From assembly GCF_030816115.1 (NCBI RefSeq), contig NZ_JAUSXQ010000001.1:1860001-1924000 (forward strand): 64,000 nt of DNA, in the 5' to 3' direction. Origin of the DNA: Chryseobacterium sp. W4I1. GTDB taxonomy: Bacteria; Bacteroidota; Bacteroidia; Flavobacteriales; Weeksellaceae. Position numbers and translations under genes: made by a program. The stretch's first letter is position 1. Every line of letters starts with the position of its first letter. Below the pieces are notes generated by a model, which was not told where the DNA came from, did no database searches, and worked only from the letters and a program-made list of their open reading frames with translations. This document shows positions 1 to 64,000 of the stretch, in pieces.

Positions 1-536
1 AAATTTTGTTTGCGAACAATGATATTGATTTTATAGATAAAACCGGAATCGATCACAGCCAATTCAGTTTTGGACTCAAAAAGTCTCTTTTTAATTATAT
101 GCACGGAATTAATTTTGAATTTCCACTTCAGGACTGGTTTGATTTTAAAATTCCAAAAACGCAGGTTCATCCTGATCATATTCACGACTGTCTGTTGGAT
201 GATCATCTATTCAGCTTTAAGGCTAACTCAAAAGTTGTTTTTTTAACCAAAAACGTAATCGCTGAGAATCGCATAAAAAATAAAAAGAAATACTCCGGGG
301 CATATACGCTTCTTACATTCCACTTAAAAACCAATATCGTAAAGATTGATCTGGAGCAGGATAAAGCGGAATGGCTGATGAAAGTGCTGGAAGAAAATAC
401 GATAGAAAACCCGAAAAAACTTACTGCTCAACAACTTAAGAATCAATTTGAAGAAAATTTTGAAGATTTTGAATTATTCTGGTTTTCAAAACCCATGCAG
501 CAGCTTAAGGATAATGGTGTTATTTTGAGCCTTTAA
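1..536 (+). CDS. C-terminal part of an unrecognised protein (cut by window edge)
   Basis: The frame is open to the left edge of the window, so this is probably the 3' part of a longer gene; the first possible start in view is a TTG at 6 with no clear ribosome site. About 176 residues are visible. They are soluble, rich in Phe, Asp and Lys, with no signal peptide or membrane segment. The last 60 residues look helical and charged and end in LKDNGVILSL, which suggests a C-terminal helical or winged-helix-like domain. I do not recognise the family. The gene ends just before a two-way terminator. Confidence 0.6.
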   Translation, partial: ILFANNDIDFIDKTGIDHSQFSFGLKKSLFNYMHGINFEFPLQDWFDFKIPKTQVHPDHIHDCLLDDHLFSFKANSKVVFLTKNVIAENRIKNKKKYSGAYTLLTFHLKTNIVKIDLEQDKAEWLMKVLEENTIENPKKLTAQQLKNQFEENFEDFELFWFSKPMQQLKDNGVILSL

Positions 537-563
537 TTTTAAAAATAAATTTTATTAAATATA

Positions 564-590
564 AAAAGTCTCCGTTTTCCGGAGACTTTT
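564..590. terminator. Bidirectional intrinsic terminator
   Basis: An 11-bp stem (564-574 with 580-590, core GTCTCCG/CGGAGAC) has an A run on the left and a T run on the right. It lies between two convergent genes and can serve both. Confidence 0.85.
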
Positions 591-622
591 AAGATAGTTT
601 ATTAATATTTTATCTTTTCTAT

Positions 623-1444
623 TTATTTAGGAGCTGATTCTTTTTCAACAGTTCCCACCGTTACCTTATCTTGTATTTTAATAAAATTCGGATCCATAAG
701 GGCTATCCTTTCAGCAATTGCTTTATAGGTTGGAAATTTTAACAGGGATGCCCTGCCGGACATTTCTCTGTAAATTGTAAAGATCTTGCCGCCAGCTGTT
801 TTTAGCTGTTTTGTTGTAGTAATATATCTTCCAATGTACTTACTTTTAGCATCATACATTTCAATGTCTATAAAACTTTTATCTGTAATGGTATCTTCTG
901 AACCGAAGCTTACAGGAAGATTAGTGAAATATCCAACCGGAACACCGTTGCTCAGGATCTCTCCCACTTTATTGACCTCAATATTCATTTTGTCAATTTT
1001 ACTTCTTGTGGTATAAGCTTCCTTTGTTTTGGTATCCAGCTTTCTTTTCGGTACATTCTTGAAAATTTCATCCAGATTTTTGATATTGATTCCTTTGTTA
1101 TCAATGATCTTCAATCCTTTTATGGAAGTATAAACAGCAGACTTTTCTTCTCCCGAAAATGCAGACGGAGAAATATAATCGAGTTCGATTGTTTTTTCTC
1201 TGTTATAAACCCTGTTAAGCCTGATATAACTATCTCTCACAGAGTCTACTATACTTTTATCTATGAATTCCATAGTATACATCGGAGTTTCATTCAGATC
1301 CAGGAATGTATAGACATTGGATTTGTTCGAGATTTTGGCAACATGAATACCGTCCAGACTAATAATACCTCTTTTGGTTTTGAAATTCTGGGCATTGAGG
1401 AAAATTCCCAGAATGGTAAAGAATATGATTGTACTTTTCTTCAT
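623..1444 (-). CDS. Secreted protein of unknown function
   Basis: This 273-residue protein starts with a clear export signal (MKKSTIIFFTILGIFLNAQ, cleavage likely after Ala18). The mature part is predicted beta-rich, with no cysteine pair, no repeat and no catalytic motif that I recognise. No membrane segment follows the signal, so it is periplasmic or outer-membrane associated. It stands alone between two terminators. The family is unknown to me; such proteins are common in Chryseobacterium genomes. Confidence 0.75.
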   Translation of the reverse strand: MKKSTIIFFTILGIFLNAQNFKTKRGIISLDGIHVAKISNKSNVYTFLDLNETPMYTMEFIDKSIVDSVRDSYIRLNRVYNREKTIELDYISPSAFSGEEKSAVYTSIKGLKIIDNKGINIKNLDEIFKNVPKRKLDTKTKEAYTTRSKIDKMNIEVNKVGEILSNGVPVGYFTNLPVSFGSEDTITDKSFIDIEMYDAKSKYIGRYITTTKQLKTAGGKIFTIYREMSGRASLLKFPTYKAIAERIALMDPNFIKIQDKVTVGTVEKESAPK

Positions 1445-1472
1445 AAAATCAGACTTTTACACAACATAAAAA

Positions 1473-1496
1473 AAAGTGTAACCAAAGTTACACTTT
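1473..1496 (-). terminator. Terminator after atpC
   Basis: A 10-bp perfect stem (AAAGTGTAAC with GTTACACTTT) and 4-base loop, followed on the minus strand by an eight-T run. It closes the atpD-atpC unit. Confidence 0.85.
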
Positions 1497-1525
1497 CTTG
1501 AAAATATATTTAGCTTTTCATTTAA

Positions 1526-1807
1526 TTATTCACAAAGGATGATTCCTTTATCATGATTAAATTCTACAACACCGCTTTTGATAGGATAAGAAAAAACAGA
1601 GTCTTTGTCATTTTCTCTAGTGAAGTTTTTAGCATAAGCTTCCCCAACTGAAGTTGTATAAAGCTTTACTTTACCCCCAACTAAAGAAGAAACGATTCCT
1701 GCGTGGTTTTTCATGATGTGGAATTCACCATTTTTTCCAGGCAATAATACTGAGTCTACTTCTCCTTCAAAAACTACGTATTCTGGTGTTAAAATTTTTA
1801 TATTCAT
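1526..1807 (-). CDS. atpC: ATP synthase F1 subunit epsilon
   Basis: Epsilon subunit of the F1 rotor stalk of H+-ATP synthase. The 93 residues cover only the N-terminal beta-sandwich; the pattern LPGKNGEFHIMKNHAGIVS (residues 22-40) is the family hallmark. The usual protein is 130-140 residues with a C-terminal helical hairpin that inhibits ATP hydrolysis, and that hairpin is absent here. Short epsilon subunits are known in Bacteroidetes, so this is probably not a truncation. It follows atpD by 96 bp of A-rich repeat DNA; the other ATP synthase genes are not in the window. Confidence 0.95.
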   Translation of the reverse strand: MNIKILTPEYVVFEGEVDSVLLPGKNGEFHIMKNHAGIVSSLVGGKVKLYTTSVGEAYAKNFTRENDKDSVFSYPIKSGVVEFNHDKGIILCE

Positions 1808-1814
1808 TTTAATT

Positions 1815-1852
1815 TAGATTAAAAGATTAAAAGATTGAAGATTAAAAGATTT
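1815..1852. repeat. A-rich AGATTAAA-type tandem spacer
   Basis: The atpD-atpC gap carries four imperfect copies of a GATTAAAAGATT-like unit in a row. A similar A-rich sequence fills the etfB-etfA gap at 52122-52170. This looks like a low-complexity dispersed spacer rather than a gene or promoter. Confidence 0.55.
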
Positions 1853-1903
1853 TTGACAAATAATGTCTCTCATCTCAGGTCTAAAAATCTTATGTCTAAT
1901 TTA

Positions 1904-3462
<1,559 letters not shown>

Positions 3463-3577
3463 TTGGTAAAAAAAAGATTTTTATCATACTTTTTTAAAAA
3501 ATGTAGGAATATAACAATGCAGCAATTTTCCAATAATAACTCAGTAAAACAGGCAATTTTATTGTTATACTATTACA

Positions 3578-3608
3578 TTGTTATATTGTTACATTATTTC
3601 TATATTTG
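3578..3608 (+). promoter_or_regulatory. Promoter of ribF
   Basis: TTG (3578-3580), 20 bases, TATATTTG (3601-3608). The -7 box covers the TTG at 3606 that would otherwise be the leftmost start of ribF, so translation must begin further down, at 3627. Confidence 0.7.
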
Positions 3609-3626
3609 CAGTCAAATTTTTTCGTT

Positions 3627-4547
3627 TTGAAAGTTTTCAAGAATTTTACAGATTATTCCTCTCAAAAGCCTTTAGCGTTGTCTTTAGGAATGTTTGACGG
3701 AGTGCATCTGGGACACAAAAGCATTATTGATGAGCTGATAAAAGTGGGCACAAAGAACAATCTGGAAACTGCTATACTTACTTTTTGGCCACATCCACGG
3801 TTTGTTTTTAATCCTAATGAAGATCTTAAACTTCTTAATACAGTAGATGAAAAGAAAGAACTGATCGAAAAATACGGTGTTGATCATTTATTTCTTAAAG
3901 AATTTGATGATGAATTCAGAAATCTTACGGGAGAAGAGTTTGTGCGCCAGATCCTGATTGACAAACTGAACGTAAAATATCTTATTATAGGCTACGACCA
4001 TTCATTCGGAAAAAATAAAAGCGGAAATTTTGAGCTTCTTCAAAAGCTTTCCCAAGAACTGGATTTTGTTGTTGAACAGATGGAAGCCATCAATATCCAC
4101 GAAAACAATATCAGCTCAACGAAGGTCCGCAACGCTCTTCTAACAGGGAATATTAAAGAAGCTAATGAAATGCTTGGCTATTCCTACTCTGTCTCCGGAA
4201 CAGTAGTTCACGGAAAAAAGATCGGAAGAACAATCGGTTATCCTACCGCTAATATTGACACAGAATCTATCAAACTGCTTCCTAAAAAAGGAGCCTATAT
4301 CGTAGAAACTGAAGTAAAAGGCCAGCAATATAAAGGAATGCTGAGCATTGGCACCAATCCTACAGTGAACGGAGAAAAATTAACAGTTGAAGTTTATATT
4401 CTTGATTTTGAAGATGATATCTATGATGAAAAAATCACAGTACGATTTAGAGATTTCCTTCATGATGAGATTAAATTTGAAGGTCTTGAAAAGCTGATTG
4501 AAAGACTGGACGAAGATAAAAGACTCACCCAGGCTTTTCAATTCTAA
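3627..4547 (+). CDS. ribF: Bifunctional riboflavin kinase / FMN adenylyltransferase
   Basis: Makes FMN from riboflavin and FAD from FMN in the cytoplasm. The 306 residues have an N-terminal nucleotidyltransferase domain with GMFDGVHLGH (21-30) and the STKVR motif (about 164-168), then a riboflavin-kinase domain with GRTIGYPTAN (about 200-209). A start at TTG 3627, giving a protein beginning MKVFKNF, is chosen because the alternative TTG at 3606 lies inside the -7 promoter box. The 3' end overlaps the convergent YjbR gene by 4 bp. Confidence 0.96.
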   Translation: MKVFKNFTDYSSQKPLALSLGMFDGVHLGHKSIIDELIKVGTKNNLETAILTFWPHPRFVFNPNEDLKLLNTVDEKKELIEKYGVDHLFLKEFDDEFRNLTGEEFVRQILIDKLNVKYLIIGYDHSFGKNKSGNFELLQKLSQELDFVVEQMEAINIHENNISSTKVRNALLTGNIKEANEMLGYSYSVSGTVVHGKKIGRTIGYPTANIDTESIKLLPKKGAYIVETEVKGQQYKGMLSIGTNPTVNGEKLTVEVYILDFEDDIYDEKITVRFRDFLHDEIKFEGLEKLIERLDEDKRLTQAFQF

Positions 4548-4897
4548 GAATTTACAATTTCCTCTTTCGCTTTTTTCGTTAATGAATTAAATACCAATTC
4601 ATAAGAATGATCTATTAATTTAAAGATCAGATCTCTTTTTAAACCATCTACAAATACCGAATTCCAGTGGGTTTTATTCATATGAAATGCACCTGTGATC
4701 TGCGGATGCTGCTCGCGGAGTTCTGCGCTCCATTCAGGATCGGTCTTTACGTTGATCCCCAACGGCTGCCTTTCAAGTCCCATTAATAAGAACATTTTTG
4801 TTCCTACTTTCATCACAAGCGTTTCATTATCAAAAGGAAAGGTTTCTGTAACTCCTTTTTTGGCAAGGCAGTAGTCTAAAATTTCGTTAGCATCCAT
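4544..4897 (-). CDS. MmcQ/YjbR family protein
   Basis: A 117-residue small soluble protein of the YjbR/MmcQ family, which has a 'double wing' DNA-binding-like fold; its cellular role is not established. Family marks are the N-terminal Leu-Asp-Tyr-Cys and KGVTETFPFDNETLVMKVG, plus the later HWNSVFVDG. It overlaps ribF tail to tail by 4 bp and is divergent from the next gene. Confidence 0.85.
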   Translation of the reverse strand: MDANEILDYCLAKKGVTETFPFDNETLVMKVGTKMFLLMGLERQPLGINVKTDPEWSAELREQHPQITGAFHMNKTHWNSVFVDGLKRDLIFKLIDHSYELVFNSLTKKAKEEIVNS

Positions 4898-4995
4898 GAA
4901 TTTTTATAAATGATAAGTGATTAATGATCATTGATATTAATTTCAAATGTAGTAAATTTAAGAAAGAAATCATATCATAACCAATCCCAATTATT

Positions 4996-5652
4996 ATGAA
5001 AGCTTTGGTAATAGGCGCTACAGGTGCTACAGGAAAAGATCTGGTCAAGCAACTGCTTGATGATAAAGAATTTGATAAAGTTGATATCTTTGTAAGAAAA
5101 CCGGTTAATATCCAAAATGATAAACTGCATGTTCATGTGGTCAATTTTGAGAAACCGGAAGAATGGAAGGATCTGGTAAAAGGAGATGTCGCATTTTCCT
5201 GCCTGGGAACTACGCTTAAAGATGCCGGTGGCAAGGAAGCTCAGAAAAAAGTGGATTATAATTATCAGTATGAATTTGCGAAAGCAGCCAAAGAAAATAA
5301 TGTTGAAGATTATATTCTGGTTTCTGCTTATGGAGCAAACCCTGCATCTAAAATTTTCTATTCCAAAATGAAAGGTGAGCTGGAAGAAGCTGTAAAACAG
5401 CTACATTTTACGAAGATTACCATTTTCAAACCGGGAATGCTGGAAAGAAAGGATTCTGAAAGAACCGGAGAAGTTCTGGGCAGCAGAATTATAAAATTTG
5501 CAAATAAACTGGGCTTATTGGAAAGTCAAAAACCTTTGCCAACAGATGTTTTAGCTAAGGCAATGATCAATTCCTCCAAAATAAAAAGCAATGGCTATTC
5601 CAGTATTAAGCTTGGAAATATTTTCTGTTTTGCGGAGAAGACCAATGAGTAG
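4996..5652 (+). CDS. NAD(P)-binding Rossmann-fold protein (atypical SDR, HTATIP2-like)
   Basis: A 218-residue protein with the nucleotide-binding loop GATGATGKD (7-15) at the end of the first strand. The segments AFSCLGTTLKDAGGKEA and ILVSAYGANP fit the atypical short-chain dehydrogenase group that includes human HTATIP2/TIP30. It is soluble and cytoplasmic, with an unknown substrate. It is a single-gene unit, divergent from the YjbR gene. Confidence 0.85.
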   Translation: MKALVIGATGATGKDLVKQLLDDKEFDKVDIFVRKPVNIQNDKLHVHVVNFEKPEEWKDLVKGDVAFSCLGTTLKDAGGKEAQKKVDYNYQYEFAKAAKENNVEDYILVSAYGANPASKIFYSKMKGELEEAVKQLHFTKITIFKPGMLERKDSERTGEVLGSRIIKFANKLGLLESQKPLPTDVLAKAMINSSKIKSNGYSSIKLGNIFCFAEKTNE

Positions 5653-5682
5653 TTGATAGAGAATCAGTAATGTAGCAGTAAT

Positions 5683-6198
5683 TTATTTCGTGGTTTTACT
5701 GTTCATACTTTTGCCTAATTTTTCATATTCAATATCATTAGGTTCCCAAAGCTCTATTTTATTTCCTTCTATATCCATGATGTGTACAAACTTTCCGTAC
5801 TCATAAGCCTCGATCTTATCTACAACCGTCACATTTTCTTTTTTAAGCTCTTCAACCAGTTTTTCAAGATTTTGTACCCGGTAGTTGATCATGAAATCTT
5901 TTTCTGAAGGTTGAAAATATTTTGTTTTCTCATTGAAAGGGCTCCACTGGCTAAATCCTTTTTTAGAATTATCGGCACCCTGGTACCACTCGAATACAGC
6001 TCCATATTCATTAGTATTAAGACCTAAATGTTCCTGATACCATGCTCTCATTTTTTTAGGATCTTTGCATTTAAAAAAGATTCCGCCAATTCCTGTTACT
6101 CTTTTCAGATCTTCCGAACTATTTTCTGTAGCTGATTTAAAGGCAAACCCTAACATAAAAGAGGCAAGAATACATAGAGTAAAAATGATTTTTTTCAT
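5683..6198 (-). CDS. VOC-family protein with N-terminal export signal
   Basis: The glyoxalase/bleomycin-resistance (VOC) fold is seen in IGGIFFKCKDPKKMRAWYQ (about 39-57) and the closing FVHIMDIEGNKIELWEP, whose His and Glu could be metal ligands. An N-terminal hydrophobic stretch (residues 5-20) looks like a signal peptide or anchor, so the domain is outside the cytoplasm, which is unusual for VOC enzymes. A second ATG three codons earlier (6204) is possible. The substrate is unknown. Confidence 0.8.
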   Translation of the reverse strand: MKKIIFTLCILASFMLGFAFKSATENSSEDLKRVTGIGGIFFKCKDPKKMRAWYQEHLGLNTNEYGAVFEWYQGADNSKKGFSQWSPFNEKTKYFQPSEKDFMINYRVQNLEKLVEELKKENVTVVDKIEAYEYGKFVHIMDIEGNKIELWEPNDIEYEKLGKSMNSKTTK

Positions 6199-6280
6199 GA
6201 GCAAAGTGTTATTGTTTTTGTAAAAATATATTTTCTATTTCAAATATTTTGAAATATTACCGGTTATTATCAGCTATAAA

Positions 6281-6358
6281 CGCTTCGACTTCGCTCAGCG
6301 TGACAGCTCTAATACTATTTGTATGGTAGAAAATGTCACGCTGAGCGAAGCCGAAGTG
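6281..6358. repeat. Imperfect inverted repeat, REP-like
   Basis: Two 25-base arms (6281-6305 and 6334-6358) match at 23 positions as an inverted repeat around a 28-base centre. The arms carry GTCACGCTGAGCGAAG, a sequence I know as a widely scattered intergenic repeat in Bacteroidetes genomes. It lies beyond the 3' end of the glutathione peroxidase gene and could form a large hairpin in its transcript. Confidence 0.8.
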
Positions 6359-6376
6359 TTATCTTTATTTTTTATC

Positions 6377-6952
6377 TTACTTCAGATACTTAGTAATAGC
6401 TTCGTCAGTAGGTTTTGTTGTACTCACGAAAGTATCTACCAGCTTTCCGTTTTCATCGATCAGGAATTTGGTAAAGTTCCAAAGAATCGTAGTATTTTTT
6501 ACTCCATTCAGCTCCTTTTCAGTCAAATACTTGAAGATAGGTGCTGTGTCGTCACCTTTTACAGAAACTTTAGCCGCCAGGGGGAATGTAACTCCATAGT
6601 TTTTCTGGCAAAAAGCTCCAATCTCGGTATTGGTTCCAGGTTCCTGTCCTCCGAAGTTATTCGCAGGGAATCCTACAATGACCAGTTTGTCTTTATATTC
6701 TTCATATACTTTCTCCAGATCTGCATACTGCGGAGTAAATCCACATTCTGATGCGGTGTTCACAATAAGGATTTTCTTTCCTTTAAAATCTGCAAAGTTG
6801 ATTTCTTTGCCATCCAGGCTTTCAACTTTAAAGTCATATATTGTTTTTCCCATAAGTTCTTTGGTTTTAGCTTGAGAAACTTCACTTTTCTGATTGGTAC
6901 AGCTCTGTAAAAATGCCACAAAAGAAAGCAGCAATAAGAAAATATTTTTCAT
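6377..6952 (-). CDS. Glutathione peroxidase-family lipoprotein
   Basis: Thiol peroxidase of the GPx family, 191 residues. The lipobox LQSC places the lipid-bearing Cys at 18. The peroxidatic Cys is C70 in NTASECGFTPQY (cysteine in place of selenocysteine); FPANNFGGQEP (95-105) and WNFTKFL (158-164) supply the Gln and Trp/Asn of the active site, and C115 may be the resolving Cys. Most such enzymes reduce peroxides with thioredoxin rather than glutathione. The lipoprotein form implies action in the periplasm. Confidence 0.93.
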   Translation of the reverse strand: MKNIFLLLLSFVAFLQSCTNQKSEVSQAKTKELMGKTIYDFKVESLDGKEINFADFKGKKILIVNTASECGFTPQYADLEKVYEEYKDKLVIVGFPANNFGGQEPGTNTEIGAFCQKNYGVTFPLAAKVSVKGDDTAPIFKYLTEKELNGVKNTTILWNFTKFLIDENGKLVDTFVSTTKPTDEAITKYLK

Positions 6953-6993
6953 TCTTATCTATTTTAATGGCAGTTTTGCCAATGTTACTTTTT

Positions 6994-7656
6994 TTAAAAC
7001 TTAAAAATATTTGCGGGAAAAACTTTATTTACCTCAATCTTGTTCAGGATCATAACGTAATCACCATCTTTTTTAGAACTGGAAGATTCTATTCTGAAAG
7101 ACATAACAAGGCTTCCTACTTTTTTATAATCCGAATATACAACTGTTTCATCTTTTTTTACCTCTTTTAAAAGCATAAAAGTTTTTACATCAAAATAGTA
7201 AATGTTCTTATTGACATTTTTGGTCAGTTCTACTTTGTGACAGTAGATCTCTCCTACTTTTTCTTTTCCAAGATATTTGGCTTCAAAACCTTTATTTTCC
7301 CAATCGATGAAATCATTATCAAAGCTTTCCGATACATATTCCGGGTATACCTGCAGCTTATTGGTGGCATAATTCATCGCATAGCCTTTTGTACCGTCAA
7401 AGCCCTCAATTGCTGTTTCTTTTCCATTGATGCTGATAATAGTCTTGGTAAGATTGGGGCGTTGCTGGTAAATTTTTATAGGATATTCATCTTTGATCCC
7501 CAGAATCACTTTTCCCTGCAACAATACTGAATTCAGAAGCTTCCAATTCGTTAATCCTCCGGACAGTTCTATATTTTTGTCTATAATTTCTTTTGCAGTC
7601 TGAGAATACAGTGAAGTGGTAAGCGTTAAAAGGACTAAGTATATTATTTTTTTCAT
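6994..7656 (-). CDS. LolA-like periplasmic protein
   Basis: A 220-residue protein with signal peptide MKKIIYLVLLTLTTSLYSQ. The mature part resembles the outer-membrane-lipoprotein-sorting (LolA/LolB-like) beta fold: a repeated pattern of short strands such as EGFDGTKGYAMN, YCHKVELTKN and FMLLKEVKKDETVVYSDYK. A role in lipid or lipoprotein handling is inferred from fold only. Its start overlaps the stop of the gene upstream by 4 bp (ATGA), so the two are translated together. Confidence 0.7.
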   Translation of the reverse strand: MKKIIYLVLLTLTTSLYSQTAKEIIDKNIELSGGLTNWKLLNSVLLQGKVILGIKDEYPIKIYQQRPNLTKTIISINGKETAIEGFDGTKGYAMNYATNKLQVYPEYVSESFDNDFIDWENKGFEAKYLGKEKVGEIYCHKVELTKNVNKNIYYFDVKTFMLLKEVKKDETVVYSDYKKVGSLVMSFRIESSSSKKDGDYVMILNKIEVNKVFPANIFKF

Positions 7657-8049
7657 TTATTTCTTTTAAAATAATGGTCTAAAGAAGGTCTGAAAATAAA
7701 TTTTGATTCATTCTGTTTCTTTTTGGGGATCAGATTTTCATTTACGTAAGTGAAAACTGTTCCAAGATCTTCTTTAAAATCTAATGGTTTTGCAAGATAT
7801 ACTATTTTATTTTCAAATTTATAATTAATAGGATCTTTTATACTTTGCTGCTGAGATGGTATGGTTAAATACGATGGATAGATTTTGTCATTTTTAAATT
7901 CCAGCACAAGAAATGTGTAGATATCGATCGCTCCATTTGTTGTTGCCTGACAGCTATGGCGTATTTGGGCATAGAATTTTTTATTATTCAAATTCTGAGA
8001 TTTCAGATGGGGAACAGCAAAACAATACTATTAAAAATAAAACCCTCAT
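7653..8049 (-). pseudogene. Probably frameshifted lipoprotein gene
   Basis: Two overlapping minus-strand frames appear to be one gene. From ATG 8049 a 21-residue piece (MRVLFLIVLFCCSPSEISEFE) reads like a short lipoprotein signal and stops at 7984. The other frame (7653-7991, 112 residues, only a TTG start) contains IRHSCQATTNGAIDIYTFLV and runs to the next gene with a 4-bp overlap, but has no start or signal of its own. A one-base indel near 7985-8005 would join them. This could be a real mutation or a sequencing error. The function is unknown. Confidence 0.6.
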
Positions 8050-8143
8050 GTATAGCCTGTATATTCATTCAAATATAAGAGGAATTGGGCAAAAAAACAA
8101 AAGCACTGAGTGCAGGTAATGTTAATGTTTTCCCAATCTATTT

Positions 8144-8866
8144 TTAAATTAATTTCCGTGCTTTCTCCAGATCTTCGGGCGTATCGATCCCTACTCCGAT
8201 GAAATTGGTTTCTATCAATTTGATTTTCATACCATATTCAAGATAGCGGATGCATTCTATCTTCTCTGATATTTCCAGCGGCTTCATTTCCAACTTGGAG
8301 AACTGGAGCAAAGCATGTTTTCTGAAGGCATATACACCAATATGCTTAAAATAACTGATGTCATATGAAGTTTCCCTGTGAAAAGGAATCACAGAGCGGC
8401 TAAAATAGAGGGCAAACCCATTATTATCGGTAATAACTTTTACATTATTCGGGTTTTCAATCTCTTCTTTTTCTGTCAGCTTTATCTTTAATGATGCCAG
8501 AGAAATTTCCTGATTATCATCATCGTTAAAAACGTCGATAAGCTGCCTTAGAGGCTCTAATTTAAGGAAAGGTTCATCTCCCTGGACATTAATCACAATA
8601 TCACAATCGATGTTCTGAACGGCCTCCGCAATACGGTCACTTCCTGTTTCATGCTGCCCAGTCATAACGGCTTTTCCACCATTTTTCACGATTTCATCAA
8701 AAATAATTTCTGAATCCGTAGCCACAAATACTTCATCGAATAGTCCTGTTTCCAAAACATTCTGATAGGTAGTCATGATTACTGTTTTTTCGCCCAACAT
8801 CTGCATCAGCTTTGCCGGAAAACGGCTTGCTTCGTAACGGGCAGGAATGACAGCTATGATTTTCAT
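8144..8866 (-). CDS. kdsB: 3-deoxy-manno-octulosonate cytidylyltransferase
   Basis: Activates Kdo as CMP-Kdo for lipopolysaccharide inner-core synthesis. The 240 residues include the N-terminal [14 protein letters not shown] (7-20), GSDRIAEA (75-82), the metal/nucleotide segment NVQGDEPF (93-100) and the C-terminal [11 protein letters not shown]. Full length and intact. It is the last gene of a minus-strand run; a four-helix-bundle gene with repeat flanks separates it from the aminotransferase upstream. Confidence 0.97.
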
Positions 8867-8871
8867 TGTAA

Positions 8872-8911
8872 AAAAGTTATGAGTTATGAGTTATTAATTA
8901 TGAGTTATGAG
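8872..8911. repeat. Inverted-repeat arm on the 3' side of the four-helix-bundle gene
   Basis: This A/T-rich sequence is built of GTTATGAG units and overlaps the last codons of the gene. It is matched in inverted orientation by 9257-9290 on the other side. The shared core is AGTTATTAATTATGAGTTAT; the right arm lacks one unit. The two arms bracket the gene like terminal repeats. Confidence 0.75.
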
Positions 8912-9261
8912 TTTTTATTCTTCGTCGTTATTATGATGCTCCTGATAATTTTTAACAATTCTGTTGCCTGAGCATTTAAGCCTTCAAATTCTTCTTTAGA
9001 AATATAATCTGTTGCATATAAAAGCTCTAGCCAATATAACGTTTCATCACATTCCTTCTGGGAAATTGACAGCTTATGGATAAAATCCATTCTGCTTTGA
9101 GCATTTAAAGCTTCTCTAATATTGGCACCGACAGATGTTCCGGAGCGTAGCAATTGCTTGGAGAGTGTGAATTCTTTTTTATCAACAATTATTCTTTTAT
9201 AAAAACGAACAATATTTACTGCAAATTCAAAGCTCTTCTTACCAACAATACTTTCGCTCAT
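8905..9261 (-). CDS. Four-helix-bundle protein (S23 / 23S rRNA intervening-sequence type)
   Basis: A 118-residue, almost all-helical protein of the family first seen in intervening sequences of 23S rRNA genes and now found as scattered free-standing genes in Bacteroidetes. Family marks are LLRSGTSVGANIREA (about 38-52), MDFIHKLSISQKECDETLYWLELL and the C-terminal helix with ELLKIIRSI. The molecular role is not settled. Here it sits inside a housekeeping run between an aminotransferase gene and kdsB and is bordered by inverted repeats, which suggests it arrived as a small unit. Confidence 0.9.
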   Translation of the reverse strand: MSESIVGKKSFEFAVNIVRFYKRIIVDKKEFTLSKQLLRSGTSVGANIREALNAQSRMDFIHKLSISQKECDETLYWLELLYATDYISKEEFEGLNAQATELLKIIRSIIITTKNKNS

Positions 9262-9290
9262 AACTCATAATTAATAACTTATAACTTTTT
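9257..9290. repeat. Inverted-repeat arm on the 5' side of the four-helix-bundle gene
   Basis: Reverse complement of the 8872-8911 arm with one substitution and one missing unit. It overlaps the ATG of the gene by a few bases, so the repeat also supplies the translation start context. Confidence 0.75.
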
Positions 9291-9296
9291 AGTATA

Positions 9297-10550
9297 TTAT
9301 TTTAAAGCGTTTAAAGCATTTTCAAGCTTCGGAAGCATTACTTTGATCTCATCCACAGCCAAACCTCCTACAGAAGCACGGAACCAAGGCTCAGATTTTG
9401 CTTCTCCGAATGCTGAAAACGGAACCAGAGCAACTCCGGCATCATTAATTAAATAGAATACCAGGTCAGAAGAATTTTCAATCACAGACCCGTCGGGTTT
9501 TGTTTTTCCGATATAGTCTAATCTGATCGTAAGGTATAAAGCACCCATGGGTTCTATACTTTCTACAGCCAATCCTTTTCCTTTTAAATCCTGGATTCCA
9601 CCGTGAAGAACTTTTAAGCTTTCTTCTAATTTGCCTTTGAAATCTTCTACGAAAACATTTACATTGTCAGGGTTTTCAAAGAATTTCGCGGTAGCTTCCT
9701 GTTCAGGCTTCGGTGCCCACGCTCCAACGTGTGTCAGCAAGGCTTTCATTTTATCCAAAATGTGAGCCGGACCGAATCCCCATCCTACACGCACTCCCGT
9801 TGCAGCAAGACATTTAGAGATACCGTCGATATAAATAGTATATTCTTTCAGTTCAGGGAAAAGAGAAACCGGATCTACGTGCTGTGCACCGAAAGTAAGG
9901 TTAGAATAGATCTGATCATACATCAGGTACAATGGTTTTTCGTCTGCCCCTCTTTTTTTGTTTTCTTCAAGAACCAGTTCGCAGATATCTGAAAGCTGCT
10001 CTTTTGTAAACATTGTTCCTGTAGGGTTCAGCGGTGAACACAGCGCTAACAAAACTGCACCGCCTAAATGGGGTCTCAGATCGTCTGCTGTAGGAAGGAA
10101 ATTGTTTTCAGGGGTAGTTTTCACCTCTACCGCGTCTGCGGAAGTAAGGTAAGCGTAGTGGTTGTTGTTCCATGATGGTGTAGGATATACTACTTTATCA
10201 CCTTCATCCACAATGGTTTTATATACCGCATAAATCAATGGTCTTGATCCGGCAGTAATTAAAATATCATTCGGTGAATAATCAAGGTTCCATCTGTTTT
10301 TCAGGTCTTTGGAAACCTCTTTTCTTAAAGATAAAAGTCCGTTGGCTGGCGGATAATTTGTCAGATTATTCTGATATGCCTTCTGAATCTCCTCTTTCAG
10401 CAGTGCCGGAATGGGATAGAGATTAGAATTCAAGTCACCAATAGTAAGATTGGCTATCTCTGCTCCTTTTGCTTTTAAATCATTAACTTCATTACCAATT
10501 TTTACGATTTCGGAACCAATCAGGTTCGCCGCTAATTTTGAAACTTTCAC
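9297..10550 (-). CDS. PLP-dependent aminotransferase, class I/II
   Basis: A fold-type I aminotransferase of 417 residues. The Schiff-base lysine is K246 in ISKCLAATGVRVGWG; N175 (PLNPTG), D212 and Y215 (YDQIY) and R254 are the usual cofactor contacts. It most resembles aspartate/aromatic aminotransferases, but the substrate cannot be read from the sequence. It follows the lipoprotein gene upstream after 26 bp and is likely co-transcribed with it and the phosphosugar mutase. Confidence 0.92.
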   Translation of the reverse strand: MKVSKLAANLIGSEIVKIGNEVNDLKAKGAEIANLTIGDLNSNLYPIPALLKEEIQKAYQNNLTNYPPANGLLSLRKEVSKDLKNRWNLDYSPNDILITAGSRPLIYAVYKTIVDEGDKVVYPTPSWNNNHYAYLTSADAVEVKTTPENNFLPTADDLRPHLGGAVLLALCSPLNPTGTMFTKEQLSDICELVLEENKKRGADEKPLYLMYDQIYSNLTFGAQHVDPVSLFPELKEYTIYIDGISKCLAATGVRVGWGFGPAHILDKMKALLTHVGAWAPKPEQEATAKFFENPDNVNVFVEDFKGKLEESLKVLHGGIQDLKGKGLAVESIEPMGALYLTIRLDYIGKTKPDGSVIENSSDLVFYLINDAGVALVPFSAFGEAKSEPWFRASVGGLAVDEIKVMLPKLENALNALK

Positions 10551-10576
10551 TTTATTTTTATTTAAATTTACTAATA

Positions 10577-11479
10577 TTATCTTCTCAAATTAATCCTGCC
10601 TTCTATTTGATCCACCGGTGTATGTGCGTCAAAAGCTGCTATCAGTTCTTTTGCTTTTTTTGCTGTCCGCGAATTCGGATATTTTTTAATGATTCTGCTG
10701 TATTCTTCTTTGGTTTCATCCAGCAATTTCCCCTCTGTTCTGTCATAAGTCGGGGAACTGTCCATTCCAAGAATATAGTCTAACAAATAATCATCATATT
10801 CTCTTTTCGCTTTCTTTATCAACGTGCTTTTAGGAAAATTATTCATAAAATTCTCCCATGCGATCAATCTTTCCCCTAACTCTTCCCAAGTAATCATTAG
10901 ACCACCATTTATAGCATAATTCTCTTTACTGTCATTTGCTAACTGCAGAATATAGCTTTCATAATCAGGAGTCACCTTATTCTTAAATATAGCATAATCA
11001 TATCCATATAACGAATGAATTTCCGAAAGCCCTTCTCCCATAACACGAAATTCAAGACCTGCTTTGCTCAGTTCACCGGCAATCTTTTTTACGCTGTCCG
11101 GCAAATGATAAGTATCCGGCTCATTGGTATGGTAATCAGTATATTGATACAGTATATCTGCATGTAAAACATTCAAACATTCTGTATACTTTGTTCTTAC
11201 TTTGACATAATCTTCGTATAATCTGTCGTTTTGTTCAGGGCTGTTTACTGCAATTTCCTTATCAGTTTTAGCCTTATACCATTGAAGAGCGGCAATATAA
11301 TCCTCAGTTTTGTTAGCTGTTGAACAAGCTGTATCAATAGGCTTAAACAGATCTTCTTTTATTTCTGCTTTAGTCATTGAATCATTCGTTATTTTTGTTT
11401 CCGGTACTTTCTGTACTTCTTTTTTACAGGAAAAAACAAGTAAAGAGAGCATAGAGACTGCTACAATCTTTTTTATCAT
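10577..11479 (-). CDS. Lipoprotein with C-terminal TPR-like helices
   Basis: A 300-residue protein with lipobox LVFSC (Cys18). The mature part is helical; the C-terminal third has spaced motifs such as NNFPKSTLIKKAKREYDDY and KKYPNSRTAKKAKELI, which look like YfiO/BamD-type tetratricopeptide turns. I do not recognise a named family. It lies 17 bp behind the phosphosugar mutase and 26 bp ahead of the aminotransferase, so it is in an operon with enzymes; no functional link is evident. Confidence 0.75.
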   Translation of the reverse strand: MIKKIVAVSMLSLLVFSCKKEVQKVPETKITNDSMTKAEIKEDLFKPIDTACSTANKTEDYIAALQWYKAKTDKEIAVNSPEQNDRLYEDYVKVRTKYTECLNVLHADILYQYTDYHTNEPDTYHLPDSVKKIAGELSKAGLEFRVMGEGLSEIHSLYGYDYAIFKNKVTPDYESYILQLANDSKENYAINGGLMITWEELGERLIAWENFMNNFPKSTLIKKAKREYDDYLLDYILGMDSSPTYDRTEGKLLDETKEEYSRIIKKYPNSRTAKKAKELIAAFDAHTPVDQIEGRINLRR

Positions 11480-11496
11480 CTTCTGCAGACGGGAAA

Positions 11497-13212
11497 TTAA
11501 TCTAATTTCAAATCTTTTCTTACGTCCTCGATTTTAGCTTCTAATGATTTCAGTTTATCTTTAAAATCTGCTTCAGAAGTAATGGTATCTTTTACAGAAA
11601 TATAAAATTTAATTTTCGGTTCAGTTCCTGAAGGTCTTACACAGACTTTAGTCCCATCCTGGGTATAATAAATCAGCACATTCGATTTTGGAATGTCGTT
11701 CATTACTTTGGTTTCGTTGCTTGAAATATTTAAGCTGGTCTGTTCTTTATAATCTTTCACTTCTTCAACTAAAGATCCTGCCAATTCTTTTGGTGGATTT
11801 TCGCGGAAGTTTTTCATCATGTTCTGGATCTCTTCAGCACCTTCTTTTCCTTTTCTGACGATATTCACCAGTCCTTCATAATACATTCCCAGATCTTTGT
11901 AGATCTCGATCATATACTGGTACATTGTTTTGCCATTAGCTTTGCACCATGCTGCAATTTCACAGGCTAAAACGATACTTCCACATGAATCTTTATCACG
12001 GACAAAATCTCCGGTCATAAAACCAAAACTTTCTTCGCCACCGCAGATGAATTTCTCTTTTCCTTCCGCTTCACGGATCATTTTTCCTATCCATTTGAAT
12101 CCGGTAAGTCCTGATTTACACTGAACTCCAAACTTCTGAGCAATATCAAAGAAAATATCTGAAGTTACAATCGTGGAACCAATAAATTCTTTTCCTGTGA
12201 TTTTGCCCAGCTTTCTCCATTCATTTAAAATATAATAAGTAAGGATCGTATTGGTTTGATTACCATTAAGAAGCTGCATTTCTCCATCAAGGTTTCTTAC
12301 GGCAATTCCCAATCTATCCCCATCCGGATCTGTTCCAATCACGATGTCTGCATTGGTAATTCTTGCCAGATCCAATGCCATTTCCAGTGCTGCAGGCTCT
12401 TCCGGGTTCGGAGATTCTACCGTGGTAAAATTACCGCTTGGAATCATCTGTTCTTTGACAAGATCTATCTTTTTGAATCCTGCTTTTTCCAAAGCCTTTG
12501 GAACCGTAGTATAAGTTGTTCCGTGGATAGAGGTAAAAACAATATTTAAATTTTCTTTTCCAACATTCTGATAGGTTGAGTTTTCAATACAGGCATCAAT
12601 ATACACATCATCCTGCTCTTCTCCTATCCATTCGATCAGGTCATCATTTCCGTTGAATTTAATTTCGTCAAATTTCACAGAATAGACTTCATTGATGATC
12701 GCTTCATCATGTGGCGGAACAATCTGTGCACCATCGTTCCAATATACTTTATAACCGTTGTATTCAGGTGGATTGTGCGATGCTGTTAATACAATTCCTC
12801 CATTACATTTTTTGTCTCTTACAGTAAAAGACAGTTCCGGGGTTGGTCTGTGATCTTTGAAAAGAAGCACTTTAATTCCATTAGCTGTTAAGACATCAGC
12901 AACCAGTTTCCCGAATTCTTTTGAATTGTGGCGAACGTCATAAGCAATAGCTACTTTGATCTCTTCTCCTTTAAACTGCTGAAGCATATAATTGGCCAGT
13001 CCCTGTGTAGCCTGTCCTAATGTATATTTATTCAAGCGGTTGGTTCCTACTCCCATGACACCTCTCATTCCTCCTGTACCAAATTCAAGCTCTCTGTAGA
13101 AAGAATCTTCCAGATCCGGAGAATTGCTGTCGATTAATACCTGTACGGCATCTTTTGTTTCTTTATCGAATGTATCACTTAACCAAAGTTGCGCTTTTTC
13201 TAATGTTGTCAT
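11497..13212 (-). CDS. Phospho-sugar mutase (phosphoglucomutase/phosphomannomutase)
   Basis: An alpha-D-phosphohexomutase of 571 residues that moves phosphate between C1 and C6 of glucose or mannose phosphates. The four family sites are present: TASHNPPEYNGYK (143-155, phosphoserine S145), metal loop DPDGDR (295-300), sugar-specificity loop GGEESFG, and phosphate-binding RPSGTEPK near the C-terminus. GEES with this length fits the PgcA-like group active on both glucose and mannose phosphates. It heads a run of five minus-strand genes ending in kdsB. Confidence 0.95.
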   Translation of the reverse strand: MTTLEKAQLWLSDTFDKETKDAVQVLIDSNSPDLEDSFYRELEFGTGGMRGVMGVGTNRLNKYTLGQATQGLANYMLQQFKGEEIKVAIAYDVRHNSKEFGKLVADVLTANGIKVLLFKDHRPTPELSFTVRDKKCNGGIVLTASHNPPEYNGYKVYWNDGAQIVPPHDEAIINEVYSVKFDEIKFNGNDDLIEWIGEEQDDVYIDACIENSTYQNVGKENLNIVFTSIHGTTYTTVPKALEKAGFKKIDLVKEQMIPSGNFTTVESPNPEEPAALEMALDLARITNADIVIGTDPDGDRLGIAVRNLDGEMQLLNGNQTNTILTYYILNEWRKLGKITGKEFIGSTIVTSDIFFDIAQKFGVQCKSGLTGFKWIGKMIREAEGKEKFICGGEESFGFMTGDFVRDKDSCGSIVLACEIAAWCKANGKTMYQYMIEIYKDLGMYYEGLVNIVRKGKEGAEEIQNMMKNFRENPPKELAGSLVEEVKDYKEQTSLNISSNETKVMNDIPKSNVLIYYTQDGTKVCVRPSGTEPKIKFYISVKDTITSEADFKDKLKSLEAKIEDVRKDLKLD

Positions 13213-13307
13213 ATTTGTATTTCGTTCTTTTATAATTTGTAAAGTTCTAATTCTAAGTTTAGCAGTTTCTATAGTAACTTCCCTCCTTTATCCTCTCTCT
13301 TCTTTTA

Positions 13308-14009
13308 TTACTCCAGTTTTTTATTCTCAACGCGAGCCTGCTTATCAATTTTAAAGGCACGAATCGGGTTGTTGTAATAAATAAATTTTGCCGTATTCTG
13401 AATATTTCCTTTTAAAGAATCCTTTACATTAACTTCTGCGTAGTTTCCGTTTTTAGAATCGATATTCAGGTTTTCTATTTTCCAGTAGGGAGCAATCAGA
13501 CTTGCTGTGTCTGAGATCTTTATCACTGCATCTTTAGTCAGTCCTAAAAAGTTGGCTCTGCTTTTATTCTGCATATCCACTTCTGCTCTTCTTGTGTTCA
13601 CCGAACCCATAAAAGTAGCATAATTTTTTAAATTAAGCCTAAAATTATCGGTCTTTATTTCGCTGGAAATATTCATTTCCACAGAATCTGCAACCGCCAC
13701 TTTTTCAAGATTATATTTTGAATAGATCGTTACATTATAGAAATCTACGCCTTTAGTTCCTCTTTTTTCCTTGATAAAAAGAGTTTTGTCTTTTACATCC
13801 ACATCCAGATTGCTAGCTACGTTGGGATAGGTTTCGATTTCCACAAAATTTTTGTTTCCTCTGGCATAAAATACACGAAATTTTCCTTCCAGATCCAGAT
13901 TCACAAATTCTGAAACATCCACATCTTTCCTTTCAATATTTCCTTTTGGAGACACTTTTCCACAGGAAACTGCCGCTAGAAGCAGACTTATGTATAATAT
14001 TTTTTTCAT
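13308..14009 (-). CDS. GIN-domain (DUF2807) lipoprotein
   Basis: A 233-residue protein with lipobox AVSC (Cys16) and a mature region of regular short beta strands ending in turns, typical of the DUF2807 'head GIN' beta-solenoid family of Bacteroidetes. The start of the domain shows the usual layout: DVSEFVNLDLEGKFRVFYA, then IETYPNVASNLDVDV. The biochemical role is unknown; surface or periplasmic location follows from the lipid anchor. It lies 3 bp behind the DUF3667 gene and is surely co-transcribed with it. Confidence 0.88.
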   Translation of the reverse strand: MKKILYISLLLAAVSCGKVSPKGNIERKDVDVSEFVNLDLEGKFRVFYARGNKNFVEIETYPNVASNLDVDVKDKTLFIKEKRGTKGVDFYNVTIYSKYNLEKVAVADSVEMNISSEIKTDNFRLNLKNYATFMGSVNTRRAEVDMQNKSRANFLGLTKDAVIKISDTASLIAPYWKIENLNIDSKNGNYAEVNVKDSLKGNIQNTAKFIYYNNPIRAFKIDKQARVENKKLE

Positions 14010-14012
14010 TCT

Positions 14013-14747
14013 TTAACTTAAAATATTTTTATATAGAAGTGCAATTATAAGCAGGCACTCTATTCCCATTAAAATATAAAACACTAATAATCTCCACCAT
14101 AAACCCAGCTTTGGATAGCTTTCTTTAAAGGCATTCCAATAAGTAAAGGCAGGAAATACGACACAACTAAAAACAATAATTTTATCTATTATACTAAAGA
14201 TTTTAGATAACGGCTTAAATACAGCAACGATACTTACCAGATCATCAAGCAATAATAGCGTTAGAATTCCTGAAAGGCTTACTGATGCCATAATAATATG
14301 CTCTGCAAAATTCAATTTAATACGTTTAAAAAGAATCCATGCATTTAAGGCTAACAAAGGGATCAATACAAATAAAATCGTTTTAGAATATTTCGAGAAA
14401 ACATCTATCACTTTTGTGCTGCCTTCAGGAATTTCATTCGGGTTGAGATCCAGATAGAGATGCATTGCCAATACATTAAATCCAAATAAAATAAGCAGTA
14501 AAGAAAATAAGTTGTAATATTTAATCCGTTTCCCTGAAATATAATCCATTCCCATTCTTCCGGGTCCAAGCAAAACATGTTTTAAAGTCCGGAAAAACTT
14601 CGCTTCTACATGCCAGACCGAGCCTAAAATATCACTTTTGATAAGAGAACGTGAAGTTATTCTTGCGGTGTTGGATTTTTGTCCGCAATGAGGACAAAAC
14701 TCATCGGAAATTTCATGACCGCAGTTCAAACAACTTTTTTTGTTCAT
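14013..14747 (-). CDS. DUF3667 membrane protein with zinc ribbon
   Basis: A 244-residue protein. The N-terminus is a zinc ribbon (C6, C9, C18 and C21, spaced CxxC...CPHC), followed by a DUF3667 region containing TLKHVLLGPGRMGMDYISGK and about five membrane helices over the last 160 residues. The function is unknown. It heads a two-gene operon with the GIN-domain lipoprotein; a promoter with an inverted repeat lies about 75 bases upstream. Confidence 0.88.
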   Translation of the reverse strand: MNKKSCLNCGHEISDEFCPHCGQKSNTARITSRSLIKSDILGSVWHVEAKFFRTLKHVLLGPGRMGMDYISGKRIKYYNLFSLLLILFGFNVLAMHLYLDLNPNEIPEGSTKVIDVFSKYSKTILFVLIPLLALNAWILFKRIKLNFAEHIIMASVSLSGILTLLLLDDLVSIVAVFKPLSKIFSIIDKIIVFSCVVFPAFTYWNAFKESYPKLGLWWRLLVFYILMGIECLLIIALLYKNILS

Positions 14748-14802
14748 GCAAAATCAATACATTTTATTTTCGCCTGTAATCAGATGTTCCCAGTTGTTAC
14801 GT

Positions 14803-14837
14803 TTTGTACCACTCTTGTCAATTACGGTACAAATATA
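14803..14837 (-). promoter_or_regulatory. Promoter of the DUF3667 operon with operator-like inverted repeat
   Basis: On the minus strand the -7 box TATATTTG (14837-14830) overlaps one arm of an 8-bp perfect inverted repeat (TTTGTACC at 14803-14810 with GGTACAAA at 14826-14833). The spacing, with arm centres 23 bases (about two helix turns) apart, suits binding of a dimeric regulator at the transcription start. The rest of the 14748-15135 gap shows only a terminator. Confidence 0.5.
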
Positions 14838-15076
14838 ATTAAAAAAGGCTTTTAAAAGCAGTCCGTGCTTATGTTTTCTATTAGTTTTTCACACTTTTGA
14901 TACTGCTGTTTTTTGATTTGTTGACTTTTTTAATAATGATTTATTGTTTTCTTAATTGCACAACATTTTAATCCTTGTGTTAAAAACTATTCGTTACATT
15001 TCTATCGTTGAAATTTTGTATTCAAAAATATATTTCTTGTGAAAGTACCCTTAACTCTTATCTTTTTCAATAAAAA

Positions 15077-15103
15077 TCCCTAAAAGTTGAGAGCTTTTAG
15101 GGA
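15077..15103 (-). terminator. Terminator after the glycosyltransferase operon
   Basis: A 10-bp stem TCCCTAAAAG/CTTTTAGGGA with 7-base loop, followed on the minus strand by a T run. Confidence 0.85.
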
Positions 15104-15135
15104 AATTTTATATGTTGATAATTTTATTTAACGTA

Positions 15136-16086
15136 TTAAATCACTTCATCAATATTGTAATTCTTATGTTCTCTGTTGGTTCTGATGATCATTTCTCCTA
15201 AGAATCCGGCTATAAAAAGCAATGTTCCCATCAGCATCATCGTTAAGGCAATAAAAAACCATGGATTATTGGTAATCAGATGTCCATAAATTCCTCTTGC
15301 CACATCAATCAGTTTTGAAACGCCCAACCAAAGTGCAGACAGAAAACCTACGATAAACATAACCGTTCCTACCGCTCCGAAGAAATGCATAGGTCTTCCT
15401 CCGAACCTGCTTACAAACCAAAGGGTTACCAGATCCAGGAAACCTCTGATAAATCTTTCGGTTCCGAATTTTGAGGTTCCGTAAGGTCTCGCCTGATGCT
15501 GTACCTCTTTTTCAGTTATTCTTCTGAATCCCGCATTGGCAGCCAATACTGGAATATAACGGTGCATATCTCCATACACATCGATTGATTTTACGACCTG
15601 TTTTTTGTACGCTTTCAGGCCACAGTTGAAATCGTGGAGATAAACTCCCGACACTTTTCTAGCTGCTGCATTGAATAGTTTTGACGGAACATTTTTCGTC
15701 ATTACGTTGTCAAAACGTTTCTTTTTCCAGCCTGAAACAATATCATAGTTATCTTCGACAACCATTTTATAAAGTTCAGGAATTTCTTCCGGGAAATCCT
15801 GTAAATCAGCATCCATTGTGATCACCACGTCTCCGTTTGCTCTTTCAAAAGCTGCATGAAGGGCCTGAGATTTTCCGTAATTCCTGGAAAATTTGATAGC
15901 GTGGATCTGAGGGTGCTGAACCTTCATATTTTCAATAATGCTCCACGAAAGGTCTGTACTTCCGTCATCTACAAACCAGATTTCATAGGATAAGCTGTTT
16001 GAATAACAAACGTTATCAATCCTTGAAAAAAGCTGCTCCAGAGAGTCCTCTTCGTTTAATAACGGAATAACTATAGATAAATTCAT
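15136..16086 (-). CDS. GT2-family membrane glycosyltransferase (DPM1/ArnC-like)
   Basis: Inverting glycosyltransferase, 316 residues, acting at the cytoplasmic face of the inner membrane. The GT-A domain holds IPLLNEEDSL, VDDGST (39-44), DADLQD (92-97) and the conserved QHQARPYGTSKFG region. Two membrane helices close the protein (about 228-252 and 272-297). The layout matches polyprenyl-phosphate sugar synthases such as ArnC or GtrB; the sugar is unknown. It is preceded by a DUF4199 gene 16 bp upstream. Confidence 0.92.
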   Translation of the reverse strand: MNLSIVIPLLNEEDSLEQLFSRIDNVCYSNSLSYEIWFVDDGSTDLSWSIIENMKVQHPQIHAIKFSRNYGKSQALHAAFERANGDVVITMDADLQDFPEEIPELYKMVVEDNYDIVSGWKKKRFDNVMTKNVPSKLFNAAARKVSGVYLHDFNCGLKAYKKQVVKSIDVYGDMHRYIPVLAANAGFRRITEKEVQHQARPYGTSKFGTERFIRGFLDLVTLWFVSRFGGRPMHFFGAVGTVMFIVGFLSALWLGVSKLIDVARGIYGHLITNNPWFFIALTMMLMGTLLFIAGFLGEMIIRTNREHKNYNIDEVI

Positions 16087-16102
16087 TTAATTTTAATAAA
16101 AA

Positions 16103-16702
16103 TTATTCTTGATTTTCTGTTTCTTCGTAAACTGTTCTTGTTCTGAAAAACGCTCCGAAAAACACCGACAAAACTACGTAAAATATAAGAATTGCTGCAA
16201 AATATCCTGAAAAATGACTTGCAGTAAGCATATCTTTTCCTTTAATGGCTTCGGGAGAAAAACTTGGCAGTCTTTCTTTGTATTTCTGATCCAATTCATC
16301 AATATCTTTCTGATGTTTCATGATCTTTCTTGCAGACTGATATTCAGTGTCTAATTCTTTTTTCTGTCTCTGTACATATTGGTAATTCAGAAGTTTTTTT
16401 ACATTGGGATCTACAAAATTAAGAAAAGCATACATACTGAAAATGGAAAGAATTCCTCCGATAAACATGGGAACGAATGCTCTTGAGAATGCATCTTTGA
16501 AAGATACTATTCTATTTTTGTTCCAGAAGGTTTTTACAGACCAGAAAGCTGCTCCCGCATAAATTATCGGAAGAACGAAGGCGTTGATTTTCAGCGAAGT
16601 TTCAAAGTAATTGATTCCCGAGAAAAAGAAATAAGCTACAAAAAAAATGATCATTGTAGCGATAAAAAGTATAATTCCTAGTGTTGATGGACTTTTCGTC
16701 AT
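16103..16702 (-). CDS. DUF4199 membrane protein
   Basis: A 199-residue protein with four membrane helices: two at the N-terminus (about 9-31 and 38-57), one around 76-94, and one at 164-186. A charged coiled segment (about 105-150) lies between the third and fourth. This is the DUF4199 pattern of Bacteroidetes. It is in an operon with the downstream GT2 glycosyltransferase, a pairing I have seen often in this group, so a role in delivering or organising the lipid-linked sugar is plausible but unproven. Confidence 0.85.
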   Translation of the reverse strand: MTKSPSTLGIILFIATMIIFFVAYFFFSGINYFETSLKINAFVLPIIYAGAAFWSVKTFWNKNRIVSFKDAFSRAFVPMFIGGILSIFSMYAFLNFVDPNVKKLLNYQYVQRQKKELDTEYQSARKIMKHQKDIDELDQKYKERLPSFSPEAIKGKDMLTASHFSGYFAAILIFYVVLSVFFGAFFRTRTVYEETENQE

Positions 16703-16800
16703 GTTAGATTTTTTAAAAAAAGTTGAAAAATTATTGCTCTAAATTCCAGCCGTTTAGCCTTATTAGCGCATTTTTTCGACTAATTTTCTTTAATAATATT

Positions 16801-16829
16801 TTGAAGTTTATAAATTATTCCTACCTTTG
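16801..16829 (+). promoter_or_regulatory. Promoter of the SRP RNA gene
   Basis: TTG (16801-16803), 18 bases, TACCTTTG (16822-16829): a full consensus match placed about 5 bases before the first paired base of the RNA. Confidence 0.8.
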
Positions 16830-16833
16830 CAAC

Positions 16834-16926
16834 GGCAAGTCCTAAACAACCAGCTCCTGAGAACCCTCCAGGGTGGGAACGCAGCAAAGGTAATTGGTCG
16901 TAGCGGTGTGATTTAGGTAGCTTGCC
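16834..16926 (+). ncRNA. ffs: Signal recognition particle RNA, small bacterial type
   Basis: This is the RNA core of the particle that, with Ffh, targets membrane proteins to the translocon. The ends pair (GGCAAG at 16834-16839 with CTTGCC at 16921-16926) as do AGTCCTAAA and TTTAGGTAGCT just inside. The tip carries the conserved asymmetric-loop and tetraloop region CCTCCAGGGTGGGAACGCAG. A run of nine T follows at once, so the closing stem also ends transcription. A consensus promoter precedes it. Length is about 93 nt; a minus-strand reading frame across it is spurious. Confidence 0.93.
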
Positions 16927-17034
16927 ATTTTTTTTTATTTTAAGTTGAAGTAAGGTAATTGAAAAATTATCTTTTTTTGTTTCTATACTTTTCAACATAT
17001 TCATTTTCATTTTAAAATTACCTTTATTCTTTAT

Positions 17035-17721
17035 TTAAAATTCAAACTCCTCTCCTAATTTAGGAAGAACAAGTTCTACATTTTTATCAGCAAAATGCTT
17101 TAATGCACTTTCATGGTTAATCTCAATGGCAGGGAAAGTATCGAAATGACATCCGATCACTTTTGGAGTTTTCAATAATTCTGCTGCTGCAAAAGAAGCT
17201 TTTCTGGGGCACATTGTGTAGTGGCTTCCAATGGGAAGGATAGACAGGTCAATCTTTCCGAAAAGTCTTGGGAAAAGCTCCATATCCGCCATGACTCCGG
17301 TATCTCCGGCCATATAGATATTCTTACCTTCAGGAAGTCTGAAAATATATCCTACAGGAACACCTCCATAGCTTCCATCCGGGAAGGAACTGGTATGGTG
17401 AGCCGGTACCATGGAAATTTTAAGATCCTCGATTTTTGCTGATCCTCCTAAGTTCACATCGTTTTTATTCTTTGCGGTCTTGAAGTAAGCGCAGATCTCA
17501 GGAACGGCAATCACCGTAGCTTCCGGGTGAAACTGCAATACTTCTTCCACATCAGCAATATGATCGCCGTGTGCATGAGTCAGTAAGATATAATCGATCT
17601 TCTGAGCCGATATATCGAAGCCAGATTCGGCTTTTTTGTAATTGTAAAAAGGATCACTTAAAATTGTTTTGTCTTTGTATGTAAACAAAAAACAGTTTTG
17701 TCCTAAAAATTGTATTTTCAT
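17035..17721 (-). CDS. UPF0173 metal-dependent hydrolase (metallo-beta-lactamase fold)
   Basis: A 228-residue cytoplasmic hydrolase. The metal-binding motif THAHGDH is at 48-54; further ligands are in MVPAHHTSS and YMAGDTGVM, and CHFDTFPAI closes the site. The layout is that of the UPF0173/YtkL group, whose natural substrate is not known. It is separated by 127 bp from the AHSA1-domain gene upstream. Confidence 0.92.
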   Translation of the reverse strand: MKIQFLGQNCFLFTYKDKTILSDPFYNYKKAESGFDISAQKIDYILLTHAHGDHIADVEEVLQFHPEATVIAVPEICAYFKTAKNKNDVNLGGSAKIEDLKISMVPAHHTSSFPDGSYGGVPVGYIFRLPEGKNIYMAGDTGVMADMELFPRLFGKIDLSILPIGSHYTMCPRKASFAAAELLKTPKVIGCHFDTFPAIEINHESALKHFADKNVELVLPKLGEEFEF

Positions 17722-17848
17722 TTTTAATTGATTTTTTAATTATCACTTTTATTCTGCCAGCTTTATGCAAAGTCTGCTATAAATTTTTCACAAAGCGGAT
17801 TTTTTATAGAGCGTAAGAGATTACCCTCAGAACAGCTTAAAAGTCATA

Positions 17849-18295
17849 TTATTTCTGTGGAAATTTATCTTCAATCAGGTTCAGTTTGATCCCATGCTCT
17901 AGATAGGCTTTACAGCCGTCTAAAACTGTAGTAAAACCGCCTGTATTATCATTAACTACTCTCAGAAGGTCTTCCCCTGTCTGGGCAAAACCATAGCTTT
18001 TAATGATAACCAAAGTTCCCTTTTCCATTTCTCTGAATTCATAGTCTACATTTACTGCAGGATCTCCCCATTCTGTTTTTATCAGCTGATTGGAAATGAT
18101 TTCATGAACTTTTACAACGGATTTTGCACCATACATCTCCCAATCCCAGGTTACAGTCTGACCTGCTTCCAGTTTTCCGGTAGATTTCGTAAACCAGAAA
18201 TTGGTTGTCACTTCAGGATTGACAAATGCTTCAAAAACCTCTTCAACAGGTTTCCTGATAAGCATCTGAGCTTGAACATAGGTATTTGAACTCAT
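17849..18295 (-). CDS. SRPBCC / AHSA1-domain protein
   Basis: A 148-residue protein of the START-like helix-grip fold. Typical pieces are QAQMLIRKPVEEVFEAFVNP (8-27), TTNFWFTKSTGKLEAGQTVTW and the C-terminal NTGGFTTVLDGCKAYLEHG helix. Such proteins bind small hydrophobic ligands or Hsp90-like partners. It lies 15 bp after menA and is likely co-transcribed with it, although no role in menaquinone synthesis is known. Confidence 0.88.
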   Translation of the reverse strand: MSSNTYVQAQMLIRKPVEEVFEAFVNPEVTTNFWFTKSTGKLEAGQTVTWDWEMYGAKSVVKVHEIISNQLIKTEWGDPAVNVDYEFREMEKGTLVIIKSYGFAQTGEDLLRVVNDNTGGFTTVLDGCKAYLEHGIKLNLIEDKFPQK

Positions 18296-18310
18296 AGTAA
18301 TGGAATTTAT

Positions 18311-19240
18311 TTATTTAAAAAAATTAAGTCCTATTGCTGTAAGAACCGCCATCGTAAATGTAAGAATACCCACTTGTTTTAAAAATGGATCTAATTCTTT
18401 AGGTTCTTTTACAGACATGATTTTCCTTCTAAGCTTAGCAAAAGGAATCAGTAAGATCATCACGATGAAAACATAATAGTTCTGAGACTGTATAAAACCG
18501 TTTAGCGCTAAAAATATAAGAATCAGAACCAGAGGAAGCTGTAAAAGGATCATTTCGTAAATCATTGCACTTTTGAAACCGATCCTCAAGGCAAAGCTGT
18601 TTTTCCCTGACAGCCTGTCGCTTTCTATATCTCTCATATTATTAAGATTAAGAACTGCCATGCTCATCATTCCTACAGCTGTTCCAGGCAACAGCATGTC
18701 CCAGCTGAAGGTTTTTGTAAACAGAAAATAACTTCCGCATACTGAAACCAATCCAAAGAATACAAATACAAAAAGATCTCCCAATCCCATGTATCCGTAA
18801 GGTTTTTTTCCAACGGTATAACCTATGGCTGCTAAAATACAGGCTACTCCCAATCCTATGAAAATATAAAATTCATTCATATAATCCGGAATGAAAGCGA
18901 CATACAACAAAGCAATTGTAGCAGCAAAAGATAATATTGAGAAAAGAATTACTGCATTTTTCATCTGCTTAGCCGTAATTCTTCCTGAAGCTACTGCTCT
19001 GGATTCTGCTTCATTGATTCTTTTGGCATCAGTTCCTTTTATACCGTCTCCATAATCATTGGCATAGTTTGATAAAATCTGATATAAAAGGGTCACCAGA
19101 AGTGCCAAGGCAAAAATTTTCCAGTCCCATGTTCCTCCTTCGCCATAAAGTCTCCATTTTGCAATGAAGGCTCCCATAATAATTCCGCTTAAAGAAAGCG
19201 GTAAAGTTCGTAGCCTTGCGGCTTTAATCCAGTCAGTCAT
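18311..19240 (-). CDS. menA: 1,4-dihydroxy-2-naphthoate polyprenyltransferase
   Basis: Attaches the polyprenyl tail to dihydroxynaphthoate to form demethylmenaquinone, the quinone used by this group in respiration. It is a UbiA-fold membrane enzyme of 309 residues with about eight helices. The first Asp-rich motif is NDYGDGIKGTD (61-71) and the second NNMRDIESDRLSGK (200-213), both MenA-type. It follows menB by 76 bp; together with the AHSA1 gene they form a men transcription unit. Confidence 0.95.
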   Translation of the reverse strand: MTDWIKAARLRTLPLSLSGIIMGAFIAKWRLYGEGGTWDWKIFALALLVTLLYQILSNYANDYGDGIKGTDAKRINEAESRAVASGRITAKQMKNAVILFSILSFAATIALLYVAFIPDYMNEFYIFIGLGVACILAAIGYTVGKKPYGYMGLGDLFVFVFFGLVSVCGSYFLFTKTFSWDMLLPGTAVGMMSMAVLNLNNMRDIESDRLSGKNSFALRIGFKSAMIYEMILLQLPLVLILIFLALNGFIQSQNYYVFIVMILLIPFAKLRRKIMSVKEPKELDPFLKQVGILTFTMAVLTAIGLNFFK

Positions 19241-19316
19241 AATTTTTATAATGTAAAATGTATGATGTACAATCTATTAAATCATTAAATCATTATTACA
19301 TTGTACTTTTTACAAT

Positions 19317-20153
19317 TTAAGATATCCACTGATTTTCTCCGAAGTCAGGTTTTCTTTTTTCAAGGAATGCATTTCTTCCTTCCTGAGCTTCTTCCGTCAT
19401 GTAAGCCAAACGGGTTGCTTCTCCTGCAAATACCTGCTGCCCTACCATTCCGTCATCGGTAAGGTTCATGGCAAATTTCAGCATTCTGATCGATAGTGGA
19501 GATTTAGCTAAAATTTCCTGAGCCCATTCATAAGCTGTATCTTCTAATTCTGCGTGAGGAATAACAGCATTTACCATTCCCATGTCCATCGCTTCCTGAG
19601 CAGAATAGTTTCTTCCTAAAAAGAATATTTCACGGGCTTTCTTCTGACCTACCATTTTGGCAAGGTAAGCTGATCCGTAACCTCCGTCAAAACTTGTAAC
19701 ATCGGCATCAGTCTGTTTGAAAATGGCATGTTCTTTACTCGCTAACGTAAGATCACAAACTACATGAAGTGAATGTCCTCCGCCTACAGCCCAGCCCGGA
19801 ACAACCGCAATAACAACTTTCGGCATGAAACGAATCAAACGCTGAACTTCCAAAATGTTTAAACGGTGTCTTCCATCTTCTCCTACATATCCCTGATGTC
19901 CTCTTGCTTTTTGGTCTCCTCCGCTGCAAAATGCCCAACCTCCATCTTTAGGGCTTGGCCCTTCTCCGGTAAGCAAAACCACTCCTATTGACGAATCTTC
20001 AGAAGCATCATAAAAAGCATCATACAATTCTGAGGTAGTTTTTGGACGAAAAGCGTTTCGAAGTTCTGGTCTGTTGAAAGCAATTCTCGCTACACCATTA
20101 CATTTTTTATAGGTAATATCTTCGTATTCTTTGACGGTTTTCCACTCGATCAT
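19317..20153 (-). CDS. menB: 1,4-dihydroxy-2-naphthoyl-CoA synthase
   Basis: Crotonase-fold enzyme that closes the naphthoquinone ring from o-succinylbenzoyl-CoA. The 278 residues show AFCSGGDQ (74-81, oxyanion hole), GWAVGGGHSLH (120-130) and the MenB-specific QTDADVTSFDGGYGSAYLA. The start MIEWKTVKEY at 20153 is chosen; the frame is open for 45 more codons upstream, but that stretch contains the -7 box TATCTTTG and a terminator and is not coding. Confidence 0.97.
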   Translation of the reverse strand: MIEWKTVKEYEDITYKKCNGVARIAFNRPELRNAFRPKTTSELYDAFYDASEDSSIGVVLLTGEGPSPKDGGWAFCSGGDQKARGHQGYVGEDGRHRLNILEVQRLIRFMPKVVIAVVPGWAVGGGHSLHVVCDLTLASKEHAIFKQTDADVTSFDGGYGSAYLAKMVGQKKAREIFFLGRNYSAQEAMDMGMVNAVIPHAELEDTAYEWAQEILAKSPLSIRMLKFAMNLTDDGMVGQQVFAGEATRLAYMTEEAQEGRNAFLEKRKPDFGENQWIS

Positions 20154-20170
20154 GTTGTAAAAATTTTTCC

Positions 20171-20178
20171 CAAAGATA
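20171..20178 (-). promoter_or_regulatory. -7 promoter box of menB
   Basis: TATCTTTG on the minus strand, 17 bases before the menB ATG. No clear TTG was seen at the expected -33 position. Confidence 0.5.
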
Positions 20179-20259
20179 CGGAATTGCAGAGAATTTTTAC
20201 GGTGAAATTTAAGGATAATAGCGCTAAAAAATATAGCGGTGTTTTGGATCTTAAAGAAA

Positions 20260-20285
20260 AAACCGGAACATTTCTGTTCCGGTTT
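20260..20285 (-). terminator. Terminator after the TPR gene
   Basis: An 11-bp perfect stem AAACCGGAACA/TGTTCCGGTTT with a 4-base loop, then a T run on the minus strand. It ends the gyrA-TPR unit. Confidence 0.88.
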
Positions 20286-20307
20286 CATTTATTGTCAAAC
20301 TATAGAA

Positions 20308-21339
20308 TTATTTTGCTGGGGCTTTTGCTTTAAGCTCAGCTTCTTTAACTTTAAGATCTTTAATTTTATCTACATTTTTTGTTACAATATAGATCTCTTT
20401 CAACGCAGTTAGAGCATCAAGGCTTTCAGGGGCTGCTTTATACCAACCTTCAGCATAAGGAAGAGCTTTAGCAAACCTTTCTTTTCTTGCATCGATCAGC
20501 TTGGTAGCTTCTTCTGGTTTTTCTTTTCTTGTTGCATTGATCTGCTCAACAATTTTAGAATCATCACCAATTACGGTATATACCAGGTTCTGGTGAGCAT
20601 TCTCAAAATCAGGCTTGATTTCAATTGCTTTCTTGAATGATGTGATAGCATCTTCCAATGTGGCAGGATTTTTAGACTGCATTACGCCAAGATTATACCA
20701 ATTGGTCGCATCGTTTGGGTTCTTTGCAAGCTGTTCTTTAAGGGTGACAATGAACTTTTCAGTATTTCCTGAATCGTAGTAAGCAGTACTCTGGGCATCT
20801 TTAAGTTTAGCATTATTTGGATATTTTGCTAATCCTTTTTCAATGATCACTAATGCTTCATTAGGTTTTTTCGCATTGAGAAGCAATGTTGTTAACGTTT
20901 CATATAGATCCGGTTCAACACTTGCTGTCTGTTCTGTTTTGAAATCTGAATAATCAGCATTTTTCTTCATCAGTTCCCAGGTAGCTTTATCCAAATTCAC
21001 TACATTTCCGGATTTTTTTTCTTTTGCCGTATACGTAGTCTGAACACCAGTAAAGCCAGAGTTGATAAGTTCTGTATATATTTTGATGGATTCGTCGGTG
21101 TTATTTGCCAAAGCATAACTCAATCCTGCATAATACATATATATTTTATCATCCTGACCATTCGTTTTTAATAAGTTATAGACTTCTAAAAACTTAGGGG
21201 CTGCAACGGTATAATTTTTTGCATTATACGCATCCATAGCAGCTTTGTTTGCTTCCTGTAATTTGGCATTCACATCAGCTTTCTGACCAAAAACAAAAGC
21301 AGAAGCCACGATTGCAATACCTAAAATAAGTTTCTTCAT
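20308..21339 (-). CDS. Exported tetratricopeptide-repeat protein
   Basis: A 343-residue protein with a signal peptide (cut near AFVFGQ, residue 19) and at least four TPR units. The clearest are ATNWYNLGVMQSKNPATLED and FENAHQNLVYTVIGD in the second half. The C-terminal tail is Lys/Ala-rich. It is a periplasmic scaffold of unknown partner. It follows gyrA by 28 bp and ends at a strong terminator, so it shares the gyrA transcript. Confidence 0.85.
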   Translation of the reverse strand: MKKLILGIAIVASAFVFGQKADVNAKLQEANKAAMDAYNAKNYTVAAPKFLEVYNLLKTNGQDDKIYMYYAGLSYALANNTDESIKIYTELINSGFTGVQTTYTAKEKKSGNVVNLDKATWELMKKNADYSDFKTEQTASVEPDLYETLTTLLLNAKKPNEALVIIEKGLAKYPNNAKLKDAQSTAYYDSGNTEKFIVTLKEQLAKNPNDATNWYNLGVMQSKNPATLEDAITSFKKAIEIKPDFENAHQNLVYTVIGDDSKIVEQINATRKEKPEEATKLIDARKERFAKALPYAEGWYKAAPESLDALTALKEIYIVTKNVDKIKDLKVKEAELKAKAPAK

Positions 21340-21367
21340 ATTAACTATATTATATTAATTGTACATT

Positions 21368-23962
21368 TTATTCTTCAGAATCTGAATTCTCATTTTCCTC
21401 AGTTGGATTTTCTTTTTCAGTCTGAGGTACTTCCGTATTGTTTTCCTGGTTATTGGTTACAGTTTCTGTTCCTTCTTCGTTTTCTTCAGAAACTTCTTCT
21501 ACATCTTTATCCATTGCTACTTTTGCAATCGCTGCAATTTCGTCATTTTTCTTAAGGTTGATCATTTTTACCCCTTGGGTATTCCTTCCCATTACTCTCA
21601 TTTCATCCATTCCCATTCTGATGGCAACACCAGACTTATTGATGATCATCAATCCGTCTTCGTCTGTTACATTCTGAATAGCAATCAGATTTCCTGTTTT
21701 TTCGGTAATATTTAGGGTGATAACTCCTTTCCCTCCTCTATTGGTGATTCTGTAATCTTCGACAGCAGTTCTCTTGCCATATCCTTTTTCAGAAACCACA
21801 AGTACCGTTTCTTTCTCCACATCATTCACAACAATCATACCAATTGCCTCGTCATTATCATCCATGCTGATCCCACGTACCCCGATAGAACCTCTTCCTA
21901 CTTCTCTTACTTTTTCTTCAGGGAAACGGATACATTTACCGTTTTTGGTAGCAATCATGATCTGAGAATCTCCGTTAGTAAGGTAAGCTCCCAACAACTG
22001 GTCATTATCTCTGATCTCAATAGCATTCACCCCATTCACTCTAGGTCTTGAGTAAGCTTCAAGAGACGTTTTCTTGATTGTACCGTTTTTGGTAACCATC
22101 ACTACACTCATCTGGTTTACATATTCTGCATCCTTCAGGTTATTGGTTCTGATATATGCTTTTATCTTATCATCCGGCTCAATGTTGATCAGGTTCTGTA
22201 CAGCTCGTCCTTTGGATGTTTTGGATCCTTCAGGAATTTCAAAAACTCTTAACCAGTAACATCTTCCTTTTTCTGTAAAGAATAGCATATACTGGTGATT
22301 GGTCGCAGAAACGATGTATTCAAGAAAATCTTCATCCCTTGTGGTTGCCGCTCTGTTTCCTACACCACCTCTGCTCTGAATTTTGTATTCTGAAAGCGAA
22401 GTCCTTTTAACATATCCTGCGTGTGAAATGGTAAGAACTACTGCTTCATTCGGAATGATGTCCTCAATAGACATTTCTCCTCCTGAGAAATCAATTTCAG
22501 TTCTTCTTTCGTCACCATATTTTTCTTTGATCTCAGCAAGCTCTTCTTTGATGATCTCGAATCTTCTTGGTTCATTAGCCAAAATATCTTCTAAGTTCAG
22601 AATCTCTTTCATGATTGCATCGTATTCGTCACGGATCTTATCAAGTTCCATTCCCGTAAGACGTGCCAATCTAAGATCAAGAATTGCCTGAGCCTGAATT
22701 TCAGAAAGCTCGAATGCTTCGATCAAACCTTCTTTTGCAGCCTGAGGATTGGCGCTGTGACGGATGATGGAAATTGCTCTGTCCAGAGAATCCTGGGTTC
22801 CGATCACTTTCATGAAACCTTCCAGGATGTGAGCTCTTTCTTTCGCTTTTTTAAGCTCGTACTGAGTTCTTCTCACAATCACTTCATGTCTATGCTCTAC
22901 GAAGTGGTGGATGATGTCTTTTAAGTTCAGCTGTTCCGGTCTTCCTTTAACCAATGCAATGTTGTTTACACTGAAAGAAGTCTGAAGTGCCGTATATTTA
23001 TATAAAAGGTTTAAGACTACATTCGGGATCGCATCATTTTTAAGTTCATACACGACACGCAGACCATTTCTGTCTGATTCGTCTCTGATTTCATGAATCC
23101 CTAGAATTTTATCATCTTTAATAAGTTCAGCCGTTCTGGCGATCATATCAGCTTTATTGACCTGATAAGGAACTTCTGTAACGATAATTGCATTTCTATT
23201 TCCGATCTCCTCAAAGTTTACCTTTGCTCTCAGTACGATACGTCCTCTTCCTGTGTGGAAAGCATCTCTTACACCATCATACCCATAGATAATACCTCCT
23301 GTCGGGAAATCCGGTGCAGTAATGAACTGCATCAATTCATCAATACTAATATCTTTATTATCTATATAAGCTGAAATAGCATCTACAGATTCTGATAAAT
23401 TATGGGGAGCCATATTAGTCGCCATACCTACAGCAATACCGGATGTTCCGTTTACTAAAAGGTTTGGAACTTTTGTAGGCATAACGGTAGGTTCCGTCAA
23501 ACTGTCATCAAAGTTGTTCTGAAAATCAACAGTTTCTTTATCTAAGTCTGCAAGTACATCATCAGAAATCTTTTTAAGTCTTGCTTCTGTATAACGCATT
23601 GCTGCAGGCGGGTCACCGTCCATGGAACCAAAGTTACCCTGCCCGTCTACCTGTGGATAACGTAAACTCCAGGGTTGGGCCATTCTTACCATTGCATCGT
23701 AAACAGAAGAGTCTCCGTGCGGGTGGTATTTACCCAAAACATCTCCAACAATTCTCGCAGATTTCAAATATTTTCTATTAGAAAAAACCCCTAATCCATA
23801 CATACCATAAAGTACTCTTCTATGAACGGGTTTAAGGCCGTCTCTTACGTCCGGTAACGCTCTTGAAACGATAACCGACATCGAATAATCGATATAAGAT
23901 GATTTCATTTCATCAACAATGTTGATAGGAATCAGTCTTTCTCCTTCTTTTTGCATAAACAA
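21368..23962 (-). CDS. gyrA: DNA gyrase subunit A
   Basis: Type IIA topoisomerase subunit that breaks and reseals DNA during negative supercoiling. The 864 residues have the catalytic tyrosine at Y124 (MRYTEAR), the breakage-reunion domain, a coiled coil and a beta-pinwheel C-terminal domain with the GyrA-box-like [10 protein letters not shown]. The last 45 residues are a very acidic tail. In the quinolone-resistance region ([17 protein letters not shown], 80-96) the residues equal to E. coli S83 and D87 are Ser and Asp, so no classic resistance change is seen. The start may be either Met1 or Met3. Confidence 0.98.
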
Positions 23963-24104
23963 ATTTTATTATAATGACAGTCAGACCTTTAGCTGTGCGT
24001 CTGAAAATAATTTATTTCCAATTTTTATTAACGGGCTAATTTACGAAATTTTTGCCGATTTTTGTATTAGAATTTATCCTAATAATCTTAAAAATTCATA
24101 AAAT

Positions 24105-24419
24105 ATGAGCTTACTGAGTATAACTTTCCACTGCACGAAAAACAATATTGAAGAATGGGAAAATTATATTGATGAAACACTGGTTCTGATGGCGGAAAAC
24201 CTAATGGATGTCGATAAATATATTCTATCTGAAGTACACAGTGATTATATTGAAGAAGGCAAGAACTATAATCTGCTGCTGATGTTTGACAATGAGGATC
24301 TCAGGGAAGATTTCATTAAAAGTGAAATGCTGAACATTTCGGAAAGAATTGAGAAAAAATTCGGAGCGGAAGTGATGATTTTCAATACCTTTCTTAATCC
24401 TAAAAATTCACGATTTTAA
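24105..24419 (+). CDS. DUF4286 family protein
   Basis: A 104-residue small soluble protein with a ferredoxin-like (dimeric alpha-beta barrel) pattern: an N-terminal strand SLLSITFHC, a long helix with WENYIDETLVLMAENL, and a closing MIFNTFLNP. This fits DUF4286, a Bacteroidetes family of unknown role. It is divergent from gyrA with about 140 bp between the starts, and ends at a two-way terminator. Confidence 0.85.
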   Translation: MSLLSITFHCTKNNIEEWENYIDETLVLMAENLMDVDKYILSEVHSDYIEEGKNYNLLLMFDNEDLREDFIKSEMLNISERIEKKFGAEVMIFNTFLNPKNSRF

Positions 24420-24430
24420 AATATAAAATC

Positions 24431-24456
24431 AAAAGCCCTGAAAATTCAGGGCTTTT
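24431..24456. terminator. Bidirectional terminator
   Basis: A 12-bp perfect stem AAAAGCCCTGAA/TTCAGGGCTTTT with a 2-base centre, A run before and T run after. It separates two convergent genes. Confidence 0.9.
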
Positions 24457-24465
24457 TTATTTTTT

Positions 24466-24711
24466 TCAATCTCTGTGATGCTTTTTGCCTTTGTGTCCGT
24501 GTCCATGTCCTCGGCCTCTATCTCTGTCATCATAATCATAGTAATAGACTCTTTTTTTAACTTGTCCGGGTGCATAATATCTGGCACTTCCTCCATAAAC
24601 TTTCTTAGCCTGTCCCGGTGGAAGCCTTCTTACATGCTGATCATGCACTACACATGATGTCATCATAGACAAAACCGTCACAACTCCTGCAATTTTAATC
24701 AATCCTTTCAT
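24466..24711 (-). CDS. Small His/Arg-rich lipoprotein
   Basis: An 81-residue protein with lipobox MMTSC (Cys20). The mature part has two PPGQ/APGQ-K motifs (RLPPGQAKKVYGG and YAPGQVKKRVYYYDYD) and ends in the low-complexity tail RGRGHGHGHKGKKHH. Similar PPGQ(A/V)KK lipoproteins are frequent in Bacteroidetes; their role is unknown. The His-rich tail could bind metal ions, which is inference only. Confidence 0.8.
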   Translation of the reverse strand: MKGLIKIAGVVTVLSMMTSCVVHDQHVRRLPPGQAKKVYGGSARYYAPGQVKKRVYYYDYDDRDRGRGHGHGHKGKKHHRD

Positions 24712-24836
24712 TTTTTCACTTTTTCAAATTCCGATAGTGAGAGATAACAAGGTTAGTGCCAAAATTTAAAAGAAGTCAGATAGTAGAGATTAGAAGTTAG
24801 TTTTATTATATATTTAAAACTACAGATTTATTCCAA

Positions 24837-25331
24837 TTAATCTATTATATCACTCCTTTTTTCCATCATAACAATGTCTTTCCATTGTCCGTTGAGTTTT
24901 CCTATTTTTTTTCTGACTCCTATAGTTCTGAAACCATTTTTCTGATGGAATCTTATCGAAGCTTCATTTTCCGGGAAAATACTGGCCTGAAGAGTCCAGA
25001 ATCCGTGGCTTTCGCTGTCGAGAATCATCTTTTTCAGCAGAACTGATCCTAAACCTTTCCCCTGGTAAGTATTCTCAAAATAAATGCTTACTTCGGCAAC
25101 TCCTTTATAACATTCTCTTTTACTTACCGGTTTCAAAGCGCACCACCCTACTATTTCGTTGCTTTCATTTTCCAGCACCCAGCGGCAGTCGTTGAAATAT
25201 TCCATATTCCATGCTTCAGCTGTAGGAACTTCTGTTTCAAAAGTAGCTATACCGCTGTCTAGTCCCTCACTGTAAATTTCGAGCACTCTTTTTTCGTCGC
25301 CGGGAAGCATTTCTCTTAATTCGTAATTCAT
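24837..25331 (-). CDS. GNAT-family N-acetyltransferase
   Basis: A 164-residue acetyltransferase. The acetyl-CoA-binding motif A is YQGKGLGSVLLKKMI (about 113-127) and motif B is FPENEASIRFHQKNGFRTIG. The order and the segment AEVSIYFENTYQGKGLG fit the phosphinothricin/methionine-sulfoximine acetyltransferase-like group (PhnO/YncA type), so an amine substrate is likely but not known. It lies 5 bp after the DUF421 gene. Confidence 0.9.
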   Translation of the reverse strand: MNYELREMLPGDEKRVLEIYSEGLDSGIATFETEVPTAEAWNMEYFNDCRWVLENESNEIVGWCALKPVSKRECYKGVAEVSIYFENTYQGKGLGSVLLKKMILDSESHGFWTLQASIFPENEASIRFHQKNGFRTIGVRKKIGKLNGQWKDIVMMEKRSDIID

Positions 25332-25336
25332 TTTGC

Positions 25337-25849
25337 TTAATGGTATTTTCTTTTATTTCTTCTTTTTATTCTTGAATAATGGGTCTGCTTTCCTGTTTCA
25401 TCCTGTGAGATAACACTTATGTTTCCGTCTACTTCAAGGATAGACAGTTTTACATTTTCAATTTTTTCTACACCGTGTTCTCTTATGGCCTCTTCCAATT
25501 CATCCCTGGTGATTTTCACTCTATTCAAAGCAGGCTGATCTATTATTCCATCTCTGATGAGAATAACGGGATCTTCTTCCATGAACGTTTCAAATTTTCG
25601 GTTGGAAAACATCAGCCTTTTTAAAATAAAGTTAGCCGCAAAAAGGACAAGCGCTGCAATAAGACCACCCTGCAATGATGTATCCGGTCCTACCATAGCA
25701 TTCTGAACAGCATTGGAAATAAGCAGCAACAAAACAACATCCCCTGCATTGAGCTGAGAAAGCTGATTTTTACCAAAAAGACGGATAGCGATTACCATAA
25801 AAAGGTAAACGCAAAGGGAACGGACGACAACGTCAAGAATAGGATTCAC
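25337..25849 (-). CDS. DUF421 (YetF-like) membrane protein
   Basis: A 170-residue protein with three N-terminal membrane helices (about 5-25, 38-55 and 62-80) and a cytoplasmic DUF421 domain holding VILIRDGIIDQPALNRVKI and ISVISQDE. The family includes Bacillus YetF and spore proteins; the role is unclear. It is co-transcribed with the GNAT gene behind it. Confidence 0.88.
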   Translation of the reverse strand: MNPILDVVVRSLCVYLFMVIAIRLFGKNQLSQLNAGDVVLLLLISNAVQNAMVGPDTSLQGGLIAALVLFAANFILKRLMFSNRKFETFMEEDPVILIRDGIIDQPALNRVKITRDELEEAIREHGVEKIENVKLSILEVDGNISVISQDETGKQTHYSRIKRRNKRKYH

Positions 25850-26041
25850 AGATCATGTTTTATACTCAAATGTATACATTTTTATGATGAGCTGCTCTAT
25901 TTATTTTAAACTATCAGATTAATTTAAAAAAGGAATTCTGGGGCTGTTACATTGAGATTGAAAGATGAAAGAAAGTGGTTGGAGAATTGGTACCTCGTTA
26001 AGGAGAGAATGCAAGGGAATAACTGAAACCTCATCATAAAA

Positions 26042-26061
26042 AAAGCTGCAAAAGCAGCTTT
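26042..26061 (-). terminator. Terminator of the Gly-Gly micropeptide gene
   Basis: An 8-bp stem AAAGCTGC/GCAGCTTT with a 4-base loop, followed on the minus strand by seven T. It sits 6 bases after the stop codon of the 44-residue gene and supports that gene being real. Confidence 0.8.
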
Positions 26062-26066
26062 AATTT

Positions 26067-26201
26067 TTAAGGGCATTGAGCGATCGGAACCTCACTGCAT
26101 ACTACTTTGTTCAGTCTTTCGCAGTATACGCAGTATTTCTTTGGTTCGCCACCGTACACAGATTTTAACTCGGTTTTTGTCAGTTTCTTTAAATTTTTCA
26201 T
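26067..26201 (-). CDS. Bacteriocin-like micropeptide with Gly-Gly leader and four cysteines
   Basis: This 44-residue gene is too short for ordinary gene callers. Its leader MKNLKKLTKTELKSVYGG ends in a double glycine at 17-18, the processing site used by C39 peptidase-bearing ABC exporters. The 26-residue core has Cys in a CxxC pair (24, 27) and at 35 and 43. I know the same leader from 'bacteriocin-like' peptides of Chryseobacterium. It has its own terminator. No exporter, C39 peptidase or modification enzyme is nearby, so those would have to act from elsewhere. Bactericidal activity is not shown. Confidence 0.85.
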   Translation of the reverse strand: MKNLKKLTKTELKSVYGGEPKKYCVYCERLNKVVCSEVPIAQCP

Positions 26202-26408
26202 ATCGTTTTAATTTTATGATGAGTAAATTTATAACGACTTTTTCTATCATTTATTACAATTTAATATTTAAGGCTTTCATATTTTATATATGAATCAGAA
26301 AGATGTAACTGCAGAAAAAAGCAGGAAACCTATGAAAATCAGGGTTTAAAAATAATTTTATATCTTTAAATAACCAAAACATCACACCAAACCAATAAAA
26401 ATATTGAA

Positions 26409-26888
26409 ATGATCACACCAAAAGGAGCCCATTCAGGGCAATTAGAACCAGCGAAAAAATCATTGATCTCCAATGGTCTTCTTTCTGGACAGGATGATAT
26501 TAGTGCTTATAATAAAGGCGTATGTCATGATGTTGTAGCCTATGCTCTTTACATGAGAGGGGCAGCCATATCTCCGGACGAGCTTGTTCAGTTTCGTGCG
26601 CAGGGATGGCTTAATAAGTTCAATTACTCCGGCGGAGAGCAATGGGATGGCTATGCTGTGATTCCTAAAGGAAAGGCAGTAGGTTTTTACCGGGTAAGAG
26701 ACAAAACATGGTTTCATTCTGCTATTACCACAGGCAACTGTTCAGAAATCAGATCTGTCAACGGTTTCTCACTGGGAACAGCATGGTCGGTACCGGTAGA
26801 TATGAAATGGGTACTAGGTAAGCCCAATGAGGACGGAACATTTAATTATGATGGAACCAAGATAGAAGTTTATATCTCTTCTTTATAA
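26409..26888 (+). CDS. Unrecognised protein with Cys/His/Asn layout of an NlpC/P60-like hydrolase
   Basis: A 159-residue protein, no signal peptide, no membrane segment. C39 starts the segment GVCHDVVAYALYMRG, where a helix follows a Cys; H103 lies in FHSAITTG after a GKAVGF strand; N118 follows in RSVNG. Order and spacing match the Cys-His-polar triad of papain-like NlpC/P60 or CHAP hydrolases. GC is about 48% (86 of 180 over 26521-26700), above the one-third typical here, so it may be transferred. It stands alone with its own terminator. A cell-wall amidase or interbacterial effector is one idea; enzyme activity is inference. Confidence 0.7.
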   Translation: MITPKGAHSGQLEPAKKSLISNGLLSGQDDISAYNKGVCHDVVAYALYMRGAAISPDELVQFRAQGWLNKFNYSGGEQWDGYAVIPKGKAVGFYRVRDKTWFHSAITTGNCSEIRSVNGFSLGTAWSVPVDMKWVLGKPNEDGTFNYDGTKIEVYISSL

Positions 26889-26893
26889 TAGAT

Positions 26894-26940
26894 AAGCCCT
26901 GATTTAATTTCAATAGACTTATCAAATTAAATCAGGGCTT
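26894..26940 (+). terminator. Strong terminator after the 159-residue gene
   Basis: A 17-bp perfect stem (AAGCCCTGATTTAATTT with its complement) around a 13-base loop, then a T-rich tail. Confidence 0.88.
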
Positions 26941-27049
26941 TATTATTTTTAAAATGTTTAGCCATAGTCAAGCTTTCTTTTTCAAGTACACAGTTTTAAT
27001 TATTGTTTTAATACAAACAGTATTTCCGTGTAAAAAATACTTTTGAATA

Positions 27050-27457
27050 TTATCTGTTATTTATTTCAACTGTTACAGGCATTTTATAAGTATAGGCAAC
27101 CATATTTTCATTTAAATTTTTGCGGTCTACTCTGTAATCAAGTTCACTTAAAACATTTTCAATTTCTTTGCTTACAATTTTGCAGTCGCCATTAGAATGA
27201 ACATTTATTATTTTGCCTTTTTTTGTAATATCAAATGTTACTACTGAGTTTACTGTTCCTTGCTTGTAATCAGAATTGGTAAGATCAAAGTTTTCCATCA
27301 ATTTATTTCTTATATCATTGAAGGTTTCTTTATTCTTGCTCAATTGGATTTCCTCAATTGTACTATGATCTGATATTTGCGCTTTAACCATATTGTTTGC
27401 AGCCATGAATCCACAAACTAAGAATGAAGCAATCAATATTTGAACTTTATTTTTCAT
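27050..27457 (-). CDS. Exported protein with TonB-C-like domain
   Basis: A 135-residue protein with a signal peptide (cut near MVKAQ, about residue 27). The C-terminal half has the strand-turn-helix order of the TonB C-terminal fold: VVTFDITKKGKIINVHSN, then a helix SKEIENVLSELDY, then strands ending MPVTVEIN. It lacks the membrane anchor and Pro-rich linker of real TonB, so energy transduction is unlikely. It is a single gene, convergent with the 159-residue gene. Confidence 0.65.
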   Translation of the reverse strand: MKNKVQILIASFLVCGFMAANNMVKAQISDHSTIEEIQLSKNKETFNDIRNKLMENFDLTNSDYKQGTVNSVVTFDITKKGKIINVHSNGDCKIVSKEIENVLSELDYRVDRKNLNENMVAYTYKMPVTVEINNR

Positions 27458-27665
27458 AAGTCTTTGGTTTTAAATATTATGTATATCTCCTTTACCAAAG
27501 TTATGAAATAATTCATACTAAATTCATATTGAGTTAACATTAAGTTAACATTGAAATTCAATTAGCTGATTACCAGATAAATAATTTTAAATAAAATTAA
27601 AAAATTAATATTAGACTGGTAAATTAGCCTTATTTTGACCTTAATAATAATTGATTTTCAATAAA

Positions 27666-27693
27666 AAAAGAATTTGCAAAAGCAAATTCTTTT
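27666..27693 (-). terminator. Terminator after uvrA
   Basis: A 12-bp perfect stem AAAAGAATTTGC/GCAAATTCTTTT with 4-base loop; T run on the minus strand. Confidence 0.85.
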
Positions 27694-27714
27694 ATATAGT
27701 TAGATAAATATTTC

Positions 27715-30546
27715 TTATTCAAGTTCCCGCTTCAAGAATTTTCCAGTCAAACTCTTCTTAGACTTTACAATTTCTTCAGGAGTTCCCTGCGCAACGATCT
27801 GTCCGCCGTGCTTTCCGCCTTCCGGTCCTACGTCGATAATATGATCGGCTAATTTAATCACATCCATATTATGTTCAATGATGATAAATGAGTTTCCTAA
27901 TTCTACCAGCTGGTTGATGGCATCCATCAGGATCTTTACATCTTCGAAGTGAAGTCCGGTTGTAGGTTCATCTAAGATATACAGTGTATTTCCAGTCTGT
28001 CTTTTTGATAGTTCTGTTGCCAGTTTAATACGTTGTGCCTCTCCTCCTGAAAGTGTTGTAGACTGCTGTCCGAGGGTAATATATCCCAATCCTACATCCT
28101 GAAGGGTCTTTACTTTAGCAAATATCTTAGGAATTGGCTGGAAGAAGTCTACCGCTTCATCAATCGTCATATCCAACACATCGGAAATTGATTTCCCTTT
28201 GTAACGCACTTCCAGTGTTTCTCTGTTGAAACGTTTTCCATTACAGGTTTCACAGTGAACATACACATCAGGAAGAAAGTTCATTTCAATAACTTTTAAT
28301 CCTCCACCCTGGCAGGTTTCACATCTTCCGCCTTTTACATTGAATGAGAATCTTCCCGGCTTATAGCCACGGATCTTGCTTTCCGGAAGTTCTGCAAAAA
28401 GATTTCTGATATCAGTGAACATTCCTGTGTATGTTGCGGGATTTGAACGTGGTGTTCTCCCGATCGGAGTCTGGTCTACGTCTACAATTTTATCAATATT
28501 ATCAAGACCGTCTATTTTTTTATACGGAAGAGGCTCCTGAACAGCTCTGTAGAAATGCTTATTAAGGATCGGGTACAAAGTTCCGTTGATCAGAGAAGAT
28601 TTTCCGCTTCCTGAAATTCCAGTTACTACCACCAGTTTCCCTAATGGAATATCAAGGGTAACATTTTTAAGGTTATTTCCTGTAGCTCCTTTTAATAAAA
28701 TGTTTTTGCCGCTTCCGGCTCTTCTTTCTGCAGGAATTTCTATTTTTCTTTTTCCGTTGATATACTGTGCTGTAATAGTATCTGCTTTTAAAAGATCTTT
28801 TGGTTTTCCCTGCCACAGCACTTCTCCCCCGAATTTTCCGGCTCTAGGGCCAATATCCAGCACCTCATCGGCTTCCAGAATCATATCTTTGTCGTGTTCT
28901 ACAACAATAACAGAATTTCCGATGTCTCTAAGGTTTTTTAATGATCTGATCAGTCTTTCATTATCTCTTTGGTGAAGCCCGATACTTGGTTCATCCAGAA
29001 TATACAATACATTCACCAGCTGTGACCCGATTTGTGTAGCCAGACGGATCCTTTGAGATTCTCCTCCGGAAAGTGTTTTGGAGCTTCTGCTTAAGCTCAG
29101 ATAATCCAAACCTACATCCAGAAGGAACTGGAGTCTTGTTTCAATCTCTTTTAAGATCTCGTGGGCAATGATCTTATTTTTTTCCGAGAATTTATCTTTT
29201 ACATCGGATAACCATTCCTTCAGATCGGATAAACTTAAACCGTTTACCTCAGCAATATTCTTTCCGTCTATTTTAAAACTTAAACTTGCCGGCTGAAGAC
29301 GGGTCCCGCCACATTCCGGGCAGGTTTCTTCAGTGGTGAAATGCCTTTCTAATAATACGGCTTCATAAGATTCTCTTTCTTCAATGATCTCTTCCATAAA
29401 AGTGATCAGACCATCGAAACTTATTTTTATCTTTTTGGTGATTCCTGCGTATTTCAGGTCTTTATTAAATTCTTTGTGACATCCGTTATAGATATAATCC
29501 AAAGCTTCTTCGGGAATATCTTTCATAGGTGTTGCCATTCCCAAACCAAAGATCTCAAGGATATTTTTGATCTGAGACAGAATCCATTTGTTGGATTTAA
29601 TATCTTCCAATGGCAGCAATCCACCCTGGTTTATTGATAATTTAGGATTTTCAATAAAATAATCTGTATTGATCTTTTTGATGGTTCCCAATCCTTTACA
29701 CTCCGGGCAGCTTCCTTTCGGAGAGTTGAAAGAGAATGTATTCGGTTCAGGAAGTGCCAGGGAATGTCCTGTTTCTGCATCCATCAGGTTTTTCGAGAAG
29801 TACTCTATATCGGTAGCTCCCAGTTTCTGGATTCCGATAATCCCCTCACCCATTTCCATTGCGGTACGCAGTGATTTTTCCATTCTGCCCTCTGAGGCAT
29901 TTTCTCCAATGATCCAACGATCAATCACAATATCAATATCATGGGTTTTGTAACGGTCCAATTTCAGGTCATATTCTATATCCTGTAAATCACCGTCAAT
30001 CCTGGCCTGGCCATAACCTTTTTTGGCCATCTGCACAAAAAGCTCATGATAGTGTCCCTTTCTTGAACGCACCACAGGAGCCATCAGCATTATTTTTTCG
30101 CCTTTATAGTTTTCCTTAATGGTTTCAAGAATCTGGTCTTCTGTGTAGCTTACCAATTTTTTTCCAGTAGACAATGAATAGGCATCGGAAACTCTTGCGT
30201 ATAAAAGACGCAGGTAATCATAGAGTTCAGTAACCGTTCCTACAGTGGATCTGGGATTTTTATTGGTGGTTTTCTGCTCTATCGCAATTACCGGAGAAAG
30301 TCCTTCAATTTTGTCTACATCAGGACGTTCCAAACCGCCTAAAAACTGACGTGCATAAGCTGAAAATGTTTCAATATAACGGCGCTGTCCTTCTGCAAAA
30401 ATGGTATCGAATGCCAAAGATGATTTTCCGCTTCCGGAAAGCCCTGTTATTACAACAAGTTCGTTGCGGGGGATCTTTACATTGATATTTTTAAGGTTGT
30501 GTTCACGTGCTCCGTAAACTTCTATATATTCTGTTGATTTACTCAT
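27715..30546 (-). CDS. uvrA: Excinuclease ABC subunit A
   Basis: Damage-recognition ATPase of nucleotide excision repair. The 943 residues contain two ABC ATPase halves: Walker [10 protein letters not shown] (35-43) and, in the second half, GISGSGKSS, each with an LSGGE signature. Zinc-binding Cys sets are visible ([20 protein letters not shown]). The start [10 protein letters not shown] at 30546 is chosen over an upstream ATG because a -7 box (30582-30589) lies inside the longer frame. Confidence 0.98.
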
Positions 30547-30581
30547 AATTTGGGGTGATTCTGCCTGAAAATCACAATGTG

Positions 30582-30589
30582 CAAAATTA
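30582..30589 (-). promoter_or_regulatory. -7 promoter box of uvrA
   Basis: TAATTTTG on the minus strand, 35 bases upstream of the chosen ATG; it matches TAnnTTTG. No clear TTG at -33 was seen. Confidence 0.45.
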
Positions 30590-30705
30590 CGGAATTTTAT
30601 GGAAATGTATAAGGTGAAATATTTTATTACCACTTAATTTTAGTTAAATTTTAAATAGATCAAATGGGTTCTTTTTTAAGACGATGATTCATCTTTATAA
30701 AATAA

Positions 30706-30732
30706 AAAGACCAATACAGTGTACTGGTCTTT
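30706..30732 (-). terminator. Terminator after the DUF3829 gene
   Basis: A 12-bp stem with one mismatch (AAAGACCAATAC with GTACTGGTCTTT), T-rich on the minus strand. Confidence 0.75.
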
Positions 30733-30754
30733 ATAATGAATTATACGTATTGGG

Positions 30755-31687
30755 TTATTTCACAAATGAATTGTATGAATTCAGGACAGACTCGTAGGAT
30801 GAGTCGACCTGCTGGATATCACTGTCGGATATTTTCCCTGTGCCTTTGGAGTCACGGATGAGCTTTCTGTAGATATCTAAAAAGTCTGAAGCACTTTTGT
30901 TAAAGCTTTCAAACTGAGATTTTTTATACGAATACTGTGGATCTTTTACGTCGAAATTCATTTTTGAATTGGCTTCTACTGCTTTGGCAAGCTCGTCATA
31001 TTTTTTCTGAATTTCTGCTTCATTGAATTTTCCGGAATACTGCTTGTCCAGCACATCAATGGTAGATTCCAGGGAAGTCATTACACTTTTAGAAGAAATA
31101 ATGAATTCTTTCATTGGATGATCTTTCAATACAACTTCTTCTGCAGCATCAGTTCCGGGCTTGATCTTGATGATTAAATTTTCACCTGAGGTAAATAAAG
31201 CCTGAGCTTCAGTCTCAATATCTTTTGTGATGGCATCAGCTTTCGCTCCTTTGTCATCTTTATAGTCTTCTGAAGTCATATAGGATTTAAGTTCATCAAA
31301 CTTCTTCTGTATAATTTCTTTTTTAGCTTTATATGTATTAAAGTCTGCTTCAATGGCTGCTTTATCTTTTCCGAATCCTGACGGCACATCCTTGATCTTT
31401 CCGAATGAAAAATCCATCGAATTGATTACAATAGGCATTATCGTTACGTTCTCTCCTTTAGCTTTCGCTGAGGCAGCATCTGCATATTTAAGAATACTTT
31501 CTATATGTCTGGATGTACTTTTATAGGAATCTAAAAAGTTATTGTTAAATTCAATAATAGCATTGGCATCTTCGGCTCCTCCAAGATTTATAACAGATTG
31601 CCCCAGTTTACTGATATCTTTTTTACAGCTTATCACACTGACTGATGTAAAAGTCAGGGCTAGTGCAAGTACGATAATCTTTCTCAT
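30755..31687 (-). CDS. DUF3829 lipoprotein downstream of tssF
   Basis: A 310-residue protein with lipobox VSVISC (Cys21), otherwise all-helical and Lys/Ser-rich, with heptad-like helices typical of DUF3829. The function of the family is unknown. It follows tssF by 22 bp and ends at a terminator, so it belongs to the tssE-tssF transcription unit. By position it could be an envelope accessory of this T6SS, but this is inference. Confidence 0.8.
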   Translation of the reverse strand: MRKIIVLALALTFTSVSVISCKKDISKLGQSVINLGGAEDANAIIEFNNNFLDSYKSTSRHIESILKYADAASAKAKGENVTIMPIVINSMDFSFGKIKDVPSGFGKDKAAIEADFNTYKAKKEIIQKKFDELKSYMTSEDYKDDKGAKADAITKDIETEAQALFTSGENLIIKIKPGTDAAEEVVLKDHPMKEFIISSKSVMTSLESTIDVLDKQYSGKFNEAEIQKKYDELAKAVEANSKMNFDVKDPQYSYKKSQFESFNKSASDFLDIYRKLIRDSKGTGKISDSDIQQVDSSYESVLNSYNSFVK

Positions 31688-31709
31688 ATTTTATAGTTTA
31701 GATATTAAT

Positions 31710-33593
31710 TTAAATTTCGTCAAGATCGATGTCTTCATTATTTATTCTTACTACATATTCTATCCCGTCAATAGCCTTTGAAATGATCTGGTTTCGGAGA
31801 ATATTGGCCATATTTTCCCAGTATGCCCTTCCATAGAAAGAATAGTTCTGAGGAATGATCTCTACCTCAACGGTTCTTACAAAACCTTCTTTTGGCCTGT
31901 TGCTAATCATGGTTCCTCTTCTTACCCTTACCTCTTTTACCTCATCTTTAAGAATCATTCTGCAATAATTTTTAACGTCTTCAAGGGAAATGATTTTGTC
32001 TCTTGTAGTTAATGCATATTTATAAGCCTGAATACTGTCTGTACCTTTCTGTTCCTCAGCGCCACCAATAGTTTCAGTAAGAAGAATCACAGTCTGGGAC
32101 TTCAGCTGATTAGATAGCTCTGTTCCCGGACGCATATGATTGGCGAGCGTACAATGCGTTACCCAAAAGGAAGCATAGGTGTGGTCTGTTTTTTCTACAG
32201 GCTCCATGATGACATAATTCAGTTCCTGTCTGATATTTCTCTTGGCATTATTCACCTTTTGGACCATTGTTTTCATTTTGTCAGACATTTCACTAAGGAC
32301 ACCTTTAACGTTATCCCTGTTTAAAAGTGAAAATGCGGCAATTTCATCTCTAGTCAGCTCCAGCACATTGGCAATCATATCTACAGCATTTCTATTCGTA
32401 AAACGTTCCATACCTCCTTTTCTTACTGTATAAAGTCCTTTTTTAAGGTCATCTGCCGGGGTAAAAGGAATTTCAGTATATCTTCTTCCATCACCATCCT
32501 GAACCTCATCTACATACAGAAAATGCTCACCTTCATCTGTAACCAAAGGAATGTTGTTTCCCATAATGTCCAGGCTGTATTCTGTTTTCTTCCATCCTCT
32601 ATTGTAGATTGGAAAAGCATTCAGTACAAATGAAAAATTATCCAGGATCTCCGCGGAAAACTGGGGTGGAAACTCAAATGTCAGCCATAAGTAACGTTTA
32701 TCTCCAATTTGCTTTCTTATTTCTTCTTTTCCGTCAAGAAACTCCAGATTCTGAGGAAGTTTTCCCGGTTCTGAAAACAGACTGCTTGAAATTCCGGTTA
32801 CCTCAATAAATTTATGGCGGTAAATGCTTTTAATATCTTCAATAGCCTTATTCCGGATCGACTGCTCTCTGAACATCTGCTCGTATCCTTCCTGCTGGCT
32901 ATTGGTCAGGTAACTTAATCCTTCCCTTACAAATAAAGGATTTCCATTACTGGTCACATTGATGTATGGAAGTAATTTATATACAAAATCCATATGCTCA
33001 AAGGCTGGGTTTGAACAGAATATACTTACATACTTAGGGAAGTTTTCACTGGCGTATCTGCTTACATCTACTCCAATTGTGATCTTTCTGTAATCTTCCG
33101 GCTTTCCCTGGAATCTTGCTACAGGTATTTTATTAAGCCTGTCATCAACACTGTAACAGGTATTCCCAACAAACATTACTGAGGTCTGTACTTTATTGAT
33201 CCGAACATTGCCTACCGGCGTGAAAGGAATATTCAGCTGCTTATCCGATTCTGATTTCACGGTAGACGTCATCTGCTTACGGAAAAAGAATTCGGTGTGC
33301 TCCAACAAAACTTCCGAAGACTCATAAGGCAGTGTAAAGGCCACAGCATGAGCCGGAATCGGATGGGTATATATTGATGGAGTCAGAAGTTTGGCCAGTT
33401 TTTCCAGAATCCTGGCATTTACAGTCTGGATTTCGTTATTGGCTTTAAAGACTTCCGTACTGAAGGCATCAATCAGGAGTTTTACAAAAGGATCCAGAGA
33501 CTGCGGGCTTTTCAGTCCCCACACTTTGGTGGCATTCTGAAGCATTCTTGCCTTTACAGATTCTTTGGAATATATATTTTGATCTAAGTTCAT
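31710..33593 (-). CDS. tssF: Type VI secretion baseplate subunit TssF (Bacteroidetes subtype)
   Basis: A 627-residue cytoplasmic protein homologous to TssF/VasA, part of the wedge of the T6SS baseplate. Recognisable parts are the N-terminal MLQNATKVWGLKSPQSLDPF and LTPSIYTHPIPAHAVA, the central FVLNAFPIYNRGW, and a C-terminal gp6-like region with EVRVRRGTM. The length and sequence fit the T6SS(iii) of Bacteroidetes. Only tssE is next to it; TssG, TssK, sheath, Hcp, VgrG and ClpV genes are not in the window. Confidence 0.85.
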   Translation of the reverse strand: MNLDQNIYSKESVKARMLQNATKVWGLKSPQSLDPFVKLLIDAFSTEVFKANNEIQTVNARILEKLAKLLTPSIYTHPIPAHAVAFTLPYESSEVLLEHTEFFFRKQMTSTVKSESDKQLNIPFTPVGNVRINKVQTSVMFVGNTCYSVDDRLNKIPVARFQGKPEDYRKITIGVDVSRYASENFPKYVSIFCSNPAFEHMDFVYKLLPYINVTSNGNPLFVREGLSYLTNSQQEGYEQMFREQSIRNKAIEDIKSIYRHKFIEVTGISSSLFSEPGKLPQNLEFLDGKEEIRKQIGDKRYLWLTFEFPPQFSAEILDNFSFVLNAFPIYNRGWKKTEYSLDIMGNNIPLVTDEGEHFLYVDEVQDGDGRRYTEIPFTPADDLKKGLYTVRKGGMERFTNRNAVDMIANVLELTRDEIAAFSLLNRDNVKGVLSEMSDKMKTMVQKVNNAKRNIRQELNYVIMEPVEKTDHTYASFWVTHCTLANHMRPGTELSNQLKSQTVILLTETIGGAEEQKGTDSIQAYKYALTTRDKIISLEDVKNYCRMILKDEVKEVRVRRGTMISNRPKEGFVRTVEVEIIPQNYSFYGRAYWENMANILRNQIISKAIDGIEYVVRINNEDIDLDEI

Positions 33594-33623
33594 AAATTTT
33601 GGTGTAGGTTATTAGAAGAGTGT

Positions 33624-34064
33624 TTAGTCAATAGACATCGGACTTAAAAATAATTCTGTAGAAAAACTGAAACGCTCTCCCGTTGCCTCCATTTTTGCAT
33701 TGATGGCAATTCTTACTTTCTTTTTGATCTCTGTATGTTCTTTGGTATCGTAGCTGTGTTCTACAAATTGAATATGCGCATCAATCTGCGCCTGTACAAT
33801 GCGTGGTTCATATTCCTGGATCTGCCGTCTGAGGCTTTTAATAAAGACGCTCTCCCAAACAGCACTGGTCACTCCATTATCGAATTCCAGGTTCCAAACG
33901 TCGTTCCCGTAATTGTCATCATATCTGTTCTCGCCTTTTTTGGTGGTAATCAGCAGCATGATATTGTGAGCAATGCTTTCGCCCATGTCGCAGATCTCAA
34001 TGCTTCCGCCTTCAGTCATTAATGTAGAAGGTACAAAAGGCATTCTGTAATTTGGTGTATCCAT
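33624..34064 (-). CDS. GPW/gp25-family baseplate protein (TssE-like)
   Basis: A 146-residue protein of the phage gp25 lysozyme-like fold used as baseplate wedge protein. The diagnostic run is SIAHNIMLLITTKKGENRYD (29-48), followed by YGNDVWNLEFDNG and a C-terminal strand pair. It lies 30 bp ahead of tssF, which makes TssE of a T6SS(iii) more likely than a phage-tail or contractile-injection wedge. Confidence 0.85.
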   Translation of the reverse strand: MDTPNYRMPFVPSTLMTEGGSIEICDMGESIAHNIMLLITTKKGENRYDDNYGNDVWNLEFDNGVTSAVWESVFIKSLRRQIQEYEPRIVQAQIDAHIQFVEHSYDTKEHTEIKKKVRIAINAKMEATGERFSFSTELFLSPMSID

Positions 34065-34175
34065 AGTCAGCTTCTTATTTTTTCTTCATAGTCTAGTTCA
34101 CTTAAAAAAGAAATACCAAAATACACATTTTCATGAAATAAATAAGAAAAAGAAACCAAAATATTACTGAAAATG

Positions 34176-34203
34176 AAGGCTTCCTGACAAGTCGGGAAGC
34201 CTT
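34176..34203 (-). terminator. Terminator after the amino-acid permease gene
   Basis: A 13-bp stem with one G-T pair (core AAGGCTTCC/GGAAGCCTT) and a 2-base loop. Its position 30 bases after the permease stop codon fits, although the minus-strand T run is weak. Confidence 0.7.
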
Positions 34204-34232
34204 AAAAGTATATAAATACGGTTGAATTTATT

Positions 34233-35648
34233 TTATTGATCGGTTTGCTTGTTTCTGTTGATAAAATAATAGACCGGAAGCCCCAGCAGTACCATCAGAA
34301 AGCCTGGCCAGGTATATTGCTGTTTGTAGATCAGAAGCAGTACACAGAAGCCGGTTCCTATCAGAAGATAGATAATTGGAGTTACAGGGTAGAGCCAAGT
34401 TTTGTAAGGTCTTTCAAGATCCGGCTTTTTAAATCTTAAATAAATAACCCCAAAAACGGTGATCATATAAAATAAAACGATCACAAAAGAGATCATATCC
34501 AGCAGGTTACCATACTGTCCGCTCAAACAAAGGACCGATGCCCAGATACCCTGCATCCATAAAGCATTTTCCGGAACCTCGTTTTTATTATTTTTCTCGG
34601 CGGATCTGAAAAACATTCCGTCTTTTGCCATAGTTTGAAACACACGGGCACCTGCGAGAATCAGTCCGTTATCGCATCCGAATGTAGAGATCATCACAAG
34701 AACTGCAATAATAATCGTTCCCGCACTTCCGAAAATATTCTGTGATGCAGCAACTGCTACCCTGTCGTCCGCTGCAAAAGCAATACTGTCTCTGTCTAAA
34801 GCATTAAGATAGACAAAATTGACCGCTAAATAAAGAATCATCACCGCAGAAGTTCCATAGATCATTGACTTAACAATATTTCTTTTGGGATTTTCTACTT
34901 CGCCGGAAACAAAAGTTACACTTTCCCAGGCTACAGAGCTGAAAACAGAGCCTACCATAGCTGCTGCAATACCTCCAAGCAAGGTCATTCCACCTATAGG
35001 CTCCCAGCCTTCTTTAAGAAAATTACCGGTGAGATCTTTTTTAAGATTACTAAATGAATCAAAACCAAAGCTGAAATTTTGGGCCATATGGGAAAAATCT
35101 ACCAGAATAAACCCTACAGCGATCAAACCTAATAGAGCAATAATCTTTGATCCTGTAAATACATTCTGAAGCAGCTTACCACTTTGCACACCTCTTGTGT
35201 TGATGTAAGTAAGAAGAAGGATAACGGCTATTGCGAGGATCTGTATCCAGGTAATCTTGAATTCGCCACTCTGTAAAATAGGAGCTGCCTGGTTCAAGGA
35301 CGGAACGAGATAAGCTGTAAATTTACCAAAAGCCATTGCTACTGCGGCAATAGTTCCTGTCTGGATTACAGTAAAAAGTCCCCAGCCATAAAGAAATCCC
35401 ATCCTTTTTCCGAAGATCTCCTTAAGGTAGGTATATTGACCACCAGCTTTTGGAAACAGCGCCGAAAGCTCTCCATAACTTATTGCAGCAGCTACCGTCA
35501 TGATTCCTGTAATGACCCATACTATGATCAGCCAGAATCCGGATCCGAGGTTTCGCATCATATCGGCACTTACAATAAAGATTCCGCTTCCGATCATAGA
35601 CCCCATTACCAGCATAACGGCGTCCCAAAGTTTCAGTTTTTTTTGCAT
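34233..35648 (-). CDS. APC-family amino-acid permease
   Basis: A 471-residue inner-membrane transporter with about twelve helices. The first helix carries the APC substrate/Na+-site motif GSMIGSGIF, followed by ISYGELSALFPKAGGQYTYL, both typical of LAT/YfnA-like amino-acid carriers; the late CLSGQYGNLLDMISFVIVLF is also conserved. Substrate not known. The ATG at 35648 is taken as start; a TTG two codons upstream is less likely. Confidence 0.92.
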   Translation of the reverse strand: MQKKLKLWDAVMLVMGSMIGSGIFIVSADMMRNLGSGFWLIIVWVITGIMTVAAAISYGELSALFPKAGGQYTYLKEIFGKRMGFLYGWGLFTVIQTGTIAAVAMAFGKFTAYLVPSLNQAAPILQSGEFKITWIQILAIAVILLLTYINTRGVQSGKLLQNVFTGSKIIALLGLIAVGFILVDFSHMAQNFSFGFDSFSNLKKDLTGNFLKEGWEPIGGMTLLGGIAAAMVGSVFSSVAWESVTFVSGEVENPKRNIVKSMIYGTSAVMILYLAVNFVYLNALDRDSIAFAADDRVAVAASQNIFGSAGTIIIAVLVMISTFGCDNGLILAGARVFQTMAKDGMFFRSAEKNNKNEVPENALWMQGIWASVLCLSGQYGNLLDMISFVIVLFYMITVFGVIYLRFKKPDLERPYKTWLYPVTPIIYLLIGTGFCVLLLIYKQQYTWPGFLMVLLGLPVYYFINRNKQTDQ

Positions 35649-35767
35649 AGTCAAGTATAGGCATCAAATATAAACAAATCTGTCATGATTTTGAAATTTG
35701 TTTAAAATTTACAGCACCGCTTATTTTTTATCAAGTTTTCTCAAAATTATTATTCGATTTTAATTAG

Positions 35768-35775
35768 TACTTTTG
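35768..35775 (+). promoter_or_regulatory. -7 promoter box of the DUF4920 gene
   Basis: TACTTTTG on the plus strand. It covers a TTG codon at 35773 that could be mistaken for the start; the next in-frame ATG at 35791 is therefore used. Confidence 0.6.
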
Positions 35776-35790
35776 AAAAAAATATTAAAA

Positions 35791-36303
35791 ATGAAATTCA
35801 AGACTATATTATTTGCTGCTGCTGTAAGCGCTTCCACTTTGGCTTTTGCACAGGAGACATCAGAGAAAAAATTTGGCCCACCTGCAGGAAATGCAGTTGT
35901 AGGCGATACTTACGGAGCTGTAGTTGTTTCCAATGAGTCTAAAGCAATCACAGTAGATAAACTGAGTAAGAAACTTAAAAAAGACAACAAAAAAGTGGAA
36001 GGAATTGCCGTTAAAGGAAAAGTGACGGATGTATGCGAGAAAAAAGGCTGCTGGCTTACGATCCAGACTGAAGATAATTCTCAGTTTTTCGTAAAAATGA
36101 AAGATTATGCATTCTTTGTACCGACCGCTCTAAAAGGTAAAAATGTAGTACTGGAAGGTACTGCAGAAAGAAAAGTAACTTCTATAGATGAGCAGAAGCA
36201 TTATGCAGAAGATGCTAAAAAACCTCAGGCTGAAATTGATGCCATCACAACTCCTAAAGAAGAGATCAGATTTGTAGCCAATGGAATTAAAGTGGTCAAC
36301 TAA
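35791..36303 (+). CDS. Exported DUF4920 protein
   Basis: A 170-residue periplasmic protein: signal peptide MKFKTILFAAAVSASTLAFA, then a small beta-barrel (OB-like) domain with VKGKVTDVCEKKGCWLTI, where the two Cys could form a disulfide or bind metal, and the conserved DYAFFVPTALKGK. This is DUF4920, of unknown function. It is a single gene with its own promoter and terminator. Confidence 0.88.
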   Translation: MKFKTILFAAAVSASTLAFAQETSEKKFGPPAGNAVVGDTYGAVVVSNESKAITVDKLSKKLKKDNKKVEGIAVKGKVTDVCEKKGCWLTIQTEDNSQFFVKMKDYAFFVPTALKGKNVVLEGTAERKVTSIDEQKHYAEDAKKPQAEIDAITTPKEEIRFVANGIKVVN

Positions 36304-36320
36304 TCTTCATTTAATAATAT

Positions 36321-36355
36321 AAAACGTCCTCAAGAATTACTTTTGAGGACGTTTT
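36321..36355. terminator. Terminator between convergent genes
   Basis: A 13-bp perfect stem AAAACGTCCTCAA/TTGAGGACGTTTT with 9-base loop and a seven-T run on the plus strand; weaker on the minus strand. Confidence 0.85.
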
Positions 36356-36375
36356 TTTATTTGGAATAATACTCT

Positions 36376-37485
36376 TTAATCTTCTATTGTAAATTCTGCT
36401 ATGGCATCCAACTTCGGATATTTTGTAGCTGCTACAAATTTCTTTCCTGTACAGTCTATTTCCAGCCAGCCTTTTTTTCTCTTTACATCACCTACTTCCA
36501 TAACATAAGGAACAAAGGATATTTCATCTTTCCCTTCTTCTATTATTTCCCTGTACTGAACAGCAACATCAAGAATACATTCATGATCTGTATTCAGTTT
36601 GACATTTCTGTAGATGATATCGTAATGTGTTTCCTGGTTTTCGGGGATTTCAAGGTATTTTTCCCATCCTTCAACAGCAGAATCCAGTTCACTGATTGCT
36701 TTTAATGCATAATATAAAGCAATTGTATAATATTTCCTTGTGCCTTTTCTTGTATAATCATCAATAAAATGTCCTCCTTCAAATAAAATGGTAGGCATTC
36801 CTGCTTTAATAAAGTTGTCACCAGTAGAAGTCGGATAAAATTCGTCAGAATATCTTCCGATCTGATTGGGTATCAAGTCTTTCAAATGATCATAAATCTT
36901 TCCTATTACCGCCATACATTTCTTTCTGTTATCCGTAACGGTACGTTCAATGTTTTCGGATGGAGCCAAAAAGGAAAGCGTTGCAGGATGTATACCGTCC
37001 GTAGTGAAGATAGTTCTTTGTTCATGCAGATTCAATGCATAATCGTATTTCTTTGAAGCAACGGCCTTTTTAAGGTATTTAATCTCTTTGCTGGCTTCGT
37101 TATGGAAATCCCTGTTCAAATCAATATCTGCTGCATTCAGTCTCGTCCATCGTTCTGACCCATCAGGATTGAGCATGAAAATAAAATCCAGTGTTATTTT
37201 ACCGAACAGGTCATCCTTCATTTCAGGAGCCTTATCCAAGGTTTCCAGAAGATCCAATATTGCATGAGTAGCATTTGATTCATTGCCGTGCATTTGCGAC
37301 CAGGCAAGAACATTAATAGATCCGGTTCCGATACTTAACTGATAAATGGGTTTATCTAAATATGACCTTCCGATCTCCTGAATGTAACCGCTGAAATTGG
37401 TCTGTAGATAGGAAAATAATTTTTCAGGGGAAATATAGCGGTTTAAGAAATTAGGGTTTGGAAAATAGATCTCTTCAAAATTCAT
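36376..37485 (-). CDS. M14-family zinc carboxypeptidase
   Basis: A 369-residue metallopeptidase without signal peptide. The zinc ligands are H66 and E69 (QMHGNES) and H154 (NLHEQR); the general-base Glu is E236 (PTILFEGGHF), and NPDGSERWTR (106-115) with DLNRDF forms the substrate pocket. It resembles zinc carboxypeptidases that act on short peptides. The start at 37485 (MNFEEIYF) is preferred because a -7 box (37506-37513) lies within the longer frame. Confidence 0.9.
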   Translation of the reverse strand: MNFEEIYFPNPNFLNRYISPEKLFSYLQTNFSGYIQEIGRSYLDKPIYQLSIGTGSINVLAWSQMHGNESNATHAILDLLETLDKAPEMKDDLFGKITLDFIFMLNPDGSERWTRLNAADIDLNRDFHNEASKEIKYLKKAVASKKYDYALNLHEQRTIFTTDGIHPATLSFLAPSENIERTVTDNRKKCMAVIGKIYDHLKDLIPNQIGRYSDEFYPTSTGDNFIKAGMPTILFEGGHFIDDYTRKGTRKYYTIALYYALKAISELDSAVEGWEKYLEIPENQETHYDIIYRNVKLNTDHECILDVAVQYREIIEEGKDEISFVPYVMEVGDVKRKKGWLEIDCTGKKFVAATKYPKLDAIAEFTIED

Positions 37486-37505
37486 TACAAATAATTTACA
37501 AGAGT

Positions 37506-37513
37506 CAAATTTA
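37506..37513 (-). promoter_or_regulatory. -7 promoter box of the M14 peptidase gene
   Basis: TAAATTTG on the minus strand, 20 bases before the ATG. Confidence 0.45.
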
Positions 37514-37554
37514 ATGATTTTTGAACAGAAAAATATAATTAACATTTGTAACAT

Positions 37555-38317
37555 GACTAAACATGTTGTACTGTCATTTTGTCTGTGGATAAAATTGTTA
37601 ATTGAATATATAATAATATATAAATATTAAATAACTAAAATTCAGTATTTTACAAAGTTTACATCAATAATATTTGCAATATTACTTTAAGTACAATAAA
37701 GCCTCATAATCGGCAAATAGGCATAAAAATATTAAACGATACAAATGTGGAAAACTTACAATTCTAATTAATACACAAATGTAAATTGTTTATTTTTTGT
37801 AATTATCCTTCTAAACTCAGCCTATTTTTTGGAAGTAAAACTTTATTTAATCTTTTTTAAAGATTTTAACTTACTTCAATAAAGAATTATGCCATTACAT
37901 TATACTTAAACACCTTATTAATAATCATTTAACTCTGAAATTACAGATGTATACGGTAAATAAGTTACTGTTATCTACAGATAGAACCTATAAATTAGGA
38001 TAAATGTATAAGATCTTTATTTAAATATTAACTTCTATTAATCAAATAATTACAATTATATTCAGGCATTAAAATGTAAATGGAACCTTATGAGGCATTT
38101 GGAGGTTTATTATTCAATATAATAAGATTAATAATACAAATTTACTTTGTTAAATTACTTAAGAAGTATTAGATATTATACGTAAGACATTATAATATAG
38201 ATGTTTATTTGTTATTTACATTTGTGTATTTGCAAAATTCACCTTTTGTTTACTTTTGTAATTTGTAAATGTAAATTTTATTATTTACATTTGTAACACA
38301 ATTAACAACTTATTTTT
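37555..38317. other. 763-bp AT-rich non-coding gap with repeated ATTTACATTTGT motif
   Basis: I see no plausible gene here. The sequence ATTTACATTTGTGT occurs at 38214-38227 and, inverted, at 37773-37786; a near copy is at 38283-38296 and an inverted near copy (TTTGTAAATGTAAAT) at 38262-38276. The last two make an imperfect palindrome right before the regulator gene. GCCTCATAA (37701-37709) also recurs inverted at 38088-38096. The gap is very AT-rich and could hold operators or an unrecognised RNA. Confidence 0.6.
38229..38293 (+). promoter_or_regulatory. Tandem promoters of the XRE regulator overlapping repeat motifs
   Basis: Two consensus promoters lie in series: TTTG (38229-38232)-N18-TACTTTTG (38251-38258), and TTTG (38262-38265)-N20-TACATTTG (38286-38293). 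The second -7 box is part of the repeated ATTTACATTTGT motif, so a protein bound to the motif would block transcription. Self-repression by the XRE protein is the simple reading. Confidence 0.55.
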
Positions 38318-38854
38318 ATGAGTTTAAACGAGAGAATTTCCAAAGTTATAGAGTATTCCAATCTCACCTCTTCTGAGTTTGCAGATGAGATCGATGTACA
38401 GCGTTCTTCCATATCCCATATTACTTCGGGAAGAAATAAGCCTTCTCTGGAATTTATTATAAAAATAAAATCCCGGTTTCCTGAGATCCTTTGGGACTGG
38501 CTGGTTACAGGCGAAGGTGAAATGCTGAAATCAGAGTTGCCGGAAAAAGAAACTACGGATATAGAAAAACCTGAAGATGAAAAAATCAGACTTACTCCTC
38601 TGCCTGATTTATTTACCATGATGAAAGATGATGAAGATTTTATAGCCGAAGAGGAAATTCAACTCCCAAAACAAAGCCCGCGAGAATCACTTATACCGTA
38701 CAAGAATAAAGCTCAGGAAAATATATCCGATTCTCAGCGATTAGACCATTCCGTTGATCAAATTATCAATCAAGCCATTGATAATCAAACCAATAAGATA
38801 AAACGAATTGTTTTGTTCTATGAAAACGGAAAATTTGAAAGTTTTGAGCCATAA
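38318..38854 (+). CDS. XRE-family helix-turn-helix regulator
   Basis: A 178-residue protein with an N-terminal XRE domain (about 3-66): LTSSEFADEIDVQRSSISHI is the helix-turn-helix, followed by GRNKPSLEFIIKIKSRFP and WDWLVTGEGEM, typical of Cro/C1-like repressors of Bacteroidetes. The middle is acidic and unstructured; the last 30 residues (QAIDNQTNKIKRIVLFYENG) form a conserved-looking tail that may bind a partner. No phage or restriction genes are adjacent. Repeated motifs in its own promoter suggest autoregulation. Confidence 0.85.
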   Translation: MSLNERISKVIEYSNLTSSEFADEIDVQRSSISHITSGRNKPSLEFIIKIKSRFPEILWDWLVTGEGEMLKSELPEKETTDIEKPEDEKIRLTPLPDLFTMMKDDEDFIAEEEIQLPKQSPRESLIPYKNKAQENISDSQRLDHSVDQIINQAIDNQTNKIKRIVLFYENGKFESFEP

Positions 38855-38858
38855 AAAA

Positions 38859-38881
38859 CCTGGCCAGAGAAGATGGCCAGG
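38859..38881 (-). terminator. Terminator after the T9SS protein gene
   Basis: An 8-bp perfect stem CCTGGCCA/TGGCCAGG with a 7-base loop; the T run is on the minus strand. Confidence 0.7.
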
Positions 38882-38911
38882 ATAAAAAATATTTGAAGAA
38901 GAAAACTAAAG

Positions 38912-39931
38912 CTATTGCTTTATTAATTTTGTAATTTTAGTATGCCCGCCGTCATTCTTTATTTTCAGAATATAATTTCCTTTTGGCAGATCTGAAGCAT
39001 TATACTCTTCTGAACCTTTCAGAGTTCTTACCAGTTTACCCGAAGCATCTATAACTTCTACTGTGCTGATCTTTATTTTATCAGGATTATTTATTCTGAA
39101 ACTATCTCTTACCGGGTTTGGATATACCTGAATCCTGTTGTCATACTGCACTGTTTCCTGTGTGCCTAATGTTGTGGATGTAAAAGTAATGACAAAAGGC
39201 ATATCCAATGGATAATCCGGAGCACTTGCAGGATTTCCTGCATCAACTATAGGCGTCCATGTTCCAGCAATAGAATCAAACTGTTTTGCATTGAAAGAAG
39301 GAAGTCCACGGTTTCCAACAATGGTCACTGGCGGTAAAAAACCTGCGCTCGCCATCACAACATTCTGTAGCTGGTATTTTATCCAATAGGTTCCAGCTCC
39401 TAAAGTAACCGGAGTATTGGCTGTAATTTTCCATATCTTTCTGTTTGTCACCGGAATTACCGATGTAGGTACAATACTGTTTCCCACTCTGTATATGTTG
39501 GAGTCTACCCCAGCACTGAATCTGTTAGTGGTATCATCTCCAAATACACTGGCAGCACCAGCTACTGAAGGATCTGAGCTGTATATATTAACTCTCACTG
39601 TATTAAAAGGAGCTGTAGTTCCTGCATAATTGGTCTGGTAGGCAAAGAAATCAATGGTACTGATCTGCCAGCTGCCTCCCACAGGAATTGTAAAGTCATC
39701 CGCAAGAAAATAACTTGACGTTACAGAGCTTGAGGTTCCGGCCAAGCCAAGGCTTGTATTAGTTTCTGTAGCATTTCCTGTATTATTCTGAAGTTCAGAC
39801 CAGGTGTATCCGGTAGGAGCAGCAGTTCCGCCTTTGGAAGTAGCTCCAGTACTTAAACCTCCATTATTGTAGGTTTGTGCTAAGGAAAAGTTAGCCGCCA
39901 TAAAGGCAGCAATAAGTAATGTTTTTTTCAT
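38912..39931 (-). CDS. Secreted protein with T9SS type A sorting domain
   Basis: A 339-residue protein: signal peptide MKKTLLIAAFMAANFSLAQ, a beta-rich Ser/Thr/Asn-rich central domain (about 20-255) without known catalytic motif, and a C-terminal T9SS sorting domain from about 265 (QVYPNPVRDSF ... LPKGNYILKI ... TKLIKQ). The sorting domain directs it through the gliding-type secretion system to the cell surface or medium. The central domain may be an adhesin or a binding module. Confidence 0.9.
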   Translation of the reverse strand: MKKTLLIAAFMAANFSLAQTYNNGGLSTGATSKGGTAAPTGYTWSELQNNTGNATETNTSLGLAGTSSSVTSSYFLADDFTIPVGGSWQISTIDFFAYQTNYAGTTAPFNTVRVNIYSSDPSVAGAASVFGDDTTNRFSAGVDSNIYRVGNSIVPTSVIPVTNRKIWKITANTPVTLGAGTYWIKYQLQNVVMASAGFLPPVTIVGNRGLPSFNAKQFDSIAGTWTPIVDAGNPASAPDYPLDMPFVITFTSTTLGTQETVQYDNRIQVYPNPVRDSFRINNPDKIKISTVEVIDASGKLVRTLKGSEEYNASDLPKGNYILKIKNDGGHTKITKLIKQ

Positions 39932-39953
39932 GTATTTTTTTTATTAGTTTAAT

Positions 39954-39984
39954 CAAATTTAGGTAATTACAATTTATTAAACAA
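39954..39984 (-). promoter_or_regulatory. Promoter of the T9SS protein gene
   Basis: TTG (39984-39982), 20 bases, TAAATTTG (39961-39954) on the minus strand: full consensus, 23 bases ahead of the ATG. Confidence 0.7.
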
Positions 39985-40106
39985 TAAAAAGTTAATAATT
40001 TTGAATTATAAACAACAAATATTAAAATATATAAAATTATTATTAATGAAGAATTTTAGTAAAACTAATGATAATACAGGATTTTGTGAGAATATTTAAA
40101 ATAAAC

Positions 40107-40130
40107 AGACCTGCAGAAATCTGCAGGTCT
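40107..40130 (-). terminator. Hairpin after proline dehydrogenase gene
   Basis: A 10-bp perfect stem AGACCTGCAG/CTGCAGGTCT with 4-base loop; moderate T content follows on the minus strand. Confidence 0.7.
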
Positions 40131-40154
40131 TATCCATATTATTTGTAAACAGTA

Positions 40155-41321
40155 CTATTTTTTTCTTCTTTCAAGCTCTTTCTTAATCAGCCCTAATTCT
40201 CTTCCTGTCTGTCCCGCTACAGAGGTGTTTTCTCTGGCTCTTCTTGTAAGATAAGGCACAACATCCTTTACGGGTCCATACGGAAGGTATTTAGCCACAT
40301 TATAGCCTTTATCAGACAGATAGAATGTAATATTATCACTCATCCCGTAAAGCTGGCCAAAATAAACATGTGGATTTCCGTTTTCCAGTGATTTGGATTT
40401 CATTTTATCCATCACCAATTCAGAAGAGACCTCATTATGGGTACCGAAAAATGCTGAAACTTTATCTAGATGATTCATCACAAAATCAATTCCCGCATTA
40501 TAATTGGTATCAGATGCTTCTTTATTAGGCTGGATTGGATCAGGATATCCTTTTTCTGAAGCTCGGGCTCTTTCTTTTTCCATGTACGCTCCACGAACAA
40601 TCTTATATCCGATGAAATAATTCTTTTCTCTTGCTCTCTGCAGATGCTGCTCCATATACTCCAGTCTTCCGGTTCTATACATTTGAATCGTATTCCATAC
40701 GATCGGTTTTTTCTGGTTATATTTCTCCATCATCTGCTCACAAAGATGGTCTGCCGAATCCTGCATCCAGGTTTCTTCTGCATCTACCATCACTTTTTTA
40801 TCATTTTCATGACACAGACTGCATACTTCATCAAATCTTTTCACCACTCTTGCCCATTCTTCTTTCTGACTTGAAGTAAGCTCGGTTCCTTTTCCAACAG
40901 CTTCATAAAGATCAATTCTACCAAAAGCGGTAGGTTTAAAAACAATGAAAGGAATAGCAGGATTTCCTACAGAAAATCTGATGATATCTTTGATTTCTTT
41001 ACATACTGCATCAAAAGTTTCTTCATCTTCCTTTCCTTCAATAGAATAATCGAAAATACTTCCCACTCCTCTTTTGAAAAGTTGTTTCACCGCCTTCATA
41101 CTTTCTTCACGGGTTTCCCCTCCACAGAACTGCTCAAACAAAGTGCTTTTTACAATTCCGTTCACGAAAGGAAAATTATTATGTACCGTAAAATTAAGGA
41201 CAGAAGTTCCAAGGTTGGTAAGAGCGGGCTGTTCAATCATTTTAAACATCCAGTACGCCTTTCTCAATTGTGCATCAGACTTGTCTGCAAATGCAACTTT
41301 AGTATCGTTAAAAATGGGCAT
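40155..41321 (-). CDS. Proline dehydrogenase (monofunctional)
   Basis: FAD enzyme oxidising proline to pyrroline-5-carboxylate at the membrane face, passing electrons to the quinone pool. The 388 residues form a TIM barrel with VMVDAEETWMQ, IQMYRTGRLEYM, YKIVRGAYMEKERA and the C-terminal YLTRRARENTSV; these match the PutA proline-dehydrogenase core. No fused aldehyde-dehydrogenase domain is present, so the second step needs a separate enzyme, not in this window. Confidence 0.94.
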   Translation of the reverse strand: MPIFNDTKVAFADKSDAQLRKAYWMFKMIEQPALTNLGTSVLNFTVHNNFPFVNGIVKSTLFEQFCGGETREESMKAVKQLFKRGVGSIFDYSIEGKEDEETFDAVCKEIKDIIRFSVGNPAIPFIVFKPTAFGRIDLYEAVGKGTELTSSQKEEWARVVKRFDEVCSLCHENDKKVMVDAEETWMQDSADHLCEQMMEKYNQKKPIVWNTIQMYRTGRLEYMEQHLQRAREKNYFIGYKIVRGAYMEKERARASEKGYPDPIQPNKEASDTNYNAGIDFVMNHLDKVSAFFGTHNEVSSELVMDKMKSKSLENGNPHVYFGQLYGMSDNITFYLSDKGYNVAKYLPYGPVKDVVPYLTRRARENTSVAGQTGRELGLIKKELERRKK

Positions 41322-41345
41322 TCCTTTATATTAAATTTAGTTTTG

Positions 41346-41353
41346 CAAAGGTA
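41346..41353 (-). promoter_or_regulatory. -7 promoter box of proline dehydrogenase gene
   Basis: TACCTTTG on the minus strand, 24 bases before the ATG; no clear TTG at -33. Confidence 0.5.
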
Positions 41354-41385
41354 ATAATAACATCAGCTTATTTAAAGAATTTTTT

Positions 41386-42315
41386 CTATAATTTGCTTTC
41401 TATTCCATTCAGAAGCATGGCAATAATTCCGATGAAAACCCAAAACCGTAATATATTGAGGGTGAAGAATTTACTCTTCCTTGAAGAGTCTAGCAAAAGA
41501 TAGATACAAAGGATCATCACAAAAAGACCTCCGGTAAAATAATAGGCCATGAACCCGGAAATTCCGGTTTTTATAATAAGCTTCATAGAAACAGCCATTG
41601 TGATCATGAGTAAAGAAATAATAATGATCCGGGTATTTCTGTTTTTAAAATAATTAGGGATTGTTACATAACCAAATGCTTTGTCTACGCTTTTGGTCAA
41701 CATATCTTTGACAATATCAATGCATAAAAGAATCAGAAAAAGAAAAATGGCCATCAGAAGTACCTTCTTTGAAAAAGTTTCATAATAAACCATCATTCCA
41801 AAAAAAGGATACAGCGTAAGGCTTACAAAAGTAAGATTATTGATGATCAACATTCTACTTAATTTATGGCTGTAAAACCACATAAAAAACTGATATACTA
41901 CAAAAAAGGCAAAAACTTTATGGGAGATCATCCATGCAACTCCAAGAGAAATAATTCCGAGTGCCAGATAAGCATATAAAAAATATTTCTGTTTGATAAA
42001 ACTTTGGATTCTGGTCCTGAAGGGTTTTACCAGATGATCTTTTTCGCGATCATAAAACTGGTTGATGATTCCCCCTGCAAGAATGGTAATAACAGTACAG
42101 AAAATAATACCGTGCACTTTAAAATCGAAGACAAATTTTCTGAAGGTTTCATCCTGATTGAACAGGAAAAAAGTAGAAACATACAGGGCAAAAGTCAGTA
42201 ATATGGCAACAAAAAATCTGGCACCGATCAGAAAGCCCACAAATTGTGACAATCTGTAAAATATAGATTTAGAGATATAGTTTTTAGATTGGAAAGTTTC
42301 TTTTTCAGAATTCAT
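41386..42315 (-). CDS. UbiA-family prenyltransferase
   Basis: A 309-residue inner-membrane protein with eight or nine helices. The first Asp-rich motif is NQFYDREKDHLVKPFR (85-100), a variant of NDxxD with Gln for the first Asp; a second acidic motif DIVKDMLTKSVDKAFGYVT lies near 200-220. It differs from MenA at 18.3 kb. Similar Bacteroidetes proteins are called geranylgeranylglycerol-phosphate-transferase-like, but the substrate is unknown. It follows the GHMP kinase gene by 10 bp, which links it to isoprenoid supply. Confidence 0.85.
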   Translation of the reverse strand: MNSEKETFQSKNYISKSIFYRLSQFVGFLIGARFFVAILLTFALYVSTFFLFNQDETFRKFVFDFKVHGIIFCTVITILAGGIINQFYDREKDHLVKPFRTRIQSFIKQKYFLYAYLALGIISLGVAWMISHKVFAFFVVYQFFMWFYSHKLSRMLIINNLTFVSLTLYPFFGMMVYYETFSKKVLLMAIFLFLILLCIDIVKDMLTKSVDKAFGYVTIPNYFKNRNTRIIIISLLMITMAVSMKLIIKTGISGFMAYYFTGGLFVMILCIYLLLDSSRKSKFFTLNILRFWVFIGIIAMLLNGIESKL

Positions 42316-42325
42316 TCCAGCACTT

Positions 42326-43252
42326 TTAAAATCTATAAATCACCTCTTTTTGGAAGCCGTCAAGCATTTTTTCGGCTTTTGCGTAGTCTTTTGTGAAGCC
42401 CAGAATATATCCGCCGCCGCCGCTTCCGCAGAGTTTCAGATAATAGGCATTAGAATCCAGCCCTTTTTTCCAGATGTTGAAAATACTTTCAGGAATCATC
42501 GGACGGAAATGTTCATAGGCCCAATGGGAAAGCTTTTTCAGGTTTCTGAAGAAAGGATTCATATCTTTTTTAAGGAAAGATTCAATACAGGCGTTGTTGT
42601 AACGGATGAATTCCTCTTTTAATGTTTTGCGGAATCCCTCTGTTTTCATTTTTTCAAAGAAGATCTGAATCATCGGTCCTGTTTCCCCGGTTATTCCACT
42701 GTCGATAAGAAATATTGCTCCTTTCCCTTTCTCGCCATCAGGAATGGATACTCTATCCAGGTTTTCTTTATTTTCGATAAGGATTGGCAGGTTCATGTAG
42801 CAGATCAGAGGATCCATACCTGAACTTTTACCATGGAAATAGCTTTCCATCTCACCGAAAACATTTTTTAATTTTTTCAGATTATCTTTTGAAATCTGTT
42901 CGGGATCAAGCTTTCTGATTGCATATTTTTCAAAAATAGCGGCTACCAAAGCTCCTGAACTTCCTACTCCATATCCCTGAGGAATATTGGAATCAAAGAA
43001 AAGCCCTGATGCGATATCTTTTTTAAAGCTTTCAATATCCAATTTAAAATCATCGGAAAGATCAAGGGTCGTAAGAAAGTCAGAATATTTCTGCAGATGT
43101 CTGTTGGATTTAAGTTCAAATTCAGAACTCAGATCTGAGAATTTCAAGGTTCCCTTATAGAAACTGTAAGGTACTACAAGCCCCTGGGAATCTTCAATCA
43201 TTCCATATTCTCCAAACAGGATTATTTTTGCATAAAATAGAGGGTTCGTCAT
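42326..43252 (-). CDS. GHMP kinase, probably mevalonate kinase
   Basis: A 308-residue small-molecule kinase. The GHMP phosphate-binding motif is PQGYGVGSSGAL (91-102), and GKSSGMDP (141-148) is the mevalonate-kinase-type catalytic segment; LCGSGGGGYILGF is the C-terminal Gly-rich motif. Flavobacteria use the mevalonate route, so phosphorylation of mevalonate is the likely reaction. The start at 43252 is chosen; the frame runs 24 codons further but includes a -7 box. It is co-transcribed with the UbiA gene. Confidence 0.85.
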   Translation of the reverse strand: MTNPLFYAKIILFGEYGMIEDSQGLVVPYSFYKGTLKFSDLSSEFELKSNRHLQKYSDFLTTLDLSDDFKLDIESFKKDIASGLFFDSNIPQGYGVGSSGALVAAIFEKYAIRKLDPEQISKDNLKKLKNVFGEMESYFHGKSSGMDPLICYMNLPILIENKENLDRVSIPDGEKGKGAIFLIDSGITGETGPMIQIFFEKMKTEGFRKTLKEEFIRYNNACIESFLKKDMNPFFRNLKKLSHWAYEHFRPMIPESIFNIWKKGLDSNAYYLKLCGSGGGGYILGFTKDYAKAEKMLDGFQKEVIYRF

Positions 43253-43272
43253 TGTGACAATAAATCTTTTTA

Positions 43273-43280
43273 CAAAGTTA
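43273..43280 (-). promoter_or_regulatory. -7 promoter box of the GHMP kinase gene
   Basis: TAACTTTG on the minus strand, 20 bases before the ATG. Confidence 0.5.
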
Positions 43281-43478
43281 AAATTATTCCGCTGAATATA
43301 AGCAAAACTCACGCCGAATTCCAATTTATTTATACAAAAGCATATTTCTGATTTTAATCAATTCAGAAAAAATGAAGTGCTGATATTTAAATACAACAAA
43401 AAAGCCTGATGAACTCAAGCTTTTTTTATTAATGATGTGTCTAGTCCTGAAATATCGATACACAAAAAAAGAATCGTT

Positions 43479-43913
43479 ATGGAAGAACATTTAGAAACGG
43501 CGTACATCAAACGTACACAGAGAGATTACAATTTGAGTTTGAAGCTTCAAATTGTAAGAGAAATAGAAGCAGGAAAGTCAGGAATCACTGAGTGTCGTAA
43601 AAAATACGGTATCCAATCACGCTCTACGATTGTTAGTTGGCTTAGAAAATATGGTACCTTTGATTGGGAAAACCAAACGTCATTTAGCATGAAAAAGACT
43701 CCGGAACAGCGTATTATGGAATTGGAAGCTGAAGTTAAACTGCTTGAAAAGCAGAAAGCATTTTTAGAGAAACAGGCTTACATTGCAGATAAAAAGGTCA
43801 TATTTTTCGATATGATGATTAATCTTGCCGAGAAAGAATATGATATTGATATCAGAAAAAACTTACCATCCGAACAATCAGTCACTTCCGCAGTGAAGAA
43901 AAAGAAACGCTAA
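43479..43913 (+). CDS. IS3-family transposase OrfA
   Basis: A 144-residue DNA-binding subunit: a helix-turn-helix with AGKSGITECRKKYGIQSRST in the first half and a leucine-zipper-like coiled coil (EQRIMELEAEVKLLEKQKAF) in the second. The ATG at 43479 is used; an upstream GTG at 43437 lies outside the element. The gene ends in TAA at 43911-43913; AAAAAG at 43899-43904 just before is a likely -1 slippage site giving an OrfAB fusion. Confidence 0.93.
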   Translation: MEEHLETAYIKRTQRDYNLSLKLQIVREIEAGKSGITECRKKYGIQSRSTIVSWLRKYGTFDWENQTSFSMKKTPEQRIMELEAEVKLLEKQKAFLEKQAYIADKKVIFFDMMINLAEKEYDIDIRKNLPSEQSVTSAVKKKKR

Positions 43914-43927
43914 TCTTTACCTGCGAA

Positions 43928-44779
43928 TTGTTCGGATTGGATAGACAAGTCTATTATAGAAGTATCAAACGGCATAAAAGCTCACAAAGCAAAGCTTCGA
44001 AAGTGATTAAACTGGTAGAAGATATTCGCGTAAAAATGCCAAAATTAGGAGGCAGGAAGCTGTATTTTCTTTTAAAGGAACCTTTAAGGTCTTTGAAAAT
44101 AGGGAGGGATAAGTTTTTTGATATTCTGAGAGCTAATCATCTACTCATAATTCCCAAGAGAAGCTATTGTATCACAACGAATTCTCATCATCGATTCAGA
44201 AAGCATAAAAACCTGATTCTGGATTATAGTATAAACAAACCCAACCAGGTTTGGGTAGCAGATATTACCTATATCGGGAATAGAAAAAAGCCAAGTTATC
44301 TAAGCCTGATAACTGATGCTTATTCCAAGAAAATCGTTGGATATCATGTTGCAGACAACCTTAATACAGAAAGCAGCCTTGTAGCATTGAGAAAGGCATT
44401 AAAGAGCAATAACATTGAAAAAGAACCACTGATCCATCATTCTGACAAAGGCTTACAATATTGTTCAAATGAGTATCAAAGGATTTTGAAAAAGCATCAA
44501 TTAAAATGCAGTATGACACAGAATTCCGACCCTTACGAAAATGCTGTTGCAGAGAGAGTGAATGGTATTTTAAAACAAGAATTTGATATCGATAAATATG
44601 ATATTGAAACTTCCCTTAGAAGAACAATAGTCAATGAAGCTATTGGAATTTATAATGAATTACGACCTCATTTTTCGAATCATTATTTAACCCCAAATCA
44701 AATGCATCAACAAAAAGAAGTCAAAATGAAAACTTATAAAAGCAAAAACCAAAGCAAAAACAAATTTGCTCTGGTTTAA
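43928..44779 (+). CDS. IS3-family transposase OrfB (DDE integrase domain)
   Basis: 283 residues from a TTG at 43928, but the frame is open further left into orfA, so it is more likely made by -1 frameshifting as the second half of OrfAB. It has an HTH_21 domain, then an rve integrase core: D in VWVADITYIG, D in HHSDKGLQYCS, and E in YENAVAERVNG with the spacing expected for DD(35)E. There is no internal stop, so the enzyme looks active. Confidence 0.93.
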   Translation: MFGLDRQVYYRSIKRHKSSQSKASKVIKLVEDIRVKMPKLGGRKLYFLLKEPLRSLKIGRDKFFDILRANHLLIIPKRSYCITTNSHHRFRKHKNLILDYSINKPNQVWVADITYIGNRKKPSYLSLITDAYSKKIVGYHVADNLNTESSLVALRKALKSNNIEKEPLIHHSDKGLQYCSNEYQRILKKHQLKCSMTQNSDPYENAVAERVNGILKQEFDIDKYDIETSLRRTIVNEAIGIYNELRPHFSNHYLTPNQMHQQKEVKMKTYKSKNQSKNKFALV

Positions 44780-44860
44780 TTATTTATTTTTGTCCTTGAA
44801 TCTGTATCAGATTTTCAGGACTAGTCAATGCAATATATGATTAGTTTTTAATCAATAAAA

Positions 44861-44884
44861 AAGGTGCTATAAAAATAGCACCTT
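44861..44884 (-). terminator. Terminator after the UMF1-type MFS gene
   Basis: A 9-bp perfect stem AAGGTGCTA/TAGCACCTT with a 6-base loop and T run on the minus strand. Confidence 0.85.
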
Positions 44885-44889
44885 CTTGT

Positions 44890-46380
44890 TTATAAAGTAT
44901 CTCTGTCTTTCAACATATTGACTTTTAAAAATCTTATCAAAACAAGCCCGACTCCAAAGAATAAGGTCATGGAAAGCGCTGCAATACGCATATTATTAAA
45001 ATGCTCTATCAAAGTAGCAAAAATAAATGTACCAATAATAATGGCTATTTTTTCCAATACATCATAGAAACTGAAATAGGTTGTATTTTCCATAGAATTC
45101 TCCGGAAGAAGCTTTGAATAAGTAGATCTGGACATGGCTTGCAGCCCTCCCATAACTAATCCTACTACAGCTGCTACTCCATAGAACTGATACTCTACCG
45201 TTGGATTTTCTTTGTTCAGGAAGTAGGCCCAAAGGCAGGCTACAATCCATAAAACAATAGCAATTGAAATAACGTTCCTGTTTCCTATTTTTCTTGATAA
45301 CCTGGAGAAAATTACCGCTCCTATAATCGCTTCGATCTGAATCACTAAAAGAGTTCCGATCAACTTATCCTGAGCAAGGTTGATCTCACTTTTCCCGAAT
45401 AAGGTTGCCATCAGGAAGATAGTTTGCATCCCGACACTGTAAAAGAAGAAACTGGAAAGGAAGAATTTTAAATTTCTATCTTTAAAGAGCACTCTACCTA
45501 CTTTGAAAAGTTCGTGGAAACTTTCTTTGGCAATGTCTTTATAAAAGCTCATGTTGTCTTTCAGCACTTCAAAGAAACCTCCTTGCTCCTCATGCTTTTT
45601 AAAGATGTTTTTATAATTTAAAAGCACTAAGTCTTTTGGTAGCTTTTCTTTCACATCTCCAAATTGCGGAAGATGTTTGAATGTGTATTGGGAGAACCCA
45701 AACCACCATGCACCGGTTAACAGGAAGCTGATTCTTGTAAATAAAAGCTGCTGTGCCGCTCCTTTTGCAAAAACCTGAATCAGTACCAGACAGATTACAA
45801 CAAGGACTACGGAACCTATATAGCCATACACATATCCTTTGGCAGAAAGTGCATCCTGCTTATCCCGTGTGGCAATATCCGGGAGAAAGGAGTTATAAAA
45901 TACTAAGCTTCCCCAGAATCCTACACTCGCCGTAATGCTGAAGAGAAGACCTAAAAAGACATTATGCATTCCCGTAAACATAGCCAATCCCATACATGAA
46001 GTGGCCCCCAGATAGCAGAAAAACTGCAGGAAAGATTTCTTATTTCCAATCGTATCGGCCAAAGAAGACAAGAACGGAGAAAGTAACACTACGATAAAAA
46101 ATGATATGGTCAATGAATATCCGTACACGGCATCAGGCTGATATTCTCTGCCAAAGATTTTGATCATGTGTCTTACCGGAACATCAATCCATGATTTTGT
46201 TTCTTCCACATACTCCTTTTTCTCGTAAGCAGTAGTGAGTATGGAATAATAAATAGGGAAAATAGTAGAGGTAATAACCAATGAATAAACAGAATTCGCC
46301 CAGTCGTATACAGCCCAGGCTTTCATAATCCGTGGATTATTCTTTATGTTTTGAGGCTGTTGATTCTCAATTTCAGACAT
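44890..46380 (-). CDS. MFS transporter, UMF1 (Atg22-like) family
   Basis: A 496-residue inner-membrane carrier with twelve helices. The N-terminal AWAVYDWANSVYSLVI (22-37) and the long central loop after helix 6 with the PKDLVLLNYKNIFKKHEEQGG segment are marks of the UMF1 family, related to the yeast vacuolar effluxer Atg22. It may export amino acids, but the substrate is unknown. It is a single gene with its own terminator. Confidence 0.9.
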   Translation of the reverse strand: MSEIENQQPQNIKNNPRIMKAWAVYDWANSVYSLVITSTIFPIYYSILTTAYEKKEYVEETKSWIDVPVRHMIKIFGREYQPDAVYGYSLTISFFIVVLLSPFLSSLADTIGNKKSFLQFFCYLGATSCMGLAMFTGMHNVFLGLLFSITASVGFWGSLVFYNSFLPDIATRDKQDALSAKGYVYGYIGSVVLVVICLVLIQVFAKGAAQQLLFTRISFLLTGAWWFGFSQYTFKHLPQFGDVKEKLPKDLVLLNYKNIFKKHEEQGGFFEVLKDNMSFYKDIAKESFHELFKVGRVLFKDRNLKFFLSSFFFYSVGMQTIFLMATLFGKSEINLAQDKLIGTLLVIQIEAIIGAVIFSRLSRKIGNRNVISIAIVLWIVACLWAYFLNKENPTVEYQFYGVAAVVGLVMGGLQAMSRSTYSKLLPENSMENTTYFSFYDVLEKIAIIIGTFIFATLIEHFNNMRIAALSMTLFFGVGLVLIRFLKVNMLKDRDTL

Positions 46381-46414
46381 TTCAAATAAATATTAGTAGC
46401 ACAAAAATAGAAAA

Positions 46415-46465
46415 ACCATTAAGAAATCGATAAGAATTTAGAAAAATTATCGATTCCTTAATGGT
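46415..46465 (-). terminator. Long hairpin after the thiolase gene
   Basis: A 19-bp stem with one mismatch (46415-46433 with 46447-46465). It lies 22 bases after the thiolase stop codon; T-rich on the minus strand. Confidence 0.7.
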
Positions 46466-46486
46466 AAAATATTCTTTTAAAGAATT

Positions 46487-47665
46487 TTAGATATTTTCAA
46501 TCACGATAGCAGAAGCACCACCACCACCGTTACAGATTGCTGCAGCACCGTATTTGGCATTATTCTGCTTCAATACGTTAATCAGTGTAACAATGATTCT
46601 TGATCCTGAACTTCCCAGCGGATGTCCGATAGCTACTGCTCCACCGTTTACGTTAACTTTTGATGCATCCAATCCTAAGATTTTATTATTGGCCAATCCT
46701 ACAACAGAAAATGCTTCATTGAATTCAAAGAAATCAATATCTGAGATCTCTAAACCTGCTTTTTTAAGAGCAATTGGTAAAGCTTTAGAAGGTGCAGTTG
46801 TAAAGTTTTCAGGCTCCTGGGCTGCATCAGCATAAGAAATAATCTTAGCTAAAGGTTTAAGGCCTAATTCTTCCATTTTCTCTTTAGATACAAGGATCAA
46901 TGCAGAAGCTCCGTCATTCAGTGTAGATGCATTAGCTGCTGTTACTGTCCCGTTTTCTTTTTTGAATACGGTAGGAAGTGTTGGAAGTCTGTCAAAGTTT
47001 ACCGCTTTATATTCTTCGTCTTCTGCAAAAATTACAGGATCTCCTTTTCTCTGAGGAATTTCAACAGGCACTACTTCTTCCGTGAATTTTCCTTTACTCC
47101 AGGCTTTTGCAGACCTTTTATAAGATTCTATAGCAAAGTTATCCTGATCCTCTCTTGAAATACTGTAATCTACAGCACATTTCTCTGCACATACTCCCAT
47201 ATGCACTTTTCCATATACATCTGTAAGACCATCCAGCATCATTCCGTCCTGCATTTTGATATCGCCTAATTTGGTAGCGATTCTTGCATTGTAATAATGA
47301 GGAACTGAAGACATGTTTTCCATACCTCCGGCCACGATAACATCAGCATCACCTGCTTTAATAGCCTGTGCAGCCATTGTCACAGCCTTCATTCCTGAAG
47401 CACATACTTTATTTACTGTAGTAGATGGAGTTTCAACAGACAAACCTGCGCCTAAAGCTACCTGACGAGCTGGCGCCTGGCCTTCTCCTGCCTGCAGTAC
47501 ATTTCCCATATAGATTTCCTGAACATTCTTAGGATCAAGATTTATTTTATCTAATGCTCCTTTTACAGCAACAGATCCCAGTTTTGTAGCAGGAACCGTT
47601 GAAAGGCTTCCCATAAAACTCCCTATCGGAGTTCTTACTGCGGAAACGATGAATACTTCTTTCAT
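46487..47665 (-). CDS. Acetyl-CoA C-acyltransferase (thiolase)
   Basis: A 392-residue thiolase that condenses or splits acyl-CoA. The nucleophile is C88 (KVCASGMKA); FNEAF, the His of IGHPLGSSGSRI and the second Cys of CNGGGGASA complete the active site. The sequence is closest to the acetoacetyl-CoA type. It can serve beta-oxidation or, in this mevalonate-using group, the first step of isoprenoid synthesis. It is a single-gene unit. Confidence 0.95.
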   Translation of the reverse strand: MKEVFIVSAVRTPIGSFMGSLSTVPATKLGSVAVKGALDKINLDPKNVQEIYMGNVLQAGEGQAPARQVALGAGLSVETPSTTVNKVCASGMKAVTMAAQAIKAGDADVIVAGGMENMSSVPHYYNARIATKLGDIKMQDGMMLDGLTDVYGKVHMGVCAEKCAVDYSISREDQDNFAIESYKRSAKAWSKGKFTEEVVPVEIPQRKGDPVIFAEDEEYKAVNFDRLPTLPTVFKKENGTVTAANASTLNDGASALILVSKEKMEELGLKPLAKIISYADAAQEPENFTTAPSKALPIALKKAGLEISDIDFFEFNEAFSVVGLANNKILGLDASKVNVNGGAVAIGHPLGSSGSRIIVTLINVLKQNNAKYGAAAICNGGGGASAIVIENI

Positions 47666-47721
47666 GTGTATTATATTTACTTATTTTAACAAATTTGGCT
47701 TTACAGCCTCATTATACTATT

Positions 47722-48135
47722 CTATTTTTTTACTTTAACGTAGATGATCTGGAACTGATTGTTTTCAACTTTAGATTGTATTTTCAGTAAATTATCCTGA
47801 GTTTCTACAATTTTATTATTAAAGACATCTCCTACCTGTACAGGATCATTTTTTTCGGTTTTTTCCAAAACAATGGCTTTATAATTACAGTCGTCTACAA
47901 ATACCAGTGTAGATTTTATATAGTCTTTGCCATTATTGAAATATTCGGTCTGAATATTATCTTTAATGGTCATATAAAAGATTCCTTGCGGATAATTGGC
48001 ACGCAGAAATTTTCCATCTCTTATATTTTTACATTTGACGGGTTGATCCGGCTTTTCAAATGTTGTCTTTTGAGATTTGGCCTGTGAAAATAAAAGCATC
48101 AATACAGCTGCTGATGCAATTTTTAAATGGTTCAT
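47722..48135 (-). CDS. Small exported protein of unknown function
   Basis: A 137-residue protein with a signal peptide (MNHLKIASAAVLMLLFSQAK, cut near residue 21). The mature part is beta-rich with two Cys (in KCKNIRDGKFLRANYPQG and DDCNYKAIVLEKTE) that could form a disulfide. I do not recognise it beyond similarity in style to other small Chryseobacterium periplasmic proteins. The start overlaps the stop of the upstream membrane-protein gene by 4 bp, so the two are translated together. Confidence 0.75.
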   Translation of the reverse strand: MNHLKIASAAVLMLLFSQAKSQKTTFEKPDQPVKCKNIRDGKFLRANYPQGIFYMTIKDNIQTEYFNNGKDYIKSTLVFVDDCNYKAIVLEKTEKNDPVQVGDVFNNKIVETQDNLLKIQSKVENNQFQIIYVKVKK

Positions 48136-48536
48136 ATCTGTGTGCGGTTATTTACTTTTTTATTTCCGACAGCAAAAACCATCAGAAAGGCTCCTAAAAA
48201 TTCTACGATCCACCCCCATTTCAATTTCACAACTCCTGCAAAGGTTTCTCTCCATGATTTGAACGGCAGAAAGCTGAAATATTCTAAAGACTGCATTTTG
48301 ACTGCAACGAGTGTAAATGCAAACAACAAAATCAGCAGTATTCCCAAAAATCTTACGATTTTCGGACTGTTATTCACAACACCAAAAACGGCACATGCAG
48401 CAAAGATCCAGCATGCAATAGCAAGATAGTGATCTAACTTCCAGTAGTTCCAGTTTCCGATTATAGGAACATGTACAAGGGGCAAAAAGCTACCTATAAC
48501 TACCAATACCAATCCTAATAACTGAATATTTTTCAT
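48132..48536 (-). CDS. Four-helix membrane protein of unknown function
   Basis: A 134-residue protein with four membrane helices (about 4-22, 35-58, 65-85 and 110-127). The start MKNIQLLG at 48536 is chosen over a longer frame whose first 27 residues include no ribosome site. Between helices the loop with KSWRETFAGVVKLKWGWIVEF is amphipathic. The family is not recognised. It is paired with the small exported protein downstream by a 4-bp overlap. Confidence 0.75.
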   Translation of the reverse strand: MKNIQLLGLVLVVIGSFLPLVHVPIIGNWNYWKLDHYLAIACWIFAACAVFGVVNNSPKIVRFLGILLILLFAFTLVAVKMQSLEYFSFLPFKSWRETFAGVVKLKWGWIVEFLGAFLMVFAVGNKKVNNRTQI

Positions 48537-48701
48537 ATTTACTAAAGTGCCAAAATACAAAAAAAAACACAGTTTCAGAACGTGTGTTTTAAAAACGGAG
48601 GATTTGCTTACAAACACTCGTTAGCATCAATAAACAATCATTAAAATTACATCATTAACAATAAATTACAGATATTTTTATTAAATTTAAAAAATAGTAT
48701 T

Positions 48702-48938
48702 TATAATTTGATCCCAATCTGAAGTCCATATTTATTCTTCAGCCTAGGATTAAATTCAGATCTAAAAATATTTTTGAACAAATATCTTAAAGCTTTATAG
48801 TTTCCGAAAATTTCCCCCTGGCCAAAATTCTTTGCCCGTGCATTGATCAGAATGCCTTAATTTTTCCAGTAAAAAATTCTTTAGAGGTTCTTCATGAATT
48901 GCTTCTATCCATAAGATGGAGTTTATTGTAAGGTTCCG
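48702..48938 (-). pseudogene. Decayed C-terminal fragment of an unidentified gene
   Basis: The 467-bp gap between 48537 and 49003 holds no intact gene, but the minus strand reads like a broken one. One frame gives a piece with WIEAIHEEPLKNFLLEKLRH, and after a shift near 48840-48855 another gives FGNYKALRYLF, then SEFNPRLKNKYGLQIGIKL and a stop at 48702. There is no start codon, and a terminator lies at the 5' side. The -GLQIGIKL ending resembles an outer-membrane beta strand. The family is unknown. Confidence 0.45.
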
Positions 48939-48944
48939 AAAAAA

Positions 48945-48976
48945 AAATTGCACTTTTTTTTTCAAAAGTGCAATTT
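48945..48976 (-). terminator. Terminator after the nucleoside permease gene
   Basis: A 13-bp perfect stem AAATTGCACTTTT/AAAAGTGCAATTT with a 6-base loop and a long T run on the minus strand. It ends the etf operon. Confidence 0.9.
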
Positions 48977-49003
48977 AATATTTTAATAATAAGTTTAGTA
49001 GAA

Positions 49004-50386
49004 TTAGTGTTTCACTGAGGAAACTTCTTCCGGATTATGTTTATGTCTGAATAAAACAGCAAAGAATATGGCTAAAATCAATGCATAGACAGCAAATGAA
49101 AGCCAGATATTCTGCCAGTCTTTTACCATGACCACAGATGAAAGCGTTCCGTCAGGATTTACAGCTGAATTGAAGCTGTCTTTAAGAATCTGCAGGAAAG
49201 TAGGATTGTCTGCCGTTGTATCCAGGTAGGTGGACAACTCTGAAACGTTCGTAAATCTGTGGGTGAAAAATTTATCAATCGCCCAACCTGCGATATAACT
49301 TCCGAAAAGGGCACCAAAACCATTAGTCATCATCATAAATAGCCCCTGAGCAGATGAACGTATCTTTTTATCAGTAGTGGTTTCTACGAAAAGAGAGCCT
49401 GAAATATTGAAGAAGTCAAATGCCATTCCGTACACGATGCAGGAGAAAATGATCAGCGAAAGACCAAATCCGTCCGGAACACCATATGCAAAGAACCCGA
49501 ATCTAAGCACCCATGCCAGCATAGACATCAGCATTACTTTTTTGATTCCGAATTTCTTCAAGAAGAAAGGAATCGCCAGAATAAATAAAGTCTCCGAAAC
49601 CTGTGAAATAGACATGATAATTGTAGATCTCTGTACTACAAATGAATCAGCATATTTCGGAAAATGTGAAAATTCACTTAAAAATACATCTCCATAAGCG
49701 TTCGTCAACTGAAGCGCTGCTCCCAACAGCATTGAAAACAAAAAGAACAATGCCATTTTATAGTTTCCGAAAAGCTTAAATGCATTAAGGCCTAACTGTT
49801 CAGATAATGGGGCACTTTTATCAATCAGCTTCTGTGGAGGACATTTAGGCAGGGTTAAAGCATAAATTCCTAAAAAGATGGCAATTGCCCCACCAATATA
49901 AAATTGTCCTTCTGTTGCTTTGTTTCCTGTAAGATTGGTAATCCACATTGCTACGATAAACCCGATGGTTCCCCATACCCTGATGGGCGGAAAATCTTTC
50001 ACTACATCCAGATTGCTGTTCTTCAATATGGTATAGGAAATGGAATTAGCAAGGGCAATAGTAGGCATGTAGAAACACATTGCCAGAAGCATGAGCCAGA
50101 AAAAAGAATTGGGATCGCCGGAATGTGGCAGCACAAAAAGGATAACACCATAAAGGATGTGCAGTACAGAAAAGATGCGTTCCGCATTGATCCAGCGGTC
50201 GGCAATAATTCCTGTAATGGTCGGCATAAAAATAGAAGCTATTCCCATTGTTCCGAAAACGGCTCCAAACTGGGTTCCGTCCCAGTGTTTTGTACCAAAC
50301 CAAAAATTAGCCATCGTAATCAGCCATGCTCCCCAGACAAAAAACTGGAGAAAACTGAGGATGGTCAGTCGTAATTTTAAATTCAT
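49004..50386 (-). CDS. Nucleoside permease-like MFS transporter
   Basis: A 460-residue membrane carrier with twelve helices. It resembles the nucleoside:H+ symporter family (NupG/XapB): LSFLQFFVWGAWLITMANFW at the N-terminus, then GIIADRWINAERIF, and FPPIRVWGTIGFIVAMW before helix 5. The natural substrate is likely a nucleoside. It follows the bifunctional nuclease gene by 20 bp in the etf operon. Confidence 0.9.
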   Translation of the reverse strand: MNLKLRLTILSFLQFFVWGAWLITMANFWFGTKHWDGTQFGAVFGTMGIASIFMPTITGIIADRWINAERIFSVLHILYGVILFVLPHSGDPNSFFWLMLLAMCFYMPTIALANSISYTILKNSNLDVVKDFPPIRVWGTIGFIVAMWITNLTGNKATEGQFYIGGAIAIFLGIYALTLPKCPPQKLIDKSAPLSEQLGLNAFKLFGNYKMALFFLFSMLLGAALQLTNAYGDVFLSEFSHFPKYADSFVVQRSTIIMSISQVSETLFILAIPFFLKKFGIKKVMLMSMLAWVLRFGFFAYGVPDGFGLSLIIFSCIVYGMAFDFFNISGSLFVETTTDKKIRSSAQGLFMMMTNGFGALFGSYIAGWAIDKFFTHRFTNVSELSTYLDTTADNPTFLQILKDSFNSAVNPDGTLSSVVMVKDWQNIWLSFAVYALILAIFFAVLFRHKHNPEEVSSVKH

Positions 50387-50406
50387 TTTAGTATAAAGTA
50401 TCTCTT

Positions 50407-51006
50407 TTAATCAATTCTTTTTTTTCGCCTTTTAATTTCTTCCTGAATTTCCAGAGCGGTATCAAAATCTTCTTCTTTTACGGCTTCTTCAAGTAATTTC
50501 TGAAGTTCCTCCATAGATACGGCTTTCAGATTGTCTTCAGACTGCACGGTTTCTGAGAATGGCTGCTCTTCTTTGGAAACATCTTCCAGTTCCAGAAGGA
50601 TTCCTGCTTCATTCAGGACCTGCTGTGTGGTAAAAATAGGGGCATCAAATCTTACAGCCATTGCCACAGCATCAGAAGTTCTTGCATCCAGGATCAGCTC
50701 TTCATTGTTAGCTTTATTTTTAAAATTGATATTTGAAAAAAATACGCCGTCTACGATCTGATAGATGATCACTGAAACCAATTCATAATTGGCTGAAACT
50801 ATAAATTTTGTGAATAAATCATGAGTAAGCGGACGGGGCGGATGAATGTCTTTTTCCAGTCCGAGAGAGATGGACTGAGCTTCGAAATTTCCTATAACAA
50901 CAGGTAATTTTATATGTGTCTCTTCATGCTCCAGTAACAAAGCGTACGCGCCTGATTGGGTCTGGCTGTACGATATTCCGCGAATAATTAGCTGCTTATA
51001 ATCCAT
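50407..51006 (-). CDS. Bifunctional nuclease family protein (BFN/DUF151 with UvrB/C motif)
   Basis: A 199-residue protein. The BFN domain (about 1-130) shows LLLEHEETHIKLPVVIGNFE and ILDARTSDAVAMAVRFDAP, the conserved RxSDAxxLAxR-like signature. The last 40 residues carry a UvrB/UvrC motif (LQKLLEEAVKEEDFDTALEI). Plant BFN members degrade RNA and DNA; the bacterial role is unsettled. It lies between etfA and the nucleoside permease gene, an arrangement I know from other Bacteroidetes. Confidence 0.9.
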   Translation of the reverse strand: MDYKQLIIRGISYSQTQSGAYALLLEHEETHIKLPVVIGNFEAQSISLGLEKDIHPPRPLTHDLFTKFIVSANYELVSVIIYQIVDGVFFSNINFKNKANNEELILDARTSDAVAMAVRFDAPIFTTQQVLNEAGILLELEDVSKEEQPFSETVQSEDNLKAVSMEELQKLLEEAVKEEDFDTALEIQEEIKRRKKRID

Positions 51007-51117
51007 AGCTACAAATATAGATTAATTTTTTATTGTGATTTTAGTTTTACGCAAAAATAAAAGCCCGGAAAAGCCCGAACTTTTATTTTTTTATGTGAAT
51101 TGTAAATCGTGAATTAC

Positions 51118-51173
51118 TTCGTGTCAATTTTAAAATTTACTATTGACTATGGAGTAAATTCACTATTGACTTT
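51118..51173. repeat. Dispersed ATTCACTATTGAC-type spacer repeat
   Basis: This etfA-bfn spacer contains ACTTCGTGTCAATTTTAAAA and AAATTCACTATTGAC, which recur with changes in the 60398-60603 spacer. No gene or promoter is apparent. Confidence 0.55.
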
Positions 51174-52121
51174 CTATCCTTTTATTGCTTTAATTTTCTC
51201 AGTTAATGCAGGAATGATCTGGAATGCATCTCCCACTACTCCATAATCCGCAGACTTGAAGAACGGTGCTTCAGCGTCGTTGTTGATTACTACGATAGTT
51301 TTGGAAGAGTTAACCCCAGCTAAGTGCTGGATAGCTCCGGAAATCCCTACTGCGATATAAAGATTAGGTGAAATTGCTTTACCAGTCTGTCCTACGTGCT
51401 CTGTGTGAGGTCTCCAACCGATATCAGAAACTGGCTTGGAACATGCTGTAGCAGCACCAAGAACATTAGCTAAATCTTCGATCATTCCCCAATTTTCAGG
51501 ACCTTTCATCCCTCTTCCTGCAGAAACAACGATTTCAGCCTCTTTAAGGTCTAATTTACCGGAACTCTGTTCGTGAGAGATCACTTTAGTATCTTCGTTA
51601 GCTACTGAAAGGTTTTTAACTTCTTCAGAACCTGATACTGCGTTTTCTTTCACTCCATAAGCATTTTGTGAAACTGTGATAATCACTCCATTTCCTTCAG
51701 CTTTTGCATGCATAAATCCTTTTCCTGAGAATGCTCTTCTTTTCACCTGGAATGGAGAAAGGCTTTCAGGCGCTTCCAAAACGTTGGTAATTAAAGAATA
51801 GTTCTTCATTACCGCAAGCATTGGAGCTACGGAAGAAGCGTCTGTGGTATGAGGAAAAACAATCGTGTTTCCATCTGCCACTTCACTTACAGCCTGGGCA
51901 AATGCTTTTGCTGAGAAGTTCTTCAGACCTTCGTCTTTGATGTTGATAACGTTTGATGCTCCATATTTGTACAATAAATCTGAAGAATCTGTAGGGTTTA
52001 CAGAGATCGCTGTAACGGTATCACCCGCCTGATCTGCCACTGCTTTAGCATAAGAAACTGCTTCAAAAGCTGCTTTTTTGTAAACTCCGTTTATATTTTC
52101 TGCGTATACGAATACTGCCAT
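51174..52121 (-). CDS. etfA: Electron transfer flavoprotein subunit alpha
   Basis: FAD-binding subunit of ETF, which carries electrons from acyl-CoA dehydrogenases to the quinone pool. The 315 residues include the C-terminal FAD domain: VSAGRGMKGPENWGM, KPVSDIGWRPHTEHVGQTGK and YIAVGISGAIQHLAG. It pairs with etfB, 100 bp upstream, the gap being A-rich repeat DNA. Confidence 0.97.
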   Translation of the reverse strand: MAVFVYAENINGVYKKAAFEAVSYAKAVADQAGDTVTAISVNPTDSSDLLYKYGASNVINIKDEGLKNFSAKAFAQAVSEVADGNTIVFPHTTDASSVAPMLAVMKNYSLITNVLEAPESLSPFQVKRRAFSGKGFMHAKAEGNGVIITVSQNAYGVKENAVSGSEEVKNLSVANEDTKVISHEQSSGKLDLKEAEIVVSAGRGMKGPENWGMIEDLANVLGAATACSKPVSDIGWRPHTEHVGQTGKAISPNLYIAVGISGAIQHLAGVNSSKTIVVINNDAEAPFFKSADYGVVGDAFQIIPALTEKIKAIKG

Positions 52122-52170
52122 TTTTTTAAATTTAAAGATTGAAAAATTTAAGGATTAAAAGATTGGAATC
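52122..52170. repeat. A-rich spacer repeat in the etfB-etfA gap
   Basis: Low-complexity AAAGATTGAAAAATTTAAGG-type sequence related to that between atpD and atpC. It is non-coding. Confidence 0.45.
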
Positions 52171-52221
52171 ATGATAGAAATTCTTGAATTTCCAACCTGA
52201 TGAATTCCGGCTTTTAAATTT

Positions 52222-52968
52222 TTAGATTACTTTAGCTTCTTCGTGAAGTAATCTTACTAATTCATCCAGGTTATCAGGAGAAACCATTTTCACAGCTGCT
52301 CTTGGCGGAACACTGTCATAAGATACGCCCTGAACTTTCACCTCAGAAGAAGTTGGCTCTACTACTTGTAAAGGCTTTGTTCTTGCAGACATAATTCCTC
52401 TCATATTCGGGATGATAAGGTCTTTCTCGTCTACCAATCCTTTTTGTCCTGCAATCACGGCAGGTAATTTTACTGATATTGTTTCTTTTCCGCCTTCAAT
52501 TTCTCTTACAGCAGTAGCTTCGCTTCCGTTTACGTCCAATCCTACAGATGCGTTTACGAAAGGCTGGTTCAATAACTGAGCTACCATTCCCGGAACAGAA
52601 CCTCCATTGTAATCAATAGATTCTTTTCCGCAAAGAATAAGGTCGTATCCGCCGTTTTGAGCTACAGCAGCAATTTCTTTTGCTGTAGAATAGCTGTCTT
52701 TAGGATCAAGGTTTACTCTTACAGCATCATTGGCACCAATAGCTAATGCTTTTCTGATTACTGGTTCTGTAGCAGTATCTCCTACGTTGATCACTGTTAC
52801 AGTTGCACCCTGAGATTCCTGAAGTTTAACTGCTTTTGTCAATGCAAATTCATCCAATGGATTGATAACCCACTGAATTCCATTTTTGTCGAAAGCAGAT
52901 TTATCTGCCGTAAAGTTAATCTTGGAAGTAGTATCCGGAACACTACTGATACAAACTAATATTTTCAT
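52222..52968 (-). CDS. etfB: Electron transfer flavoprotein subunit beta
   Basis: AMP-binding partner subunit of ETF. The 248 residues carry ISSVPDTTSKI at the start, INPLDEFALTKAVKLQE (36-52) and ILCGKESIDYNGGSVPGMVA with the ETF beta signature, then the recognition-loop region. It heads the operon etfB-etfA-bfn-permease; the promoter region upstream is AT-rich (52969-53122). Confidence 0.97.
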   Translation of the reverse strand: MKILVCISSVPDTTSKINFTADKSAFDKNGIQWVINPLDEFALTKAVKLQESQGATVTVINVGDTATEPVIRKALAIGANDAVRVNLDPKDSYSTAKEIAAVAQNGGYDLILCGKESIDYNGGSVPGMVAQLLNQPFVNASVGLDVNGSEATAVREIEGGKETISVKLPAVIAGQKGLVDEKDLIIPNMRGIMSARTKPLQVVEPTSSEVKVQGVSYDSVPPRAAVKMVSPDNLDELVRLLHEEAKVI

Positions 52969-53122
52969 GTGTACTATTTTATTTTTTCCCGTTTGTGCAT
53001 AAAAAACCTTACTGTTTTATGCAGGGATTTTGTTATATTTTACTTTTGCTAATATAAATAAAAAATATATTATGCATGCATAATACTTATTATTTTACTA
53101 TTCAATACATTAAATGCAATGA

Positions 53123-53827
53123 CTAGGCTGGTTTTGTTGCCCTAAACTCTATCTTGCTGGGCAGAACACGCGGATTCATTTTTAAAATATCGAGGACAAG
53201 ATTTCCCATATCTTCAGGCTGGATCTTCCAGCTGTCTTTTTCTGAAGGAATATTTCCATTGAAGTTGGTGGCTACGGATCCAGGCATAATAACTGTGGAT
53301 TTGATGTTGTATTTTCTAAGATCGATCATCGCAGCCTGAGTAAACCCTACAACTCCAAATTTTGAGGCATTGTATCCGGTTCCGTTTTCAAAGAAGTTGG
53401 CACCTGCAAGACTGGAAACAGTGATATAATAGCCTTCTGTTTTTTTTAATTCTTCTACAGAAGCTTTTAAGGTATAGAAAGCACCGGTAAGGTTGGTTTC
53501 TATCATATCATTCCACTCTTCGGCTGTCAATTCATCTACTGGCTTGAAAATTCCAAGGCCTGCATTGGCAATCACAAAATCCAGCCTTCCGAATTTTTCA
53601 ATGGTATATTTTACTGCTTCTTCTTCGCTTTCCAGGCTTCTTACATCAGAAACAATACCCAGAACATTTTCTGAATACTGCTTCAACTCTTCTTCCGCTT
53701 TTTCTACGTCATCTCTTTTACGTCCTGAAAACGCTACTGAAATATTATTTTCCAGCAAAATTTTGGCTATTCCAAAACCTATTCCTTTGGTTCCTCCGGT
53801 TATATAAGCTACTTTAGTTTCTGACAT
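53123..53827 (-). CDS. SDR-family oxidoreductase
   Basis: A 234-residue classical short-chain dehydrogenase. The cofactor loop is TGGTKGIG (10-17), NAG occurs at about 88-90, the catalytic Ser lies in TVSSLAGANF and the Tyr-Lys pair in GYNASKFG. The basic residue near GRKRDD suggests NADP(H). The substrate is unknown; 3-ketoacyl or sepiapterin reductase-like enzymes are closest in pattern. It is a single gene upstream of the etf operon. Confidence 0.92.
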   Translation of the reverse strand: MSETKVAYITGGTKGIGFGIAKILLENNISVAFSGRKRDDVEKAEEELKQYSENVLGIVSDVRSLESEEEAVKYTIEKFGRLDFVIANAGLGIFKPVDELTAEEWNDMIETNLTGAFYTLKASVEELKKTEGYYITVSSLAGANFFENGTGYNASKFGVVGFTQAAMIDLRKYNIKSTVIMPGSVATNFNGNIPSEKDSWKIQPEDMGNLVLDILKMNPRVLPSKIEFRATKPA

Positions 53828-53858
53828 GTTTTCTTAATTTTAATTCTCTAAAATAACA

Positions 53859-53882
53859 AAAACGCTCCAATTGGAGCGTTTT
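53859..53882 (-). terminator. Palindromic terminator between SDR and T9SS genes
   Basis: A perfect 24-bp palindrome AAAACGCTCCAATTGGAGCG followed by TTTT. It serves the minus strand gene ending at 53908. Confidence 0.8.
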
Positions 53883-53907
53883 ACTGATACTAAGATTTTA
53901 TCAGATA

Positions 53908-54825
53908 TTATTTTTTGATGAGCTTTTGCGTAGTTTTACCTTGGTTTGTCTCAATATTAATGATATATACTCCCGGAACCAGACTCTTTACATTCATTTT
54001 ATCTTTGTCTAGGAAGACGTTTCCCTTTCTTCCGGTGTTATCAAAAATTTCAACATTTTTTACATTTTCTTTAGATTTTATATAAAGAATATCTGATACA
54101 GGATTTGGATATACTGAAATGCTATTTTTATTCACAGCAATATCTGCTGAAGATAACACGGCCTCAGTATGAATTTTAAGATTATCAATATAAGCAATTC
54201 CATCAGCATTATCATGCACGAAACGCAACTGATCTATATTTATTAATTCCGGAGCTGTAGCTGTATGAATAAGAATTCCGTTCAGATAATACTTGATATC
54301 TGCTGCTGTACCCATTACGGTGAGCTTATACCAAAGATTGGGTGACCAAACCGTAGCTGTTGGTTCCATGACAGGGATTCCTGAAACCATTTTCAGTACT
54401 TTAATGACTCCTGTATTATCAAAGTCCAGTCTCACAGTATATTTTTCTTCAGCACTGCTTACTCCCTGAAAGCTGAAAATAGATCCATTAAGCTGAGACA
54501 TATTGATGTCAAAAGAAACAGTAAAGTTATTATAGGCAAGCGGTACAGAAAGATTGTCAAATGCTCCTATTATCGGAACTGACTGGGTACCGTAGGTATT
54601 TTCTTTTACAATTTTCAATGAATTATTGCCATCTGATGCAGCATCGGCTGTAATAATCTGATTAAGTACATTGGGCGGTATATCACCTGTCGGAGTGCTG
54701 ATCCATGTTCCTTGCCCGTGAATATTTCCTGTAATGAATCCCGCTGAGTTTTCAAAGGAAATGGTCTGCTGTGCGAAAGAAACTGCTGATAACAAGCAGA
54801 GTGCAATTGAGTAGATTTTTTTCAT
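53908..54825 (-). CDS. Secreted protein with T9SS type A sorting domain
   Basis: A 305-residue protein: signal peptide MKKIYSIALCLLSAVSFAQ, a jelly-roll-like beta domain (about 25-215; NSLKIVKENTYGTQSVPI and AYIDNLKIHTE suggest a LamG/concanavalin-like fold), then a T9SS sorting domain from about 230 (SVYPNPVSDILYI ... LVPGVYIINIETNQGKTTQK). It is probably a carbohydrate- or surface-binding secreted protein; binding is inferred from fold. Confidence 0.88.
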   Translation of the reverse strand: MKKIYSIALCLLSAVSFAQQTISFENSAGFITGNIHGQGTWISTPTGDIPPNVLNQIITADAASDGNNSLKIVKENTYGTQSVPIIGAFDNLSVPLAYNNFTVSFDINMSQLNGSIFSFQGVSSAEEKYTVRLDFDNTGVIKVLKMVSGIPVMEPTATVWSPNLWYKLTVMGTAADIKYYLNGILIHTATAPELINIDQLRFVHDNADGIAYIDNLKIHTEAVLSSADIAVNKNSISVYPNPVSDILYIKSKENVKNVEIFDNTGRKGNVFLDKDKMNVKSLVPGVYIINIETNQGKTTQKLIKK

Positions 54826-54912
54826 GTCTTATTTTTTAGATTGAACTAAAAATAGACACTTAGATTAATAAAAAAAATATCATTTGATAGGGATATTAAC
54901 ATAAAAAAAGAA

Positions 54913-54940
54913 TAAAGCGCTCCGATATCGAAACGCTTTA
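54913..54940 (-). terminator. Hairpin after the dipeptidase gene
   Basis: A 7-bp stem TAAAGCG/CGCTTTA with a 14-base loop; T-rich on the minus strand. Confidence 0.6.
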
Positions 54941-54973
54941 CCTTTATGGGATAATATTCTTTTAAAAGAATAA

Positions 54974-56353
54974 CTATTTTGAATAATTTTCAAAAAACAA
55001 CGGGATACTTTCAATTCCTTTGTAGAAGTTGAAAAGACCGTAATGTTCATTCGGAGAGTGAATTGCATCTGAATCCAGACCAAAGCCCATTAAAACAGAT
55101 TTAGCGCCTAAAACTTTCTCAAACATTGAAGTAATAGGAATACTTCCACCGCTCCTGTATGGCAACACTTCTTTACCGAATGCCGTTTCCATAGCCTGTT
55201 TGGCTGCTAGGAACTCTTTGGTATCACTTGGCAGAACATAAGGCATCCCTCCGTGATGAGGAGTAACTTTTACTTTTACATTCTCAGGAGCTATTTTTTC
55301 AAAATATTTCGTAAATTTTTCTGTGATTTCTTCAGGTGTCTGATACGGAACCAGACGCATTGAGATTTTCGCAGATGCTTTAGAAGGAATTACTGTTTTA
55401 GCGCCTTCTCCTGTATATCCTCCCCAAATACCGTTACAGTCTAAAGTAGGACGGATAGAGGTTCTTTCAAGTGTTGTATAGCTTTTTTCACCTTCCACTC
55501 CATTCAGTCCGATAGATTTCTTGAATTCTTCCGGATTATCCTTCAGTTTGTTCATATCTGCTCTTTCAGCATCTGATACGGTTTCTACATTGTCATAGAA
55601 TCCATCGATGGTAATATGCCCATCTTCGTCAATCAGTTTGGCAATCATTCTGGAAAGCACATGAATAGGATTCGGTACAGCTCCTCCATAAAGTCCTGAA
55701 TGGAGGTCTCTGTTTGGTCCTTCTATTTCAACTTCTACATAGCTTAATCCTCTTAATCCTGTAGTTACAGTAGGCTGCTCATTGCTGTAAATATGAGTAT
55801 CTGAGATAAGGATACAGTCACAAGCCAGTTTTTCTTTATTTTCATTAACGAAATCTCCTAAGCTCACAGATCCCACTTCTTCTTCCCCTTCCAAAATAAA
55901 TTTAACATTACAAGGTAGAGAATTTGTCTTCATCATCGCTTCAAAAGCCTTTAAATGCATGAAAAATTGGCCTTTATCATCTGCTGAGCCTCTAGCAAAA
56001 ATTGCTCCGTCAGGATGAAGTTCTGTTTTTTCAATATAAGGTTCAAAAGGTGGTTTTGTCCAAAGCTCTAATGGATCTGCCGGCTGAACATCATAATGTC
56101 CGTATACCAATACTGTTGGCAGGTTTTTATCTAAAAGCTTTTCTCCAAAAACAATAGGATATCCGTTGGTTTTGCATACTTCTACATTGTCAGCTCCTGC
56201 ATTTTTAAGATATTCTGCAACAACATCTGCACATTTCAATACGTCATTTTTGTAGGCAGGATCGGCAGAAATAGAAGGAATTCTCAGTAACTCAAATAAT
56301 TCATCCACGAAACGCTGTTTGTTTTCGTTGATGTAATTTAATGTCTCTTGCAT
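54974..56353 (-). CDS. M20-family dipeptidase
   Basis: A 459-residue cytoplasmic metallodipeptidase with two metals. Ligands lie in VYGHYDVQPAD (His/Asp), FARGSADDKGQ (bridging Asp), GEEEVGS (Glu catalytic and ligand) and the C-terminal IHSPNEH. The lid domain in the middle is normal for the CNDP/PepV-like group. It is a single gene. Confidence 0.95.
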   Translation of the reverse strand: MQETLNYINENKQRFVDELFELLRIPSISADPAYKNDVLKCADVVAEYLKNAGADNVEVCKTNGYPIVFGEKLLDKNLPTVLVYGHYDVQPADPLELWTKPPFEPYIEKTELHPDGAIFARGSADDKGQFFMHLKAFEAMMKTNSLPCNVKFILEGEEEVGSVSLGDFVNENKEKLACDCILISDTHIYSNEQPTVTTGLRGLSYVEVEIEGPNRDLHSGLYGGAVPNPIHVLSRMIAKLIDEDGHITIDGFYDNVETVSDAERADMNKLKDNPEEFKKSIGLNGVEGEKSYTTLERTSIRPTLDCNGIWGGYTGEGAKTVIPSKASAKISMRLVPYQTPEEITEKFTKYFEKIAPENVKVKVTPHHGGMPYVLPSDTKEFLAAKQAMETAFGKEVLPYRSGGSIPITSMFEKVLGAKSVLMGFGLDSDAIHSPNEHYGLFNFYKGIESIPLFFENYSK

Positions 56354-56529
56354 TGTAAAATTTTGTTTTGTTAAAAGTAAAAAAAATGGGGTGCAGGAGC
56401 AAACAAAAACATATAATTTTCCTCAGGTTTATCATTATGCAGATTTCTAAGCCTGCTTTCTGTTACTTTGATGTGATGAATTGATGAAATGATAACAGCC
56501 CTAGCCCCGATTGCAACATTTGTTTGAGT

Positions 56530-56583
56530 TTATTTCTGAGTATTGGGCGGGCGGCAAAGCCGCCGCCCAATATTCAGAAATAA
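56530..56583. repeat. GC-rich near-perfect hairpin in an AT-rich gap
   Basis: About 25 bp pair with one mismatch and one bulge around an AAA loop: TTATTTCTGAGTATTGGGCG with its complement, capped by GCGGC-AAA-GCCGC. An outer pair (TTTGAGTTTAT and ATAAACTCAAA) extends it. The sequence TAGCCCCGATTG just to the left (around 56502-56513) is, from memory, part of a scattered Flavobacteria palindromic repeat. No gene overlaps it. Confidence 0.8.
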
Positions 56584-56613
56584 GCGAGTGCAACAAGCCG
56601 GATAAACTCAAAA

Positions 56614-56643
56614 AAAATGTCCCACATTTTTGCGGGACATTTT
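56614..56643 (-). terminator. Terminator after the 100-residue lipoprotein gene
   Basis: A 10-bp perfect stem AAAATGTCCC/GGGACATTTT with a 10-base loop and a T run on the minus strand. Confidence 0.85.
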
Positions 56644-56661
56644 ATATGGTGCACTAAAAAA

Positions 56662-56964
56662 TTAGTGTTCAGCCTTAGGAGTCTGAGATCCTTCCGGTAT
56701 AGGAGTCGTTTCAGAATGTGCTTTATCTTCTTCTTTTTGTTTTACAGCACCTGCAGTATCCGTTTTTGCAGGAGTTTCGTGACCTCCGTTTGCATCTCCT
56801 CTATACTTAGACAGGTTATCCTGCTCACCACTTGTCTGCTCGTCATCAGAATATCTTTCAACCCCTTCTTCAAGTTTTAAAGTATTTTTATTTCCTCCGG
56901 CTTGTATTTTTTTACAGCTTACAGCGATCGTTGCAACAGCTAAACATATAATGAATTTTTTCAT
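56662..56964 (-). CDS. Small hydrophilic lipoprotein
   Basis: A 100-residue protein with lipobox IAVSC (Cys17). The remainder is charged and probably disordered, rich in Glu, Lys, Thr and Gly (GGHETPAKTDTAGAVKQ), with no fold signal. It is a probable periplasmic or surface lipoprotein of unknown role. It is a single gene with a terminator. Confidence 0.7.
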   Translation of the reverse strand: MKKFIICLAVATIAVSCKKIQAGGNKNTLKLEEGVERYSDDEQTSGEQDNLSKYRGDANGGHETPAKTDTAGAVKQKEEDKAHSETTPIPEGSQTPKAEH

Positions 56965-57101
56965 ATGTAAAATTTATTTTTTAAATGTCATATGGAATCG
57001 CATTATTTTAGCCGGTTATAGTTATTTTAACAGCAAGCGATTTCATGCTTAAATTTTTGATTGCCCAAAATTAAGAAATCCTGCTTTTTACGGCAACATT
57101 T

Positions 57102-58238
57102 TTATAGTGATTTTAAAATTATTTTACCTTTTTTGGATTGTGTAAAAATAAGGTAGTTTTTTCCACCATCTTTAATACCATATTTCTTTTTGATATCTTC
57201 AGGTTTTAGTGGGTAATTTTTCGTGATGATATTAAACTGTTCTTTCTTTTTAATCTGCTTAGATTCAATAGATTCCATTTGTAAAATTCTTCCGGGGAAA
57301 TCTGTATTTTTTTGTTCAGAAGTATAAATATGAGTATTTGGATGAAGTTTTTTCAATTTATATCTTTCTGAGATCAGATTAAAAACGCCTGCCTTTAAAA
57401 TAGAATTATTGGGAATATAAATGAATTCTTCAGGATCAGAATAGGCGGCAGCACTATTTTCCTCTTCCCCAAATTTAAATGCAAAAACAGATTCACCACT
57501 TTCGAGATTGGCACAGGTAACTGCTATTTCATTCTTTTTTTCATTGGAAAGAAAAATTATGACTTCTTTTACATCATTTCTTACTGCTATGATTTCTATC
57601 CTGAAAATTTCCGGTAAAGCTGATACAAGATACTTGAGATCAATCAGCGGAGACAGTTTTATGATCACCTGATCAGCTGTAGAAAGCAATTTTTCCTTGA
57701 TCTGAAGAATATCCGGAGAAAGATCTTCCAGGAGAAAGACTTTATTTTTATTCTGATCTCTTCTTGCAGGATCCAGATAGATAACGTCAAAATGTTCTTT
57801 ATTGTGAGTCAGGAAATCTTCAAGATTTTGATTGACAAATGAGGCTTTTCTATCTAAAATATTCCAGTTATGTTCTACAATTTTCAATAATTCTGAATTT
57901 TGCTCTACTAAAGTAACTTCTTCAAAATTTTTGGACAGATAATAAGCATCAATACCAAAACCGCTGGTCAAATCAATGAATTTCTTTCCTTTAAGAATTT
58001 GTGATTTATATTCTGCTGTTTTTTCAGAAGATGCTTGCTCTAAATTGAGCTGTGGCGGAAAAACAATTCCTTCTTTCAGCAGAAAAGGAAATTTTTTCTG
58101 AGCGGTTTGTTTTCCTTTGATCTGCTGGACGATTTCCTGCATGGAAACCTCTGGAAACGGGGATTTTTTTAATAACAAAGAATGCAGGTCTGTGTTTAGA
58201 TTTGCATTGATATAGTTTTGGATTTCTTTATTCAGCAT
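57102..58238 (-). CDS. THUMP-like-domain methyltransferase (PG1098-type)
   Basis: A 378-residue protein. A SAM-dependent methyltransferase fold is in the middle: FIDLTSGFGIDAYYLSKNF (motif I), VEQN for the acidic residue, and DVIYLDPARRD for motif IV. The C-terminal half has the PG1098 ferredoxin-like and THUMP-like domains (LPEIFRIEIIAVRNDVKEV; KNYPLKPEDIKKKYGIKDGG). RNA methylation is likely by family, but the target is unknown. It is a short distance behind the DinB-family gene. Confidence 0.9.
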   Translation of the reverse strand: MLNKEIQNYINANLNTDLHSLLLKKSPFPEVSMQEIVQQIKGKQTAQKKFPFLLKEGIVFPPQLNLEQASSEKTAEYKSQILKGKKFIDLTSGFGIDAYYLSKNFEEVTLVEQNSELLKIVEHNWNILDRKASFVNQNLEDFLTHNKEHFDVIYLDPARRDQNKNKVFLLEDLSPDILQIKEKLLSTADQVIIKLSPLIDLKYLVSALPEIFRIEIIAVRNDVKEVIIFLSNEKKNEIAVTCANLESGESVFAFKFGEEENSAAAYSDPEEFIYIPNNSILKAGVFNLISERYKLKKLHPNTHIYTSEQKNTDFPGRILQMESIESKQIKKKEQFNIITKNYPLKPEDIKKKYGIKDGGKNYLIFTQSKKGKIILKSL

Positions 58239-58265
58239 TTTTTTATTTCCACAGATCTCGTAGAA

Positions 58266-58706
58266 TTATCGTTTATAAAAAATATAATCTGTTAATATCG
58301 GATCCATCCCGTTCTGTTTCAGGAGAGAATTGATCTGGCCCCGGTGATAGGTTGAATGGTTTACGGCATGGAACAACATATCGAAAATACTGTTTTCAAA
58401 TTTTGTTCCTTTGGAATTCTGATATTCCACCCTACTATCAAGATCCTGTTCCTGAATGATATCAATACTTTTCAGAAAATTCTGATGGTTAATCTCATTA
58501 AGAGATTCAAAGGGGTTGATCTGCCAGACTTCGAATGCTTTTTCACCCAGTATTCGTGAATTCCAGATCTGCTGGGCGTTCAATGTATGATTGATAAGGC
58601 TGATTGTTTTTTCGTCAACTTTCGAGATATGCTCTGAAATATATCTGATCATTTCTTTATTGAAATGGTAGGTGTATTCAAATAAGTCGACTAGCTTTTC
58701 TTTCAT
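58266..58706 (-). CDS. DinB-family protein
   Basis: A 146-residue four-helix protein with the DinB/YfiT pattern. Candidate metal-binding histidines are in SLINHTLNAQQIWNSRILG (first) and MLFHAVNHSTYHRGQINSLL (two more), the latter being the family hallmark. Such proteins are often thiol-transferase-like or stress-induced. It lies 27 bp upstream of the THUMP-like methyltransferase gene and probably shares its transcript. Confidence 0.9.
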   Translation of the reverse strand: MKEKLVDLFEYTYHFNKEMIRYISEHISKVDEKTISLINHTLNAQQIWNSRILGEKAFEVWQINPFESLNEINHQNFLKSIDIIQEQDLDSRVEYQNSKGTKFENSIFDMLFHAVNHSTYHRGQINSLLKQNGMDPILTDYIFYKR

Positions 58707-58730
58707 TACATGCTGATATTATTTTTCTTA

Positions 58731-58845
58731 ACCACAGATTACGCAGATTTACACAGATGTTTACGATTAATTTCCATAATCCTAAAATTAAGTAATAAAA
58801 ACTTTACACATGTAATCATCTGTGTAAATCTGCGTAATCTGTGGT
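58731..58845. repeat. Perfect 29-bp inverted repeat
   Basis: Arms 58731-58759 and 58817-58845 are exact reverse complements, starting ACCACAGATTACGCAG, around a 57-base centre. I know this sequence as a widely dispersed repeat often seen near GxxExxY genes; one such gene ends 20 bases away. It would form a long hairpin in transcripts. Confidence 0.92.
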
Positions 58846-58864
58846 TTAATAATCTATAATTTTT

Positions 58865-59167
58865 TTAATCTAATTCTCCGTTTACTTTTCTGAAAATACT
58901 TTTATTAATATAGTCAGTATCTGTAATAGCCTTTATCTCTATAATTACTTTGTTTTCAACAATTATATCCGCAATAAATCCTGATTCTATAACAGTATCC
59001 TTAAACTTAAGGTTCATTGGGACCTGAGTTTTTACCATTAATCCATTATTTTCAAGTTCATGAGCCAGAACTTTTTCATAAACCTTTTCCAATAAACCTG
59101 GTCCAAGCTCATTATAGACAGAAAAGATGCATTTCCTGACATAAAAACTTATCTCATTTTCTTTCAT
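58865..59167 (-). CDS. GxxExxY protein (PD-(D/E)XK-like), C-terminally short
   Basis: A 100-residue protein. The name-giving motif is GLLEKVY (24-30); D67 in GFIADIIV and E77/K79 in IIEIKA make a PD-(D/E)XK-like catalytic set. Family members are usually about 125-130 residues and end with an Ala-Gln-Leu helix and a GLLINF strand; here these are replaced by ITDTDYINKSIFRKVNGELD and a stop, so it is probably truncated. A dispersed inverted repeat lies next to it. The function is unknown; nuclease activity is unproven. Confidence 0.85.
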   Translation of the reverse strand: MKENEISFYVRKCIFSVYNELGPGLLEKVYEKVLAHELENNGLMVKTQVPMNLKFKDTVIESGFIADIIVENKVIIEIKAITDTDYINKSIFRKVNGELD

Positions 59168-59236
59168 TATATTGTGTTTAAAATAACAGATATCTCTTAA
59201 GATTACTGTATTTGAGAAATCTGGGGAACCTGTAAA

Positions 59237-60397
59237 TTACTCAAACATTTCAGCCCAACGTACGGCTTTTATTTCTTTTTCATTGTAAAGATCTTCTACT
59301 GATCTTGTAACGTCTAATTTGGGGTACAAATTGACTCCAATAAGCTTTATTTTACCTTCTTCCACCCATTTCTGTTCCTCAACGGCATGGTCATAGATCT
59401 TTTTCTGAATAATTCCCTGCTTTAAAAGCTCAAGATAACCTCCCCCTTCTTCTATTTCAATGAACAGTGCCCACGATTTTTCAGCGATTTGACGGGTAAT
59501 CTCTTCAACATAATAGCTTCCGTTCGATGCATCTTCAAATACATTAATGATACTTTCATAAGCCAGAACAATCTGCTGCTTAAAGGAGATCTCTTCAGAG
59601 TTATCGGTACTTCTGTCAACAAGATAATTGTTGCTGAACACCGCATCTGCTCCTGCAATCATTGCGGAAGCCAGTTCGAGAGTTGAACGGATAAGATTGT
59701 TTTCACTGTCTGCTACAGCCTTATTTCTTAAAGAGGTTTCGGCAAAAATATATGGTGTTTCATTTAAGCCATATTCTTTTGAAAGCTGATTAAAGACTAT
59801 TTTAAAAGCTCTCAGCTTAGCCATTTCAAAGAAATAGTTTCCTCCTACTGCTATTCTGAAAATCAGTTTGCGTAAAATTTCAGGACCATAGACTTCGGCA
59901 AGTTCCTTAGCCTTTGCCAACGCAATTCCTAACTGCTGATCAATGGCTGCTCCTGCATTCTGATGAAGTGAAATATCAACGCAGATGTTTCTTTTGAAAT
60001 CCTTCGATAAAAGTTCTTTGGCCAGCTGGTCATCAATAGTTCCTTGTTTTTCGTTGAAAACATCGATCAGTGAGAAATACTGATCTTCTTCTTTGGGGCT
60101 TATGTGGCCTGCAAGATCATTATTGTTGACAAAGATTGTTTTTTCTTCAAGATTTTCTACGTTGTGATCCAAAATAAATGCAAATACATCTTCTTCCAGG
60201 CTCTCATGGTATCTGGCTACCAGATGGGTATTTTCTTCAACTTTCGGCAGATTGACCAGCGGTCTCTGTACATCACTGTAAAAAGGTTTCACCTCTATTC
60301 CTTCTAAGTTTTCTTTCTTCAGAATGGAATAAATATCATCTGTTTTAAGTTGTTTTCTTACTAAATTTTCCCAGTTTGGAAGTATATCTGCTGACAT
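59237..60397 (-). CDS. mutA: Methylmalonyl-CoA mutase small (beta) subunit
   Basis: The non-catalytic partner of the B12-dependent mutase that interconverts methylmalonyl- and succinyl-CoA in propionate breakdown. The 386 residues form a TIM barrel like the large subunit but lack the C-terminal B12 domain; ISLHQNAGAAIDQQLGIAL and MIAGADAVFSNNYL are typical. The start MSADILPNWENL at 60397 is chosen over an earlier in-frame site in repeat DNA. The large-subunit gene, normally next, is not in the window. Confidence 0.92.
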   Translation of the reverse strand: MSADILPNWENLVRKQLKTDDIYSILKKENLEGIEVKPFYSDVQRPLVNLPKVEENTHLVARYHESLEEDVFAFILDHNVENLEEKTIFVNNNDLAGHISPKEEDQYFSLIDVFNEKQGTIDDQLAKELLSKDFKRNICVDISLHQNAGAAIDQQLGIALAKAKELAEVYGPEILRKLIFRIAVGGNYFFEMAKLRAFKIVFNQLSKEYGLNETPYIFAETSLRNKAVADSENNLIRSTLELASAMIAGADAVFSNNYLVDRSTDNSEEISFKQQIVLAYESIINVFEDASNGSYYVEEITRQIAEKSWALFIEIEEGGGYLELLKQGIIQKKIYDHAVEEQKWVEEGKIKLIGVNLYPKLDVTRSVEDLYNEKEIKAVRWAEMFE

Positions 60398-60603
60398 TGG
60401 CTGTTTGTTATGGTCAATAGTGAACTTTGCTTCGCAGGTCAATGGTGAATTTTTAAAAATTGACGATTGACCGTTGAAAATTCACTATTACGTTTATAAT
60501 TTATGTGAATGGTGAATTTTGCTTCGCAAATCAGTTTTAAATCTATAAAATTGACTCCTGACAATTCACTGCGAAGCTTATTGACTCCCCATGTTTTAAA
60601 TAT
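60398..60603. repeat. Spacer of diverged dispersed repeats
   Basis: This gap holds at least three related units: TGAACTTTGCTTCGCAGGTC (about 60421-60440), TGAATTTTGCTTCGCAAATC (about 60512-60531), and an inverted, changed copy with GACAATTCACTGCGAAGC (around 60558-60575). Related pieces occur at 51118-51173. No gene or clear promoter is seen. Confidence 0.65.
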
Positions 60604-60960
60604 CTACTTTTTGGCCTCATTGGCGCTGTCTACCACCAGAATAAAGATTTCCTCATCCGGTTTTTTCATAAAATAATTTTCTCTGGCGTATTTTTCTTTT
60701 TCCGACTTATTGTTCATCAGCTTTTTATAAAAGGCATCATTTTTTCCGTATTCCGTTTTATAATATTCAAGCTGGTCTTCATATCGGCTAATCTCGCCGT
60801 TCAGCTCATTAATAACAAGGAAAGAGGTTTTATCAAAGAAAATCATCCAGACCAGAAACATACAGATGGTAATGGTATATTTATTCAGAACATATTTCTG
60901 GATTATTTTGAATGTCTCAGACTTTGGCTGGATATCTTTAATAAGCTTGTTTTCTTTCAT
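60604..60960 (-). CDS. Septum formation initiator family protein (FtsB/DivIC-like)
   Basis: A 118-residue bitopic protein: a short cytoplasmic part, one membrane helix (about 30-50), a coiled coil (LVINELNGEISRYEDQLEYY) and a short conserved tail KYARENYFMKKPDEEIF. This is the FtsB/DivIC pattern, whose members form the FtsQLB core that activates septal wall synthesis. It follows the uridine kinase gene by 1 bp and is co-transcribed with it. Confidence 0.88.
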   Translation of the reverse strand: MKENKLIKDIQPKSETFKIIQKYVLNKYTITICMFLVWMIFFDKTSFLVINELNGEISRYEDQLEYYKTEYGKNDAFYKKLMNNKSEKEKYARENYFMKKPDEEIFILVVDSANEAKK

Positions 60961-60961
60961 T

Positions 60962-61576
60962 TTAATGTTTTCTCAACGAATTTTTAATAACAGTGGTTAA
61001 AAAATCAATCGCTACGGAATTCTGTCTCATATTGGGAATGATCAAATCGGCTTCATTCTTGGATGGCTCTATGAATTCCTGGTGCATAGGCTTTAAGGTG
61101 GTCTGATAACGGTGTAAAACTTCACCTAAATCTCTTCCTCTATCCTGAGTGTCTCTTCGGATTCTTCGGATTAATCTTTCGTCAGAATCTGCATGTACAA
61201 AAACTTTTAAATCGAACTCTTTTAATAGTTCTTTGTTGGTAAGGACCAAAATTCCTTCTACAACCAAAACATTTCTAGGTTCTACAGTGACATGGTCGCC
61301 AGTTCGGGAATGGGTGACAAAGCTATAAATGGGCTGTTCTATAGGCTCATTGTTCTTTAAAGCTTTCACATGTTTTATCATTAAATCGAAATCTATAGAC
61401 TTTGGATGATCGTAGTTCAGCGCTTCTCTTTCAGTCAGTGTCAGATTCGGGTTGTCATGATAATAATTATCCTGAGAAAGGATATTCATTCCTTCAATAT
61501 CAAGCTGTTGCAGTATTTTATCAACAACTGTAGTTTTGCCGGATCCTGTACCTCCAGCAATTCCTATTACAAGCAT
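60962..61576 (-). CDS. udk: Uridine kinase
   Basis: Phosphorylates uridine and cytidine for pyrimidine salvage. The 204 residues have the P-loop GGTGSGKT (8-15), the conserved LSQDNYYHDNPNLT and NYDHPKSIDFDLM, and the lid region RRIRRDTQDRGRDL. Length is typical. It is the first gene of the udk-divIC-mutA transcription unit. Confidence 0.96.
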   Translation of the reverse strand: MLVIGIAGGTGSGKTTVVDKILQQLDIEGMNILSQDNYYHDNPNLTLTEREALNYDHPKSIDFDLMIKHVKALKNNEPIEQPIYSFVTHSRTGDHVTVEPRNVLVVEGILVLTNKELLKEFDLKVFVHADSDERLIRRIRRDTQDRGRDLGEVLHRYQTTLKPMHQEFIEPSKNEADLIIPNMRQNSVAIDFLTTVIKNSLRKH

Positions 61577-61669
61577 TCTTTTTTTGTTTCTTTATAGTTG
61601 GCACAAATATACTATTTTAGATGAATGCAAATAAAGCAATCGGTGCAGAAATTAGTTTTAAACCAAAAA

Positions 61670-61695
61670 AAATCCGATGTATAAACACCGGATTT
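61670..61695 (-). terminator. Terminator after the T9SS metallopeptidase gene
   Basis: An 11-bp stem with one mismatch (AAATCCGATGT with ACACCGGATTT), 4-base loop and T run on the minus strand. Confidence 0.8.
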
Positions 61696-61708
61696 AAGAG
61701 ATCTAATT

Positions 61709-63544
61709 TTATTTTTTAATGAACTTGGCGGATAATTCAACTCCTTTTACGGTCAGAATATAGTTTCCGGACTGAAGATTTGAAATATCGATCTTTCCTT
61801 TTCCGCTTCCAATGGTGGTTTCTATTACTTTTCTGCCTTCCATATTATAAATTTCGGCTTTTTCTTCTTTGTTGCCTTTTAATACAACTATGAGAACGTC
61901 AGAAGCTGGGTTTGGATATACTAAAACCGGTGATTCTTTTACTGTTTCTTTAGTACTTAGTGCACAACTGTATTCAGGAAGTACGTAAGCCGCAGCTGTA
62001 AACTCTTCTGTCATAGCTGTAATATCACTACAATTGTACCCGAACTGCCCCAGCATATCAATTGCAGCCTGTCTTACGGCAATAGCAGCATTCTGCTGGT
62101 TGGTGGTGGAAGTCGTTAAACTCAGTCCTTCTAAAAAGGCTCTGTCGGTTTTTTCTTTTCCTATTCTGTTATAAATTCTCATCAGTGCCGCAGACCAGAT
62201 CTGAGCTTTATCATAATAGGATCCGGATCCCGGATAGGTCATTGTAGTATTGGTTATTCTGCCGGCCCAGAAGGGATTGTGCCCGTCCCAGTTAAACATC
62301 CAGTGATATTCAGGATCTGATGGAGACCATTGATTTAAGCTTCTGCTGTAAGACTGTGCCCAGTAATCGCCACATCCCTCGCTCAGGCCGTCTGCATTGG
62401 AAATTCCTCCTGCCAGCCAGTGATGGATTCCGTGGCCTAATTCATGGAGGATCACATCCGCATCTTCCGCGTCGTCTACCCCGCCCTCTCCAAATCCAAG
62501 TGATTGATTTGCGGTAAGATAATGAGAATTATCCGTACCATTAAAACCATGGGGATCAAATCTTAAAACCCCATTATTCTGTGAAGGTTTACAGACAATT
62601 CCTAAAGTTACGTTGATATATCTAAGACTGTTATCCAGGTGCCAGTAGGCATTCACTGCTTCAAATCCCTGATCGTTTCTGTTGAATAAAAACTGATTGG
62701 TGGATTGTGTAAAAGGTCCTGAAACAGGTGCTTCTAATTCTTTAACTTCTGCATATGTTCCCTTCAAGGAATAAATTCCGCCTGTGAAATCAAGTTCAGG
62801 AATGGTCACCAGCGTTCTTGCAGCATCCAGGCTTGCATTGGTTGCATCATTATTATCTACAAAGTTTCCTCCATAAGCTGATCCGGTTTTAGATAAAGGA
62901 TCCGGCTGAAAAATATAGGCACTTCCTGTCACAAAAGCCTTCTTCGCATTTATTTTTTTATTTTTCTTAACAGGAGGATCATTTTTATCGTGGTGTTTTA
63001 CAGAAATATCTTTCACACTGATCACAGTACCGGTTTTTGCATCTACCATAGTTTCCCAACTGCCCGGGTTATTGAAAGAACTGGTCAGTACCCTGTAAAC
63101 CAGTTTTGTTTCTCCAGACTCTGTGCTGTAAACAAACAGCTTATTTTCCTCATAGGTAATTTCGCCTTTCGATCCGGAAGCTATGTGGGCTTTTTTAAGT
63201 GCTTCAGAAGCAGAAAAAGAAGGAGCCGTATCAATTTCCTTCAGGTTTTTTTTCAAGCTTTCTGTACTGGTGTAGCTTATTTTACCGTCTTTATTGAAAT
63301 GAATTACAATTTCAGACTCGAAAACAGGAACTTCTTTGATCATCTGCTGAAAACGAAGTGTTTCTCCTGTATTGCCTTTACGGACTGAGCTTAATGTAAG
63401 CCCGGTGAATCCCTGGATTCCTAAGTTTCTGGAATGATCTTTAATCCAACTTTTTGCAGGGGTTTCAAAGGATGATTCCTGAGCTGTCAATGCAGAACAG
63501 CATAATACACTGCCCAGAATGAGCGAAGTAATTTTTAGTTTCAT
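61709..63544 (-). CDS. Secreted zinc metallopeptidase with T9SS sorting domain
   Basis: A 611-residue secreted protease. The parts in order are: signal peptide (to about 21), an FTP/PepSY-like propeptide with VFESEIVIHFNKDGKI (about 74-180), a gluzincin domain with HELGH (367-371) and downstream ligand E389 in SEGCGDYWA, and a C-terminal T9SS sorting domain from about 535 (VLVYPNPASDVLI ... LQSGNYILTVKG). This is M4/M36-like (fungalysin/thermolysin). It digests proteins outside the cell; the propeptide should be removed on maturation. Confidence 0.92.
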   Translation of the reverse strand: MKLKITSLILGSVLCCSALTAQESSFETPAKSWIKDHSRNLGIQGFTGLTLSSVRKGNTGETLRFQQMIKEVPVFESEIVIHFNKDGKISYTSTESLKKNLKEIDTAPSFSASEALKKAHIASGSKGEITYEENKLFVYSTESGETKLVYRVLTSSFNNPGSWETMVDAKTGTVISVKDISVKHHDKNDPPVKKNKKINAKKAFVTGSAYIFQPDPLSKTGSAYGGNFVDNNDATNASLDAARTLVTIPELDFTGGIYSLKGTYAEVKELEAPVSGPFTQSTNQFLFNRNDQGFEAVNAYWHLDNSLRYINVTLGIVCKPSQNNGVLRFDPHGFNGTDNSHYLTANQSLGFGEGGVDDAEDADVILHELGHGIHHWLAGGISNADGLSEGCGDYWAQSYSRSLNQWSPSDPEYHWMFNWDGHNPFWAGRITNTTMTYPGSGSYYDKAQIWSAALMRIYNRIGKEKTDRAFLEGLSLTTSTTNQQNAAIAVRQAAIDMLGQFGYNCSDITAMTEEFTAAAYVLPEYSCALSTKETVKESPVLVYPNPASDVLIVVLKGNKEEKAEIYNMEGRKVIETTIGSGKGKIDISNLQSGNYILTVKGVELSAKFIKK

Positions 63545-63678
63545 TTAATTATATTTAAATTAGTGTGTTTTAATTACGAATATAAATAAATTTCTCTATA
63601 TTTTTCACCAACAAGTGTATAATTGTCAAAATTAATTATGCATAATAAAAAACTCCATCCAAAGACAGAGTTTAATTT

Positions 63679-63984
63679 TTATACTATTTCACTTGTTAAT
63701 TCCCTTGAAAGCAATTTTTCATGCATGGGCTTCAGGATATCCATTGAGCCCGTTTTTACTGTGCATTTGCCTTTGTAATGAACCAGAATGGTACATTGTT
63801 CGGCCTGCTCCAGTGTATGCTTGCAGATCTCAATCAGAGAATCAATCACATAATCAAAAGTGTGAATATCATCATTATGGAGAACAAGCTTATATACTTC
63901 ATCGGTATCATCCAAAACGAGTACTTCTTCTTCATACTGACGTTTCGGATCTTCATAATCTTTTATACTATTATAAAAAAACAT
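63679..63984 (-). CDS. clpS: ATP-dependent Clp protease adaptor ClpS
   Basis: Binds ClpA/ClpC and delivers N-degron proteins to ClpP. The 101 residues include YKLVLHNDDIHTFDYVID (31-48), whose NDD and His line the N-end residue pocket, and the conserved VHYKGKCTVKTG. The gene start is close to the window end, so upstream sequence is not visible. A minus-strand gene with no nearby partner is seen in the window. Confidence 0.94.
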   Translation of the reverse strand: MFFYNSIKDYEDPKRQYEEEVLVLDDTDEVYKLVLHNDDIHTFDYVIDSLIEICKHTLEQAEQCTILVHYKGKCTVKTGSMDILKPMHEKLLSRELTSEIV

Positions 63985-64000
63985 CCTAAACCTTTTTAAA

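Follow-up and report, generated by a model that had tools for sequence, protein, structure and literature searches.

The gene and its product

The window, a stretch of 64,000 nucleotides from the genome of Chryseobacterium sp. W4I1, carries on its minus strand a small gene for a Gly-Gly leader peptide. The 44-codon open reading frame is a real gene and its product is probably exported. The gene, its parts and its flanking elements are:

26067..26201, minus strand: Gly-Gly leader peptide gene, 44 codons with stop (open reading frame list; leader_Chryseo match; 136 intact orthologous loci including this one)
26148..26201, minus strand: 18-residue leader MKNLKKLTKTELKSVYGG, with removal predicted after the Gly-Gly (NF047798 match, residues 1-18; hydrophobic positions)
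26070..26147, minus strand: 26-residue core EPKKYCVYCERLNKVVCSEVPIAQCP with four Cys, C24, C27, C35 and C43 (invariant residues; predicted beta hairpin)
26042..26061, minus strand: intrinsic terminator with stem AAAGCTGC and loop TTTT (palindromic, hence terminator-like on both strands)
26202..26261, minus strand: conserved upstream stretch (TAATA, and a near-constant AAATTAAAAC directly 5' of the ATG)

The first-pass annotation had placed a leader peptide at these positions and given no strand. The reading frame is borne out on the minus strand, with an ATG start, a TAA stop, and MKNLKKLTKTELKSVYGG followed by EPKKYCVYCERLNKVVCSEVPIAQCP. The core is as had been described, 26 residues with one CxxC and two more Cys; the spacing is C-x2-C-x7-C-x7-C, and the composition includes no Thr and one Ser. 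As for a zinc ribbon, this spacing is to our knowledge not a usual one for such a fold. The terminator reported about 6 bases past the stop is also there: a run of Ts follows a perfect 8-bp stem whose first base is the sixth after the stop (26061-26042, minus strand). Two terminator-like sites were found in 521 bases, against a shuffle mean of 0.1, and they are the two strands of the one stem. By the criteria of a custom script, a terminator-like stem lies 3' of the gene in 111 of the 136 intact loci. Rfam gave no match over the gathering score between 25000 and 28000, so no RNA element is seen at the gene.

Leader class and family models

Over residues 1-18 the leader scores 32.6 bits with the NCBIfam model NF047798 (leader_Chryseo), whose curated cut-off is 23.5; it also matches TIGR01847, with 17.7 bits where 15.7 is the cut-off. 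NF047798, which NCBI names "bacteriocin-like protein", also matches all 40 orthologs that were scanned (E <= 0.1). When the peptide and these 40 orthologs were scanned, no NCBIfam or Pfam model matched the core EPKKYCVYCERLNKVVCSEVPIAQCP, and no bacteriocin family scored over its cut-off besides the two leader models. Pfam PF10439 (Bacteriocin_IIc) stays below its gathering score (14.4 vs 27.1 bits) and covers residues 1-23 only; the ComC model matches one ortholog of the 40, with an E-value of 0.02. The class I lanthipeptide leader model NF038153 does not match the peptide, and the LanB and LanC genes are not adjoining but at 2.45 Mb.

A search of the genome for other leader genes, suggested by the first-pass annotation, gave 55 leader_Chryseo matches at E <= 10 in the single 4.62-Mb contig, 32 of them over the cut-off; the E-value of the peptide itself is 7.5e-7. 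None of 14 control genomes has a leader_Chryseo match over the cut-off. Searches for solved relatives yielded none, either by sequence (three hits, best E 0.36) or by fold (41 hits with E up to 10, the lowest being 2.9). Among the matches listed by a literature search, the scope of which left most subscription papers outside, no paper was recognised as describing this peptide. It would be a new Gly-Gly peptide, putatively exported by a peptidase-containing ABC transporter (PCAT), that has so far been named by its leader only and has a core matching no NCBIfam or Pfam model.

Conservation and selection

A match to the peptide is present in 140 of 173 Chryseobacterium genomes (E <= 1e-4). The whole peptide, core included, is found at 66-100% identity with E < 1e-15 in 139 of the 173, which include one copy cut by a contig end (G003) and three altered copies; one further copy is frameshifted. 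The tally is 135 genomes with an intact gene, 1 cut, 4 altered and 33 without. Reading of 142 loci gave 136 intact 44-residue Gly-Gly reading frames (in 135 genomes, this one included), four copies that are altered or decayed (L186-L189), and the paralogs L190 and L191. The gene is mostly single copy; one genome has two loci, and another has a tandem pair within one locus that was counted once. The altered copy L188 (G075) retains 44 residues and four Cys but has AG for GG and Lys at position 20. It was left out of the conservation count and is the exception to a Gly-Gly found in 136 of 137 reading frames of 44 residues.

Fourteen positions are invariant in all 136 intact loci, including both Gly and the four Cys; in the core these are P20, Y23, C24, C27, C35, S36, C43 and P44. 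Over 131 distinct DNA sequences, pN/pS is 0.147 for the leader and 0.213 for the core at a pS of 0.71. The protein is under purifying selection. Two outcomes named in the first-pass annotation as telling against the gene were a lack of relatives with a conserved leader and Gly-Gly, and conservation of the DNA but not of the protein; such relatives exist in the 140 matched genomes, and the conservation lies in the protein. The statement that nothing beyond the leader class was known from similar genes can be amended, as the whole 44-residue peptide is the product of one widespread, mostly single-copy orthologous gene for which a specific exporter candidate can be named. Such near-constancy is unusual for peptides normally filed as bacteriocin-like.

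In a family-level search of 320 genomes 141 had a match, and the sole one outside the genus covers residues 1-39 at 46% identity (E 2e-6). No relative was found among viral contigs (600 stretches fit the pattern, none was confirmed), no plasmid matched, and the best PHROGs hit had an E-value of only 0.13. On these results, and with the gene mostly at one site, an origin in a phage or other mobile element was rejected. The core class follows the tree of the neighbouring genes, with 13 changes over 106 loci against a shuffled mean of 47; there is no sign of pherotype switching, though the 13 changes remain.

The genomic site

The neighbours of the gene in this genome encode a DUF421/YetF-like protein, a GNAT protein, a TecA-like protein, a 135-residue protein that no family model matched over its cut-off, and a protein which we take, by eye, to be UvrA. 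Within 1.5 kb of the gene, the YetF-like gene is found at 108 of 137 loci, GNAT at 96, the 135-residue protein at 92, UvrA at 82 and the TecA-like gene at 23. Of the 136 intact loci, 132 have one or more of these neighbours other than the TecA-like gene. The gene lies mostly at one site, beside the yetF-like gene. An association with the TecA-like neighbour was rejected on its low count (23 of 137). The TecA-like gene of the window (26409-26888, plus strand) is divergent from the peptide gene and encodes a 159-residue protein resembling the type VI effector deamidase TecA, with an NF040972 score of 112.8 bits that falls short of the curated cut-off, 220. Elsewhere in the window, 31710-34064 on the minus strand holds two open reading frames of 627 and 146 residues, presumably type VI secretion baseplate genes, since by eye they resemble TssF and TssE.

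The site was also read where the peptide is missing. The YetF-like gene is present in 29 of the 33 peptide-less genomes (E <= 1e-20). In 27 of the 29 cases YetF, itself broken in one of them, has the 135-residue protein about 100-130 bases upstream and no peptide match there. L273 (G021) has neither the 135-residue protein nor the peptide in the 1.5 kb upstream of YetF, and at L292 (G138) the contig ends at the site. The site is thus empty at 28 of the 29 loci. On a weak YetF tree (135 tips, GNAT added where available), presence of the peptide requires five changes, with 20 of the 28 negative tips in one clade and five in another. None of the four common neighbours was gained or lost together with the peptide. 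Among the neighbours read, there was no modification enzyme and no recognised peptide sensor.

The upstream stretch

TAATA, which stands about 52-57 bases 5' of the ATG, is found in 125 of the 136 upstream 80-mers; the fraction is 0.17 for random and 0.61 for shuffled stretches. The longer GTAATA, about 53-58 bases 5' of the ATG, is found in 97 of the 136, against 0.03 and 0.08, and in 72 loci it is followed by [CT]GTT within 10-20 bases. Among 26 leader genes of this genome, the present one included, GTAATAA precedes 2, TAATAA 6 and AATTAAA 12. The idea that the leader class as a whole shares this upstream element was therefore rejected.

A different element was seen before other peptide genes. 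The DUF805b RNA of Rfam (RF02914) has 13 sites in this genome at E < 1e-5, 10 of them over the gathering score; examples are L072:10348-10382, L075:5392-5424, L076:4022-4054 and L073:14250-14285, all on the minus strand. At all 13 sites a possible start codon follows the end of the RNA by 18-26 bases. By reading, eight of the 13 genes that follow are short peptide precursors (six leader_Chryseo-like, one lanthipeptide precursor and one other). From its placement, the DUF805b RNA may be a leader that controls the translation of exported peptides. It has no match at the gene described here, and a word search of the literature covered gave no paper on it.

A candidate exporter elsewhere in the genome

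The first-pass annotation had noted that no C39 gene is near. The two C39 matches over the cut-off in this genome indeed lie outside the window, at least 0.56 Mb away. With a Gly-Gly leader here and C39 genes only elsewhere, the peptide is probably an orphan substrate of a distant exporter, as had been proposed. One of the two matches belongs to an exporter module at about 4.572-4.578 Mb (G000:C1; L072:6172-12041). The C39-ABC transporter, encoded at 4573780-4575969 (4.574 Mb), has a gene for an HlyD-family protein on one side and one for a 537-residue fusion of VKOR and Thioredoxin_4 on the other. The fusion is presumably a DsbB/DsbA-like pairing. Two Cys-rich leader_Chryseo peptides flank the transporter.

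The corresponding place was read in 20 other genomes. These were picked for having the C39-ABC gene, so its presence in 20 of 20 is by construction; HlyD adjoins it in all 20 and the VKOR fusion in 19, one of these fusions being no more than 25% identical. In 15 of the 20, a pattern caught Cys-rich leader peptides there. Among the matches listed, the transporter is 90-100% identical. Exporter presence in the 173 genomes was judged by E-value alone, and by this measure ten lack it: there is no match at 1e-100 in G065, G069, G076 and G108, and only weaker ones in G018, G036, G037, G060, G106 and G111. The exporter-bearing set of 163 includes G129, a 75%-complete assembly in which the hits are in pieces (best 4.6e-135). 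The peptide is found in none of the ten exporter-less genomes and in 140 of the 163 exporter-bearing ones (Fisher 1.8e-8, ignoring kinship). Since the other 23 of the 163 have no peptide, it is not an obligatory cargo. From the leader class and this co-occurrence we infer that the C39-ABC/HlyD/VKOR-thioredoxin module is most likely the exporter of the peptide.

As many as seven C39 matches are found in other genomes. In this genome the second C39 exporter, at 2.449 Mb, adjoins LanB, LanC and a class I lanthipeptide precursor. That cluster (L073:7407-14225, minus strand) consists of a 1030-residue LanB, LanC, the C39 exporter and a precursor of 60 residues. The thiol-coupled exporter at 4.574 Mb is itself adjoined by a grasp-with-spasm pair (TIGR04192, TIGR04193) with a TIGR04139 precursor (L072:12113-15428, minus strand), the pair being found beside the exporter in only 3 of the 20 other genomes fetched.

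Proposed export and folding

PCATs bind double-Gly leaders at positions -15, -12, -7 and -4 (PMC7018657), and L(-12)xxxE(-8)L(-7) is given as the ComA consensus (PMC6363468). In the leader described here, positions -15, -12 and -7 are hydrophobic in all 136 intact loci and -4 in 135, and Asp or Glu stands at -8 in 130. The features of a PCAT (C39) double-Gly substrate are thus present together: the Gly-Gly, the four hydrophobic positions and a C39 exporter in the genome. An AlphaFold2 model of modest confidence (mean pLDDT 70) has a helix at residues 9-15 of the leader and a hairpin in the core (23-27/32-36).

In the proposed mechanism, the leader helix would be bound by the PCAT, the precursor cut after Gly18, and the core exported as a 26-residue peptide that would then fold to a small hairpin with two disulfides. 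In the predicted register C24 is opposite C35, which leaves C27 and C43 as the second pair, so C24-C35 and C27-C43 may be guessed as the disulfides. Cleavage, disulfides and the pairing with this exporter are all inferred. An even number of Cys was counted in 24 of the 25 other leader peptides of this genome listed by a pattern (22 of 23 in a recount); with the VKOR-thioredoxin gene in the module, this fits oxidation after export.

The paralogs served as controls for the conservation. None of 23 paralog cores aligned to the core with z > 2 over Cys-preserving shuffles, and homology between them was therefore rejected. An exporter-flanking peptide has a clear ortholog, by row count of matches with at least 60% identity over at least 53 of 63 residues, in about 31 of the 173 genomes, three of these orthologs carrying an internal stop; some match at E <= 1e-4 is present in 124. 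Where present, it is equally well conserved in near relatives (85-92%). A 46-residue paralog family with four Cys is found in 109 of the 173 genomes (E <= 1e-6), mostly at 45-66% identity. With two of about 25 paralogs as controls, the gene described here surpasses both in constancy and in spread, but a second broad four-Cys family exists.

Possible functions

The first-pass annotation had left a choice between a bacteriocin, a signal and a modified peptide. The first two are retained. The third finds no support, because no modification enzyme is among the neighbours read, and the grasp-with-spasm pair and LanB/LanC stand beside precursors of their own; disulfides are the only modification expected. 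We regard it as rather probable that this small gene encodes an orphan cargo of the C39-ABC/HlyD/VKOR-thioredoxin exporter, which would be cut after the Gly-Gly and disulfide-bonded, and that a shared role is somewhat likelier than that of a toxin. Such a self-tolerated role, as a signal between cells of the genus or in a housekeeping function of the envelope or extracellular space, is favoured somewhat by the fixed length of the core, its mostly single copy, the purifying selection on it and its agreement with the neighbours' tree; nor is any of the four common neighbours gained or lost with the peptide.

A bacteriocin of the bacteroidetocin type is possible, though doubtful. It would be made by the same module, with disulfides, and would kill related Bacteroidota through a conserved outer-membrane target without a dedicated immunity protein. 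The bacteroidetocins are toxins that combine a GG leader, four Cys, a thiol oxidoreductase and a C39 transporter (PMC6671954), much like the set-up proposed here; their clusters also have a five-TM gene. They have no obvious immunity gene either, and producers inhibit themselves in assay (PMC6671954); 19 are known, and their target is given as BamA (PMC8546649). An essential and constant target would permit a constant core, and NCBI's name for the leader class is bacteriocin-like. However, bacteroidetocins have a leader of 15-16 residues and a core of 42 (PMC6671954), whereas the leader here is of 18 and the core of 26. None of the neighbours read encodes an oxidoreductase or a transporter, the family scans gave only the leader models, and near-ubiquity with constancy would mean that nearly all kin make one toxin.

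A narrower form of the shared role, to be held only tentatively and itself rather unlikely, is that of a disulfide-bonded signal peptide shared across the genus Chryseobacterium, whose exporter would be a widespread PCAT with a disulfide-forming enzyme of its own coupled to it. If true, it would be a peptide pheromone in Bacteroidota; we know of none established in the phylum.

It is quite improbable that the C39 transporter of the lanthipeptide cluster, at 2.449 Mb, exports the peptide, or that LanB/LanC or the grasp-with-spasm enzymes modify it. Both sets of genes are in the genome, and a C39 domain can tolerate many substrates (PMC6363468), but these enzymes adjoin precursors of other leader families (NF038153, TIGR04139), the core offers no Thr and a single Ser, and the peptide is widespread while grasp-with-spasm is rarely beside the exporter (3 of 20 genomes). 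That it is a leftover or unexpressed leader_Chryseo paralog without a function of its own is scarcely credible: leader matches over the cut-off number 32 in this genome, the gene is dispensable (33 of 173 genomes are without it, the site being read as empty in 28) and four copies are altered or decayed (L186-L189), but a leftover would have decayed, and 136 intact loci with invariant Cys and Gly-Gly and a pN/pS near 0.2 at a pS of 0.71 speak of selection.

The favoured reading, a shared role for an exported peptide, bears on how such genes are classed. The Gly-Gly, Cys-rich peptides of the genus are filed as bacteriocin-like on the leader alone; the core described here is constant across 135 of the 173 genomes. 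A peptide with a putatively conserved function is thereby set apart from more variable ones, such as the exporter-flanking peptide with its roughly 31 of 173. With an exporter candidate named, the question of signal, housekeeping or toxin is testable with a single 26-residue synthetic peptide.

Comparison with known systems

The leader is a member of leader_Chryseo (NF047798) over the cut-off, a model that spans the leader only. With the leader_Chryseo paralogs of its own genome, two of which adjoin the exporter, the peptide has in common the leader class and an even number of Cys; their cores are unlike its own. The PCAT-exported GG signal peptides of the ComC/ComAB type share the leader positions -15/-12/-7/-4 and L(-12)xxxE(-8)L(-7), a likeness at the export step. 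Unlike them, the peptide has four Cys and no adjoining exporter, and the ComC model matches 1 of 40 orthologs (E 0.02). The likeness to the bacteroidetocins is broader: a GG leader, four Cys (kept in every one of the 136 intact loci) and a C39 ABC exporter with an adjoining thiol oxidoreductase, here elsewhere in the genome. They differ in having leader and core lengths of their own, and the gene described here is an orphan with a core constant across much of the genus. By analogy, the peptide would work like the bacteroidetocins at the export step, and it is not filed as one of them.
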